Shown here piece by piece: positions 1 through 45,971 of a DNA stretch of 45,971 nucleotides. Each line of letters starts with the position of its first letter. Position 1 is the stretch's first letter. A model generated the notes under the pieces. That model saw nothing but the letters and a program-made list of their open reading frames with translations, was not told where the DNA came from and made no database searches. The position numbers and the translations under genes were made by a program. This stretch comes from an uncultured Erysipelotrichaceae bacterium (GTDB lineage: Bacteria > Bacillota_I > Bacilli_A > RF39 > UBA660). The DNA is taken from positions 1 to 45,971 of the forward strand of contig CAOJUX010000006.1 of NCBI GenBank assembly GCA_948444795.1. The letters run 5' to 3'.

Positions 1-59
1 TTCAATGTTATTCCTTCTGAATATTAATTTTTATTATTTTTATGCGGTTGCCCTAAGGT

Positions 60-709
60 TTGATTTATTTGGAAAAGAAATTTGAGCACGTTGAAAAGAC
101 TTATACATTTTTACGTGGATATCTTGAAAGTAAAGGATTTGAAAACTCATTAAAAGCTTTGCCTTTTGCAAGAAAGGCACATGAAGGAGTATTCAGAAAA
201 GGAGGAGATCCATATATTATTCATCCTTTATCTGTTGCACAATATTTGATAAATATTGGCCTTGATAGTGATTATTTTATAGCTCCTAGTTTGCTCCATG
301 ATGTTCCTGAAGATGTTCCTGATATTACGGTAAATGATTTGCCCGTTGACAATGAAGTTAAAAGATTAGTTGATGTTTTATCTTTTAAAAAATATCAATT
401 TTTAGAAAAAAGACAAGCGCTACAATTGTATTATTTAGCACTAGGTAAAGAGGTGCTGGTTTAATTAAGTTGTCAGATTGTTATCATAATTTAAGTACGA
501 TGAGTGATGCTTTTACTTTAGAAAAACAATTTGAATATGTAATTGAAAAAGAGGATTTTGTTTATCCTCTGATGAAAGATTTAAAAGATTTATGCTCGAT
601 AAATCGACGTGCTTTATGCACTTTAAAAACTAATATTGAGAATATAATAAATGTTTATGAAGGGCTTCATAGAAATGATATTGCTACTTTAAGAAAGAAG
701 ATGAAATAA
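60..709 (+). pseudogene. HD-domain (p)ppGpp-hydrolase-like gene, frameshifted
   Basis: This looks like a short HD-superfamily phosphohydrolase related to the hydrolase half of RelA/SpoT. The first part (60-464, TTG start) carries the typical RKGGDPYIIHP segment and the metal-binding motif LLHDVPED. It then hits a TAA at 462-464. The family's next motif, here KLSDCYHNLSTM, continues in another frame from about 464 to the stop at 709. Removing two bases or adding one near 462 would join the two halves as one protein of about 215 residues. The usual Arg after the second Asp (K-x-x-D-R) is Cys here. No strong ribosome binding site precedes the TTG. The gene is either decayed or carries a sequencing error. 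A plus-strand terminator follows directly. Confidence 0.7.
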
Positions 710-724
710 AATTCTTCTTTTTTA
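694..724 (+). terminator. Terminator after the HD-domain pseudogene
   Basis: The stem is AAAGAAG (694-700) with CTTCTTT (714-720), followed by a T run. It sits at the convergent junction with the PduL-like gene and overlaps the last codons of both reading frames. Confidence 0.55.
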
Positions 725-1279
725 AAGCAATATTTCAACATTATCTCCTTGTTTTAAGTCTAAAGAATTGGCATCATCTCTGTCAATTTGAAACTCTAAA
801 ACTCCATTTTCTGTTATTTTAACATGGGCAAAGATAATTGCTTTTTTTGATGTGTTTACTAACACTTTAATAATATCTTTATCTTTTATATTATAAATTT
901 TAGCAAAATCATAATTCATATGAATATGAAATTCTTGACATATACAACAAGATTTTAAAGTAACCTTTCCTTTTTTGGTAGTAAGGGTAATATTTTCACT
1001 ATACTCTAGTTCTCCACTTCTTCTAGTTGGTGGATTTATACCTAAAATATAAGCATCACTTCTTAAAATCTCAACTTGATTATAATCTCTTAAAGGGCCA
1101 ATTACTCTGACATTATCTATTTTACTTTTTTCTGTTTCTATAGTAACAGTCATATTAGAAGCAAATTCTCTTTTTTGCGATAAATCATTTCGTTTAGTAA
1201 TTTCTATATCAAATAATTTATCATATATTTCTTTTGTTAAATGAACATGCCTATTACTGATTCCAACTGGTATTTTCAT
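722..1279 (-). CDS. pduL: PduL-like phosphate propanoyltransferase
   Basis: This 185-residue protein matches the PduL phosphotransacylase family, which interconverts acyl-CoA and acyl-phosphate using zinc and is unrelated to Pta. The N-terminal signature VGISNRHVHL (residues 6-14) supplies His11 and His13. A second His pair, HIHM (His118, His120), matches the other zinc site. GPLRDYNQVEI, PPTRRSGE and the C-terminal IDRDDANS are further family segments. No microcompartment shell genes are nearby, so a free-standing housekeeping role, such as acetate or propionate formation, is more likely than a microcompartment role. It overlaps the stop of the upstream gene by four bases (ATGA), so the two are translationally coupled. 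Confidence 0.85.
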   Translation of the reverse strand: MKIPVGISNRHVHLTKEIYDKLFDIEITKRNDLSQKREFASNMTVTIETEKSKIDNVRVIGPLRDYNQVEILRSDAYILGINPPTRRSGELEYSENITLTTKKGKVTLKSCCICQEFHIHMNYDFAKIYNIKDKDIIKVLVNTSKKAIIFAHVKITENGVLEFQIDRDDANSLDLKQGDNVEILL

Positions 1280-1893
1280 TTTATTCTTTCTATATCAATT
1301 ATTTTCATATCGTCAAAGTTAACTTTTATTAAATCAATATCTTTAGTTATACCATCAAAAATAGCTTTGTCTTTATATTCTAAAATTAGTTCATCATTTA
1401 AGTTAAAGCTGGCATGACACCAATTTAAAAATAATGATAATAATGCTATATTATGACTTATAACGACTATATTTTCATAGTCAGTTTTTAATATATCTTT
1501 GATAGAACGGGTGATACGTTTTTTAACAATTTCAATAGACTCTCCTTTTTCAAGTTTGTAAGTAAAATCATGTTCTTGCATCCCTTTTAAATAACGATAT
1601 TCATTAGAACATAACTCTCCTATTTTTCTTTCTCCTAAATCTTTATCTAAAATTATATCTAAATCGTTTTTTTCACTTATATATTTGCTAGTATTTATAG
1701 CACTTTCCTCACTTGATGAATAAATAACTTCTGTATCTTTAAAAATATCCAAATTAGATATTTTTAAAGCTTCTTCTTCGCCTTTTATACTTAAAGGCTT
1801 ATTTTCTCTTACATAATCAAAAGCTACATCTTTGTCATAAATAATATTTGATTTGCTTAATAAATTGTTACTTATAAAATATATAGTTTTCAT
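1276..1893 (-). CDS. Histidine-phosphatase-fold protein lacking the RHG motif
   Basis: The 205-residue protein follows the phosphoglycerate mutase/histidine phosphatase layout: an N-terminal strand, VIYSSSEESAINTS (56-69) where the family has SSPLxRAxxTA, LGERKIGEL (86-94), GES (117-119), and VISHN (144-148) where the family has VSHGG. The catalytic RHG at the N terminus is replaced by ISN (residues 7-9), so the phosphorylated His is absent, and the active-site Arg of the RAxxT motif is also missing. The second His (147) remains. This suggests a non-catalytic relative. It sits between a membrane exporter and the PduL-like enzyme in a tight minus-strand operon, with AGGAAGG as its binding site inside the end of the upstream gene. 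Partner and role are unknown. Confidence 0.65.
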   Translation of the reverse strand: MKTIYFISNNLLSKSNIIYDKDVAFDYVRENKPLSIKGEEEALKISNLDIFKDTEVIYSSSEESAINTSKYISEKNDLDIILDKDLGERKIGELCSNEYRYLKGMQEHDFTYKLEKGESIEIVKKRITRSIKDILKTDYENIVVISHNIALLSLFLNWCHASFNLNDELILEYKDKAIFDGITKDIDLIKVNFDDMKIIDIERIK

Positions 1894-2406
1894 TTAAAAT
1901 ATCCTTCCTAAAATTCCATATGATAAGATTAACATTATAATACCTGCTAGGACAAGTCCTAAAATTACTGCTAGAAGAGATTTTTTCTTATCCATATCTA
2001 AAAGGGCAGCTATTAAAGAGCCCGTCCATGCGCCAGTTCCTGGTAAAGGAATTCCTACAAATAGAAAAAGTCCTAAATATTTTAAATTTTCGATTTTTTC
2101 TTTTTTTGAATTAGCTTTTTCTTCACACCAAGTTACTATTTTTCCCAAATGTTTTAATTTTTTCATCTTACGAAATAGAGGGTTTATAAACCATAAAATA
2201 AATGGGATTGGAAGTATATTTCCAATAAAGCAAATAATAAAACTTGGTATCATTGGAAGGCCAAGTAAACTGGCAGCAATGAGTCCTCCTCTTAATTCTA
2301 GGATAGGAATCATAGATAAAATAAAAATAACTGTGTATTTACCTAAAAATCCCGTAGCACTAGCTCCAAATAAACCAACCATAAAATTAGTAATTTTTTC
2401 TGTCAT
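1894..2406 (-). CDS. Small multidrug-export-family membrane protein
   Basis: A 170-residue integral membrane protein of the Sm_multidrug_ex family (COG2426 type). The signatures are PILELRGGLIAA near the first membrane span and GIPLPGTGAWTGSLIAA in the second half, with a charged cytoplasmic loop (about residues 79-106) between the membrane pairs. The family name implies efflux, but the substrate and mechanism are poorly established. ATG start with GGAGG eight bases upstream. It is the first gene of a three-gene unit with the phosphatase-like and PduL-like genes. Confidence 0.75.
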   Translation of the reverse strand: MTEKITNFMVGLFGASATGFLGKYTVIFILSMIPILELRGGLIAASLLGLPMIPSFIICFIGNILPIPFILWFINPLFRKMKKLKHLGKIVTWCEEKANSKKEKIENLKYLGLFLFVGIPLPGTGAWTGSLIAALLDMDKKKSLLAVILGLVLAGIIMLILSYGILGRIF

Positions 2407-2464
2407 AATATATCCTCCATTATATATTATTCTACCATATTATTAAAAGAAGAGAAAGATAAAG

Positions 2465-2490
2465 AAAAAAGACAAACAATCGTCTTTTTT
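2465..2490 (-). terminator. Terminator after the histidine kinase gene
   Basis: Perfect nine-base stem AAAAAAGAC/GTCTTTTTT with an eight-base loop. It lies between the kinase stop (2609) and the next gene start (2406). It is symmetrical and could work on either strand, but only minus-strand transcription reaches it. Confidence 0.6.
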
Positions 2491-2608
2491 CCAAGTGTGA
2501 GTTTATAGTTTATATGTTATTTTTTTGTATAGAGTCATCGTATTATAAAATTAATTTTTATCATTTATCACCAACCTTTATAAATAGATATTAACATAGT
2601 TATATGAA

Positions 2609-4054
2609 CTATGAGTGAAGTTTTGGTGAAACATTTTTTCTAATTTGAAAGTAGAATATTGCTCCTTTATTTTTTTTAGATTTAACACCGTATTTAAAAT
2701 TATGGACTTCTAAAATATTTCTTACTATAGATAAACCTATTCCACTTCCTACCACATTCCTTTGATGATTTTTATCATTTTTATAGTATCTGTCCCAAAT
2801 ATAAGGCATATCACTTTCTTTAATACCACTTCCTGTATCTATTATTTCTACTAAATAAAACTCTTTTTGATCTGTTACTTTTATAGTAACTTTTTTATCT
2901 TTACCTGTATAATTTATGGCATTGTTTAAAAGATTATAAATAACTTGATTCATTTTATTTTTATCTGCCAAAACAAAAGTATTTTCTGGAACATCAACTA
3001 TAAATTTATAATTTTCTAATTCTTTTATAATATCATATTTTGATATAATCAAATCTATTTCCTCTTTTAAGTTATATTTTTCTATACATAAATTATTTTG
3101 TTTATTTTCTAATTTTGATAATTCTAATAAGTCATTAACAAGAATTGTTAATCTATCGGTTTCATCTATTATAATGTTTAAATCTTTTTGTCTTTTTTCT
3201 TTATCTTTATAAGATATATCTCTTACCATTTCAGCATAGGCTTTAATCATTGTTAGGGGAGTTTTCAAATCATGGGATACATTAGCAAGTAAATCTCTTC
3301 TTAACTTATCTATTTTAGATATATCTAAGCATGCATTATTTAAAGTATTTGATAGTTCATCTATTTCTAAAGTACCATTACCATGAAATACTACATCATA
3401 ATTTCCTTTTCCCATTTCTCTTGCTTTTTTAGTTATTTCTGTTATTGGTTTGGTTATTTTTTTAGATAAAAAATAAGCTATTAAACAAGAAAATAATAAA
3501 ACTATAAACATTATATAAATTAATTGACTTTTTAATACAATACTAGTAGAATCTAAATTCTCTAAAGTACTATATAAAAATATATAACCATAATCTTTTT
3601 TTATACTATATAAATAAGCTTTTGTTTTACTTTGAGGATTAATAAGTTTGATACCATTTACTAAATTTTCATTATTTTTTAAATTATTTTTTATTTCATT
3701 TATATTTTTTATGTTATGATCAAGACCACATCCAACTTGTTTAGTATTATAGGATTTAATAATTCCAAAAAAATCTTCATATGTAATGCAAATACTGTTT
3801 TCATATGCTATATTAAGTAATAAATTATCTAATTCTCCACTTTCTTTTTCTTCTATTATAGGAATTATATTCTTAATTTTTTTCATCTGATAATGTTCAT
3901 AACTAAATTCTAAAAAGAGAATTTCAAATATCCATAAAAATAAAACTATTGCTAAACTAAATAATATTAAATAGATAAGAGTTTTTATATTTAAACTATT
4001 TTTTTTTGATTTTAATTCATTTAATCTATTCTTTATATTCAAATTTATATCCAA
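2609..4054 (-). CDS. Sensor histidine kinase (two-component system)
   Basis: A membrane sensor kinase of about 481 residues. It has a transmembrane helix at about 25-50, an extracellular sensor region with no recognised fold, a second helix at about 178-196, HAMP (about 197-245), HisKA with the phospho-acceptor His261 in NVSHDLKTP, and HATPase_c with the N box NQVIYNLLNNAINYTG, G1 box IIDTGSGI and G2 box GSGIGLSIV. All catalytic boxes are intact. The first TTG (4054) sits directly on AGGAAGG, so the in-frame TTG at 4042, about 11 bases downstream of it, is a plausible alternative start. It overlaps its response regulator gene. The signal sensed is not evident. Architecture resembles PhoR/ResE-type kinases. 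Confidence 0.92.
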   Translation of the reverse strand: MDINLNIKNRLNELKSKKNSLNIKTLIYLILFSLAIVLFLWIFEILFLEFSYEHYQMKKIKNIIPIIEEKESGELDNLLLNIAYENSICITYEDFFGIIKSYNTKQVGCGLDHNIKNINEIKNNLKNNENLVNGIKLINPQSKTKAYLYSIKKDYGYIFLYSTLENLDSTSIVLKSQLIYIMFIVLLFSCLIAYFLSKKITKPITEITKKAREMGKGNYDVVFHGNGTLEIDELSNTLNNACLDISKIDKLRRDLLANVSHDLKTPLTMIKAYAEMVRDISYKDKEKRQKDLNIIIDETDRLTILVNDLLELSKLENKQNNLCIEKYNLKEEIDLIISKYDIIKELENYKFIVDVPENTFVLADKNKMNQVIYNLLNNAINYTGKDKKVTIKVTDQKEFYLVEIIDTGSGIKESDMPYIWDRYYKNDKNHQRNVVGSGIGLSIVRNILEVHNFKYGVKSKKNKGAIFYFQIRKNVSPKLHS

Positions 4055-4688
4055 CCTTCCTAATAGTTTTTATAAAATCTCTATATTTTCCTAAATTATT
4101 TCTTAAAGTCTTTATATGTGTGTCTAAAGTTCTATCATCACCATAAAAATCATACCCCCATATTGATTCTATAAGCTTCTCTCTTGATAAAGCTATATTT
4201 TTATTTTGGACTAAAAAGAGAAGTAAATCATATTCTTTTGGTGTTAGCATAATTAAATTATCATCAACATAAACTTCGTGTGCTGATTTATCTATTTTTA
4301 GACCAGCAAAATTATAATAATCATTCTTTTTAGCATTTCTTTTAGTAACAGCTTTAATTCTAGCTATTAATTCTCTTGGTGAAAATGGTTTTGTTACATA
4401 ATCATCAACTCCTATATCAAAACAGGTAAGTTTATCAAATTCTTCACTTCTTGCTGATAACATAATAAATGGTACATTACTAAACTTACGGATTTCTTTT
4501 ACAGCTTGATATCCATCTATTTTAGGCATCATTATATCCATTATTATTAAATCAAGCTCATTTTCACTAGCTATTTTTATAGCTTCTTCACCATTTTCAG
4601 CTTCTAAATAATCCATATGTTCTATTTTTAAATATTCTTTGATAACATCCCTAATTAGTTTTTCATCATCAACAATTAAAACTTTCAT
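4026..4688 (-). CDS. OmpR-family response regulator
   Basis: 220 residues. The receiver domain (1-115) has the acidic pair Asp7-Asp8, the phospho-acceptor Asp51 (IIMDIMMP) and the conserved Lys in VTKPFSP. The C-terminal OmpR/PhoB winged helix (about 125-220) includes LTPKEYDLLLFL and the recognition-helix region DRTLDTHIKTLRNNLG. It is the first gene of the pair; AGAGGTG precedes its ATG, and its 3' end overlaps the kinase reading frame, indicating coupled expression and phosphotransfer between the two products. Target genes cannot be told from the window. Confidence 0.93.
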   Translation of the reverse strand: MKVLIVDDEKLIRDVIKEYLKIEHMDYLEAENGEEAIKIASENELDLIIMDIMMPKIDGYQAVKEIRKFSNVPFIMLSARSEEFDKLTCFDIGVDDYVTKPFSPRELIARIKAVTKRNAKKNDYYNFAGLKIDKSAHEVYVDDNLIMLTPKEYDLLLFLVQNKNIALSREKLIESIWGYDFYGDDRTLDTHIKTLRNNLGKYRDFIKTIRKVGYKFEYKE

Positions 4689-4738
4689 TAAAACACCTCT
4701 TATAAAATTATATAATATTATTGTGAAATTGGTATGAA

Positions 4739-4764
4739 AAAGAGATAAAGTTTAATTATCTCTT
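4739..4764 (-). terminator. Terminator of the pheS-pheT operon
   Basis: Stem AAGAGATAA (4740-4748) with TTATCTCTT (4756-4764), followed on the minus strand by a short T run. It overlaps the pheT stop codon. Confidence 0.6.
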
Positions 4765-7112
4765 AAGTTACAATTAAAGTGAGTACATACTTTATTTATA
4801 ATATCATTAAAAACTTCCATAACTTCTTTTTGTTCAAGTGTTCTTGTATTTTCTTTAAATATTAATTTATAAGCAATTGATTTTTTGGTATCACTATAGT
4901 TTTCATATATATCAAATACTTCTATACTATCTAGTATTCTTTTTCCATTTTTCTTAATTACATTTTTTATACTTTCGCTATCTATATCTTTATCTACAAT
5001 AAATGCTACATCTTTTTCTATTTCAGGATATTTACTACTTTCCTTATATTTAATTGGCTTAATAATTAATTTATCTAATTCAGTTACTGATAATTCGCAC
5101 ACATATATTTCATCTTTTTTAATACTTGGATGCACTCTACCTAGAACTCCTATTCTTTTTTTGTCTATATAAATTCCAGCGCTGATTCCAGGATGGATAG
5201 AAGGAATTTCTTCTTTTACAAAAGAATATCGATTTTTAAATCCTAAGTAATCTAATAAATTTTCTATTATACCTTTTAATACATAAAAATCTGCTTTTAA
5301 AGTTGTACCTTGCCAATTATTTGTTGTGTAAGCTCCTTTTATTAAAATAGATGCTTTTATCTCTTCATTATAATTTTTATTATATACTTTACTTATTTCA
5401 TAGATTAAGATATCTTTTACATTACGAGCTTTGTTATAATCATAAACATTTAATAAAGATGGCAAGATAGATGTTCTTATTACAGATTTATCTATACTCA
5501 TCGGATTTGGTAAGACTAAGTTATCTTTATCTTCATATTTAAATAAAGCTGCCATCTTTGGACTTGTTAAAGTATAAGTTTTTGTTTCATTCAAAGATAA
5601 AGAACGTAATCTTTTAGATATTTGTTTACATATTTTTACTTCTCCTTTATATTCTCCTTTACGAAGAGGAGATATAGGAAAGGTATTTTTTAGATTATGA
5701 TAACCATAAAGTCTACCTATTTCTTCTGCTATATCATTGATATTAGGATCAATATCAAGTCTTCTATTTGGTATGGCTACAGTAAATTTTTTATCGTATT
5801 TATAGTCAAAATCTAAACGTTCTAGTTCAGTTTTAATATCTTCGTCATTTAAATTTATACCTAATATTTTATTAATATCTTCTGTTTTAAATTCTACTAT
5901 TTTGGGAGTTTTATTGACATTATCATGTTTAACTATTCCAGATAAAATTTTTCCATCTGCATATTTCTCAAGTAAACTACAAGCTCTATTTATAGCAAAT
6001 TCTGTATATTCGTAAGATAATCCTTTTCCATACCTTATTGATGCTTCACTTCTTAAATTTAATCTTGAAGCAGTATTTCTAATATTAGATGATGAAAATA
6101 TCGCACTTTCAATAAAAATATTTTTTGTCTCTTCATCTACTTCAGTGTTTAATCCACCCATAACCCCTGCAAGACATACAGCTTTTTCTTTATCACATAT
6201 GACAATATCAGTGTTTTTTAAAATTCTTTTAGTATTATCTAGAGTAATTATTTCTTCATTTTCTGTAGCATTTCTAACAATTATATCAGTTCCTAATTTA
6301 TCAGCATCAAAGAAATGTAAAGGTTGCCCAAATTCTAACATTACATAGTTTGATATATCAACAACGTTATTGATTGGACGCATTCCAGCTTTTATTAAAC
6401 GTTTTTTAATAAATTCTGGTGATTCTTTAATAGTAACATCTTTTACTACTTTTCCTAAGTAATAACTACATTTATCAGTTTTAACATCTATGTTCATTTT
6501 TATTTTTTCTGGTATTTCTTTATAAGTTATTTCGGGAAGATGAACTTTTTTATTTATTATACATCCTATTTCATAAGCAAAACCAATATGGTAATAACAA
6601 TCATTATTGCGATGTTTATGAATATCAAGTTCATATAAAATATCATCTAATCCTAGATAGTTATTAGCATCTGTTCCAATTGGTATTTCATCTTCTACTT
6701 CATGAATACCTTTATTATAATTTTCTTCTGTTTTTTCCTCTACTCCCAGTTCAAATAAAGCACAAATCATACCATTTGATTCTACCCCTCTTATCTTGCC
6801 TTTTTTTATTTCAAAATCTCCAGGAAGAATACAACCAGGTTTTGCTACAATTACTTTTAAATCTTTTTTTACATTTGGTGCCCCACAAACAATCTGAGTT
6901 ATTTCATCTTTTAAATCTACCATACAAATATTTAAATGATCAGAGTCTGGATGTTTTTTTATTTCTTTAATTTGACCTATAACTAAGTTGTCAATATGAT
7001 AGTCAACAACTTTTTCTATATTTATTCCTGATGATGTTATTTTTTCAGCTAGTTTTTGAGGGTCTTCATTTTCTAAATTTATATAATCTTTTACCCAATT
7101 AAGACTTATCAT
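4752..7112 (-). CDS. pheT: Phenylalanine--tRNA ligase beta subunit
   Basis: The 786-residue beta chain of the alpha2-beta2 phenylalanyl-tRNA synthetase. An N-terminal EMAP/OB tRNA-binding domain is followed by B3/B4 and B5 domains, a catalytic-like core and a C-terminal ferredoxin-fold anticodon-binding domain (FDX-ACB; the segment KYPEIEKDVAFIVD marks its start). The start at 7112 (MISLNWVKDYI) is preferred because it lies just after the pheS stop at 7114 and has GAAGGGAG about 11 bases upstream. A longer frame to 7136 would overlap pheS. It is the second gene of a T-box-controlled operon. Confidence 0.95.
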   Translation of the reverse strand: MISLNWVKDYINLENEDPQKLAEKITSSGINIEKVVDYHIDNLVIGQIKEIKKHPDSDHLNICMVDLKDEITQIVCGAPNVKKDLKVIVAKPGCILPGDFEIKKGKIRGVESNGMICALFELGVEEKTEENYNKGIHEVEDEIPIGTDANNYLGLDDILYELDIHKHRNNDCYYHIGFAYEIGCIINKKVHLPEITYKEIPEKIKMNIDVKTDKCSYYLGKVVKDVTIKESPEFIKKRLIKAGMRPINNVVDISNYVMLEFGQPLHFFDADKLGTDIIVRNATENEEIITLDNTKRILKNTDIVICDKEKAVCLAGVMGGLNTEVDEETKNIFIESAIFSSSNIRNTASRLNLRSEASIRYGKGLSYEYTEFAINRACSLLEKYADGKILSGIVKHDNVNKTPKIVEFKTEDINKILGINLNDEDIKTELERLDFDYKYDKKFTVAIPNRRLDIDPNINDIAEEIGRLYGYHNLKNTFPISPLRKGEYKGEVKICKQISKRLRSLSLNETKTYTLTSPKMAALFKYEDKDNLVLPNPMSIDKSVIRTSILPSLLNVYDYNKARNVKDILIYEISKVYNKNYNEEIKASILIKGAYTTNNWQGTTLKADFYVLKGIIENLLDYLGFKNRYSFVKEEIPSIHPGISAGIYIDKKRIGVLGRVHPSIKKDEIYVCELSVTELDKLIIKPIKYKESSKYPEIEKDVAFIVDKDIDSESIKNVIKKNGKRILDSIEVFDIYENYSDTKKSIAYKLIFKENTRTLEQKEVMEVFNDIINKVCTHFNCNLRDN

Positions 7113-7113
7113 A

Positions 7114-8148
7114 TTAGTTTTTCTCCCTTCTATCAAATATATTAGTTTCTCTTAAATCTGTTTGATAAAATGTTCTTATGTCATTAATGTTATATTTTAA
7201 CATTGCTAGTCTTTCTGCTCCAAAACCGAAGGCAAATCCAGTCCAAATAGAAGGATCATATCCACAATTAGATAGAACATTTGGATGAACTATTCCAGCT
7301 CCTGCTACTGTTATAAAGCCAGTGTTTTTACAAATATTGCATCCTTTACCTTTGCAGTTAAAACATGTAATATCCACCTCTACTGATGGTTCTGTAAATT
7401 GATAATAGCTTGGTCTAAAACGAGTTTCACAAGTTTCTCCAAAAAGATGTTTAAATATTATATCTATTGTTCCTTTTAAATCAGATAAACTAACATTTTT
7501 ATCTACTAATAACCCTTCTATTTGCATAAATTGATGGGAATGAGTAGCATCATCTTCATCTCTTCTATAAGTTTTACCAGGGCATATTATTCTAACTGGA
7601 CTATTTCCACCAGCTTTTATCATTGTTCTTACTTGAACTGGACTAGTTTGGCTTCTTAATAAAATCTCATTATCTTTTATATAAAAAGTGTCTTGAGCAT
7701 CACGAGCAGGGTGATCTTTAGGAATATTTAATAGCTCAAAATTATAATGATCTTCTTCTACTTCTGGTCCATCCACAACATCAAAACCTAGTGACATACA
7801 AACTTCTTCTACTTCTTCTACTAATTTTTCTAAGATATTAGCAGAACCATTTGTAATCTTAGTAGCAGGAAGAGTAATATCTATACTTTCTTTAGTTAAT
7901 TTATCATTTAATTCCTTTTCTTCATAAAATTTGATTTTATCTTCTAAAATTTTAATAATTCCCTTCTTTAATTCATTTAATTTCATACCAAATTCTTTTT
8001 TTTCAGCCCCTTCAAGGCCTCTTAATTTGTTATTAAAGTCATTTATTATTCCTTTTTTTCCTAAATACTTTGTTTTAATATCTAATACTTCTTGTAAATT
8101 TTTAGAATTTTCTAGTAACTCTTGTACTTTTTGTTTTATTTTTTCCAT
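7114..8148 (-). CDS. pheS: Phenylalanine--tRNA ligase alpha subunit
   Basis: The 344-residue catalytic alpha chain. A coiled-coil N terminus (about 1-85) that contacts tRNA is followed by the class II core: motif 2 region THSHQFMQIEGLLVD and motif 3 region FGFGAERLAMLKY, with GAGIVHPNVL for Phe binding. A CxxC-x3-CxxC insert (CFNCKGKGCNIC), as in other Firmicute PheS proteins, probably binds zinc. It is the first gene after the T-box leader and is followed by pheT one base beyond its stop. Confidence 0.96.
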   Translation of the reverse strand: MEKIKQKVQELLENSKNLQEVLDIKTKYLGKKGIINDFNNKLRGLEGAEKKEFGMKLNELKKGIIKILEDKIKFYEEKELNDKLTKESIDITLPATKITNGSANILEKLVEEVEEVCMSLGFDVVDGPEVEEDHYNFELLNIPKDHPARDAQDTFYIKDNEILLRSQTSPVQVRTMIKAGGNSPVRIICPGKTYRRDEDDATHSHQFMQIEGLLVDKNVSLSDLKGTIDIIFKHLFGETCETRFRPSYYQFTEPSVEVDITCFNCKGKGCNICKNTGFITVAGAGIVHPNVLSNCGYDPSIWTGFAFGFGAERLAMLKYNINDIRTFYQTDLRETNIFDRREKN

Positions 8149-8164
8149 AATCTTTCCTCCATAT

Positions 8165-8378
8165 AAAAACGTCCCTTAAAAAAGGGACGAGATATTACCC
8201 GCGGTACCACCCAAATTCTAGTTTCCTAGCACTTATTTAGATATAACGCATACTTTACGGATAAGCTCCAATATTTGAATTTCTTTATATTATTTATCTT
8301 TAAGTAATTCCAGCTACATACTTAATCTCTTTTTAAGAATTAATATAAATACTTAAGAATATTTTCACTGCTTAACTA
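8165..8378 (-). promoter_or_regulatory. T-box riboswitch controlling pheST
   Basis: The T-box sequence TGGTACCGCGG is on the minus strand at 8209-8199, inside the GGGTGGTACCGCGGGTAAT context typical of the antiterminator. It is followed by a terminator hairpin (8170-8189, stem CGTCCCTT/AAGGGACG) and a T run at 8169-8165, just before pheS. The expected mechanism is that uncharged tRNA-Phe pairs with the leader, stabilises the antiterminator and allows pheST transcription. The specifier loop (UUC expected) could not be assigned with confidence by eye. Confidence 0.92.
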
Positions 8379-8384
8379 TTTAAT

Positions 8385-8412
8385 ATTATATCATATTTTT
8401 TCATTATTTCAA
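8385..8412 (-). promoter_or_regulatory. Promoter of the pheST T-box leader
   Basis: -35 TTGAAA (8412-8407), a 16-base gap and -10 TATAAT (8390-8385) on the minus strand. This places the leader start near 8378. The -35 element lies within the last codons of the upstream gene. Confidence 0.6.
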
Positions 8413-9420
8413 TTTATTTATAGTATCTAAATAATATGTATCATCAACTTTTTTAAATGTATATTCATAACTGTTTAATTTTTTCTTGTTAGATTCAAAA
8501 TCATTATCTTTATCTGTGCTATTAGTTACTACTGGTTCATATAAATTATCAAAAGTGTAAAAACTTGATTCATTTTTATTATATATAGCAGCAGTAGTTA
8601 TTATATATAATTTATTTCCTTCTTCATACATATCACTTATATGTTCAATTATCTCTTTATTATTAGTATTACATTTATTATTATCAGCAACATACTTATC
8701 TTTATCTTCATTATAAATAAAGTTTAAACATCCATATTCAAAATTACTTGCCTTATAAGTAGAAGTACCTCCAAATAAATCTTCATAAGCATTTTTTAAA
8801 TCTTTCCCACTTACTGTTACATTAACAGAATTAGTTTTAATATTTTTATCATCAACTTGTTTTAAAGCTAGATTTAAAAGATATGAATTTTTAACGTTTT
8901 TAATACTATGATCAGAAGTATATAAGTAATATGAGCTTACATTATCAGCATTAATGTTTAGTTTAGCATTATCAAGTAAGTATCCTAAATTTTCTATGTA
9001 CCAATCTTTATCTTTAATTATTTCTTCTTCTTTTTGATCATCATTATTAACTTGTATTACATTTTGACATGTACCATTTTTTTCACATTCACTTTTCATA
9101 AAATTAAAATATTTAACATCATAAAGACAATATCCAAAATATAATACTAAACCAAAAAGTACTAATATTATAATATCTCTTTTAAAAATGATAAAGTTTT
9201 TATTTTTTATTAATCTTTTTTCTTCTCTTCTAATAGCATTTTCTATTTCAATATTAATATTATCTTTTATTTCTGTTTCTAGATTTTCTTTAAGATTTTT
9301 AGTAGCTTCTTTTATTGTTCCTTTTACTTCTTTATTTAAATCATTTAAAACTTTACTTTTTACTTCTTTTAAAATATCTTTAGATAGTTCTTCTTCAGTA
9401 TTTATTATTTTTTTTGCCAT
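8404..9420 (-). CDS. Single-pass membrane protein of unknown function
   Basis: A 338-residue protein that I do not recognise. It has a charged, coiled-coil-prone cytoplasmic N terminus (about 1-80), one transmembrane helix (about 85-107, IIILVLFGLVLYFGY) and an external domain of about 225 residues with two Cys close together just after the membrane. The start at 9420 (MAKKIINTEEEL) is chosen because GAGGGCG precedes it; a longer frame to 9456 lacks a binding site. The external domain shows a repeated Tyr/Asn-rich beta-like pattern but no catalytic motif. It is transcribed alone, and its 3' end contains the pheST promoter. Confidence 0.7.
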   Translation of the reverse strand: MAKKIINTEEELSKDILKEVKSKVLNDLNKEVKGTIKEATKNLKENLETEIKDNINIEIENAIRREEKRLIKNKNFIIFKRDIIILVLFGLVLYFGYCLYDVKYFNFMKSECEKNGTCQNVIQVNNDDQKEEEIIKDKDWYIENLGYLLDNAKLNINADNVSSYYLYTSDHSIKNVKNSYLLNLALKQVDDKNIKTNSVNVTVSGKDLKNAYEDLFGGTSTYKASNFEYGCLNFIYNEDKDKYVADNNKCNTNNKEIIEHISDMYEEGNKLYIITTAAIYNKNESSFYTFDNLYEPVVTNSTDKDNDFESNKKKLNSYEYTFKKVDDTYYLDTINKLK

Positions 9421-9519
9421 AATAATCGCCCTCTTTAGCTTTATATTATAGCACAATATTAATAAATTTAAACAAATTTACTAAAATGTGACAAATATTT
9501 TACGTAAATATTACTTTCC

Positions 9520-10839
9520 TTATTTATCTAAATTATTTTTGGTTATACAAAATACAGCATATAAGGGAACTGATTTTATATTATTTTTAAAACCAAAATT
9601 TCTTTCAGATATTCTAATAGAAAAATCAGGATTATACTTTTTTATATAATTATTTAAACTCCTTGATTTAACATGAGTACTAGATTTAACTTCTACTGGT
9701 ATTATTTGACCATTTTCAGATTGTAATATAAAATCTACCTCACTTTCATACTCATTAGTCCAATAATTTAAATTTAATCCATTATATTTCAAAGAACTAG
9801 CTACATAATTTTCTGTAAGAATTCCAATCATATTTTTATTTGCTGCTTCTCTATTTCTAATTAAATAAATAGGAAATTCACTTAAGTTTGTTAATAAACC
9901 TACATCATTCATATATAATTTAAAAGAATCTACATCTTCATACATTTTTAATGGGACTCCAATTTTTGTTTTAACACATTCATTTACAATTCCAACATTT
10001 ACTAACCAGTTTATTGAATCACCAAATATATTACTTGTTCCACCTTTTTGAATTAGCTTATATTGAAACTTTTTATTATCTTTAGCAAGCTGTATAGGGA
10101 TTGAATCAAATGTTTTTAGAATTTTATTTGCTGTATTTAAACTTTCACAATATTTTGTTATATCATTTTTATAGGAATCTATAATATCTTTTTGGTAATC
10201 TATTGCACTTATAACTGATTTAGTACTTATATATTCTTTTACTACTTCTGGCATACCTCCTATAGTTATATAATCATAATATAACTCTAAGGCTTTTTGG
10301 TGTATTTCTTCTAGTAATGCAGTATTTGTATTATAACTATTTTTTATTTTTTCTATTAATAAGTCATGACCACTATTAATAATAAATTCTTCAAAAGACA
10401 TAGGATAAATGGTTAAAAAATCTACTTTTCCTACTGGAAATGAAAAATCTTTTTTGTTAATATGAACTCCTAATAATGATCCAGCTCCTATAATATGATA
10501 TTCAGGTGCTTCTTCATAAAAATATTTTAAAGATGTTAATGCTCTTGTGTTTTTCTGAATTTCGTCAAAAAAAATTAAAGTATTATTCTTATCAATTTTT
10601 TTATTAAAAACTATTTCTAAATTTTTTATAATGTATTCTGGTGTAATATTATCTTTTATTATATTATTAACAATGTTATTTGTTTCAAAATTTATATATA
10701 TAGTATCTTGAAAATATTTTTGACCAAATTCTTTTACTAAATATGTTTTGCCTACTTTTCTTGCCCCATATAAAAGTAATGGTTTTCTATTTTTACTGTT
10801 TTTCCAAGCCACTAAATCTTTCATTGCATTTCTTTGCAT
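9520..10839 (-). CDS. AAA_14/DUF4143 ATPase
   Basis: 439 residues. The N-terminal P-loop ATPase (AAA_14) has Walker A YGARKVGKT (near residues 25-33) and Walker B TLIFFDEIQ. The C-terminal DUF4143 part ends in a PD-(D/E)xK-like strand set, VDFIL then IIPVEVKSS. The ATG at 10839 is chosen because GGTGAT ends four bases upstream; a GTG at 10851 has no binding site. Members of this common family occur as strain-variable accessory genes, and their function is not settled. It lies just outside the left repeat of the putative island and is monocistronic. Confidence 0.85.
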   Translation of the reverse strand: MQRNAMKDLVAWKNSKNRKPLLLYGARKVGKTYLVKEFGQKYFQDTIYINFETNNIVNNIIKDNITPEYIIKNLEIVFNKKIDKNNTLIFFDEIQKNTRALTSLKYFYEEAPEYHIIGAGSLLGVHINKKDFSFPVGKVDFLTIYPMSFEEFIINSGHDLLIEKIKNSYNTNTALLEEIHQKALELYYDYITIGGMPEVVKEYISTKSVISAIDYQKDIIDSYKNDITKYCESLNTANKILKTFDSIPIQLAKDNKKFQYKLIQKGGTSNIFGDSINWLVNVGIVNECVKTKIGVPLKMYEDVDSFKLYMNDVGLLTNLSEFPIYLIRNREAANKNMIGILTENYVASSLKYNGLNLNYWTNEYESEVDFILQSENGQIIPVEVKSSTHVKSRSLNNYIKKYNPDFSIRISERNFGFKNNIKSVPLYAVFCITKNNLDK

Positions 10840-10876
10840 ATGTATCACCAACTATTCATAGTATATTATATAACTC

Positions 10877-10950
10877 AAAAAAATCATAAAATAATTGATT
10901 TTTTTGGAGTTATAAATTTTTGCGTGTTTTTAAGTCAAAAAAAATCAATT
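10877..10950. repeat. Three-armed inverted repeat upstream of the AAA_14 ATPase
   Basis: Arm 1 (10877-10886) and arm 3 (10938-10950) are both complementary to arm 2 (10893-10905, AATTGATTTTTTT). Arm 2 can therefore pair with only one at a time. It lies in the 5' region of the ATPase gene, so an alternative-hairpin leader is possible, but the low complexity of the bases weakens the case. Confidence 0.4.
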
Positions 10951-10953
10951 AAA

Positions 10954-11023
10954 AGTTCAAATAATATTAATTAAAATCATATTAGGAGTTTTATTATATC
11001 CTTGTAAAATTATGAAGGCATTT
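10954..11023 (+). repeat. Left copy of the island-flanking direct repeat
   Basis: The first 30 bases are identical to 16856-16885. After a length difference, TTTTATTATATCCT (10989-11002) and the GTAAAA...ATGAAGGCATTT block also recur in the right copy (16856-16937). The two copies bracket about 5.9 kb containing an integrase relic. This suggests attachment-site-derived ends. Confidence 0.6.
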
Positions 11024-11093
11024 TTTTAGTTTTTTGAAATATACTAAAAATATGACAGAGTCTAAATTTATAGGAATACAAGAAAGAAAACTG

Positions 11094-11227
11094 TGGTATA
11101 ATATACCTATAAAAAATCAATAATAAAGGATTTCTTTCTATTTATGCTATCACAAATTTTAAGTATTTATTCAAAAATTGATTCACAATTAAAAAGACAA
11201 AGAATTTTATCTTTGTCTTTTTAATTG
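11094..11227 (+). ncRNA. Possible small transcript with a 26-residue open frame
   Basis: An extended -10 (TGGTATAAT, 11094-11102) faces right and is followed about 85 bases later by a very strong terminator (11186-11227). In between, AAAGGA precedes an ATG at 11144 that opens a 26-codon frame (MLSQILSIYSKIDSQLKRQR..., stop at 11222-11224). The spacing of 13 bases is long and the peptide resembles nothing I know. It could be a small RNA, a leader peptide, or chance. No clear -35 is visible. Confidence 0.3.
11186..11227. terminator. Strong bidirectional terminator
   Basis: An 18-base perfect stem (11186-11203 with 11210-11227) contains AAAAAGACAAAG/CTTTGTCTTTTT. It ends the TPR gene on the minus strand, and it would equally end a plus-strand transcript from the promoter-like site at 11097. 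Confidence 0.7.
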
Positions 11228-11874
11228 TTATTTTGTTTTAAAGTTAAAATTAATGGTTTATGATTTTTATCAGCTCTGTTTCTATAAAATCTTTTATTTT
11301 TTCTTACTTCTTCAAACAATGAAATTACAAATTTAGTTTTATTTTTTGTTTTTTCAACTTTCTTTAAGTATTGATCGCCAATTGTATAATTCTCCTGTAA
11401 ATAACATTCTCTTGCCAAAACTAGAGTTGCAATTGCTTTTTGTTCATCATTTAATTCCAAACTTGCACAAGCTTCATCAATATTCATACCAGAAAGTATT
11501 AATTCTGCTAATTCATGCATACTTTCAATTCCATAATAATTTTCAGTATCATTACTAAAATCTTCAGTTGACATTTTAACTCTTGGTTTTTTATCTTCTG
11601 GATCTATTAAATCTCTTAAAGATGCAATTAAATCAGTAAAGTCTAAATCAGATTGTTCTTCTTTTGCAAGTTCAGTTGCAATTGTCAAATAATCTATTGC
11701 TGTATCTTTATCAAATTTTTTCATATAAGCGAGTCCTAATTTAGCATATACCCAAGCTTTAGGTTCTCCAAATTCTAATAATTTTCTATATGATTCTATA
11801 CAATCATCATATTCACCTCTACTATAAGCACTATTACCTTCTTTTGCTGTTTTCGAAAAATCAAAATATTTCAT
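11221..11874 (-). CDS. TPR-repeat protein
   Basis: A 217-residue, probably cytoplasmic protein. The N-terminal third reads as tandem TPR helices (GNSAYSRGEYDDCIESYRKL then AYMKKFDKDTAIDYLTIA), and further helical hairpins follow around residues 120-195. No catalytic motif, signal or membrane segment is seen. It begins inside the last codons of the upstream winged-helix/TPR gene (14-base overlap) with only a weak binding site, so it is probably made by translational coupling and works with that protein. A scaffold or partner-binding role is likely, but the target is unknown. Confidence 0.65.
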   Translation of the reverse strand: MKYFDFSKTAKEGNSAYSRGEYDDCIESYRKLLEFGEPKAWVYAKLGLAYMKKFDKDTAIDYLTIATELAKEEQSDLDFTDLIASLRDLIDPEDKKPRVKMSTEDFSNDTENYYGIESMHELAELILSGMNIDEACASLELNDEQKAIATLVLARECYLQENYTIGDQYLKKVEKTKNKTKFVISLFEEVRKNKRFYRNRADKNHKPLILTLKQNNN

Positions 11875-13792
11875 AAATATAAGGTTTAAATCTTAAAACT
11901 ACCTGTCTATTTGAATCAGATCCAATACTAAATGATACAACACTAGGAATATCTTTTACTATATTATGTATTCCTTTTCTTCTACTTGCATCCATTGGCC
12001 TTAGCAATACAATGCCTTTTTCATATAACTCATCTAATTTACTATTAATAAATTCAGAATCATCATAATCTGTTTTTATCGGTTCTAAGACTTCTTTTTT
12101 TGGAGTCGCATGAATAGCAATAGCTTCTATTGTATGTTCTTCTTCAATATTAACCTCTTCTTCATCAGTATAAATAGATGTATCTAAGATTAGAGGTTCA
12201 ACAGGTGTTGCAAATATTTGCTCTTTAATAGGCATTTGCATTGTTGGTTCTTGTTCTACTATTTTTATAGAAGCATCTATTTTATCCAAAACCTCATTAT
12301 TTCTTTTATAATTTAACATTTTTTCTGTATTATTTAATACTTGTTCTAAACCATCAGTAAGAATACAAGCTTGTCCTAGTTTATTTGCATTTGCAATAAT
12401 ATCTAAATATATTCTTGCTTCAGCAAGTTTATTTTGAGCAAGTGTTTCATAAAAATTTTGAATATATTTTGAAATATCAAAAGTAAAATTTTCTCTTGCT
12501 ATATAAGTTAAAGCTATCATTGGTTTTGAAAAAGCTAAATCTTGTTCTATTAAACTTACTTTAATTAAATCAATAATTAAAAATTCATATTCAATTTTAT
12601 TAATATTATTTAAATAACCTCGTAATGATTTAAATGAATTATCAAAATCATTTTGCATTAAATAACCAATAATTGTAGCAAAAGTTATGTTGCTATCTAT
12701 GGGTACAGGATTTGTTTTTTGAACTACTTTTTCTATAGTAGGTATTACTTCTTTTTTTACAGATTCTATTATTGGTTGTTCATTTAATTTATTAGTCTTT
12801 GTTTTAAATAACTCTGTTATGTCTGTAAGCAAAATAAATATTGCATTATCATTTGAATCTATATTATTTTTTTCAATATATTCTCTACTTAAAGATAAAG
12901 CTAGTTCAAAATTTTTACCATTAATTGCTTCAAACAACTTGTTAGTAGATACTATTTCTTTTTCAGGAATTATTCCTGTCTCTTTAAACTTAGATATTTC
13001 TTTTACTAAAAATAATATACATTCATCAGCAGTGCTTAAATGATGATTTTTCTGTACTTCTTCTAAACAAGATATAATTTCATCATATTTCTTTTGTATA
13101 GCTAAATTAATAATATTACTTTTTAAATTAATTTGCATTTCTATTGCCTGCGACAGAAGTGTTTTAACAATAATATCTTGAACACTTATTCTTCCTTTTT
13201 GTTTAATTAATTCGTCAAGTTGTTTAGAAGCCAAATTAAACCTTTGATTAAATGCAGAAATCCTAACTTTATTTTGAGAATAAGGATCTTCAAATCTTTT
13301 ATCATCAAAATCAATTCTAATATCTTCATATTTTAAATATTTAGCATATTCTTTATGTTTTTTAGGAAGTTTTGTTATCATACTAAGTAAATATAAATAG
13401 AAATTGCTATCATTATTATAATATTTATTTTCAGAATAATAAAAATGTTCATAATATTCAAATGCATTTTTATAATTTCTATTTTGTATACTTCTTAAAA
13501 ATAATTGGAAACAAGCTCCCTTATGATTTGGATTTAACTCAAAACATTTAAGAAAACATGTAGTTGCTTTGTCATATTCCTTTGAAGCAATAAGTTGCTT
13601 TCCATAATAAAATAAATTATCTATAGATAAAAAAGAATAATATCCTCTTCTTACTCTTTCAAGAACTCCATCGTTTATTAAATCTGTTAAATCTTTTCCA
13701 TTAAACCCATAACTATTTAATTCTTTTGTAGTTAGTTCTTTATTCTCAATTAATCCATTGTACATTTTATTTAAATTTTCCTCGTTAATCAT
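11861..13792 (-). CDS. Winged-helix (AbiEi-like) plus TPR repeat regulator
   Basis: 643 residues. The N-terminal segment (about 6-50, with ELTTKELNSYGFNGKDLTDL and VLERVRRGYY) matches the winged helix found at the start of AbiEi-type antitoxins and related regulators. It is followed by a long all-helical array with TPR-like units (for example KEYDKATTCFLKCFELNPNH), an acidic linker near 560-600, and a C-terminal domain ending in SNRQVVLRFKPYIYEIF. The start at 13792 is set by AAGGAGGA nine bases upstream; the frame to 13915 has no such site. No nucleotidyltransferase toxin follows, unlike abiE; the next gene is a small TPR protein. A 19-base inverted repeat lies upstream. Confidence 0.6.
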   Translation of the reverse strand: MINEENLNKMYNGLIENKELTTKELNSYGFNGKDLTDLINDGVLERVRRGYYSFLSIDNLFYYGKQLIASKEYDKATTCFLKCFELNPNHKGACFQLFLRSIQNRNYKNAFEYYEHFYYSENKYYNNDSNFYLYLLSMITKLPKKHKEYAKYLKYEDIRIDFDDKRFEDPYSQNKVRISAFNQRFNLASKQLDELIKQKGRISVQDIIVKTLLSQAIEMQINLKSNIINLAIQKKYDEIISCLEEVQKNHHLSTADECILFLVKEISKFKETGIIPEKEIVSTNKLFEAINGKNFELALSLSREYIEKNNIDSNDNAIFILLTDITELFKTKTNKLNEQPIIESVKKEVIPTIEKVVQKTNPVPIDSNITFATIIGYLMQNDFDNSFKSLRGYLNNINKIEYEFLIIDLIKVSLIEQDLAFSKPMIALTYIARENFTFDISKYIQNFYETLAQNKLAEARIYLDIIANANKLGQACILTDGLEQVLNNTEKMLNYKRNNEVLDKIDASIKIVEQEPTMQMPIKEQIFATPVEPLILDTSIYTDEEEVNIEEEHTIEAIAIHATPKKEVLEPIKTDYDDSEFINSKLDELYEKGIVLLRPMDASRRKGIHNIVKDIPSVVSFSIGSDSNRQVVLRFKPYIYEIF

Positions 13793-13978
13793 TTTCCAAT
13801 TCCTCCTTGCTTTCTTTAAAGTAAAATTTTTACTTAAAGACATAACTTCCCAGTCAAATTTTTCGAATAATAAGACAGGTACATTGTTAAAATAAATCAT
13901 AATCATTTGTAACATTTTCTATTATTTTTCTTAAAAGTTACTTAATATAATTGCCAATCTTAACCTTCTTCGGCAAAT

Positions 13979-14146
13979 TTCTTAAAGTGTTAAACTTGAA
14001 GAAAGATATTAATTTTTATATAAATAATTATTTTATAATGCTATTCTACAAAAATATTTTATACAAATATTGTAAGTAATTAAAAAAAGTGATATTATAA
14101 TACCACTTATTAGTTAAATAAATCTCAAAGTTTAACACTTTAAGAA
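13979..14146. repeat. 19-base perfect inverted repeat, 130-base spacer
   Basis: TTCTTAAAGTGTTAAACTT at 13979-13997 recurs as its exact reverse complement at 14128-14146. The pair brackets the region between the ThyX-like gene's 3' end and the winged-helix/TPR gene, including a TATAAT-like box on the minus strand (14099-14094). Placement fits an operator for autoregulation by DNA looping. AbiEi proteins are known to bind inverted repeats in their own promoter. Confidence 0.6.
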
Positions 14147-14193
14147 TTAAAAAGCACTAGTTCATTTAAAACTGTGCTTATAGTTTGCAATTT

Positions 14194-15396
14194 TTAAATT
14201 TTTCTTGAAAGATCTTTTCCCTCTTTAAAGTTGCAATTTGATAAACAATTAAAATTTGGGAAAGTACATCTAGCTCCATGAGAATATTTTTCAATATCTT
14301 GAGCAAGTGGACTATTTTGATCTTTTAATGCTTTTTGATACTTTAGTAAAGTTTCTCTAGTTTGCATCATAATTTCAAGTTGAGCTGCAGTGCATAATCT
14401 TTCTTTACATTTCAAAATAAAATCTTCATATTTTCCAACTTCATTTATTTTAACTAATTCTCCTTGTGGATTTATACCTTTTACTATTTGCATGTCAGAA
14501 AGCCATTCATCAACTAATATTCTGTCATCTTCTATAATTGGTGGTATAAAATATTGTTTTTCTTGATTTAGTTCCATTTGATAATCTAAAGTTCTATGTC
14601 TATGTGCTTGAGCAAACTCTGCAAATGAACCCATATAATTTGTTGAATAAACAGTCCCAAAATATTCTTTCTTATTATCTAGATTTTTGCCAAATATAGA
14701 TAGTTTTCTTTCCTTTTCATTTTTCATTAATCCTTCAACTAACACATTTCTATCAGAAAGTTGATTTATAAATTCATTCATATAACTAGCTAACTTTGTT
14801 TCAAAATAATCATTTTGATTATGATTTCTAATATATTCTTCCATCCATGATGCAATATAATTTATTTGTCTTAAAGAAGTTGAATAAATTAATGTTGTAG
14901 GCATAAATACTGTAACTAAATATCTAGCATTTTCTTGAGCTAATTTTTGTATTTTAACATCATTATAAACATTACCATATTTTTCTTTTATCTTTATTTT
15001 AAATATGTCTATCCATTTATTATAAAGTCTTTCTTCTTCAAATGTTATTATAGATCCTTCTTGCCTAACAACAGGAGTATATCTTGCTGATTTTTCACTT
15101 GTTGTATATTGATGTTCATTATTTAATACCATAGCAAGTATTTTGGGTACATTTTGTAAATTTAAATTTAAAGTTATATGATCATACACACTATGATGTC
15201 CGTTGTTTAATGTCATATTAACTCTTTTCATCGTTTTTTCTACAGGTTCATTAACTATATGATTGAATCCTTCCTTGTCATAACAAACTCCTGCAATTTT
15301 ACCACATAATTTGATAGCTTCTTCTTGATTAAAAGAGCCATTTTCTTTTAAAAATTGATTTGGTAAAATATCAATTTTTACACTGCTTTTTTCCAT
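14194..15396 (-). CDS. ThyX-like (flavin-dependent thymidylate synthase family) tandem protein
   Basis: 400 residues, about twice the single ThyX domain. The N-terminal half has the ThyX helix GHHSVYDH (66-73), but where the RHR-x7-SxRY motif should be it reads NEHQYTTSEKSARY, so the RHR triad is lost while SARY is kept. The C-terminal half contains AHRHRTLDYQ (HRHR at 265-268), which resembles the missing RHR. This suggests two degenerate ThyX-like domains sharing one active site, or a relative with another activity. Start at 15396 from GGAGG six bases upstream. It is on the putative island with the integrase relic, so cargo status is possible. Thymidylate synthesis is the family role, not shown here. 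Confidence 0.6.
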   Translation of the reverse strand: MEKSSVKIDILPNQFLKENGSFNQEEAIKLCGKIAGVCYDKEGFNHIVNEPVEKTMKRVNMTLNNGHHSVYDHITLNLNLQNVPKILAMVLNNEHQYTTSEKSARYTPVVRQEGSIITFEEERLYNKWIDIFKIKIKEKYGNVYNDVKIQKLAQENARYLVTVFMPTTLIYSTSLRQINYIASWMEEYIRNHNQNDYFETKLASYMNEFINQLSDRNVLVEGLMKNEKERKLSIFGKNLDNKKEYFGTVYSTNYMGSFAEFAQAHRHRTLDYQMELNQEKQYFIPPIIEDDRILVDEWLSDMQIVKGINPQGELVKINEVGKYEDFILKCKERLCTAAQLEIMMQTRETLLKYQKALKDQNSPLAQDIEKYSHGARCTFPNFNCLSNCNFKEGKDLSRKI

Positions 15397-15650
15397 AAAA
15401 ACCTCCATACTATTTTGACCTTTTTAATTCTTTAACAATTGTTATTGGTAAAACAGAGAAGATAATATCTTTATTTTCTTAAAGCTATTTACTATAAGTT
15501 TTTTTTATTAATTTTTAGCCTTTTTATATAAAAATTCTAGTGACATTTTTATTTTGTAATGCTATACTATACTTAGTTATTGGGATAGTTTATGTCTGAA
15601 AGTAAATAGCTTTGAGATTATAAATTATAGTTACTTAAATTAAAAATATA

Positions 15651-15696
15651 AAGAAAAAAAGACCATAAAATATAATATAATCTATTAATGGTCTTT
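15651..15696 (-). terminator. Terminator after the integrase relic
   Basis: Stem AAAGACCAT (15658-15666) with ATGGTCTTT (15688-15696) and a run of T on the minus strand. The loop is 21 bases. It overlaps the integrase stop. The rest of the gap 15409-15650 shows no gene. Confidence 0.5.
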
Positions 15697-16790
15697 ATAA
15701 ATATAATGGTTTTAATTGATTCATCATTAAGACTTTATTTTCATAACTTGGATGAACATATCTTTCTAATGTTATTTTTACACTAGAGTGTCCTAATATT
15801 TCACTTAAAGTTTTTGGATCACAACCATTTTCAATACATCTTGTGGCAAAAGTATGACGAAGAGCATGAAAATTATATATTCCTAAATCAAGATTTAAAA
15901 GTATTTGTTTATATCTATTAAAATAAGTTCTTGGTTCAATATATTTTTCAGTTCCAGATAATAAAAAATCATTAGGATTTGTATTTTCATTAAGTTTATT
16001 CAATTATAGGAATTAAAAAATTAGGAATTGGTATTTCTCTTATTGATGATAAAGATTTTGGTTCATCTATTATAACTATTGTTTTCTTTTTTATATTATC
16101 ATCAGGATTTTTAATTCTTATTAATGTCTTTTTAACTTTTAATTTTTTATTTTCTAAATCAATATTTTTCCATTGTAAAGCACATAACTCACCTATTCTT
16201 AAACCAGTATAAAGACAAAAATAAATGCCAAAATCTTTTTGATTCAAATTTTTAAGTATCTCTTTCTCAAGTTTTTCTTGATCATATTTAGTTAAAATTT
16301 GAATGTCTTTTTTTGGTACTTTTGGCATAGAAATTTTTATATTAATATTGCCATATTTTAATATTTGTTGCAAAATTATCAAAATATCTTTAACTGTTTT
16401 TTCAGTTAAGCCCTCATTTAATAAACCAGAAGTAAATTTATTAATGAGTTCTAAAGATAATGTTTTTTTCTTAATTCCTGCAAACTTAGGAATAATTCTG
16501 GATTTTAAAGTATATTGATAATTTGAATAAGTCGATTTTTTATTTTTTATTTTAGCATTATTTAACCAACAATTAATATCATAGCCAAGATAATTTTTAT
16601 CATATATAAGTAAATCATTTTTATTTATTAAATTTTTAATAGTTTTATTATAATTATTTAAAACTTCTTTTTTTGTAGCGCCATAAACTGATTTATAATT
16701 TGCTGCTCCATTATCTTTATATCCATAATGATATCTAATTTCAAATCTTCCATCATTTCTAGAATAAATACTTTCAATTTTTTCTTTCAT
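15695..16790 (-). pseudogene. Tyrosine recombinase/integrase (Tn916-type), frameshifted
   Basis: The first 264 residues (16790-15996) hold an N-terminal arm-binding region, a SAM-like core-binding domain and the first part of the catalytic domain with the active Arg in YTGLRIGELCALQW. A TAA at 15998-15996 ends that frame. The rest continues in another frame (to 15695) with FHALRHTFATRC, LGHSSVKITLERYVHP and thus the H-x-x-R, His/Trp and Tyr nucleophile residues. Dropping the single T at 15998 joins them as ...PIIE-KLNENT..., giving about 365 residues, the usual length. All catalytic residues are otherwise present, so inactivation is recent or a sequencing artefact. AAGGAGG precedes the ATG. 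It sits next to the right-hand direct repeat, as integrases usually sit next to their attachment site. Confidence 0.8.
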
Positions 16791-16833
16791 TGTTTCCTCC
16801 TTTCCGTTTAATATAATACATTTATTTTTTCAT

Positions 16834-16859
16834 ATAAAAAAACTCTAATATTTAGAGTT
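16834..16859 (-). terminator. Minus-strand terminator upstream of the integrase
   Basis: Stem AACTCTAA/TTAGAGTT (16841-16859) followed on the minus strand by seven T. It would stop transcription arriving from the right before the integrase gene. Confidence 0.5.
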
Positions 16860-16937
16860 CAAATAATATTAATTAAAATCATATTCATATAATGCAGTAT
16901 TTTTATTATATCCTCGTAAAACAAAATGAAGGCATTT
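16856..16937 (+). repeat. Right copy of the island-flanking direct repeat
   Basis: The partner of 10954-11023: 30 identical bases (16856-16885), an extra segment of about 12 bases, then TTTTATTATATCCT (16901-16914) and the ATGAAGGCATTT block. It lies 66 bases from the integrase start codon. Confidence 0.6.
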
Positions 16938-16970
16938 AATAAAACCAATTAATATATTCTAATACTTTTT

Positions 16971-16998
16971 TTGGCTTAGCTTAATCAGTATTTATAAT
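16971..16998 (+). promoter_or_regulatory. Candidate promoter of the template-repeat unit
   Basis: TTGGCT (16971-16976), a 16-base gap and TATAAT (16993-16998) on the plus strand. It would start a transcript near 17005 that runs through the template-like segment to the terminator at 17367-17396. Confidence 0.45.
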
Positions 16999-17070
16999 AT
17001 AAATTTCTTTAAATTTTTTCTTTACTTAATATCATAGATAATATATATTAAATATAGGGATAAGATTATA

Positions 17071-17241
17071 AACTACGCCAATTTTGTTAATTCTGGTAAT
17101 CCTTGGTTCAAACGTGGTGGCAATTACAATGATACCACTAATGCTGGTGTGTTTAATTTCAATCGCAACAATGGTAATGCTAATTCCAACAACAGTTTCC
17201 GCGTAGTTCTCTCTTTCTACTATGATGAAATAATGTTATAA
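17071..17241 (+). other. DGR template-repeat-like segment (orphan)
   Basis: Read in frame from 17071, the DNA encodes the C-terminal variable part of a DGR-type C-type-lectin target: NPWFKRGGNYNDTTNAGVF, then an Asn-rich stretch, then SFRVVLSF, with a stop at 17239-17241. There is no start codon or binding site; the frame is closed by a stop at 17035. The many AAT/AAC codons at what would be variable positions are typical of a template repeat, whose adenines are the ones mutated on copying, rather than of a diversified variable repeat. GC is 24 of 60 bases in both 17101-17160 and 17161-17220, clearly above the surroundings, with GGC, CGC and GCC codons rare elsewhere in the window. No reverse transcriptase or avd gene is seen. 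A remnant of a target-gene 3' end is the alternative. Confidence 0.65.
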
Positions 17242-17242
17242 A

Positions 17243-17262
17243 TTTAAGTTTAAGGACTTAAA
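17243..17262 (+). other. Hairpin just downstream of the template-like segment
   Basis: TTTAAGT (17243-17249) pairs with ACTTAAA (17256-17262) around a six-base loop. DGR repeats are often followed by a hairpin that aids homing. In template copies its role is less clear, so the match is only suggestive. Confidence 0.35.
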
Positions 17263-17366
17263 ATAATAGTTATCATAGAAATCTAATTCCTTTGCAATAT
17301 TTTTGCATAAACAAATAAATAGTATTAAAAGATTAGTAGTAAAATGATGAAATTCTTTTAATATGG

Positions 17367-17396
17367 AAGATAACCATAATGAGTTATCTTTTTTTT
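17367..17396 (+). terminator. Plus-strand terminator of the template-repeat unit
   Basis: Stem AAGATAAC (17367-17374) with GTTATCTT (17383-17390) and eight T on the plus strand. No T run exists on the other strand, so it terminates rightward transcription. The only thing to its left on the plus strand is the template-like unit. Confidence 0.65.
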
Positions 17397-17426
17397 AGGA
17401 ATAAATTTAATAGGATTTATAAATAT

Positions 17427-17453
17427 ATAAAAAAGAATACCGATTGGTACTCT
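17427..17453 (-). terminator. Rubrerythrin terminator
   Basis: Stem AGAATACC (17434-17441)/GGTACTCT (17446-17453) with one G-U pair, then a T run on the minus strand. Confidence 0.55.
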
Positions 17454-17454
17454 A

Positions 17455-17994
17455 TTAATAATTTTCTGCTTTTAATTCCATATAACTTTGAGGATGTTTA
17501 CATACAGGGCATACAACTGGAGCAGATTCTCCAACATAAACATGACCACAATTTCTGCAAATCCAAACTTTTTCTTCCCCTTTTTGAAAAACTAAATTAT
17601 TCTCAATATTATCAACAAGTTTCATATATCTTTCTTCATGATGTTTTTCAATTTCGCCGACCATTTCAAATAAATTGGCAATATCAGAAAATCCTTCTTC
17701 TCTTGCAGTTTCAGCAAATTCTTTATACATTTCTGTCCATTCATATTTTTCACCTGTTGCTGCATCTTTTAAGTTAGTTAATGTATCAGGAATATCTCCC
17801 CCATTTAGTTGTTTAAACCAAATCTTAGCATGTTCCTTTTCGTTATTAGCAGTTTCTTCAAAAATAGCAGCAATTTGTTCATATCCTTCTTTTTTAGCTT
17901 TAGAAGCATAAAAAGTATATTTATTTCTTGCTTGACTTTCTCCAGCAAAAGCTGCCATTAAATTGCTTTCTGTTTTACTTCCTTTTAGTTCCAT
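17455..17994 (-). CDS. rbr: Rubrerythrin
   Basis: A 179-residue cytoplasmic diiron peroxidase that reduces hydrogen peroxide in anaerobes. The N-terminal ferritin-like four-helix part (1-140) has the ligand motifs [19 protein letters not shown] and [11 protein letters not shown]. The C-terminal rubredoxin domain has two CxxC knuckles (CRNCG and CPVCK) for one iron. Length and order are standard. AGAGGT precedes the ATG. It is monocistronic, with its own promoter and terminator, and implies an anaerobic or microaerophilic host. Confidence 0.95.
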
Positions 17995-18019
17995 AATTAA
18001 TACCTCTTTTCTAGAAATT

Positions 18020-18049
18020 ATTATACAATATTTACACTTGATTTTTCAA
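18020..18049 (-). promoter_or_regulatory. Rubrerythrin promoter
   Basis: TTGAAA (18049-18044), an 18-base gap and TATAAT (18025-18020) on the minus strand, about 25 bases before the start codon. No PerR-type operator was recognised. Confidence 0.5.
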
Positions 18050-18051
18050 GA

Positions 18052-18654
18052 TTATTTATCATATTTATTAACTATATCATTTAAATGCATCATTCGTTTA
18101 TCAAGTTCTTTAATTACAATAGCATTTTCATACATTTTTTCTTTTACATCATCTGGTATAGTTTCAGGAAATTTATATTGGATTTTATGATCTAAGCTAG
18201 CCCAGAAATCCATTGCCATAGTTCTTATTTGAATTTCTGCTTCAATATATTCGGTTTTATTTTCTAAATAAATTGGGACTAAAACAATTAAATGATATGA
18301 TGTATATCCACTTTCTTTAGGATCACTAATATAATCTTTCTGTTCTAAAATCTTTAAATTTCTTGATTTTTTTATTATTGATACTATATCATAAACATCG
18401 CTTAAGAATGATACAACTATCCTTAAACCTACAGCATCATGTACATGTCTAAGTATATTATCACATGTATCTATATAGCCTTTTTTTTGTAGTTTCTTTT
18501 TAATACTATCAATAGTTTTTATTCTTGATTTTATATGTTCAACAGGATTATATTTATGATGAAATACAAAATCTTCCATTAATATATTTATTTCTGTTTC
18601 TAACATTCTTTTAGCAAATTCATATTTTAAAAACAGCTCTTCTTTATTATCCAT
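18052..18654 (-). CDS. relQ: Small alarmone synthetase (RelQ/YjbM type)
   Basis: A 200-residue single-domain RelA/SpoT nucleotidyltransferase that makes (p)ppGpp or pGpp from ATP and GTP/GDP/GMP. Expected motifs are intact: SRIKTIDSIKKKLQKKG (43-59), HDAVGLRI with Asp73 and Arg78, the PKESGYTSYH substrate loop (112-121), and EIQIRTMAMDFWASLDHK with Glu140. There is no hydrolase domain, so degradation must come from elsewhere. The only HD-type candidate in the window, at 60-709, is broken. Confidence 0.92.
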   Translation of the reverse strand: MDNKEELFLKYEFAKRMLETEINILMEDFVFHHKYNPVEHIKSRIKTIDSIKKKLQKKGYIDTCDNILRHVHDAVGLRIVVSFLSDVYDIVSIIKKSRNLKILEQKDYISDPKESGYTSYHLIVLVPIYLENKTEYIEAEIQIRTMAMDFWASLDHKIQYKFPETIPDDVKEKMYENAIVIKELDKRMMHLNDIVNKYDK

Positions 18655-18692
18655 TTATATCCTTTCTTTCTATTTTGAAACAAACTTAAAAT

Positions 18693-18720
18693 ATTTTATC
18701 ATATATTCATTATTTGTCAA
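18693..18720 (-). promoter_or_regulatory. relQ promoter
   Basis: A perfect TTGACA (18720-18715), a 16-base gap and TAAAAT (18698-18693) on the minus strand. Confidence 0.5.
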
Positions 18721-18726
18721 TATGAC

Positions 18727-18747
18727 TAAAAAAGAGCATTACGCTCT
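18727..18747 (-). terminator. Terminator after the DUF1292 gene
   Basis: Stem AGAGC (18733-18737)/GCTCT (18743-18747) with a T run on the minus strand, overlapping the end of the gap next to relQ. Confidence 0.55.
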
Positions 18748-18748
18748 A

Positions 18749-18994
18749 CTATGCTTGTTCTTTAAATTTTTTCGTAAGTTCTATTATTAAATTTTGATCT
18801 GTTATAACCTCTACAATAGTATCTAATCCTTCAACTATTTCTAAAAATATTTTTACATCACTTTTTATAGGAATTTCATCTTTATCTAAATGAGTTGTTA
18901 AAAAATATTTATTACCATTATACATAGTTTCATTTAAAACAATATATTTTTCATTATTATCTAAAGTAATTATTGTATCTATTGATAATCCCAT
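18749..18994 (-). CDS. DUF1292-like small protein
   Basis: 81 residues resembling the DUF1292 (YrzB-like) family: a short beta-rich domain with TIITLDNNEKYIVLNE at the start and KIFLEIVEGLDTIVEVI in the middle. The family is widespread in Firmicutes and has no settled function. It starts two bases after the stop of the large coiled-coil gene, so the two are co-transcribed. Confidence 0.6.
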   Translation of the reverse strand: MGLSIDTIITLDNNEKYIVLNETMYNGNKYFLTTHLDKDEIPIKSDVKIFLEIVEGLDTIVEVITDQNLIIELTKKFKEQA

Positions 18995-18996
18995 AA

Positions 18997-20787
18997 TTAA
19001 ACCTCCGAATTAAATATATCTTGTATATCAATATATTCATCATCTTTATATTCCCCTATAATAAAAGGATTTTCCTCCTCAATTTGTTCTTCTTTTGATG
19101 ATATATTTTTAATTTCTATTACTTTATGTCTTTCAACTTCTTCTAATTTTGGTAATTCTTCTTCTACTCTCTTATAAAAATTAGAATCTATTTTTTCTTT
19201 GGATTTTTCACTTAAATTATTTTCTATATTATCATAATCATAATTTAGCTCTAGTTCTGTTTGATTCTCTTCAGATCCTAAACTTCCTAAATATATTTCT
19301 ATTTCATCAAATATTTCATCAGGGGTTTGTTTAAATTTTTTTCTATGTTTAACTGCTTTTACACTATTATCTAATTCTTTTAATTTTTGTTTATCACTTT
19401 CAACTTCTAAAACGTCTTTTGTTAATACTGTTTCAGCAATTATATTTTTAATTTCTTTAATTTCATCTTCTATTTCATTGATTTTTACTTCTATTTTACC
19501 AATTTCTTTATTCATATAATCAATTTTAGCTATTAATTCTCTTTGATTTTTTTTAAATCTTTTAATAATATTTTTTATCAATTCTTCTTCTTTTTCTTTT
19601 CTTTTATAAGCGCTTGAGAGAATTGCTCTTCTTTTTGGACTACGATCATCACTACTTTCATTTAAAATACGATCATAGTTTTCTAAGCTTTCTCTTGTCT
19701 GTTTTAATAGTTCTTCGTTAAATAGTAATTTGTCTTTTAAATCCTTAAAATCGTTTCTATCTAAAGCAATAATTTTTTTGTTTATAGATTCTTTTTCATC
19801 TTCTAGCTTTTCTTTTTCGTCTTCTAAATATTTAATTCTTTCTTCAAGAGCAATATTTGATTGACCATTATAGTCTTTTTCATCTATAGCTAGAGCAAAA
19901 TGATCTCTTTCTTCAGTAATGTTTTCAAGTTCATCATTTAGAGCACTTTCTAAATCTATTCCATTTTTATATTCCATAAATGGTTTTCTTTTAACGATTG
20001 TAACTAATTCTTTTATTTTATTTAAAGCACTTGTTATGTCATCATCAATTATTAATTTTTTAGCATCACTGGCAATAATTTCTGGAGCTGTTATAATTTC
20101 TATTTTTCTTTTTTCTAAAGATTTAATTTCTTCTTTTAAGTCTTTTATTCTAGCTTCATCTAAGTTTTTTAAATCTATATCAATGTATGCATTTGGATTT
20201 ATTAAATTTATTTTAGTTTCTTCTAAATTATTAATATCATTATTAAGCCTTTTATTAAAATCATCTTTAATAGTATTTAATTCGGCTAGTTTTTTAATTA
20301 ATTCTACTAAAGTTTTTTCTAATTCTTCTTTTTTAGTATTTAAGTCAGTCATTTTTTGGGTTTCTTCAGTAATTATATTCTCATAATTTTTTTTAATTTC
20401 TTCATCACTTAAAGAATCTAAGCGATCACTTAGAGTTGCTATATATGAATTACTTGCAGTTATGTCTTCTTTAATACTTGTTAGTTCACTATTTAGTTTT
20501 TCTTCTTCTAAAACTTTAGCATCTATTTCTTTTTGTAAGTCAGTTATAACTTTTTTTTGTCTTCTTATTTTTAATTCTAAGCTTACTTTAATATTTTCAT
20601 CAACTTGTTTTTCGCTAGCCTTAAAATATTTATCATTATTACCATTATTTAATAAATCGAGCTCATCTTTTTTTCTTGCTATTTCTGTTTCAATGCTACT
20701 TAATTCTAATTTTAAAGTATCTATATTATTAGACGTACCAGCCATATCTACTAGTAAATCAATCTTTTTACTTATATCTTCTACCAT
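18997..20787 (-). CDS. Long coiled-coil protein of unknown function
   Basis: 596 residues, almost all Lys/Glu/Leu/Ile-rich heptads from about residue 15 to 460, then an acidic, less ordered tail ending in DDEYIDIQDIFNSEV. There is no signal peptide, membrane span, Walker motif or Cys/His site, so it is probably a cytoplasmic structural or scaffolding protein. It is not an SMC protein, since it lacks ATPase ends. Start at 20787 from AGGAGTG upstream; the frame to 20826 has no binding site. It is paired with a DUF1292-like gene two bases downstream. I do not recognise the family. Confidence 0.6.
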   Translation of the reverse strand: MVEDISKKIDLLVDMAGTSNNIDTLKLELSSIETEIARKKDELDLLNNGNNDKYFKASEKQVDENIKVSLELKIRRQKKVITDLQKEIDAKVLEEEKLNSELTSIKEDITASNSYIATLSDRLDSLSDEEIKKNYENIITEETQKMTDLNTKKEELEKTLVELIKKLAELNTIKDDFNKRLNNDINNLEETKINLINPNAYIDIDLKNLDEARIKDLKEEIKSLEKRKIEIITAPEIIASDAKKLIIDDDITSALNKIKELVTIVKRKPFMEYKNGIDLESALNDELENITEERDHFALAIDEKDYNGQSNIALEERIKYLEDEKEKLEDEKESINKKIIALDRNDFKDLKDKLLFNEELLKQTRESLENYDRILNESSDDRSPKRRAILSSAYKRKEKEEELIKNIIKRFKKNQRELIAKIDYMNKEIGKIEVKINEIEDEIKEIKNIIAETVLTKDVLEVESDKQKLKELDNSVKAVKHRKKFKQTPDEIFDEIEIYLGSLGSEENQTELELNYDYDNIENNLSEKSKEKIDSNFYKRVEEELPKLEEVERHKVIEIKNISSKEEQIEEENPFIIGEYKDDEYIDIQDIFNSEV

Positions 20788-20909
20788 TATAGCCACTCCT
20801 TTTATTCTAAAACCATAATAACACATGAATAGTCAATTTGCAATTTAATTTGGGATTTATATAGGAAAAAAACTTTGAATTTAGGCTTTTTTATAAAGTA
20901 ATATAGAAA

Positions 20910-20933
20910 CAAAAAAGAGATTTAATCATCTCT
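20910..20933 (-). terminator. Terminator of the cysS-yugP unit
   Basis: Stem AGAGAT (20916-20921)/ATCTCT (20928-20933) followed by six T on the minus strand. It overlaps the yugP-like stop. Confidence 0.55.
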
Positions 20934-21590
20934 ATTTCCAAATATAAGAATTAATCTTAAAAGTTCAAGCATGTTTGATAAGACTCCAGCAACATATGTT
21001 AAAGCTGCTGCTGTTAAAACTTTTTTTACTCCTGATATTTCTTCTTTAGTTGTAAGAGCTAATTTTTTTATTTCTTTTTCGGCTCTTTTTGATGCATTAA
21101 TCTCTACTGGAAGTGTTATAATTTGAAAAAATAAGCCTAAGGAAACACAAATAATTCCTAACCAAATCATATTTAAAGATTCAAATAAAATTCCTAAAAA
21201 TATTATAAAATAAGATATTGATGTTGCAAAGTTAACTATAGGAAAAATAATGCTTCTTATTTTCATATATAAATAACCTTCTTTATCTTGTATAGCATGA
21301 CCACATTCGTGAGAAGCTATAGCTGCTGATGAAATGCTGGATGAATGATAAACATCAGTAGATAATCTCACGGTTTTTCTTTTCGGATCATAATGATCTG
21401 TTAAATAGCCTTTTACTTCAACAATATAAATATCTTTTAAGCCATTTTTATCAAGTATTTTTCTTGCAACTTCAAATCCTGTCATCCCACTTTTATTTTC
21501 TTCTTTTTGATATTTTTTATAGTTTAATGAAACATAGCCTTGAGCTAGTGCAGGTATTATTAAAATAATTAAGTATAATAGTATATCCAT
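20922..21590 (-). CDS. YugP-type membrane zinc metallopeptidase
   Basis: 222 residues, Zn_peptidase_2 family. An N-terminal membrane helix (3-20) is followed by the zinc-binding motif ASHECGHAIQ and two or three membrane segments (about 118-180). The domain order is that of B. subtilis YugP. Substrates are not established for the family. It lies nine bases after cysS, so it is co-transcribed. Confidence 0.88.
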   Translation of the reverse strand: MDILLYLIILIIPALAQGYVSLNYKKYQKEENKSGMTGFEVARKILDKNGLKDIYIVEVKGYLTDHYDPKRKTVRLSTDVYHSSSISSAAIASHECGHAIQDKEGYLYMKIRSIIFPIVNFATSISYFIIFLGILFESLNMIWLGIICVSLGLFFQIITLPVEINASKRAEKEIKKLALTTKEEISGVKKVLTAAALTYVAGVLSNMLELLRLILIFGNRDD

Positions 21591-21599
21591 TCTTTCCTC

Positions 21600-22910
21600 C
21601 TATAAAATATTTAAATTTATTAATTCTTCTCTTAGTTCGTCTGCTTGTTTAAAATTTTTGTTATTTCTCTCTTTAATCCAATTATAATACAAATTAATAT
21701 CTTCGTTTGTTATTTCTTTTAAATTATATGCAATTCCTAAAATATTACATATTAGATCTATTTTACTAACAATATGTGAAATTTCTGTGTTATTTCTTAT
21801 ACTACTATTTAATTCTTTTATTAAATCTATTAAATATGTTATTAAATTAGGAGTATTAAAATCATTATCCATAATTTCGTTTATGTTATTATCTTTTGAA
21901 ATCATTGTTTTTTCTTCATTATTTAAAGCCATATATATATTAGCTTGTTTTAATGCAGAATATATTTTATCATCAATTGTTTGACATTCTTTAAATGTTT
22001 TTTTAGTTATATTAAGAGGACTTCGATAATGATTTTTTAAAAAAGCAAGTCTTATTATATTACTAGAATAATCTTTTAAAAGATCTCTTGCTAATATAAA
22101 GTTATTTAAACTTTTACTCATTTTCTCGCCTTCTACCATAATATGTCCATTATGCATCCAAAAGCTTGCAAGTTGTTTGTTAAAGGCTGCTTTATTTTGA
22201 GCTAGTTCATTTTCATGATGAGGAAATTTTAAATCTACTCCTCCACCATGAATATCAATTGTATTTTTAAATATGTTATTAATCATTACAACACATTCAG
22301 TATGCCAGCCTGGTCTTCCTGTTCCAAAAGGGGCATCCCAAGTTATTCCTATATTAGTCTTTTTCCATAGCACAAAATCATAAGGATTTCTTTTTTCATC
22401 TTTAATATTAATTCTTTTACCATAATCTAAGTTTTCTATTTGTTGTTTAGAAATAATTCCATAATCTTTAATTTTTGATACATCAAAATAAACATCATCA
22501 CTACTTTTATATGCATATTCTTTGTCTAATAATTTTTCAATAAAACTTATTATATTATCCATATTATCAGTAACTTTTGGTCTTTCTGTAACATTAATAC
22601 AGTTTAATTTTTCTGAATCTATTAAATAAGCCTTAATATATTTTTCAGTAATAACTTCTTCTTTTACTTTTAATTTAGTTGCAGCATTTATTATTTTATC
22701 ATCAACATCAGTAAAATTAGAAACATAATTAACTTTATATCCTAAATACTTAAAATAACGAGCTACCATGTCAAAAACTATAGCAGGATACATATTACCA
22801 ATATGGGCATAGTTATAAACTGTGGGACCACATACATACATATTTATAATTCCTTCATTTAAAGATTTAAATTCTTCTAGTTTATTAGTTAAAGTATTAA
22901 AAATTTTCAT
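21600..22910 (-). CDS. cysS: Cysteine--tRNA ligase
   Basis: A 436-residue class I synthetase. Zinc-site residues appear in MYVCGPTVYNY, WHTECVVM and HHENELAQ. HIGN is the HIGH motif, and GEKMSKSLNN is the KMSKS loop. The C-terminal DALR helical domain is shorter than in many bacteria. AGAGGAAC precedes the ATG. No T-box is seen in the 164-base upstream gap, which instead holds the terminator of clpC. It is followed closely by the yugP-like gene. Confidence 0.96.
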   Translation of the reverse strand: MKIFNTLTNKLEEFKSLNEGIINMYVCGPTVYNYAHIGNMYPAIVFDMVARYFKYLGYKVNYVSNFTDVDDKIINAATKLKVKEEVITEKYIKAYLIDSEKLNCINVTERPKVTDNMDNIISFIEKLLDKEYAYKSSDDVYFDVSKIKDYGIISKQQIENLDYGKRINIKDEKRNPYDFVLWKKTNIGITWDAPFGTGRPGWHTECVVMINNIFKNTIDIHGGGVDLKFPHHENELAQNKAAFNKQLASFWMHNGHIMVEGEKMSKSLNNFILARDLLKDYSSNIIRLAFLKNHYRSPLNITKKTFKECQTIDDKIYSALKQANIYMALNNEEKTMISKDNNINEIMDNDFNTPNLITYLIDLIKELNSSIRNNTEISHIVSKIDLICNILGIAYNLKEITNEDINLYYNWIKERNNKNFKQADELREELINLNIL

Positions 22911-22957
22911 TTATGTTCCTCTTTCCTTTTTAAAAATTATACATCAAAACACAAAAA

Positions 22958-22987
22958 TAGTCTAGAAAGCGTTCTAGACTAAAAAAA
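22958..22987. terminator. Terminator between clpC and cysS
   Basis: A ten-base perfect stem TAGTCTAGAA (22958-22967)/TTCTAGACTA (22972-22981) with T runs on both strands. It stops clpC transcription; cysS must start downstream or rely on read-through. Confidence 0.7.
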
Positions 22988-23074
22988 TTAAATTATTTAT
23001 GCTTTGACCACAAATAATAAATATGTAATAACTTTAATTGCAATATGCTTATTACAAATCAATTTTATCATATT

Positions 23075-25228
23075 TTAAATCATAATTTCAATATCTATTT
23101 CATTATTATATTTATTAATTAAATTTCTTAAGTTTCTAAATCCAAATTTTTCACAATTTGCTTCTTTTATTAGAATATTGGCATCTATATTTTTATTTCT
23201 TAAATTATTATTTATGTATTCTATTAAAATATCATTGTCAATATTTTTAAAGTTGATAACTTCTGTAAACCTTCCTAAAAATTCTGGCTGAAAACTTTCA
23301 ACAACATTATTATTTAACTTATTTGAAAAACCTACATTGGGTTTATTTACAATATTACTTGTTGCAAAAATCATTGTATTAGAGAAATCTATTTTTTCAC
23401 CACATGAATTAGTTATAAAACCTTCATCTAAAATTTGTAAAAATAAATTAAGAACTTCTTTGCTTGCTTTTTCTATTTCATCTATTAAAATTATAGAGTA
23501 TGGATTATCTAAAACTTTTCTTAATACATAATTATCGTTATAACCGACATATCCACTACTTACTCCAATTAATTTATTGACTGATGTTTCTAAATTATAT
23601 TCACTCATGTCCAGTCTTATTAAATTTACTCCCATTGCTTCTGCAATTAATTTGACTGTACAAGTTTTACCAACACCGCTTGGTCCTAGTAATAGCATTG
23701 ACAAAACTTTAGGATTATTATTTAATTTAATCCAAATATTTTTAATTATTTTATTAATAGCTTCTTTTTCACCAAGAATATTATTATTTAAAATTTCTTT
23801 TATTTTTTTTAATATTTCATTTTTATCTTCAAGCAAAGGAATATTAGTATTTTTTGATATTACTTCTAAAATATCTTCTTTAGTTACTTTATTATTATTT
23901 TCTTGTTGAAGATTTTCTATTTTTTTATTCAATTTATCAGATTTTATTTTATAATTAATAGCCTCTTCATAATTATTATTTAATATTGAATCCTCAAGTT
24001 TTTTATTGTTGATATTTAATTCTTCATTTAATTTATTAATATCTTCATATCTTATACTTTTAACTTTTTTAAATGAACATATCATATCAAGTAAATCTAT
24101 TGATTTATCAGGATTATTTTTTTGTTTTATATATCTATCTGAAAGCATAACAATATCATTAATATTTTTATCACTTATAGTTATTTTATGATGATTTTCA
24201 TATTCTTGTTTTATTCCATTTAATATATTAACGGTTTCTTTAAGAGATGGCTCTTTAATATCAATCCGTAAAAATCTCCTGTCTAATGCTTTATCTTTGT
24301 TTATCGTTTTATAATATTCATCTTGTGTAGTAGCCCCAATGCATTTTAGATCTCCTCTGGCAAGATATGGTTTTAAAATATCACTGGCATTTATTGCACC
24401 TTCAGCTCCTCCAGCATTAACAATAGTATGAATTTCATCAATGAATAAAATAATATTTTTATTATGTATAACTTCATCTATTATTTTTTGAAGCCTTTCT
24501 TCAAATTCTCCTCGGTATTTAGTCCCAGAAACTAAACTGCCCATTTCAATAGAAATTATTTCTTTGTTTAATAAATTACTTGGCACTAATCCTTTATTGA
24601 TTCTTCTAGCAAGTTCTTCAACTATGGCTGTTTTACCTACTCCAGCTTTCCCTATTAATAATGGATTACTTTTCTTTTTACGCAATAATGTTTCAATAAT
24701 AAGTTCTAATTCATTATTTCTTCCAATAACTTTTTCTTCTAAAGATACTGTTTTGCTAAGAGACTTACCTATTTCGTATATTTCTAATTTTTTATTGTTT
24801 GCTTTTATTAAATTTATTTTAAGTTCATCATATATACTATCTAAATCAATGTCTAAACTAAGCAATATTCTTACTGCTATTCCTTCTCCTTCATCAAGCA
24901 TAGCTAAAATTAAATGTCTTTCACAAACCTTACCATTATTATTATCTATAGCATCATTTGTAGCATTTTCTATTATTTTTCTTAAAAGTGGCGTATATAA
25001 TACATAATCTGTATTATTAGTAGCACTTCCAACTATTTTAATGAGTTCTTTTTTAAATTTTTCTAAAGTTAAATTATATTTTTTAAAAACTATAGTAGCA
25101 TCATTATCATGATCAAGTATAGCCATTAAAAGATGCTCACTTCCAACATATGGATGTTTTAATTCTTTTTGATAGCCTTCAGCTCTTTTAAATAAATTTG
25201 CAATATTCATACCATAATTATTATACAT
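23075..25228 (-). CDS. clpC: ClpC-type AAA+ unfoldase
   Basis: 717 residues. A Clp_N repeat domain (about 1-140) is followed by AAA module 1 (Walker A GKAGVGKT near 195, Walker B ILFIDEIH), a short ClpC-type middle helix pair (LNNNYEEAINYKIKSDKL) rather than the long ClpB one, and AAA module 2 (Walker A GPSGVGKT near 515, Walker B IILIDEIEKA). The arginine-finger region FLGRFTE and sensor GFRNLRNLI are present, but the C-terminal small domain is short. It probably feeds substrates to ClpP. AGGAGG precedes the ATG. No CtsR operator or mcsA/mcsB genes are adjacent, unlike in Bacillus. Confidence 0.88.
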   Translation of the reverse strand: MYNNYGMNIANLFKRAEGYQKELKHPYVGSEHLLMAILDHDNDATIVFKKYNLTLEKFKKELIKIVGSATNNTDYVLYTPLLRKIIENATNDAIDNNNGKVCERHLILAMLDEGEGIAVRILLSLDIDLDSIYDELKINLIKANNKKLEIYEIGKSLSKTVSLEEKVIGRNNELELIIETLLRKKKSNPLLIGKAGVGKTAIVEELARRINKGLVPSNLLNKEIISIEMGSLVSGTKYRGEFEERLQKIIDEVIHNKNIILFIDEIHTIVNAGGAEGAINASDILKPYLARGDLKCIGATTQDEYYKTINKDKALDRRFLRIDIKEPSLKETVNILNGIKQEYENHHKITISDKNINDIVMLSDRYIKQKNNPDKSIDLLDMICSFKKVKSIRYEDINKLNEELNINNKKLEDSILNNNYEEAINYKIKSDKLNKKIENLQQENNNKVTKEDILEVISKNTNIPLLEDKNEILKKIKEILNNNILGEKEAINKIIKNIWIKLNNNPKVLSMLLLGPSGVGKTCTVKLIAEAMGVNLIRLDMSEYNLETSVNKLIGVSSGYVGYNDNYVLRKVLDNPYSIILIDEIEKASKEVLNLFLQILDEGFITNSCGEKIDFSNTMIFATSNIVNKPNVGFSNKLNNNVVESFQPEFLGRFTEVINFKNIDNDILIEYINNNLRNKNIDANILIKEANCEKFGFRNLRNLINKYNNEIDIEIMI

Positions 25229-25269
25229 AGAATCCTCCTAATTAATTCTATGTACATAATGCGCTTTTT

Positions 25270-25308
25270 ATAAAAAAAATATACAAATCTTTCTAAAAAT
25301 GTATATTT
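25270..25308 (-). terminator. Terminator of the large surface protein gene
   Basis: Stem AAATATAC (25277-25284)/GTATATTT (25301-25308), with eight T on the minus strand when the overlapping A run at 25272-25279 is counted. Confidence 0.5.
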
Positions 25309-25348
25309 TTATTTAATCATATTTTTGTTTACTGTTATATTAATTTTA

Positions 25349-28300
25349 TTAAGAATTTCTTCGTGATTTTAATATTATTATACCTGATATTAATATTCCT
25401 ATAAGGATAAATTCCATAGTATAGAATAAAAACTTACTTTCTTTTTTCTCAGGATCTTCTATAGTACTATTCATAGTATTATTTTCTTTTTTATCCTTTT
25501 TATTATTCTTTTTTGAATTATCTATACTTCCATTGTTTTTATTAGAATCACTTATATTATTGTCAGTAGTAGAACTATTACTATTATTTGAAGTAGGATT
25601 TTTAATTGAAGGTTTAATAGTTTTTTTAGGCCCTACTATTGGCGGTGTTTTATAAGTATTTTCTTGAGGAATAGATGATGATATATAAGGATCTTTAGAT
25701 TCATCAATATTTTTATTTGGAACATTGGTTTCAGTTTTATTTTCTTCTCCATTTGTGTTACTATTATCATTTATAGAAGTTACGTTTGCAACACTTCTAC
25801 CTTGATTTCCAGCTGCATCTACAAAAGTAAATGTAAAGGTACCATTTTTTTCAAATGTATATGTTCTATTACCACCATTATTTGTAACTATTATTTTTTC
25901 ACTTTCCCCCATTAAAGTTGCTATTACTTTTCCATCTTTGGTACTATAAGCAACATTTGCTGTTGGTGCAGTTTTATCAATCCATGTAACACTTGCTTTA
26001 TTACTTCTTACTTCCCAGTTGTCCTTATCAGATTGATCTTTATATTTAAAAGTATAAGTACCATTTTCTTTAAAAGTATAAGTGTTTTTTTGGCCATCAA
26101 TCATTATGGCTTTAGCTTTAGAATCTTGGGGATCCACCATATATAAATTAATACTTGCTGTAACATCTTTGTTAGTTATAGTAGTAATATCATATGTTAT
26201 ATCACTTGCTAGTATTTTATTTGAATTACTAATATAATCTACTCTAACTTTCTTTGTAGAAATATTACCTGCTAAATCTTGAAATTTAAATTCATAATCA
26301 TCACTATTTTCAAAAGTATACTCAAGTGGATTAGATATAATCTGTTGTAATGATTGTAAAGTTTGTTTATCTGTATCATTTACAGTAACATTATTTCCTG
26401 ATTTATCTAAAAATAATTCCTCTTTAATTTTACCATTTTCAAGTATAGTTTTATAAGTATCTACATTAGTTACTTTTCCAGTAGTATTTTTATACTCAAT
26501 ACTTTTAGTATTACCTTCTTCATCTACTTCTATAGTCTTGTAAACAATTCCATTAGTATTTAAATATTCAACAGAATTTATTTTATTATTTTTTACTTCA
26601 ATATAGTTTATTTTTTTATTATTTTTGTCTAACAAATAAACATTTTCACTTATATTTCCTATTAATGTAACTAATTTTTCATTATTATCTAATTTATATT
26701 CAATATTTGCAGTTGGTGCCTTTTTATCTATCCATGTGACATTCGCTGTAGCGATTCCTTTATTCCCCTTGTCATCTATAAATTCAAATGTAAATTTTCC
26801 GTTTTCTGTAAATACATGGGTATCTAATCCTTCATTATTTATTATTTTAATATTGGTACTTGGATTTACTAATCTTGCTATAACTTCTCCACTCGTAGTA
26901 CTAGTAGTATTATAAATTATTGTCGCAGTTGGATTTTTATTAGTAACTTTGGTAGCATCTTCATATAAATTAAACATATTAGCTGTAAACCAGTTCCCAT
27001 TTGAAGCCTTATCAGCTACAATTTTAACATATTGTATTTCTTTTGGATTTGTTATAGTAAAAGTCTTTTTATTTATCATACTGTTATTATAATCATTATA
27101 ATTTCCAGTATATTTAAGATCTTTAGCAGAAGCTATTTTAGTCCAGTTATTTCCATCTAAACTACCATAAATAGAGCCATCTATTATTTTACCATTTCCT
27201 CCACCACCTGGAATATATTCAATTTCAGATAAAGTAATTGGATGATCTATTTTAATTGTTATAAATCTTTCAGTATCTGATCCATTCCATGCTGAATGCC
27301 AATTTGTGTTATAATTGCCATCTATTGCATTTTTAGCATATCTACCTTGTCCTGTAGCTTCTGATGATACACTTTCTATAGATAGATGTGATATCGAAAC
27401 ATATTTTCTTTTCGGATCTTCATTATCTTTGGTAAAGGTGAATTTAGTAGAGTTACTTGTTAATTTTGTTCCAGTAGCTGCAGCTCTAACTTCTATTATT
27501 TTATCACCTTTTAAATCTGGAGAGGCATTTTGATAAGATGTCCAGCTATCTTTCTCAGAGAAACGCCATTCCATATTAGTTGTTACACCAATAACTCTAT
27601 TTTCTAAATCATTAGCATACAAAATTGTTGGTAAATTTTGCTCAGTAATATCTATTTTATATAAATTTTTGGATTCATAACTTGTACCAACTATATGAAT
27701 ATAAATATCTTTTTCAGCTGAAATACTATTTATCTCCTCTTGATTTAATAACCATTTATGTTCTTCATCAGCAGTAAATGAAACTTCTTTCCAGTTGCTT
27801 GTATCTGGTCCATCTAAACTATAATCCCAACGAACTCCACTTCCATCAAAGCTACTTGCTAAAATTATTTTACCTGCGTCCTCTCCATCAAATGAGAATT
27901 TTGCCATGGAAGTATCAACTTTATTTAATAAGAAATTTGCCATTGTTCTTGTAAGAGATGGTTGATAAACAAAATAATTATCAGCCGAATTATTAGGCGT
28001 TTTACTAGCTTCTGTTAATATTTGATTTTGAAAATTATTAATTTGAGCTTTAAATGAGCCATTTACATTCATTTTTATTAATTCAGATAATTGATACATA
28101 GGAAGAGGAAAATATTTTAAGCTATTCATTAATTCTTCAGCAAGATTTTTATAATCTTCAGATGTTTTATTTTTATTTTCTTTATAATTTTGAATTAAAC
28201 CATGCCAAGCATCAATATTTAGTGGTTGGATATTTAAAGCTTTACGGTAAATTTCTTCTTGTTTATTTAAATTATCTCCATAACTATTTGCCAATAAAAC

Positions 28301-30115
28301 AGTCTCATTACTTTTTTCAAAGCTTGGGTAATCATTTATTACTTCTTGTGAAAGTGCTAAATATGATAATTTATAATTATATTCATTTGGAATGCCATAT
28401 CTTTTGTTACCCCATCCTAGAAGTAATCTTTCTCCTTTTTCAGAAAGAGTCCAACCACTTACATCGTTATCTATATTCCAATAACCGTTGCCTTGAGCAT
28501 CTTGAGTATAATACATTATAGCTGCATGCCCTGGTTGACCTATTACTGCTGCTGGTATCCCATGTGATGTTCTTATATTTGAACCAGTTTTGGAAATACC
28601 TCCACAAACAGCTCCAGTACCAAATTCATTTCTAAAATTCATCCAAACTTTATATACTTTGTCTGTTTCAGTACTATAACTTACTTTATATTTGCTAAAA
28701 ATACCATTAAATTTTTGATCCCAATAATTTTTTCTGTTTAAATCATGAAATTCTGCTCTGCTATAATTTGGCCATACATATGCCATATATGGATGTGGTG
28801 TTAAATAACTCCATGCCCTATTTGGATTAGCATCGATAAAACTTTGAGTATATTCATTTAACCAAACAATTTCTTCATCATCTATAATATTATTTAGAAC
28901 AAATCTCATTTCTTCTATAGTATAATTTTCATACCATTTAGTTATATCTATATTATCAGATACAGTAAATTTACCATTTGCATGTAATTCTTTAAAAATC
29001 TTATATCTTGTAACAGCATCAGATTGGTTTTTAGGATGACTTGGTTGCATCCATAATGCTACTCTTTGAGAATGAGTCAAAGAAAGAGTAATAGCCATCT
29101 TTTTATATAAATTTCCTAAAACTGTTCCATACTTTGTTACATTCGTATTATCAAAATCAGCTTTATAATTTTTTAAAAGATTTGACAATACTTTTAAAGA
29201 ATTATAATATGTTCCATCAGGATTTCCACCATTAATATAAAGTCTTAAATTATCAACATTATTAAATAGCCAATTAAATGCTTCTTTATTTTCTTCTGAT
29301 TCATCCACAAAAGCTTTAATAGCAAATCTGCCCGCTTTACTTATAAATTCTCTTTGGAGTATTAAAAGTTCATAAGTTCTATTTTCTAAAGTTTGATTTT
29401 TTATATTTTTTATTTCAGTATCAAGTTCTTCTAATGTTTTAACCACATTATTTTCTTGATAATTTTCATTTACAAATTTAGCATCAGCTAAGACAGAATG
29501 GTCATTTCCATTTGGCCCATTAGAATCAATATCAATTTTAAAATATTTAGCATTATTTAAAGCTATTTTTACGAAATCAGCATTTTCTCCAGGTTTTTTT
29601 AAAATTTCATCACCAATTTGTGTCCAATTTTTTCTATCATTAGATATTGAAAATTTATATTTAACACCATTGGAAGATGAGGCTGCAGTTCTATTTAATC
29701 CTATATAAGATACAAAATATTTGTAATAATTATTATATTCTGATAAATCATATATTAAGTAAGATGTAGCATGAGCAAAAATACCTTTATTGAAAGAAAA
29801 TAAATTATTTTCTACTTTTAAAGTAATTAAATTACCATTTGAATCTTCATCTTTTCCTAAAGATCCCCATCCTACACGTGATTCTAAACAATCAATATCA
29901 CTTATATAGGCTTCTGTTGGCAAACCAGTTTTCTCATCTATTATAGAATTGCCACTACGATAAATAATAGGATCTTCATCATTATAACTAATATTATTTT
30001 CATATTTTTTAAAGTTATTAGAAAAGTAAATTGCTGTTGTTGCAAGCATAATAAATAAACTCATAATTGCTATTACTAATATTTTAGTTTTATCTTCTTT
30101 TATTATATTTTTCAT
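25349..30115 (-). CDS. Large surface protein: NPCBM, transglutaminase-like, F5/8C, Ig-like repeats
   Basis: 1588 residues. An N-terminal membrane anchor or signal (12-31) is followed by an NPCBM-like carbohydrate-binding domain (about 55-215), a long helical region, and a transglutaminase-like core with Cys504 (GAVCGGISKTG), His530 (GQPGHAAIMYY) and an Asp candidate at 549 or 551 (WNIDNDV). Then come a TPR-like stretch, an F5/8 type C domain (about 905-1050) and three or four Ig-like repeats marked by FTFxFxDxxGNxG and VTWIDKxAPTA. An Asn/Ser/Lys linker, a C-terminal membrane helix and KSRRNS complete it. There is no LPxTG. It is probably held in the membrane at both ends and acts on wall or host glycan or peptide. 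A good promoter lies just upstream, and AAGGGGAT precedes the ATG. Confidence 0.8.
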   Translation of the reverse strand: MKNIIKEDKTKILVIAIMSLFIMLATTAIYFSNNFKKYENNISYNDEDPIIYRSGNSIIDEKTGLPTEAYISDIDCLESRVGWGSLGKDEDSNGNLITLKVENNLFSFNKGIFAHATSYLIYDLSEYNNYYKYFVSYIGLNRTAASSSNGVKYKFSISNDRKNWTQIGDEILKKPGENADFVKIALNNAKYFKIDIDSNGPNGNDHSVLADAKFVNENYQENNVVKTLEELDTEIKNIKNQTLENRTYELLILQREFISKAGRFAIKAFVDESEENKEAFNWLFNNVDNLRLYINGGNPDGTYYNSLKVLSNLLKNYKADFDNTNVTKYGTVLGNLYKKMAITLSLTHSQRVALWMQPSHPKNQSDAVTRYKIFKELHANGKFTVSDNIDITKWYENYTIEEMRFVLNNIIDDEEIVWLNEYTQSFIDANPNRAWSYLTPHPYMAYVWPNYSRAEFHDLNRKNYWDQKFNGIFSKYKVSYSTETDKVYKVWMNFRNEFGTGAVCGGISKTGSNIRTSHGIPAAVIGQPGHAAIMYYTQDAQGNGYWNIDNDVSGWTLSEKGERLLLGWGNKRYGIPNEYNYKLSYLALSQEVINDYPSFEKSNETVLLANSYGDNLNKQEEIYRKALNIQPLNIDAWHGLIQNYKENKNKTSEDYKNLAEELMNSLKYFPLPMYQLSELIKMNVNGSFKAQINNFQNQILTEASKTPNNSADNYFVYQPSLTRTMANFLLNKVDTSMAKFSFDGEDAGKIILASSFDGSGVRWDYSLDGPDTSNWKEVSFTADEEHKWLLNQEEINSISAEKDIYIHIVGTSYESKNLYKIDITEQNLPTILYANDLENRVIGVTTNMEWRFSEKDSWTSYQNASPDLKGDKIIEVRAAATGTKLTSNSTKFTFTKDNEDPKRKYVSISHLSIESVSSEATGQGRYAKNAIDGNYNTNWHSAWNGSDTERFITIKIDHPITLSEIEYIPGGGGNGKIIDGSIYGSLDGNNWTKIASAKDLKYTGNYNDYNNSMINKKTFTITNPKEIQYVKIVADKASNGNWFTANMFNLYEDATKVTNKNPTATIIYNTTSTTSGEVIARLVNPSTNIKIINNEGLDTHVFTENGKFTFEFIDDKGNKGIATANVTWIDKKAPTANIEYKLDNNEKLVTLIGNISENVYLLDKNNKKINYIEVKNNKINSVEYLNTNGIVYKTIEVDEEGNTKSIEYKNTTGKVTNVDTYKTILENGKIKEELFLDKSGNNVTVNDTDKQTLQSLQQIISNPLEYTFENSDDYEFKFQDLAGNISTKKVRVDYISNSNKILASDITYDITTITNKDVTASINLYMVDPQDSKAKAIMIDGQKNTYTFKENGTYTFKYKDQSDKDNWEVRSNKASVTWIDKTAPTANVAYSTKDGKVIATLMGESEKIIVTNNGGNRTYTFEKNGTFTFTFVDAAGNQGRSVANVTSINDNSNTNGEENKTETNVPNKNIDESKDPYISSSIPQENTYKTPPIVGPKKTIKPSIKNPTSNNSNSSTTDNNISDSNKNNGSIDNSKKNNKKDKKENNTMNSTIEDPEKKESKFLFYTMEFILIGILISGIIILKSRRNS

Positions 30116-30145
30116 AAGTAAATCCCCTTCTTTTTTTTGATGGAT

Positions 30146-30175
30146 ACTATATCATAATCTATAATAATTTGTCAA
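30146..30175 (-). promoter_or_regulatory. Promoter of the large surface protein gene
   Basis: A perfect TTGACA (30175-30170), an 18-base gap and TATAGT (30151-30146) on the minus strand, about 30 bases before the ATG. Confidence 0.6.
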
Positions 30176-30260
30176 TTATTTTAATGACCAATTTTTAGCA
30201 AAATTAATATACTTTTATTATAACAAATAATTATATTAATTTATAGCTTCTTTTTGGCAT

Positions 30261-30283
30261 AAAAAAACTGTCAATTTTGACAG
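30261..30283 (-). terminator. Terminator of the YfcC-type transporter gene
   Basis: Stem CTGTCAA (30268-30274)/TTGACAG (30277-30283) with seven T on the minus strand. Confidence 0.7.
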
Positions 30284-30293
30284 CTTTATAATT

Positions 30294-31721
30294 TTATAAA
30301 TATGTTAATAAAGTAAAAACAATTAATAAAACAGCTAACATTATTAACACAAATTTCCAAATATATTTAATCCATTTTTTATATGGTATATTTAGATATG
30401 ATAAACCAAATAGTAACATAACACTAGTTGGAGCAATTAATTGAATAAGTCCATTAATTGTAGTATATATTAAAAAACCTATATTAAAAGAATCACTATT
30501 TGCTAAAATACCTCCAATTGCATAACCAGTATAACCAAAATCAGTATGAAATAATGATGCTACTCCAGCAGCTAAAGCAGTTAGATATGGACTAAATTTA
30601 TCACTTAAACTTAAAATCCAGTTAGTTATTGTAGCAGTAAATGGTGCCCAATATACCAATACAAATACTATGTATGCACATAATACTAAGATAATTGGTT
30701 TGATTAAAGCTTTTACACCAACCATAGCATTTTCTAATATTTCATCAAATTTAATATTATAAATAAATTTAGCAACAATTAAAATGATAAATAGTATAAC
30801 ACTTATTGTGTATAATTCCCATGCACCAAAAGCAGTTGCATTTTTTCCTAAAATATAACTGATAATATTAAAGTCTCCAATATGTAATTCAGTTAACCAT
30901 TCATGGAAACTATCAAAAATAGTTATATTAAAGTTTCCATTCCAATTAATATATCCTAAAATCACACATAAAAATGTAATAATGAAGAATAAAGCCATTG
31001 GCCAAAATTTTACATTTTTATTTTTTTCTTCTTCAACTTCAAATACATCTCTTATTTTATCTTCATCACTTTTTTTCAAAGATTTATTTAGATGTTTTAT
31101 GATAAAGAAATTAAATACAATATATGCAAGAGAAAGTACACCGAATCTTATTCCTATCTCTGTTGTAATAGTTACTTCAGCATAATTACTTAAATAATTA
31201 ATAAAGTAAATAAGTCCTTCTGTACCAAATGTTGCACCCAAAGTACCAATTACCATTGATCCAAAAGTTATTGCAAATGCTGATAGTTTATCTAATTTTA
31301 ATTTATCACAAATTGAAATTACTAATGGAACAAATATTAACACTACAAATGTTTGAGTTACAAATGAAGTTAATAATGTTATCACTAAAGAAGTAAAAAC
31401 TACAAACAATTTTTCCTTTCCATTTAATTTTTTACTAATTTTGCTAACCATACTTTTATAACCACTTGTTTTTGATATTATTCCATAAAATACTCCTATG
31501 AATAAAACAAATAAAAGTTGTTGTAAAAAGAAATTAGCACTATACACACTTGATAATATTGCATCTACTATGCCTGTTCTTCCATACCCTTCTTTAATGA
31601 ATTCTCCACTTGAAAATCCACCATATGGAATAATCCATGTAAGTAATAATGTTGCTAAAATACAAATAATTGCAATTTTAAACAAATCATGTTTTTCAAA
31701 AATACTTTTTCTTTTTTTCAT
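30294..31721 (-). CDS. YfcC/DcuC-type membrane transporter
   Basis: 475 residues with about 12 predicted membrane segments and a charged cytoplasmic loop at about 212-240, the layout of the YfcC (C4-dicarboxylate anaerobic carrier-like) family in the ion-transporter superfamily. Typical segments are LLTSFVTQTFVVLIFVP, the IGTLGATFGTEG hairpin and LIAPTSVMLLFGLSYL near the C terminus. Such proteins move dicarboxylates, amino acids or peptides; the substrate cannot be read from the sequence, and no catabolic gene is adjacent. It has its own terminator and no operon partner. Confidence 0.75.
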   Translation of the reverse strand: MKKRKSIFEKHDLFKIAIICILATLLLTWIIPYGGFSSGEFIKEGYGRTGIVDAILSSVYSANFFLQQLLFVLFIGVFYGIISKTSGYKSMVSKISKKLNGKEKLFVVFTSLVITLLTSFVTQTFVVLIFVPLVISICDKLKLDKLSAFAITFGSMVIGTLGATFGTEGLIYFINYLSNYAEVTITTEIGIRFGVLSLAYIVFNFFIIKHLNKSLKKSDEDKIRDVFEVEEEKNKNVKFWPMALFFIITFLCVILGYINWNGNFNITIFDSFHEWLTELHIGDFNIISYILGKNATAFGAWELYTISVILFIILIVAKFIYNIKFDEILENAMVGVKALIKPIILVLCAYIVFVLVYWAPFTATITNWILSLSDKFSPYLTALAAGVASLFHTDFGYTGYAIGGILANSDSFNIGFLIYTTINGLIQLIAPTSVMLLFGLSYLNIPYKKWIKYIWKFVLIMLAVLLIVFTLLTYL

Positions 31722-31763
31722 TTTTCTTACCTCCTAAAAAAATTATAGCACAAAAAATTGTAA

Positions 31764-31787
31764 AAAAAAGACAATTATGTCTTTTTT
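31764..31787 (-). terminator. lysS terminator
   Basis: Stem AAAAAAGAC (31764-31772)/GTCTTTTTT (31779-31787) in the gap between lysS and the transporter gene. Confidence 0.55.
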
Positions 31788-31827
31788 ATTAAAAAAAATT
31801 AAGTTTTTTATAACATTTCTATGTATA

Positions 31828-33291
31828 TCAATCTTTTGGTTTCATAAGCGGGAATAAAATACAATCTTTAATATTTTCAGAATTTGTTAATAATTGCATT
31901 AAACGATCTATTCCCATTCCCCATCCAGATATTGGTGGCATTCCATATTCCATAGCCTCAATATAATCATAATCCATTGGCATAGCTTCTTCATCGCCTT
32001 GACTTTTTAATTCAGCTTGTTTTAAAAGGCGTTTTTCTTGTTCTTGAGGATCCACAAGTTCTGAGTAACCATTAATTATTTCAGCACCATTTATAACTAA
32101 TTGAAATCTATCAGTTAAGTTTCTATTTTCATCGTTTGCTCGTGCTAGTGGTGATAAACTTATTGGATGTTTTGTTAAGAATATAGGTTTTATTACATAT
32201 GGCCTTGCTATCTTTTTATATAATTGATCTACAAGATTGCCATATCCTAAGTTTTCAAGTGGTACTTCACTTTCAATTTCAATTTTTTCTTCTTTTATTT
32301 TTTCTAATAATAATTCTTTAGTATTAAATTTATCTATGTCAATATCACTATATTTCAGTATTAACTCTCTAAAAGATATTGTTTCCCAATTACCACTCAA
32401 ATCTATTTTCTTATCTCCAATTTGAATTTCTAAAGTACCAAATAAGTTCATAATAATAGTTTGAAGCATATCTCTTAAAAGTAACATATTATCTTCATAA
32501 TTTAAGTATGCCCCATATCCTTCTATCATTGTAAAGTCTTGAAGATGAGTTGCATCTATACCTTCATTTCTAAAACATCTAGCTATTTCAAATACTTTAG
32601 TATATCCACCAACTATGGCACGTTTTAAATATGTTTCTGGAGCTATTCTTAAAAATAAATCAATATCTAAAGCATTATGATGGGTAACAAATGGTTTTGC
32701 TGTTGCTCCACTTGCTTTATTATTTAATATAGGTGTTTCTATTTCGATATATCCTAAATTATTTAAGTAACTTCGTATTTCCCAAATTAATTTACTTCTT
32801 AATAAAAATTTTTCTTTCGAGTCATCACTTGTTATTAAATCTACATATCTATTTCTATAAATTGTTTCAATATCTTCAAGGCCATGGAACTTTTCAGGAA
32901 GTGGTTTTAAAGCTTTTCCTAAAAATTCAAAACTATTTGCCCTGATAGTTTTTTCACCAGTATGAGTTGTAAAAATTTCTCCTTCAACTCCAATAAAATC
33001 TCCTAAATCAAAAATTTCTTTAAATTCCTTATATTTTTCTTCGCCAACCATATCTATTTTAATTGATATTTGAATTTTACCAGTTATATCTCCAATTGTT
33101 AAAAAGGCCATTTTTCCCATTTTACGCATCAGAACAATACGCCCTGCAACATGGACATTATTTATTCCATCTTCTAATTTACTAGCTGCACCTATTTCAT
33201 AATTTACTTCATATTTTTCAGGATAAGGATTTTTTATATCTTTTAGTTTTTCTCTTCTTACTATTTCTTGATCACTAAATTTTCTTTCCAT
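31828..33291 (-). CDS. lysS: Lysine--tRNA ligase, class II
   Basis: 487 residues. The N-terminal OB-fold anticodon-binding domain (about 45-145) is followed by a class II core with motif 2 FEIARCFRNEGIDATHLQDF and motif 3 GWGMGIDRLMQLLTNS. Where most LysRS have RHNPEFT after the motif 2 Arg, this has THLQDFT, a variant worth noting but within the family. It ends in TGA, which shows TGA is a stop in this genome. GAGGAAG precedes the ATG. Confidence 0.94.
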   Translation of the reverse strand: MERKFSDQEIVRREKLKDIKNPYPEKYEVNYEIGAASKLEDGINNVHVAGRIVLMRKMGKMAFLTIGDITGKIQISIKIDMVGEEKYKEFKEIFDLGDFIGVEGEIFTTHTGEKTIRANSFEFLGKALKPLPEKFHGLEDIETIYRNRYVDLITSDDSKEKFLLRSKLIWEIRSYLNNLGYIEIETPILNNKASGATAKPFVTHHNALDIDLFLRIAPETYLKRAIVGGYTKVFEIARCFRNEGIDATHLQDFTMIEGYGAYLNYEDNMLLLRDMLQTIIMNLFGTLEIQIGDKKIDLSGNWETISFRELILKYSDIDIDKFNTKELLLEKIKEEKIEIESEVPLENLGYGNLVDQLYKKIARPYVIKPIFLTKHPISLSPLARANDENRNLTDRFQLVINGAEIINGYSELVDPQEQEKRLLKQAELKSQGDEEAMPMDYDYIEAMEYGMPPISGWGMGIDRLMQLLTNSENIKDCILFPLMKPKD

Positions 33292-33476
33292 TTTTTCTTC
33301 CTCATTTCTCTTTGTTTAGTATACAAAAACTAAATAAAAAATGCAATTAAATTAACATTTTTTTCAACAAAAATATGATTCTGTTAAATGAAAAGTAAAT
33401 TTTATTTTATAGTTAAATTAAACTTATTCAAATATTAAAAAAATCATATTATATGGTAGTAATAGAGGTGATTGAT

Positions 33477-33833
33477 ATGAATAGCAAAATAAAATGTATA
33501 AATTCTGATTGCTTAGATATATGCACTTGTTATGTATATATATTCAACCATAAAAATAAATTAATTTATAAAGGAATTACAGATAAATTTGGTATTTTAA
33601 ATTATAATTTCCCAACTTATGGTATTTATAAAATTGTAGTAATATCAAAAATTTATCCTTATAAGTTGTGCCAGAGTGTTTTAATTAATAGTAATAATTG
33701 TACTGTAGTACCATTTGTATTTTCGTGTAAAATTAAAATTAATCACCATAATGTTACTTTTTTATTAGTCGATAAGAATTATGAAAACTTACCGATTTCG
33801 AAAGGAGAAATAAATCTATGCAAAATCAAATAA
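33477..33833 (+). CDS. Small Cys-rich transthyretin/Cna-B-like protein
   Basis: 118 residues with no signal peptide or membrane span. The N terminus carries four Cys (CINSDCLDICTC). A beta-sandwich segment typical of prealbumin-like or carboxypeptidase-regulatory folds follows (YIFNHKNKLIYKGITDKFGI...YGIYKIVV). The C-terminal motif FLLVDKNYENLPISKGEI recurs at the end of the next protein. Start at 33477 from GAGGTGAT four bases upstream. It overlaps the next gene by 16 bases in another frame, with AAAGGAG inside the KGE codons acting as that gene's binding site. Function is unknown; a structural or surface-assembly role is suggested. Confidence 0.55.
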   Translation: MNSKIKCINSDCLDICTCYVYIFNHKNKLIYKGITDKFGILNYNFPTYGIYKIVVISKIYPYKLCQSVLINSNNCTVVPFVFSCKIKINHHNVTFLLVDKNYENLPISKGEINLCKIK

Positions 33834-34369
33834 CAATTCCAATAACAAATGGAAAAGGTTCAAAAGAGATTGTTAATGGTAATTACAATGTTTCTGCAAC
33901 TGCTGCTGGGTATGATAGCTCAACACTTAGTCCAAAAACAGTAACTATAGAAAATAATGTAAATACTTCTGCTTTTACTATTGCTGGTACTGGAGTTTTA
34001 ACTTTACATGTAACTGATAGTGGAGATGAGACAATAGGTGTACCAATAGAAGGTGCTATTTTCTATAGATGTGACTACCAAGGTAATACATATGGAAATC
34101 CAATTACAACTGATGCTGGTGGAGATGCTCACTTTAATAATATACCATTTACAACTGATTCATCAACTGCTCCAACTATATATTTTAAACAAACAAAATC
34201 TGATGGATCACACACCTTTAGTCCAGATTTACAAAGTACAAAAATGGATAGTGAGCAAAAAACAATACAAATTGCTAATCCAGAAGCTGCAGAGAAAAAC
34301 TTCACATTATATGATAAAAACTATCCTAACTTGCCAATTGCCGATGGAACACTTACATTATCAAACTAA
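33818..34369 (+). CDS. Beta-repeat structural protein of unknown function
   Basis: 183 residues, rich in Thr, Asn, Ser and Gly, with no Cys, Trp, signal peptide or membrane span. It starts with a half domain (ITIPITNGKGSKEIVNGNYN), continues through a Cna-B/prealbumin-like unit (TLHVTDSGDETIGVPIEGAIF) and ends with FTLYDKNYPNLPIADGTLTL. That end matches the end of the preceding protein, and in both cases the natural continuation would be this protein's own first segment. Either the two genes were one and a frameshift split them, or each subunit completes the domain of the next. A bidirectional terminator follows. Confidence 0.55.
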   Translation: MQNQITIPITNGKGSKEIVNGNYNVSATAAGYDSSTLSPKTVTIENNVNTSAFTIAGTGVLTLHVTDSGDETIGVPIEGAIFYRCDYQGNTYGNPITTDAGGDAHFNNIPFTTDSSTAPTIYFKQTKSDGSHTFSPDLQSTKMDSEQKTIQIANPEAAEKNFTLYDKNYPNLPIADGTLTLSN

Positions 34370-34371
34370 TA

Positions 34372-34401
34372 AAAAAATAAATGTGTCTACATTTATTTTT
34401 T
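34372..34401. terminator. Bidirectional terminator between the beta-protein pair and typA
   Basis: A 13-base perfect stem AAAAAATAAATGT (34372-34384)/ACATTTATTTTTT (34389-34401) at a convergent junction. Confidence 0.7.
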
Positions 34402-36205
34402 ATGCAATTTTCTTATTTCGATATCTATCTTTAGGATCTAAGTATTTTTTTCGAAGACGAATAGCATCTGGTGTAACTTCAACATACTCATCATCTTCAA
34501 TAAATTCTAAAGCTTCTTCTAAACTAAATGTTTTTGGATTAACTAAGTTTATTGCTTCATCTGCTCCGCTACTACGAGTATTAGTTAAGTTTTTATTTTT
34601 GCATGGATTAACATCTAAATCATTATCACGATTATGAATACCTACAATCATGCCAATATATACATCAGTTGCAGGGGCAATAATTAAAGTACCACGATCT
34701 TGTAAATTGAATAAAGAATAACCTAAAGCTTTACCATTTTCCATTGAAACAAGTACACCATTTTTACGTCTTGATATTTCTCCAACATAAGGCTTATATT
34801 CTTCAAAACTTCTTACCATTATCCCTTCGCCACGAGTATTTGTAATAAACGCACTACGATATCCGATTAAACCTCTAGTTGGTGCACTAAATTCCAAATG
34901 AGCTTCATTATTTTCACTAGAAACGATTAGTAATTGGCCTTTTCTTTCTTGAATATCACTTATGACAGTTCCAGAATATTCTTCAGGGCAATTAATAATT
35001 ACACGTTCAAATGGTTCATATTTTTTGCCATTTTTTTCTTCTAATAATACCTCTGGTTTTGATACAGAAAGTTCATATCCCTCACGACGCATATTTTCAA
35101 GAAGTATAGATAAATGGAGTTCCCCACGTCCTGATACTTTAAAACCATCAGCATTCTCTAATTCTTCTATAACAAGTCCTACATTAGTTTGTAATTCTTT
35201 ATCTAGTCTGTCTTTTAAGTGTCTAGTTGTTAAGAATTTACCACTTTGACCAACAAATGGAGAATTATTTACTAAGAAGTTCATTGACAAGGTTGGCTTT
35301 TCAATCTCTATAGAAGGTAATGGATCGATATTATCTTTAGCACAAATGGTATCTCCAATAGAAATATCAGGGCAACCAGCTACAGTTACAATATCTCCAA
35401 AATAAGCAATATCTTTTTCAACTTTATTAAGTCCCTCTTGAACAAAAAGCTTTGTAACTTTAAATGAATCTATTTTTCCATCATTTCTTGATAAAGAAAC
35501 AGTTTGGTTCTTTTTAATGCATCCTTTAGTAATTCTTCCAATTCCTAGTCTACCAATATATTCATCATATCCTAAATTAGAAACTTGAAGTTGAAGAGGA
35601 TCATTTTCATTACCTTCAAATGGCTTTATAACTTCTAAAATAGTATCTAGTAAAGGTGCTATAGAATTAGACTCTTCATCAAGTGATTTCTTAGCTATAC
35701 CATCTCTAGCTATTCCATATATAATTGGGAAATCTAATTGTTCATCTGTAGCATTAAGTTCCATAAATAAGTTAAATGTCATATCGACTACTTCTAGAGC
35801 TCTTGCATCTTTTTTATCAATCTTATTAATAAATAAAATTGGTCTTAAATTTTGTTCTAAAGCTTTTTTCAAAACAAATTTAGTTTGTGGCATTGGTCCT
35901 TCTGATGAATCTACTAGTAGAATTACTGTATCAACTGTTTTAATAACACGTTCTACTTCGCCACCAAAATCAGCATGGCCTGGGGTATCTACAATATTAA
36001 TTTTAGTATCTTTATACCTGATAGCACAATTCTTAGAATAAATTGTTATTCCTCTTTCTCTTTCAAGATCGTTACTATCCATTACACAATCTACTACTTC
36101 TTCATGGTCATTAAATACGCCATTTTGTTTAAGAAGTGCATCGACTAATGTACTTTTACCAGCATCGACATGTGCTACTACTGCTATATTTATAATTTTA
36201 TCCAT
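34400..36205 (-). CDS. typA: Ribosome-associated GTPase TypA/BipA
   Basis: 601 residues, a translational GTPase of the EF-G family that binds ribosomes and helps assembly and stress growth. G1 AHVDAGKSTL, the switch region RERGITI, G3 DTPGHADFGGEVE and G4 NKIDKKDA are intact. Then come domain II, an EF-G-like domain and the TypA C-terminal region ending in IEDDEYVEVTPDAIRLRKK. Start at 36205 (MDKIINIAVVAHV) from GGAG about nine bases upstream; a frame to 36262 crosses the promoter. Confidence 0.96.
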   Translation of the reverse strand: MDKIINIAVVAHVDAGKSTLVDALLKQNGVFNDHEEVVDCVMDSNDLERERGITIYSKNCAIRYKDTKINIVDTPGHADFGGEVERVIKTVDTVILLVDSSEGPMPQTKFVLKKALEQNLRPILFINKIDKKDARALEVVDMTFNLFMELNATDEQLDFPIIYGIARDGIAKKSLDEESNSIAPLLDTILEVIKPFEGNENDPLQLQVSNLGYDEYIGRLGIGRITKGCIKKNQTVSLSRNDGKIDSFKVTKLFVQEGLNKVEKDIAYFGDIVTVAGCPDISIGDTICAKDNIDPLPSIEIEKPTLSMNFLVNNSPFVGQSGKFLTTRHLKDRLDKELQTNVGLVIEELENADGFKVSGRGELHLSILLENMRREGYELSVSKPEVLLEEKNGKKYEPFERVIINCPEEYSGTVISDIQERKGQLLIVSSENNEAHLEFSAPTRGLIGYRSAFITNTRGEGIMVRSFEEYKPYVGEISRRKNGVLVSMENGKALGYSLFNLQDRGTLIIAPATDVYIGMIVGIHNRDNDLDVNPCKNKNLTNTRSSGADEAINLVNPKTFSLEEALEFIEDDEYVEVTPDAIRLRKKYLDPKDRYRNKKIA

Positions 36206-36233
36206 AAACTCAACTCCAATTGACATCTTGTAG

Positions 36234-36262
36234 ATTATACAATAAAATCGGATGTTTTGCAA
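36234..36262 (-). promoter_or_regulatory. typA promoter
   Basis: TTGCAA (36262-36257), a 17-base gap and TATAAT (36239-36234) on the minus strand, about 28 bases before the ATG. Confidence 0.6.
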
Positions 36263-36367
36263 GGATATAACAATTTAATAATAAATATTCACTTTTTTGT
36301 AATATTCAAGTAAAAATTGATTTTTTGGAGCTGGAACTTACAAAAACATGCTTTTAAAGCCAATTGA

Positions 36368-36390
36368 AAAGAAAATTTTTTATTTTCTTT
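36368..36390 (-). terminator. Terminator after the HAAS-domain gene
   Basis: Stem AAAGAAAAT (36368-36376)/ATTTTCTTT (36382-36390). It overlaps the stop codon. It is AT-only apart from two G-C pairs. Confidence 0.4.
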
Positions 36391-36898
36391 CCATATTTAA
36401 ATAATATTTATTCATCGTTCTAATAAAATAATATAAAGCAAATATAATATAAAATATCTCTATAAGAAGTCCCCATATTGCCAAATAGAAAATATTACTA
36501 TTTAAAAAAACATCAATTAATTGATCACCAAAAGTTCTTAATAAAATAAATGGTATTTTAAAGAAACAAGTAACAAATACTAAAATTAATAAATCTTTAA
36601 TTATAGCTATTTTCTTTTTATTATCACCTTTTTTAAATTCAGTACCTATTTCTGTTAAATTTTTATAAAAGTTTAACATTTTATCCATAAAACCTTTAGA
36701 ATTTTCCGTAATATTATATTTTTTCTTGGCATCATCTATAATATTATCAATAGGTCCAAAACTTTTTATTATTTTTTTTTCGTCTTCTTTAGATTTGTCT
36801 ATTTCATTAATATAATAATTCAAAAATTCTTGTAAATTTTTTTCGGATAAAAAATTTAAACGTTTTTTTAGTGTTTTTAAAAATTGTTGTTTATTCAT
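36380..36898 (-). CDS. HAAS/DUF1700-domain membrane protein
   Basis: 172 residues. The N-terminal helical HAAS/DUF1700 segment (FLKTLKKRLNFLSEKNLQEF, then SFGPIDNIIDDAKKKY) is followed by two or three membrane helices (about 100-165). DUF1700 proteins are often paired with PadR-type regulators, and none is next to this one. It starts seven bases after the unknown 572-residue gene, so the two are co-transcribed. Confidence 0.7.
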   Translation of the reverse strand: MNKQQFLKTLKKRLNFLSEKNLQEFLNYYINEIDKSKEDEKKIIKSFGPIDNIIDDAKKKYNITENSKGFMDKMLNFYKNLTEIGTEFKKGDNKKKIAIIKDLLILVFVTCFFKIPFILLRTFGDQLIDVFLNSNIFYLAIWGLLIEIFYIIFALYYFIRTMNKYYLNMERK

Positions 36899-36905
36899 AT
36901 AATCA

Positions 36906-38624
36906 CTATTCCTTATTTTCTATAATGCAATTATAATATTTATACACATTTTTCAGTAAAATATCTCCAACTACTATATAATCATTTTTTAAATTTGATT
37001 TATCTTTTTCATAATAATTAATAGATTTAATTTCTTCATCTATTTTGATATTTAATTTATTTTTTAAAACAAATAAACTACTACTTTCTCTTATAACTAA
37101 TTCATCATTAGGTATTATATCAATCTCTTTTGTTATACTAATTGGAGAAAAATATATAATTGATTTAGGGTTAAATTTTCCAATATACGTTAATCCATTT
37201 TTTATGTTGTATAAATTTTTTAAATATATACTTATTATGTTATCATCTATTTGATTAAAATATCCATAAAAACTATTTTCTATTTTTATATTTATAGAAT
37301 TTAATATTTCAATAGTATTTAATAATGATAGTAAAAACGCTTTAAAATCATTTAATTTTAATAAATTAAAATATTTAACTCTTATTTTAGTATTAACATA
37401 ATTATCTAGTACTTTAAATGCTTCATTAAACATATCTAAATAGCCTTCAGTAATTAATTTATTTATAATAACATTTGCATTCAAATTATCATTAATATTT
37501 AAAGAATACAAAATATTTAAACATGGTTTTAAAAACGATGATGCTATAAAACATGCAGATTTTTCTTTTTTATTTAATTTTTCGAATTCTACTAAAAGAT
37601 TATCTTCAACTTCTTTATAGTTTAAAAGTTTATCTTTATTATATGCTTCTATTTGAGGAGGTAAAGTTAAATCTAATTTTTCATATTCTTTTATAAAATC
37701 TCCAAGAACTACTAAATTAAGGTTTTCATAATTATTATATTTTTCTTTAATGCTTTTTCTTTCTTTTTCAATATATAAATTTATATTAATTAATTTATTT
37801 TTATCGCTACTATTTGAAAATATACTATCTCTTTTTGTTTTAAATAGATGTTTCTTTTCTTTTGAAGATGAATCAGCTATTTTACTTTTTATATTTTCTA
37901 TTTCTAATTTATATTTATTTACAAGGTAATTATTTTTTAAATTATTTTCGTTTAAATCTAAACTTTTAATAACTTCCAAAATTTTTAATATAAATTCAGA
38001 ATATCTTTCTTTGGAATTTAACATAGTAAGCTCTGATTCCAAACTATCTAAAACATTATTAAATGTATTTTCGTCTTCTTCAAAAGATTCATAAGTTTCT
38101 TCCAAATCATTTATTTTAATTTTTTTATTTTTTTTAATTAAAGAATTTAATTCTTTTTCTAATTCTTTTGCTTTTATTTTATTGTTTTTAAAATTATCTA
38201 TTTTGGTACTAAATATATTTATTAAAATATTACATGTCCTTGATAATTCCTTACATAGAATTTCTTCTTCTTTATTAACTGTAATATCTTTTTTGTTAGA
38301 TAATTTTTTCATATCTTCAATAGATAATGGCATATTTTCATATATATAAGTAATTTTAGGGGAAATACTTTCATATTCATTTAATTCAACATCTATTTCT
38401 AATTTATTTTTATTTGTTAAATACCACCAATATTTAAAAACTTCTTCTTCTAATAATTCTTCTGTATCAAAAAATAATACTCTATTAATTGTACCATAGT
38501 GTTTATTTTGCCATGTAAAATAAACACCTATTTTATTTTTATTACAATAAATATAAGGCGCTCTATTTACAGAATAAAAACCATATTTTTTTAATATTTT
38601 CAATACTTCTTCTTTTTGTTTCAT
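36906..38624 (-). CDS. Large hypothetical helical protein
   Basis: 572 residues that I do not recognise. The N terminus (1-70) looks globular (KILKKYGFYSVNRAPYIYC, then YFTWQNKHYGTINRVLFF, and KYWWYL). The middle (about 75-330) is long coiled coil, and the C-terminal 200 residues are mixed helix and strand. There is no signal, membrane span or catalytic motif. Start at 38624 is chosen because AAGGGG lies six bases upstream; the frame to 38666 has no site. It is followed by the HAAS-domain gene. A scaffold for the membrane partner is possible. Confidence 0.5.
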   Translation of the reverse strand: MKQKEEVLKILKKYGFYSVNRAPYIYCNKNKIGVYFTWQNKHYGTINRVLFFDTEELLEEEVFKYWWYLTNKNKLEIDVELNEYESISPKITYIYENMPLSIEDMKKLSNKKDITVNKEEEILCKELSRTCNILINIFSTKIDNFKNNKIKAKELEKELNSLIKKNKKIKINDLEETYESFEEDENTFNNVLDSLESELTMLNSKERYSEFILKILEVIKSLDLNENNLKNNYLVNKYKLEIENIKSKIADSSSKEKKHLFKTKRDSIFSNSSDKNKLININLYIEKERKSIKEKYNNYENLNLVVLGDFIKEYEKLDLTLPPQIEAYNKDKLLNYKEVEDNLLVEFEKLNKKEKSACFIASSFLKPCLNILYSLNINDNLNANVIINKLITEGYLDMFNEAFKVLDNYVNTKIRVKYFNLLKLNDFKAFLLSLLNTIEILNSINIKIENSFYGYFNQIDDNIISIYLKNLYNIKNGLTYIGKFNPKSIIYFSPISITKEIDIIPNDELVIRESSSLFVLKNKLNIKIDEEIKSINYYEKDKSNLKNDYIVVGDILLKNVYKYYNCIIENKE

Positions 38625-38681
38625 AAGCATCCCCTTTATATTATTAAATAAATTATAGCACATCAAAATATTTTTTTCTAC

Positions 38682-38710
38682 TTGATTAATAAGAAAATAA
38701 TTAGTATTAT
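38682..38710 (+). promoter_or_regulatory. Promoter of the DUF308 gene
   Basis: TTGATT (38682-38687), a 17-base gap and TATTAT (38705-38710), followed by AAGGAAGTG before the TTG start. Confidence 0.5.
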
Positions 38711-38730
38711 TTTTATAAGGAAGTGATTGT

Positions 38731-39282
38731 TTGAGAAAAGAAAAGAATACTATTATTAAACCAAATAAAAATAATTCTAAAAATTTAGAAAGCCATAAAT
38801 TAATATATGCTATTATTACTTTAATATTTGGTATTATTCTTACTACTAATTCTAGTAAAGCAGTTATTATTATTTGTTATATTATTGGAGCTTTTTCTTT
38901 AGCAGTTGGAATATTTAATCTAATAAAATATTACCAAATTAAAAGGACTACAGAATATATTGATAATAATAAGCTTTTGTTAGGTTTATTTGGTATTATA
39001 ATAGGAATAATATTTGTTTTATTATCTAGTGCCATTGAATCATTTTTAAGGTTTGTTATTGGGTTTATTTTACTTATTAAAGGACTTAGTAAATCAATTG
39101 ATTACATCAATAAAAAGTGTTATGAAGCTTTAATTATTCCTATTTTATGTATTGCAATGGGTTTATATACTATACTTGCAGAAAATGTTTTATTTATGTT
39201 TATAGGAATAATATTAATAATTATTGCCCTGCAAGACATAATGCATTACCTTATTATATCTAGTGTAAAAAATAAAAAATAA
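38731..39282 (+). CDS. DUF308/HdeD-like membrane protein
   Basis: 183 residues with a basic N terminus and six hydrophobic segments in three pairs (KLIYAIITLIFGIIL..., LLGLFGIIIGIIFVLL..., ALIIPILCIAMGLYTIL...), the repeated helix-pair pattern of the DUF308 (HdeD-like) family. TTG start with AGGAAGTG seven bases upstream. It is alone on the plus strand between convergent and divergent neighbours. Function is unknown. Confidence 0.6.
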   Translation: MRKEKNTIIKPNKNNSKNLESHKLIYAIITLIFGIILTTNSSKAVIIICYIIGAFSLAVGIFNLIKYYQIKRTTEYIDNNKLLLGLFGIIIGIIFVLLSSAIESFLRFVIGFILLIKGLSKSIDYINKKCYEALIIPILCIAMGLYTILAENVLFMFIGIILIIIALQDIMHYLIISSVKNKK

Positions 39283-39311
39283 GTTCAATAATTAAAATCT
39301 GAACTTATTTT
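39276..39311. terminator. Bidirectional terminator between DUF308 and thioredoxin-like genes
   Basis: Stem AAAATAAGTTCA (39276-39287)/TGAACTTATTTT (39300-39311) at a convergent junction, overlapping both stop regions. Confidence 0.6.
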
Positions 39312-40123
39312 TTTGTGTTTTTTTTAGTTGTATTTGTTTTCTTTGAGGTTGTTTGTTTTTTAGTTGTTGTTTTTTTAGATACACTATTTTTTTTATTAGC
39401 TGTTGTTTTTGGGGATGGCTTTTTAGCAGTTTCCTTTTTTATTTCGATTTTTTCTTCTGGCATTTTTTCATCTTCTATATTATCCTTAGCCATATAAATT
39501 AGAAATGCTAATCCTGCAATTACGACTAATATAATTATTATAGTAATAGCGGTACTATTATCATCTTTTTTTCCAATATTAAGTTCTGTACCATCTATTA
39601 CACTTGCTACTATATCTTGATAACCATTATCTTTGTTTTCATAGGCCTCTTTAATAGTTGCTTTAATATCTTTGTCAAAACTTGTATCGTATCCTGGGAA
39701 AGTCTTATCTCCTATAACTATGTATGGTACTCCTTCTGGCTCTTCATTTAATGCACTTGCTACTTCTTCCATTAAAGAATTATTATCTTTATTTTCCCAT
39801 ACTTCATAAGTAACTAAATTAAAATATTTACCATATTCTTCTAAAATATCTGTAAAAAATGTAACAGCTTTTAAACAATATCCACAAGTACTTCCTCTAA
39901 ATATATAAACATTTATTTTATCATTACTAGGCTTATATAAAGAGGTATCAATACTTCTAAATTTTTCTATATACTCATAATATGCTTCATTGCTTTTATA
40001 ACTATTTATTTCATCTTGAAGTGTACTTGCTAAATCGTCTGCTACAACTTCGGCTCTTACGTTTGTACTAAATCCAACTAAACACAATGCTACAACTATT
40101 ATACTTATTAATTTCTTTTTCAT
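39305..40123 (-). CDS. Membrane-anchored thioredoxin-like protein
   Basis: 272 residues. A signal peptide (1-24, ending VRA) is followed by an external thioredoxin/glutaredoxin-like domain (about 65-165) with the active site GSTCGYC (Cys80, Cys83) and a cis-Pro loop GVPYIVIG. Next are a membrane helix (about 188-208) and a cytoplasmic tail very rich in Lys and Thr (KKTTTKKQTTSKKTNTTKK). It probably handles disulphides of exported proteins. The Lys/Thr tail may bind nucleic acid or acidic partners, but that is only a guess. Confidence 0.75.
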   Translation of the reverse strand: MKKKLISIIVVALCLVGFSTNVRAEVVADDLASTLQDEINSYKSNEAYYEYIEKFRSIDTSLYKPSNDKINVYIFRGSTCGYCLKAVTFFTDILEEYGKYFNLVTYEVWENKDNNSLMEEVASALNEEPEGVPYIVIGDKTFPGYDTSFDKDIKATIKEAYENKDNGYQDIVASVIDGTELNIGKKDDNSTAITIIIILVVIAGLAFLIYMAKDNIEDEKMPEEKIEIKKETAKKPSPKTTANKKNSVSKKTTTKKQTTSKKTNTTKKNTKK

Positions 40124-40173
40124 AACTCCTCCTTAATACTATTATACAATTAATTTAAATTTTTTAAAAGTAT

Positions 40174-40196
40174 AAAAAAAGAGGATTACTCCCCTT
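40174..40196 (-). terminator. Terminator of the CotF-like pair
   Basis: On the minus strand, AAGGGGA-GUAA-UCCUCUU folds with a GUAA tetraloop and is followed by a run of T (40179-40196 plus the T run). It overlaps the stop codon. Confidence 0.55.
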
Positions 40197-40443
40197 CTAC
40201 TAAAGTAGTTAATTTATTTTTTAATTTTAATATTTCATCTTCTTTTACATTATTAGTTACATAAAAAGAAGCCTTTTCCATAGCTTTATAAATATCATTA
40301 TGAAGTTTTAAAGTATTATTAATAGCTTTATTATATAAAACCATAATTTTATCATTTGAAGCTTCTATAACGCCATGCATAAGTAAATCATTAATAACTT
40401 TACTAGAATATAATATTTGTTCCATTAATAACTTATCATTCAT
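40186..40443 (-). CDS. CotF-family spore-coat-like protein
   Basis: 85 residues matching the Coat_F helical bundle: a LLMEQILYSSKVINDLLMHG helix, then EASNDKIMVLYNKAINNTLKLHNDIYKAMEK and a short tail with SFYV where the family has GWY. In spore formers such proteins are coat components; relatives also occur in lineages where sporulation is unproven. ATG at 40443 chosen from GGAGG nine bases upstream; the stop of the preceding gene overlaps it by eight bases. Confidence 0.7.
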   Translation of the reverse strand: MNDKLLMEQILYSSKVINDLLMHGVIEASNDKIMVLYNKAINNTLKLHNDIYKAMEKASFYVTNNVKEDEILKLKNKLTTLVEGE

Positions 40444-40618
40444 TTTCAATAACCTCCATATAAGTACTAATTAGTTTATTATAATTTTGTTTTACTTTTT
40501 TTACAGTTTTCACTAAATTTTTATCGTCTAAACAGTTAATTATATCATTGCAAATTTTTTCCATGTATACAAAATGATTTATGCTATCTTCTATATAAAG
40601 TAATTCTTTTTCACTCAT
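40436..40618 (-). CDS. Small helical partner of the CotF-like protein
   Basis: 60 residues, two predicted helices (ELLYIEDSINHFVYMEKICN and VKTVKKVKQNYNKLISTYME). The first segment resembles the small CotF-associated proteins common in Clostridia next to Coat_F genes. It overlaps the CotF-like gene by eight bases, so they are translated together and probably form a complex. Confidence 0.55.
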   Translation of the reverse strand: MSEKELLYIEDSINHFVYMEKICNDIINCLDDKNLVKTVKKVKQNYNKLISTYMEVIENE

Positions 40619-40681
40619 TTTTATTACCTCCCCTATTATTTTGATTAATAAATTTTATTTTAATATAGCAAAAATTGGAAA

Positions 40682-41569
40682 TTAAAATAAACTTATTTGG
40701 TGTGTAGAAGGTATTATTTTTTTATAGGCATTTATAATTTCAGACATATCACATAATAAATGATATTTATTGCATTCGTTTACAAATGATTCTAAAATGC
40801 TTTTATATCTCAAAGGTGTACAAAAAGTATTTTTTTCATAAACTTTTTTATAATCATTGGATAAATTTTTGTATATTTTATCAATATTTTCATAATAATA
40901 TTCACGTGATTTTGTTCTTAAACTAAGATTCATTCTAGTAAAAATAAATTTAGCCTTATTTTTATAAGCTGCATAAACACATGCTTTAATATTATCTTCA
41001 TTATCAGTAATAAAAGGTAATACTGGCATTAAAAGAACACCAGCAAATATTCCATTTTCATTCAGTACTTTTAATATGTTTAATCTTTTTTTAACACTTA
41101 TAACATTAGGCTCTATTTTTCTTGATATTTCTTCGTTATTAGTGCAAATACTAATTTTTATAATAACATTATTATGTTTATTTATTTCTTTTAATAAATC
41201 TATATCTCGAAGGATTAAATCGCTTTTAGTATCTATAGAAACGCCAAATCCATATTTTTTTATTAATTTTAAAGCACCTCTAGTCAATTTTAAATCTTTT
41301 TCTTCTTTATTATAAGGATCACTTAAAGTACCAAAGCTTACTACACCTTTAAAATTTTTACTAGAAAGTTCTTTTTCCAATATTTTTAAAGCATTTTCTT
41401 TAACTTTAATTTTATCAAAATCATCTATATGAAATACTTCACTTCTAGCTTCACAATAAATACAGCCATAATTACATCCTTTGTATAGATTCATATGATA
41501 ATCTATGCCAAAGAAACGATCTCCTTTATCACTTTTCGTCATTATTGTTCTTGTTTTTATATATTCCAT
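40682..41569 (-). CDS. SPL-like radical SAM protein
   Basis: 295 residues. A CxxxCxxC cluster motif at Cys32, Cys36 and Cys39 (GCNYGCIYC) is followed by SFGTLSDPYNKEEKDLKLTR, the hallmark of the spore photoproduct lyase-like / Rv2578c family of radical SAM proteins. The conserved DTKSDLILRDIDLL and VLLMPVLPFITDNED segments also fit. It lacks the extra Cys of true SplB, so DNA photoproduct repair is not assured. It is divergent from the ABC transporter operon and has its own promoter at 41626-41654 (TTTAAA, 17 bases, TATAAT). Confidence 0.75.
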   Translation of the reverse strand: MEYIKTRTIMTKSDKGDRFFGIDYHMNLYKGCNYGCIYCEARSEVFHIDDFDKIKVKENALKILEKELSSKNFKGVVSFGTLSDPYNKEEKDLKLTRGALKLIKKYGFGVSIDTKSDLILRDIDLLKEINKHNNVIIKISICTNNEEISRKIEPNVISVKKRLNILKVLNENGIFAGVLLMPVLPFITDNEDNIKACVYAAYKNKAKFIFTRMNLSLRTKSREYYYENIDKIYKNLSNDYKKVYEKNTFCTPLRYKSILESFVNECNKYHLLCDMSEIINAYKKIIPSTHQISLF

Positions 41570-41640
41570 AAATAGCCCCCTAATAAAGCTTTTTTCTTCA
41601 TATAGAAATTTTTTAATTCTTAAATATTATACATAATAAT

Positions 41641-41670
41641 TTAACATTTTTAAAGTATTTTGAATATAAT
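41641..41670 (+). promoter_or_regulatory. Promoter of the ABC transporter operon
   Basis: TTAACA (41641-41646), an 18-base gap and TATAAT (41665-41670), with AAGGAGG following before the TTG start at 41696. It overlaps the divergent radical SAM gene promoter (41626-41654, minus), so the two probably compete. No riboswitch is visible in the short leader. Confidence 0.55.
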
Positions 41671-41695
41671 ACACTGGAAAAAAGGAGGAATTTAA

Positions 41696-42688
41696 TTGAA
41701 AATTAAAATTTTAAAATCAATTTTATTGATAGTTATTATCTTTTTATTAGCCATTACATTATTAAAAATTAATGGTAACAATAAAAAGGATGTTAAAAAT
41801 ATTAAAATTGCTGAAGTAACTCATAGTGCTTTTTATGCTCCATTATATGTTGCAATTGAAAATAAATATTTTGAAGAATACAGTATAAATCCAGAATTAA
41901 TTCTTACAAGTGGCGCTGATAAAGTAGCTGCAGCTGTATTATCTAATGATGTAGAAGTAGGTTTTGCTGGTCCAGAAAGCGCAATTTATGTTTATAAAGG
42001 TGGAGAAGAAGATTATTTAGTAACTTTTTCTGGTCTTACTAAAAGAGATGGGCAATTTATTGTTTCTAGAGAAAAAATAGATAATTTCAAATTAGAAGAT
42101 ATGAAAGGCAAAGAAGTTCTAGCTGGGCGTTTAGGAGGTATGCCAGTTTTAAATTTTCAAAATGCTTTAAAAAATGAAAATATAAAAGAAGAAGATATTA
42201 AAATTAATACAAGTGTTGAATTTGCATCATTAACTGGTTCATTTATTAGTGGAATGGGAGATTTTGTTAATCTATTTGAACCAAATGCTACAAATATTGT
42301 AAAAAATGGTTATGGATATATTGTTGGAAATGTGGGTACTTTTTCTGGTAATGTACCTTATACTGCATTTTATACAAGAAAAAGTTATTTAGAAAATAAT
42401 AAAGAAACTTTAGAGGGATTTACTAAAGCTATAAATAAAGGACTAGATTATGTAAAAAATAATAGTGCAGAGGATATAGCTAAAGTAATATTACCACAAT
42501 TTCCTGAAATTTCATTAAGTGACTTAGAAACTATTGTAGATAATTATAAAAAATATGACTCTTGGATGAGTTCACCATTTATTACTGAAGATAGTTATAA
42601 AGCTTTAGAAGATATAATGATTAGAGCTAATTTACTTGATGAATATGTACCATTCAATAAGCTAATTAATAACTTATATAATGAATAG
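41696..42688 (+). CDS. ABC transporter substrate-binding protein (NMT1/SsuA-like)
   Basis: 330 residues. An N-terminal membrane anchor (about 5-25) without a lipobox Cys is followed by a type II periplasmic-binding fold of the NMT1/SsuA/ThiY group: AEVTHSAFYAPLYVAIENKY, ADKVAAAVLSNDVEVGFAGP and a hinge at GNVPYTAFYTRKSYL. The group binds taurine, alkanesulfonates, nitrate or thiamine-precursor pyrimidine; the ligand here cannot be told. TTG start with AAGGAGG eight bases upstream. It overlaps the ATPase gene by eight bases. Confidence 0.82.
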   Translation: MKIKILKSILLIVIIFLLAITLLKINGNNKKDVKNIKIAEVTHSAFYAPLYVAIENKYFEEYSINPELILTSGADKVAAAVLSNDVEVGFAGPESAIYVYKGGEEDYLVTFSGLTKRDGQFIVSREKIDNFKLEDMKGKEVLAGRLGGMPVLNFQNALKNENIKEEDIKINTSVEFASLTGSFISGMGDFVNLFEPNATNIVKNGYGYIVGNVGTFSGNVPYTAFYTRKSYLENNKETLEGFTKAINKGLDYVKNNSAEDIAKVILPQFPEISLSDLETIVDNYKKYDSWMSSPFITEDSYKALEDIMIRANLLDEYVPFNKLINNLYNE

Positions 42689-43427
42689 TATATTAAAACT
42701 TAAAAATTTATCCAAAAAATATCATACTAAAGATAAAGAAATTTTAGCTATCAAAAACATTGATTTAGACGTTAAAGAAGGTGAATTTGTTTGTTTAGTT
42801 GGTTCTAGTGGCTGTGGCAAATCTACTTTACTTAATATTATATCTGGATTAGACAATCCAAGTAATGGAAAAATAATTTTTAATGTTACTAATCCTAGAA
42901 TTGGTTATATGTTTCAAAGTGATTGCTTATTTCCTTGGTTAACTATTATGGATAATTGTCTTTTAGGTTTAAAAATTCAAAATATTAATACTAAAGATAA
43001 TCAAGAATATGTAAAGAAGTTATTAAGAAAATACAATTTATATGAATTTAAAGATAATTATCCTAATTCATTATCAGGCGGAATGAAACAAAGAGTAGCT
43101 TTAATTAGGACACTTGCGATAAAACCAGATATACTTCTTTTAGATGAAGCTTTTAATGCGCTTGATTATCAAAGTAGACTAGCAGTTACAGAAGATGTTT
43201 ATAAAATTATAAAAGAAGAAAAACAAACTGCTATTATGGTTACTCATAATCTAGAAGAAGCTATTACTATGGCTGATAAGATTTATATTCTTTCTAAAAG
43301 ACCTTGCATAATAAAAAAAGTATTTGATGTTAATTTAGTCGGAAATACACCTATGGAGAAAAAAAATGATCCTAAATTTTATGAGTTACATAATTTAATT
43401 TGGAAAGAACTTGATATAAATGTCTAA
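42681..43427 (+). CDS. ABC transporter ATP-binding protein (SsuB/TauB type)
   Basis: 248 residues. Walker A GSSGCGKST, Q-loop MFQSDCLFPWLTI, signature LSGGMKQRVAL, Walker B ILLLDEAFNALD and switch His (MVTHNLEEA) are all intact. The group serves NMT1-type binding proteins. It overlaps genes at both ends by eight bases, indicating coupled translation. Confidence 0.92.
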   Translation: MNSILKLKNLSKKYHTKDKEILAIKNIDLDVKEGEFVCLVGSSGCGKSTLLNIISGLDNPSNGKIIFNVTNPRIGYMFQSDCLFPWLTIMDNCLLGLKIQNINTKDNQEYVKKLLRKYNLYEFKDNYPNSLSGGMKQRVALIRTLAIKPDILLLDEAFNALDYQSRLAVTEDVYKIIKEEKQTAIMVTHNLEEAITMADKIYILSKRPCIIKKVFDVNLVGNTPMEKKNDPKFYELHNLIWKELDINV

Positions 43428-44037
43428 AGAACAAATTGCTTACTTAAATACTATTAAAAAAAGAAAAATATTTATTTTAATATCTCAAATAATTATATGT
43501 ATACTATTTTTAGGATTATGGCAACTATTATCTGATTTTAAAATTATTAATCCATTTATATTTTCGAGTCCAAAAGAAATTGTAATTACAACCATATCAA
43601 TGTTTAAAAATTATTCTTTATTTTCTCACATATTAACCACTTTATATGAAACTATATTAGCATTTATACTAGGAATAAGTTTAGGCTTTATAATGGCAAT
43701 TATTTTATATGAATTTAAAATAATTGAAAAAATAATAGATCCATTTTTAACTATGTTAAATTCACTTCCAAAAGTAGCTCTAGGCCCAATTATAATTATA
43801 TGGACTGGTGCTAATATTAAATCTATTATATTTATGGCTTTACTTATTAATTTAATCATTAGTATAATGACAATTTATAATGGATTTTTAAATACAGATA
43901 ATTATAAAATTAAATTATTAGAATCTTTTGGAGCTTCTAAATTTCAAATACTTACTAAAGTAGTTATTCCCGAATCTTATTTAACAATAATATCTTCTTT
44001 GAAAATCAATATTTCTATGTCTTTAATTGGGAGCTAA
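43420..44037 (+). pseudogene. ABC transporter permease, truncated by a mobile element
   Basis: 205 residues of a SsuC/TauC-type permease. It has the first helices, then FRG-like coupling region GASKFQILTKVVIPES (the EAA loop equivalent), but it stops at SLKINISMSLIGS. Homologues run on for about 45-50 more residues (typically SLxGVxxGEF... and the last membrane helix). The break lies 34 bases before the stop of an oppositely oriented serine recombinase gene, so an integration event most likely removed the 3' end. The last codons (after ISMSLIG) are element-derived. The transporter is probably inactive unless the element excises. Confidence 0.75.
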
Positions 44038-44070
44038 GACATATGTAGAGAAAACTATATATTTTTTATG

Positions 44071-45447
44071 TTAGCTTTCACTAACATTCCAATATATCTT
44101 TAGTGTTTTCCCATCTACAACTATTTTATCTAGCAATTGTTCTACGACATTTCTCTTTTCTTTAAATTCCATGCCAGTCCAAACACTTTCTAGATTTTTA
44201 ATTTTATCATAAGTTTTTGTTGCTCTTTCTTTTTCTTTTATATTTTCTAGCTCTTTTTTTATATCAGACTTTTCACTTGTTAATTTAGCAAGTTCTTTTT
44301 TTATTTCTTCATTTGCTATATTATCTGAAAGTAACTGAATCAAGTTTTCAATTTTTTTCTGTGTCTTATCCAGTCTTACATTAAGTTCATCAACAAGATT
44401 TGTTTTAGATAAATCAAAAGTACTCCTAAATAACTCTTCATTTAAAGACATGGCAAATAATTGTTCTAAGAAGTTATCCTCAATTTCAAAACTATCAAGT
44501 CTTATATTATTACAATTAGGATCTTTGATTAGCTTTGGTTTACTCTTTTGTTGAGAGTAGCAATAACAAATAATTCTTTGTCCCCATTTTTGATAACGGT
44601 ACTTTGCTCCACAATTACCACAATATATTTTTCCTGATAACAAGTAATGACTTGCATGTTGATTCTTGCTTCTTTGTTTTTCGATTGTCTGTAATTGTTG
44701 ATATTCTTCTTCAGTAATTATTGCTTCATGTCTACCATTGAAAAGCTCTCCTTTATATGGAATCTTGCCTAAATTAGTCTTAGCATTAAGTATTCCTTGA
44801 ATCCATGATTCATCATATCCTGTTACTTTAGAAAGTTCATTATAACTATATCCTTGAAGTCTTAATGTTTTCATTAAATCAAAGATGACTTTTCTTTCTC
44901 CATTAACAACTAGCATACCTGCTTCTTTGTCGTAATCATAAGCAAAAGGAGTTTTTCCTCCACCTCGCCAATAACCATTTTCAGCTCGTTTTTTAAGACC
45001 AATCCTAGTACGCTCTAAAATAGTTTCTCTTTCTAATTGAGCAAATACTGATAATATTCCAATCATTGCCTTACCAAATGGAGTAGTCGTATCAAAACTT
45101 TCTCTAACAGAGATAAAACCAACTTCATTATTATTAAATACTTCTTCAATTAAATATAAAGTGTCTTTTTGACTACGAGATAATCTATCTAGTTTAAAAA
45201 CTAAAACCGTATCAATTTTTCCATCTTCACAGTCTTTTATTAACTTCCCAATTGCAGGTCTTTCTAAGTTCTTACCACTAAATCCTGGATCCGCATATAA
45301 TTCATAATCTGTCCATCCTTGACTTTTTAAGTAACCTTCTAATGATTCTATTTGAGCTCCTATTGAATATCCATCGACTTGAGCATCTGTTGATACACGA
45401 ACATAAAGAGCTTTAATTTTTTTTACTTCTGCTTTTATATCGTTAAT
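44071..45447 (-). CDS. Large serine recombinase with probable ATT start
   Basis: About 458 residues. The resolvase domain (about 12-150) has the Ser nucleophile in LYVRVSTDAQ (Ser19), then ADPGFSGKNLERPAI, VFKLDRLSRS and FGKAMIGILSVFAQLERE. A recombinase domain, zinc ribbon (CGNCG then CYCYSQ...CNN) and coiled coil follow. The frame is open from 45468 to 44071 but has no ATG, GTG or TTG until 45066, deep inside the catalytic domain. AAGGAGG (45462-45456) sits eight bases before an ATT (45447-45445), which fits the start of the protein exactly. Starting at 45066 would delete the active Ser. An annotation using only the three common start codons would truncate it. Confidence 0.85.
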   Translation of the reverse strand: MNDIKAEVKKIKALYVRVSTDAQVDGYSIGAQIESLEGYLKSQGWTDYELYADPGFSGKNLERPAIGKLIKDCEDGKIDTVLVFKLDRLSRSQKDTLYLIEEVFNNNEVGFISVRESFDTTTPFGKAMIGILSVFAQLERETILERTRIGLKKRAENGYWRGGGKTPFAYDYDKEAGMLVVNGERKVIFDLMKTLRLQGYSYNELSKVTGYDESWIQGILNAKTNLGKIPYKGELFNGRHEAIITEEEYQQLQTIEKQRSKNQHASHYLLSGKIYCGNCGAKYRYQKWGQRIICYCYSQQKSKPKLIKDPNCNNIRLDSFEIEDNFLEQLFAMSLNEELFRSTFDLSKTNLVDELNVRLDKTQKKIENLIQLLSDNIANEEIKKELAKLTSEKSDIKKELENIKEKERATKTYDKIKNLESVWTGMEFKEKRNVVEQLLDKIVVDGKTLKIYWNVSES

Positions 45448-45544
45448 ATTTTTTTCCTCCTTCTTTTATAAAAGCATTTTTTGTAAAAAAACTTGCAACT
45501 ACATAATACCATTTTTATACAAAAAATGAAATACTTATAGATTA

Positions 45545-45661
45545 TTACACTTCTTTTAAATACTTCTTTAGCAATGTATATATTAATGCCTGATTTAAAA
45601 TTATTTTTTTAGGTTCAATTTTATTTTCATTCTTATCATAATTCTCAACAGTTAAATGCAT
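45545..45661 (-). CDS. Small 38-residue protein of the recombinase element
   Basis: MHLTVENYDKNENKIEPKKI followed by a Leu/Lys-rich helix, stop at 45545. GAGGGAG lies eight bases before the ATG. Small open frames like this are common beside the recombinase in serine-recombinase transposons, but I do not recognise this one. Confidence 0.45.
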   Translation of the reverse strand: MHLTVENYDKNENKIEPKKIILNQALIYTLLKKYLKEV

Positions 45662-45714
45662 ATAAACAGCTCCCTCTCTAAATTATATTTTTAAGACACA
45701 AGACTGATTACATC

Positions 45715-45757
45715 AAAAAAAGACTAATTAGAAATTCTACTTTCTAACGAGTCTTTA
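45715..45757 (-). terminator. Terminator after the partial gene at the window edge
   Basis: Nested stem AAAGACT/AGTCTTT enclosing TTAGAAA/TTTCTAA, then a run of seven T on the minus strand. It overlaps the 3' end of the partial gene. Confidence 0.65.
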
Positions 45758-45971
45758 TAGTTTTCTAAATACTCAATATATTTTGTTCTAAAATATTTTT
45801 CATTTAACCATTTAACACCAATAGCAGAAACATATACTTTTCCATATTTAATAAATTTAAGTGGATAAGGAAAATGTTTCTGCATTCTATTTGTTGCTAC
45901 ACCTATAGCATTTTTGGTTTTGTTAAAATGAGTTCTTAAATATTTTAATGGTAGGTCACAATACTCTAGTT
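45724..45971 (-). CDS. Partial gene at window edge, small DNA-binding-like protein
   Basis: The last 82 residues of a protein whose start lies beyond the window. It reads LPLKYLRTHFNKTKNAIGVA, then RMQKHFPYPLKFIKYGKVYV, SAIGVKWLNEKYFRTKYIEY and ends SLESRISN. The stop is TAG at 45726-45724. Basic, aromatic-rich composition and position near the recombinase suggest an excisionase or element-control protein, but no motif proves it. Confidence 0.5.
   Translation of the reverse strand, partial: LEYCDLPLKYLRTHFNKTKNAIGVATNRMQKHFPYPLKFIKYGKVYVSAIGVKWLNEKYFRTKYIEYLENYKDSLESRISN

What the first reader, a model, noticed from the sequence alone, without database searches (positions are those of the whole stretch)
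17071..17241. Orphan DGR template repeat without a reverse transcriptase
Seen: an in-frame C-type-lectin-like variable-region sequence (WFKRGG, AGVF, SFRVVLSF) with a run of AAY codons at the positions that vary in DGR targets, no start codon, and GC about 40% in an AT-rich region. Known: DGR template repeats are non-coding copies of a target gene's 3' end, and adenines in them are randomised when copied. Inference: this is a template repeat working in trans with a reverse transcriptase elsewhere, or the remains of a DGR. No RT, avd or target gene lies in this window.
Basis: partly seen in the sequence, partly recalled or inferred. Interest (0 to 1): 0.8.

Follow-up and report, generated by a model that had tools for sequence, protein, structure and literature searches.

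The report
Stand-alone template RNA of split DGR
This spot encodes the template RNA of a bacterial targeted-mutation machine, cut off from the enzyme that copies it; the enzyme and at least nine genes it appears to rewrite lie elsewhere in the genome, so template, enzyme and targets appear to work together at a distance.

Summary
Window 17071-17214 is a DGR template repeat (TR). The same genome has 11 further copies, 9 of them clear, at the 3' ends of genes. They differ from the window copy chiefly at its adenines (187/351 A positions versus 113/936 others, p=3e-50). No RT lies on this contig. A DGR-type RT with Avd lies mid-contig on C2 and has no TR within about 10 kb.

In close relatives the same TR sits beside the orthologous MutS_I-Avd-RT operon, so here the cassette has been split. 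The window locus is a complete, separate template-RNA gene: promoter-like site, leader, TR, structured spacer RNA, terminator hairpin. The spacer structure shows compensatory changes across 8 loci. Its leader pairs with the spacer around the TR, and this pairing covaries across 97 units. The spacer resembles Rfam RT-14 but is below its cut-off.

Most likely this RNA works in trans with the C2 bRT-Avd. It is a new arrangement of a known system, with a possible precedent in partially degraded trans DGRs of Thiohalocapsa. Activity is untested.

Side findings: the target-gene family has G10 tracts (15 of 16 out of frame), and relatives carry tandem arrays of up to 11 template RNAs.

The parts
17021..17049 (+). 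sigma-70-like promoter (TTTACT-N17-TATATT) placed to start an RNA at about 17056
   Evidence: 9/12 consensus; not above the chance rate in this AT-rich region; support comes from its position just before the conserved leader, with comparable TATAAT..GGGATTAG leaders in array units of relatives
17057..17067 (+). leader GGGATAAGATT, 5' strand of helix P1 that encloses the TR
   Evidence: pairs 10 of 12 with the spacer motif AAATCTAATTCC; leader and spacer covary over 97 units
17071..17214 (+). template repeat (TR), about 144 nt, AAY-rich; 3' end TTTCCGCGTAGTTCTCTC (17196-17213) occupies the place of the initiation-of-mutagenic-homing element
   Evidence: 11 further copies, differences concentrated at TR adenines
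17218..17369 (+). structured spacer RNA downstream of the TR
   Evidence: 23 of 35 pairs with compensatory change, 92.6% of cells paired against 35-48% when slid; model R1, 105.9 bits, E about 1e-16; the window is one of the 8 training sequences; full-length sub-threshold match to Rfam RF02921 RT-14, 33.4 bits, 17220-17365
17280..17290 (+). AATCTAATTCC, 3' strand of helix P1
17367..17396 (+). terminator-like hairpin AAGATAAC-N8-GTTATCTT plus T-run, predicted 3' end of the template RNA
   Evidence: sequence and predicted fold; not reported by the consensus scan, which requires 3 G-C pairs

Best explanation
The window locus is a stand-alone DGR template-RNA gene, about 340 nt: leader, TR, structured spacer and terminator, transcribed from its own promoter. 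It most likely works in trans. The RNA is bound by the bRT-Avd complex encoded on contig C2 (MutS_I-like ORF, Avd, RT). cDNA is made with errors opposite template adenines and replaces the homologous 3' ends of at least nine dispersed genes for membrane-anchored proteins. Ancestrally the TR sat beside the RT; in this lineage it is found only at a separate site, so the DGR is split into template, enzyme and target loci. Shown: TR identity, A-biased VRs, conserved RNA structure, cis arrangement in relatives, absence of a TR near the C2 RT. Inferred: transcription, pairing with the C2 RT, present activity.
For: A-specific differences from 9 VRs, 187/351 A versus 113/936 non-A, p=3e-50; best VR (C40) 18/39 versus 5/104. 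VRs lie at the 3' ends of open frames. The C2 RT is DGR-type (phrog_1423, E 3e-109; motif IGNYTSQ, YMDD) with Avd (PF22296 E 2e-19, phrog_3206). The C2 RT is 59-69% identical to RTs of G015, G016, G019, G020 (64-67% in the broken G021 copy), each with a homologous TR and spacer just upstream. 63 of 80 RT loci of this clade carry the RNA in the fetched locus, whereas G000 has exactly one copy, in the window, and none at C2 even with filters off. The window RNA takes part in the compensatory pattern and keeps the P1 helix. The other RTs have alternatives: C5 has its own different TR/VR pair and C11 is retron-like. C6 flanking genes match the genus at 82-86%, so the contig belongs to the bin's genus.
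Against: The assembly is a draft MAG (74 contigs, 81% complete, 5.8% contamination), so strain mixture or a missing second cassette cannot be excluded. VRs carry 5-22 non-A differences from the TR; four recur in many copies (17164, 17165, 17203, 17211), so some VRs may stem from an older or different TR. P1 in the window has one A-A mismatch. No expression, cDNA or population data. The promoter match is no better than chance by consensus.
Confidence: 0.78

Rival explanations
1. Relic: the window TR is the leftover of a former complete cassette, no longer used; the VRs are frozen records of past activity.
For: No RT or target next to it; a frameshifted tyrosine integrase and a direct-repeat-bounded element lie just upstream; other genomes have TR cassettes with no RT found (G012, G101); recurrent non-A differences between TR and VRs.
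Against: Spacer structure, leader helix, terminator and adenine-rich codons are all kept; an intact RT-Avd operon without a TR exists in the same genome; VRs such as C40 differ from the TR at only 5 of 104 non-A sites.
Confidence: 0.14
2. Assembly or binning artefact: the TR belongs beside the C2 RT, or to another strain, and was misplaced in contig C6.
For: Draft MAG; repeats break many contigs at VRs; 5.8% contamination.
Against: The TR lies 17 kb inside C6 and carries unique leader, spacer and terminator; C2 reads through its RT locus at 20-22 kb of 75.7 kb without a TR; rubrerythrin and RelA/SpoT genes beside the TR are the genus's own.
Confidence: 0.06
3. The TR is served by the C5 DGR RT rather than by the C2 RT.
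For: C5 also encodes a DGR-type RT with a weaker Avd match.
Against: C5 has its own TR/VR pair of different sequence; its RT is only 39% identical to the clade whose cassettes carry this TR-spacer; no R1 RNA near C5.
Confidence: 0.05

Closest known systems
Bordetella phage BPP-1 DGR (TR, spacer, bRT, Avd)
   Same: Adenine-specific mutagenesis signature, TR followed by a structured spacer RNA said to recruit bRT-Avd, Avd next to RT, VRs at gene 3' ends (PMC12875486 for the BPP-1 spacer and termination model)
   Different: In BPP-1 the TR lies between avd and brt in one cassette; here the TR is its own gene on another contig, and a MutS_I-like ORF precedes Avd
Trans-acting and degraded DGR loci of Thiohalocapsa PB-PSB1 (PMC10907252)
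   Same: Incomplete DGR loci, with targets apparently diversified in trans by components elsewhere
   Different: There each class keeps one complete locus; here no complete locus of this class was found in the genome, and the only TR and the only matching RT are separate
Treponema denticola DGR with remote targets (PMC4891356)
   Same: One TR serving several dispersed targets
   Different: There TR and RT are together; only the targets are remote
Rfam RF02921, RT-14 RNA
   Same: Same position after a TR and same structure; array units in a relative pass the gathering score (L187: 52.6 and 51.3 bits against 48.1)
   Different: The window copy is below the gathering score (33.4 bits); no paper in the held library was found that names RT-14, so whether its DGR role was noted before is unknown
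Cis cassettes in the same genus (G015, G016, G019, G020, G021)
   Same: Homologous TR and spacer RNA and orthologous RT
   Different: TR directly upstream of MutS_I-like ORF, Avd and RT

Membership tests
Diversity-generating retroelement (DGR) | Non-coding TR with VR copies that differ chiefly at TR adenines | tested here: met
Diversity-generating retroelement (DGR) | VRs at the 3' end of target genes | tested here: met
Diversity-generating retroelement (DGR) | Target domain of C-type-lectin / FGE fold | tested here: inconclusive
   weak PF03781 match in a relative's target only; AlphaFold model of the G000 target too poor to use, pLDDT 40
Diversity-generating retroelement (DGR) | DGR-type reverse transcriptase in the genome | tested here: met
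   C2 and C5: phrog_1423, PF00078; C2 motifs IGNYTSQ and YMDD read from the translation
Diversity-generating retroelement (DGR) | Accessory protein Avd with the RT | tested here: met
   PF22296 above cut-off, phrog_3206; NCBIfam NF033474 74 bits, just under its cut-off of 80
Diversity-generating retroelement (DGR) | TR in the same cassette as the RT (usual, not strictly defining) | tested here: not met
   no RT on C6; no TR or spacer RNA within about 10 kb of the C2 RT
Diversity-generating retroelement (DGR) | Structured spacer RNA 3' of the TR | tested here: met
Diversity-generating retroelement (DGR) | Adenine-mutagenic cDNA synthesis and retrohoming | not testable with these tools
   needs reads or experiments
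Rfam RF02921 (RT-14 RNA) | Score at or above the gathering cut-off of 48.1 bits | tested here: not met
   window 33.4 bits, full length, E 0.0066; none at gathering; L187 units 52.6 and 51.3 bits

The most novel reading that the evidence does not exclude
In this family of gut Bacilli the DGR template RNA is a separable module with its own promoter, closing helix, spacer and terminator. It can leave the RT, stand alone, and multiply into tandem arrays of up to 11 different templates. In the window's genome one detached template would hypermutate a dispersed family of surface proteins that share a promoter and are each switched by a G9/G10 tract, so that hypermutation and on/off switching act on the same genes.
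Probability: 0.4. Interest if true: 0.75.

Novelty: new variant of a known kind. Interest (0 to 1): 0.58.

Why it matters
DGR surveys commonly look for the TR next to the RT; a large metagenome survey notes that it would miss remote targets (PMC8144416). A detached template gene shows that template search should be done by its own RNA signature (leader-spacer helix plus spacer structure). It also provides a natural case in which template, enzyme and targets are separate genes, so trans action can be tested directly.

Tried and rejected
BLAST of 20 kb around the three RTs against the fetched contigs: repeats downstream of the C2 RT are tandem repeats within neighbouring coding genes, not TR/VR. 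A residual TR or spacer upstream of the C2 RT operon was sought with the RNA model, filters off: nothing convincing. G003 and G018 'spacer' BLAST hits were short chance matches, in a coding region or an AT-rich intergenic stretch. A scan of viral contigs for the leader-spacer pattern found none; the pattern used (AAACCTAATTCC) was one variant only, so this says little. AlphaFold of the target gave pLDDT 40 and was not used. The paper that described RT RNAs (Weinberg et al. 2017) is not held. Literature searches for arrays of TRs and for DGR with phase variation found no precedent in the held open-access library, apart from one DGR with two TRs.

Full report
OBSERVATION. The stretch 17071-17241 is as described: an in-frame, AAY-rich, start-less lectin-like sequence. 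The window is a whole contig (C6) of a 1.46 Mb draft MAG, 81% complete. BLAST against that genome finds further copies of 17072-17214 on C40, C19, C29, C36, C42, C37, C43, C7, C5 and, over part of the length, C1 and C12. Each lies at the 3' end of an open frame. Over nine clear copies 187 of 351 adenine positions differ against 113 of 936 other positions (Fisher p 3e-50). The best single copy, C40, differs at 18 of 39 adenines and 5 of 104 other bases. This is the DGR signature, with the window copy as template.

THE ENZYME. PF00078 finds three RTs in the genome, on C2, C5 and C11, none on C6. C11 is retron-like. C5 is a DGR RT with a TR/VR pair of its own that is unrelated to the window TR. 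C2 encodes a MutS_I-like ORF, Avd and a DGR-type RT in a row, and has no TR or VR within about 10 kb.

RELATIVES. Five genomes of the same genus (G015, G016, G019, G020, G021) carry the same TR plus conserved downstream sequence directly upstream of MutS_I-like ORF, Avd and RT. These RTs are 59-69% identical to the C2 RT (the G021 copy is broken by stops). In 63 of 80 named RT loci of this clade the RNA lies in the fetched stretch. The rule is therefore linkage in cis, and this genome is an exception: its only RNA of this kind is the one in the window. Other stand-alone cases exist, usually with a target next to the TR: G012 (two cassettes, no RVT_1 in a 92% complete MAG), G101 (none) and G213 (one RT that the DGR RT query did not match). 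At the window locus, relatives have rubrerythrin with other genes next to it and no TR, so the TR is an insertion specific to this lineage or lost elsewhere.

THE RNA. Downstream of the TR, 8 loci share a structured spacer. On the alignment 23 of 35 predicted pairs have compensatory changes, and 92.6% of cells are paired against 35-48% when partners are slid. The structure was derived from the same alignment, which favours it over slid versions; the 0/500 shuffle results and the number of compensatory pairs are the stronger part. The leader before the TR (GGGATAAGATT, 17057-17067) is complementary to AATCTAATTCC in the spacer (17280-17290). Over 97 units the mean is 10.15 of 12 paired against 9.20 (sd 0.07) when spacer motifs are exchanged among units, with many double changes, for example GGGATTGGATT/AATCCAATTCC, GGTTATAAATTG/AAATTTATAACC and GGGATAAAAGA/TCTTTTATTCC. 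So the TR is enclosed by a helix. By analogy this helix may limit cDNA synthesis, as sequence 5' of the TR does in BPP-1 (PMC12875486); that role is inference. A hairpin with a T-run ends the unit at about 17396. Rfam RT-14 (RF02921) is evidently the same RNA class: array units in L187 pass its cut-off and the window matches it full length below cut-off.

TARGETS. 21 copies of a 30-bp sequence, CTATTATTACTAATTGAATTATGAATAATA, occur in the genome. Nearly all lie just upstream of a gene start with TTGAAT-N17-TATAAT; one lies 240 bp upstream of the C2 RT operon, without the TATAAT. The genes begin with a membrane anchor containing a G tract. Of 16 tracts 15 are G10 and put the downstream frame out of phase; one is G9 and in phase, in a VR-bearing gene on C5. 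Downstream frames are intact where the contig allows reading, with one exception (L279, a stop after 53 codons), so these look like switchable genes rather than pseudogenes; programmed frameshifting is an alternative. Only part of this family carries VR-type ends.

MECHANISM AND CONFIDENCE. Template RNA from the window, bRT-Avd from C2 and dispersed VRs together make a complete DGR in pieces. Trans action of DGR parts has a precedent (PMC10907252), and bRT, Avd and TR need not lie on the same DNA as the target (PMC12875486). Shown here: TR identity, RNA conservation, RT and Avd presence, separation. Not shown: transcription, binding, activity. The draft assembly is the main weakness.

NOVELTY. 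It is a DGR by its features; the arrangement (sole template separate from sole matching RT) is a variant. I found no report of it in the held library, which lacks most subscription papers.

Noticed in passing
L187:362-4280 (CANQZD010000005.1), L183:3048-6676 (CANQXM010000044.1), L180:2591-5745 (CANQAU010000058.1), L207:2505-4151: Tandem arrays of 4 to 11 TR-plus-spacer RNA units (about 300-500 bp period) beside a DGR RT. The TRs differ from each other mostly at columns where some unit has A (28 of 33 variable columns in L187), as if the templates themselves had been diversified. For L180 (G185) one of the array TRs finds only one VR in that MAG: many templates, few targets.
   Followed up: partly
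G000 contigs C1, C2, C3, C4, C5, C7, C9, C10, C12, C16, C19, C28, C31 (loci L276-L291): Family of membrane-anchored proteins with a shared promoter and a G tract: 15 loci G10 (out of frame), 1 locus G9 (in frame, a DGR target), in an AT-rich genome. Looks like phase variation, perhaps one gene on at a time.
   Followed up: partly
L025:8330-8360 (C2:19835-19864): The 30-bp target-gene promoter sequence also lies 240 bp upstream of the MutS_I-Avd-RT operon, without a TATAAT box; shared regulation or the scar of a deleted target gene.
   Followed up: partly
window 10953-16886: 31-bp perfect direct repeat GAGTTCAAATAATATTAATTAAAATCATATT (or nearly so) within about 90-bp imperfect repeats bounds a 5.9 kb segment with a thyX-like gene and a frameshifted tyrosine integrase: a small integrated element ending about 120 bp before the TR leader.
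   Followed up: partly
L271:8647-8814 (G202:C2): Spacer RNA identical over the stretch read to that of a TR on another contig (C20) follows directly after the VR of a coding target gene, so a VR can acquire the spacer.
   Followed up: no
G000:C5, L026:9160-10811: A second, unrelated DGR with Avd-like protein, RT and an 84-bp TR/VR-like pair (87% identical) flanking the RT.
   Followed up: no
L079:9634-9840; L082:9440-9637; L084 about 780-970: A small XRE-type HTH gene follows the VR or TR in several relatives (Pfam-confirmed for L079) and could regulate the system.
   Followed up: no
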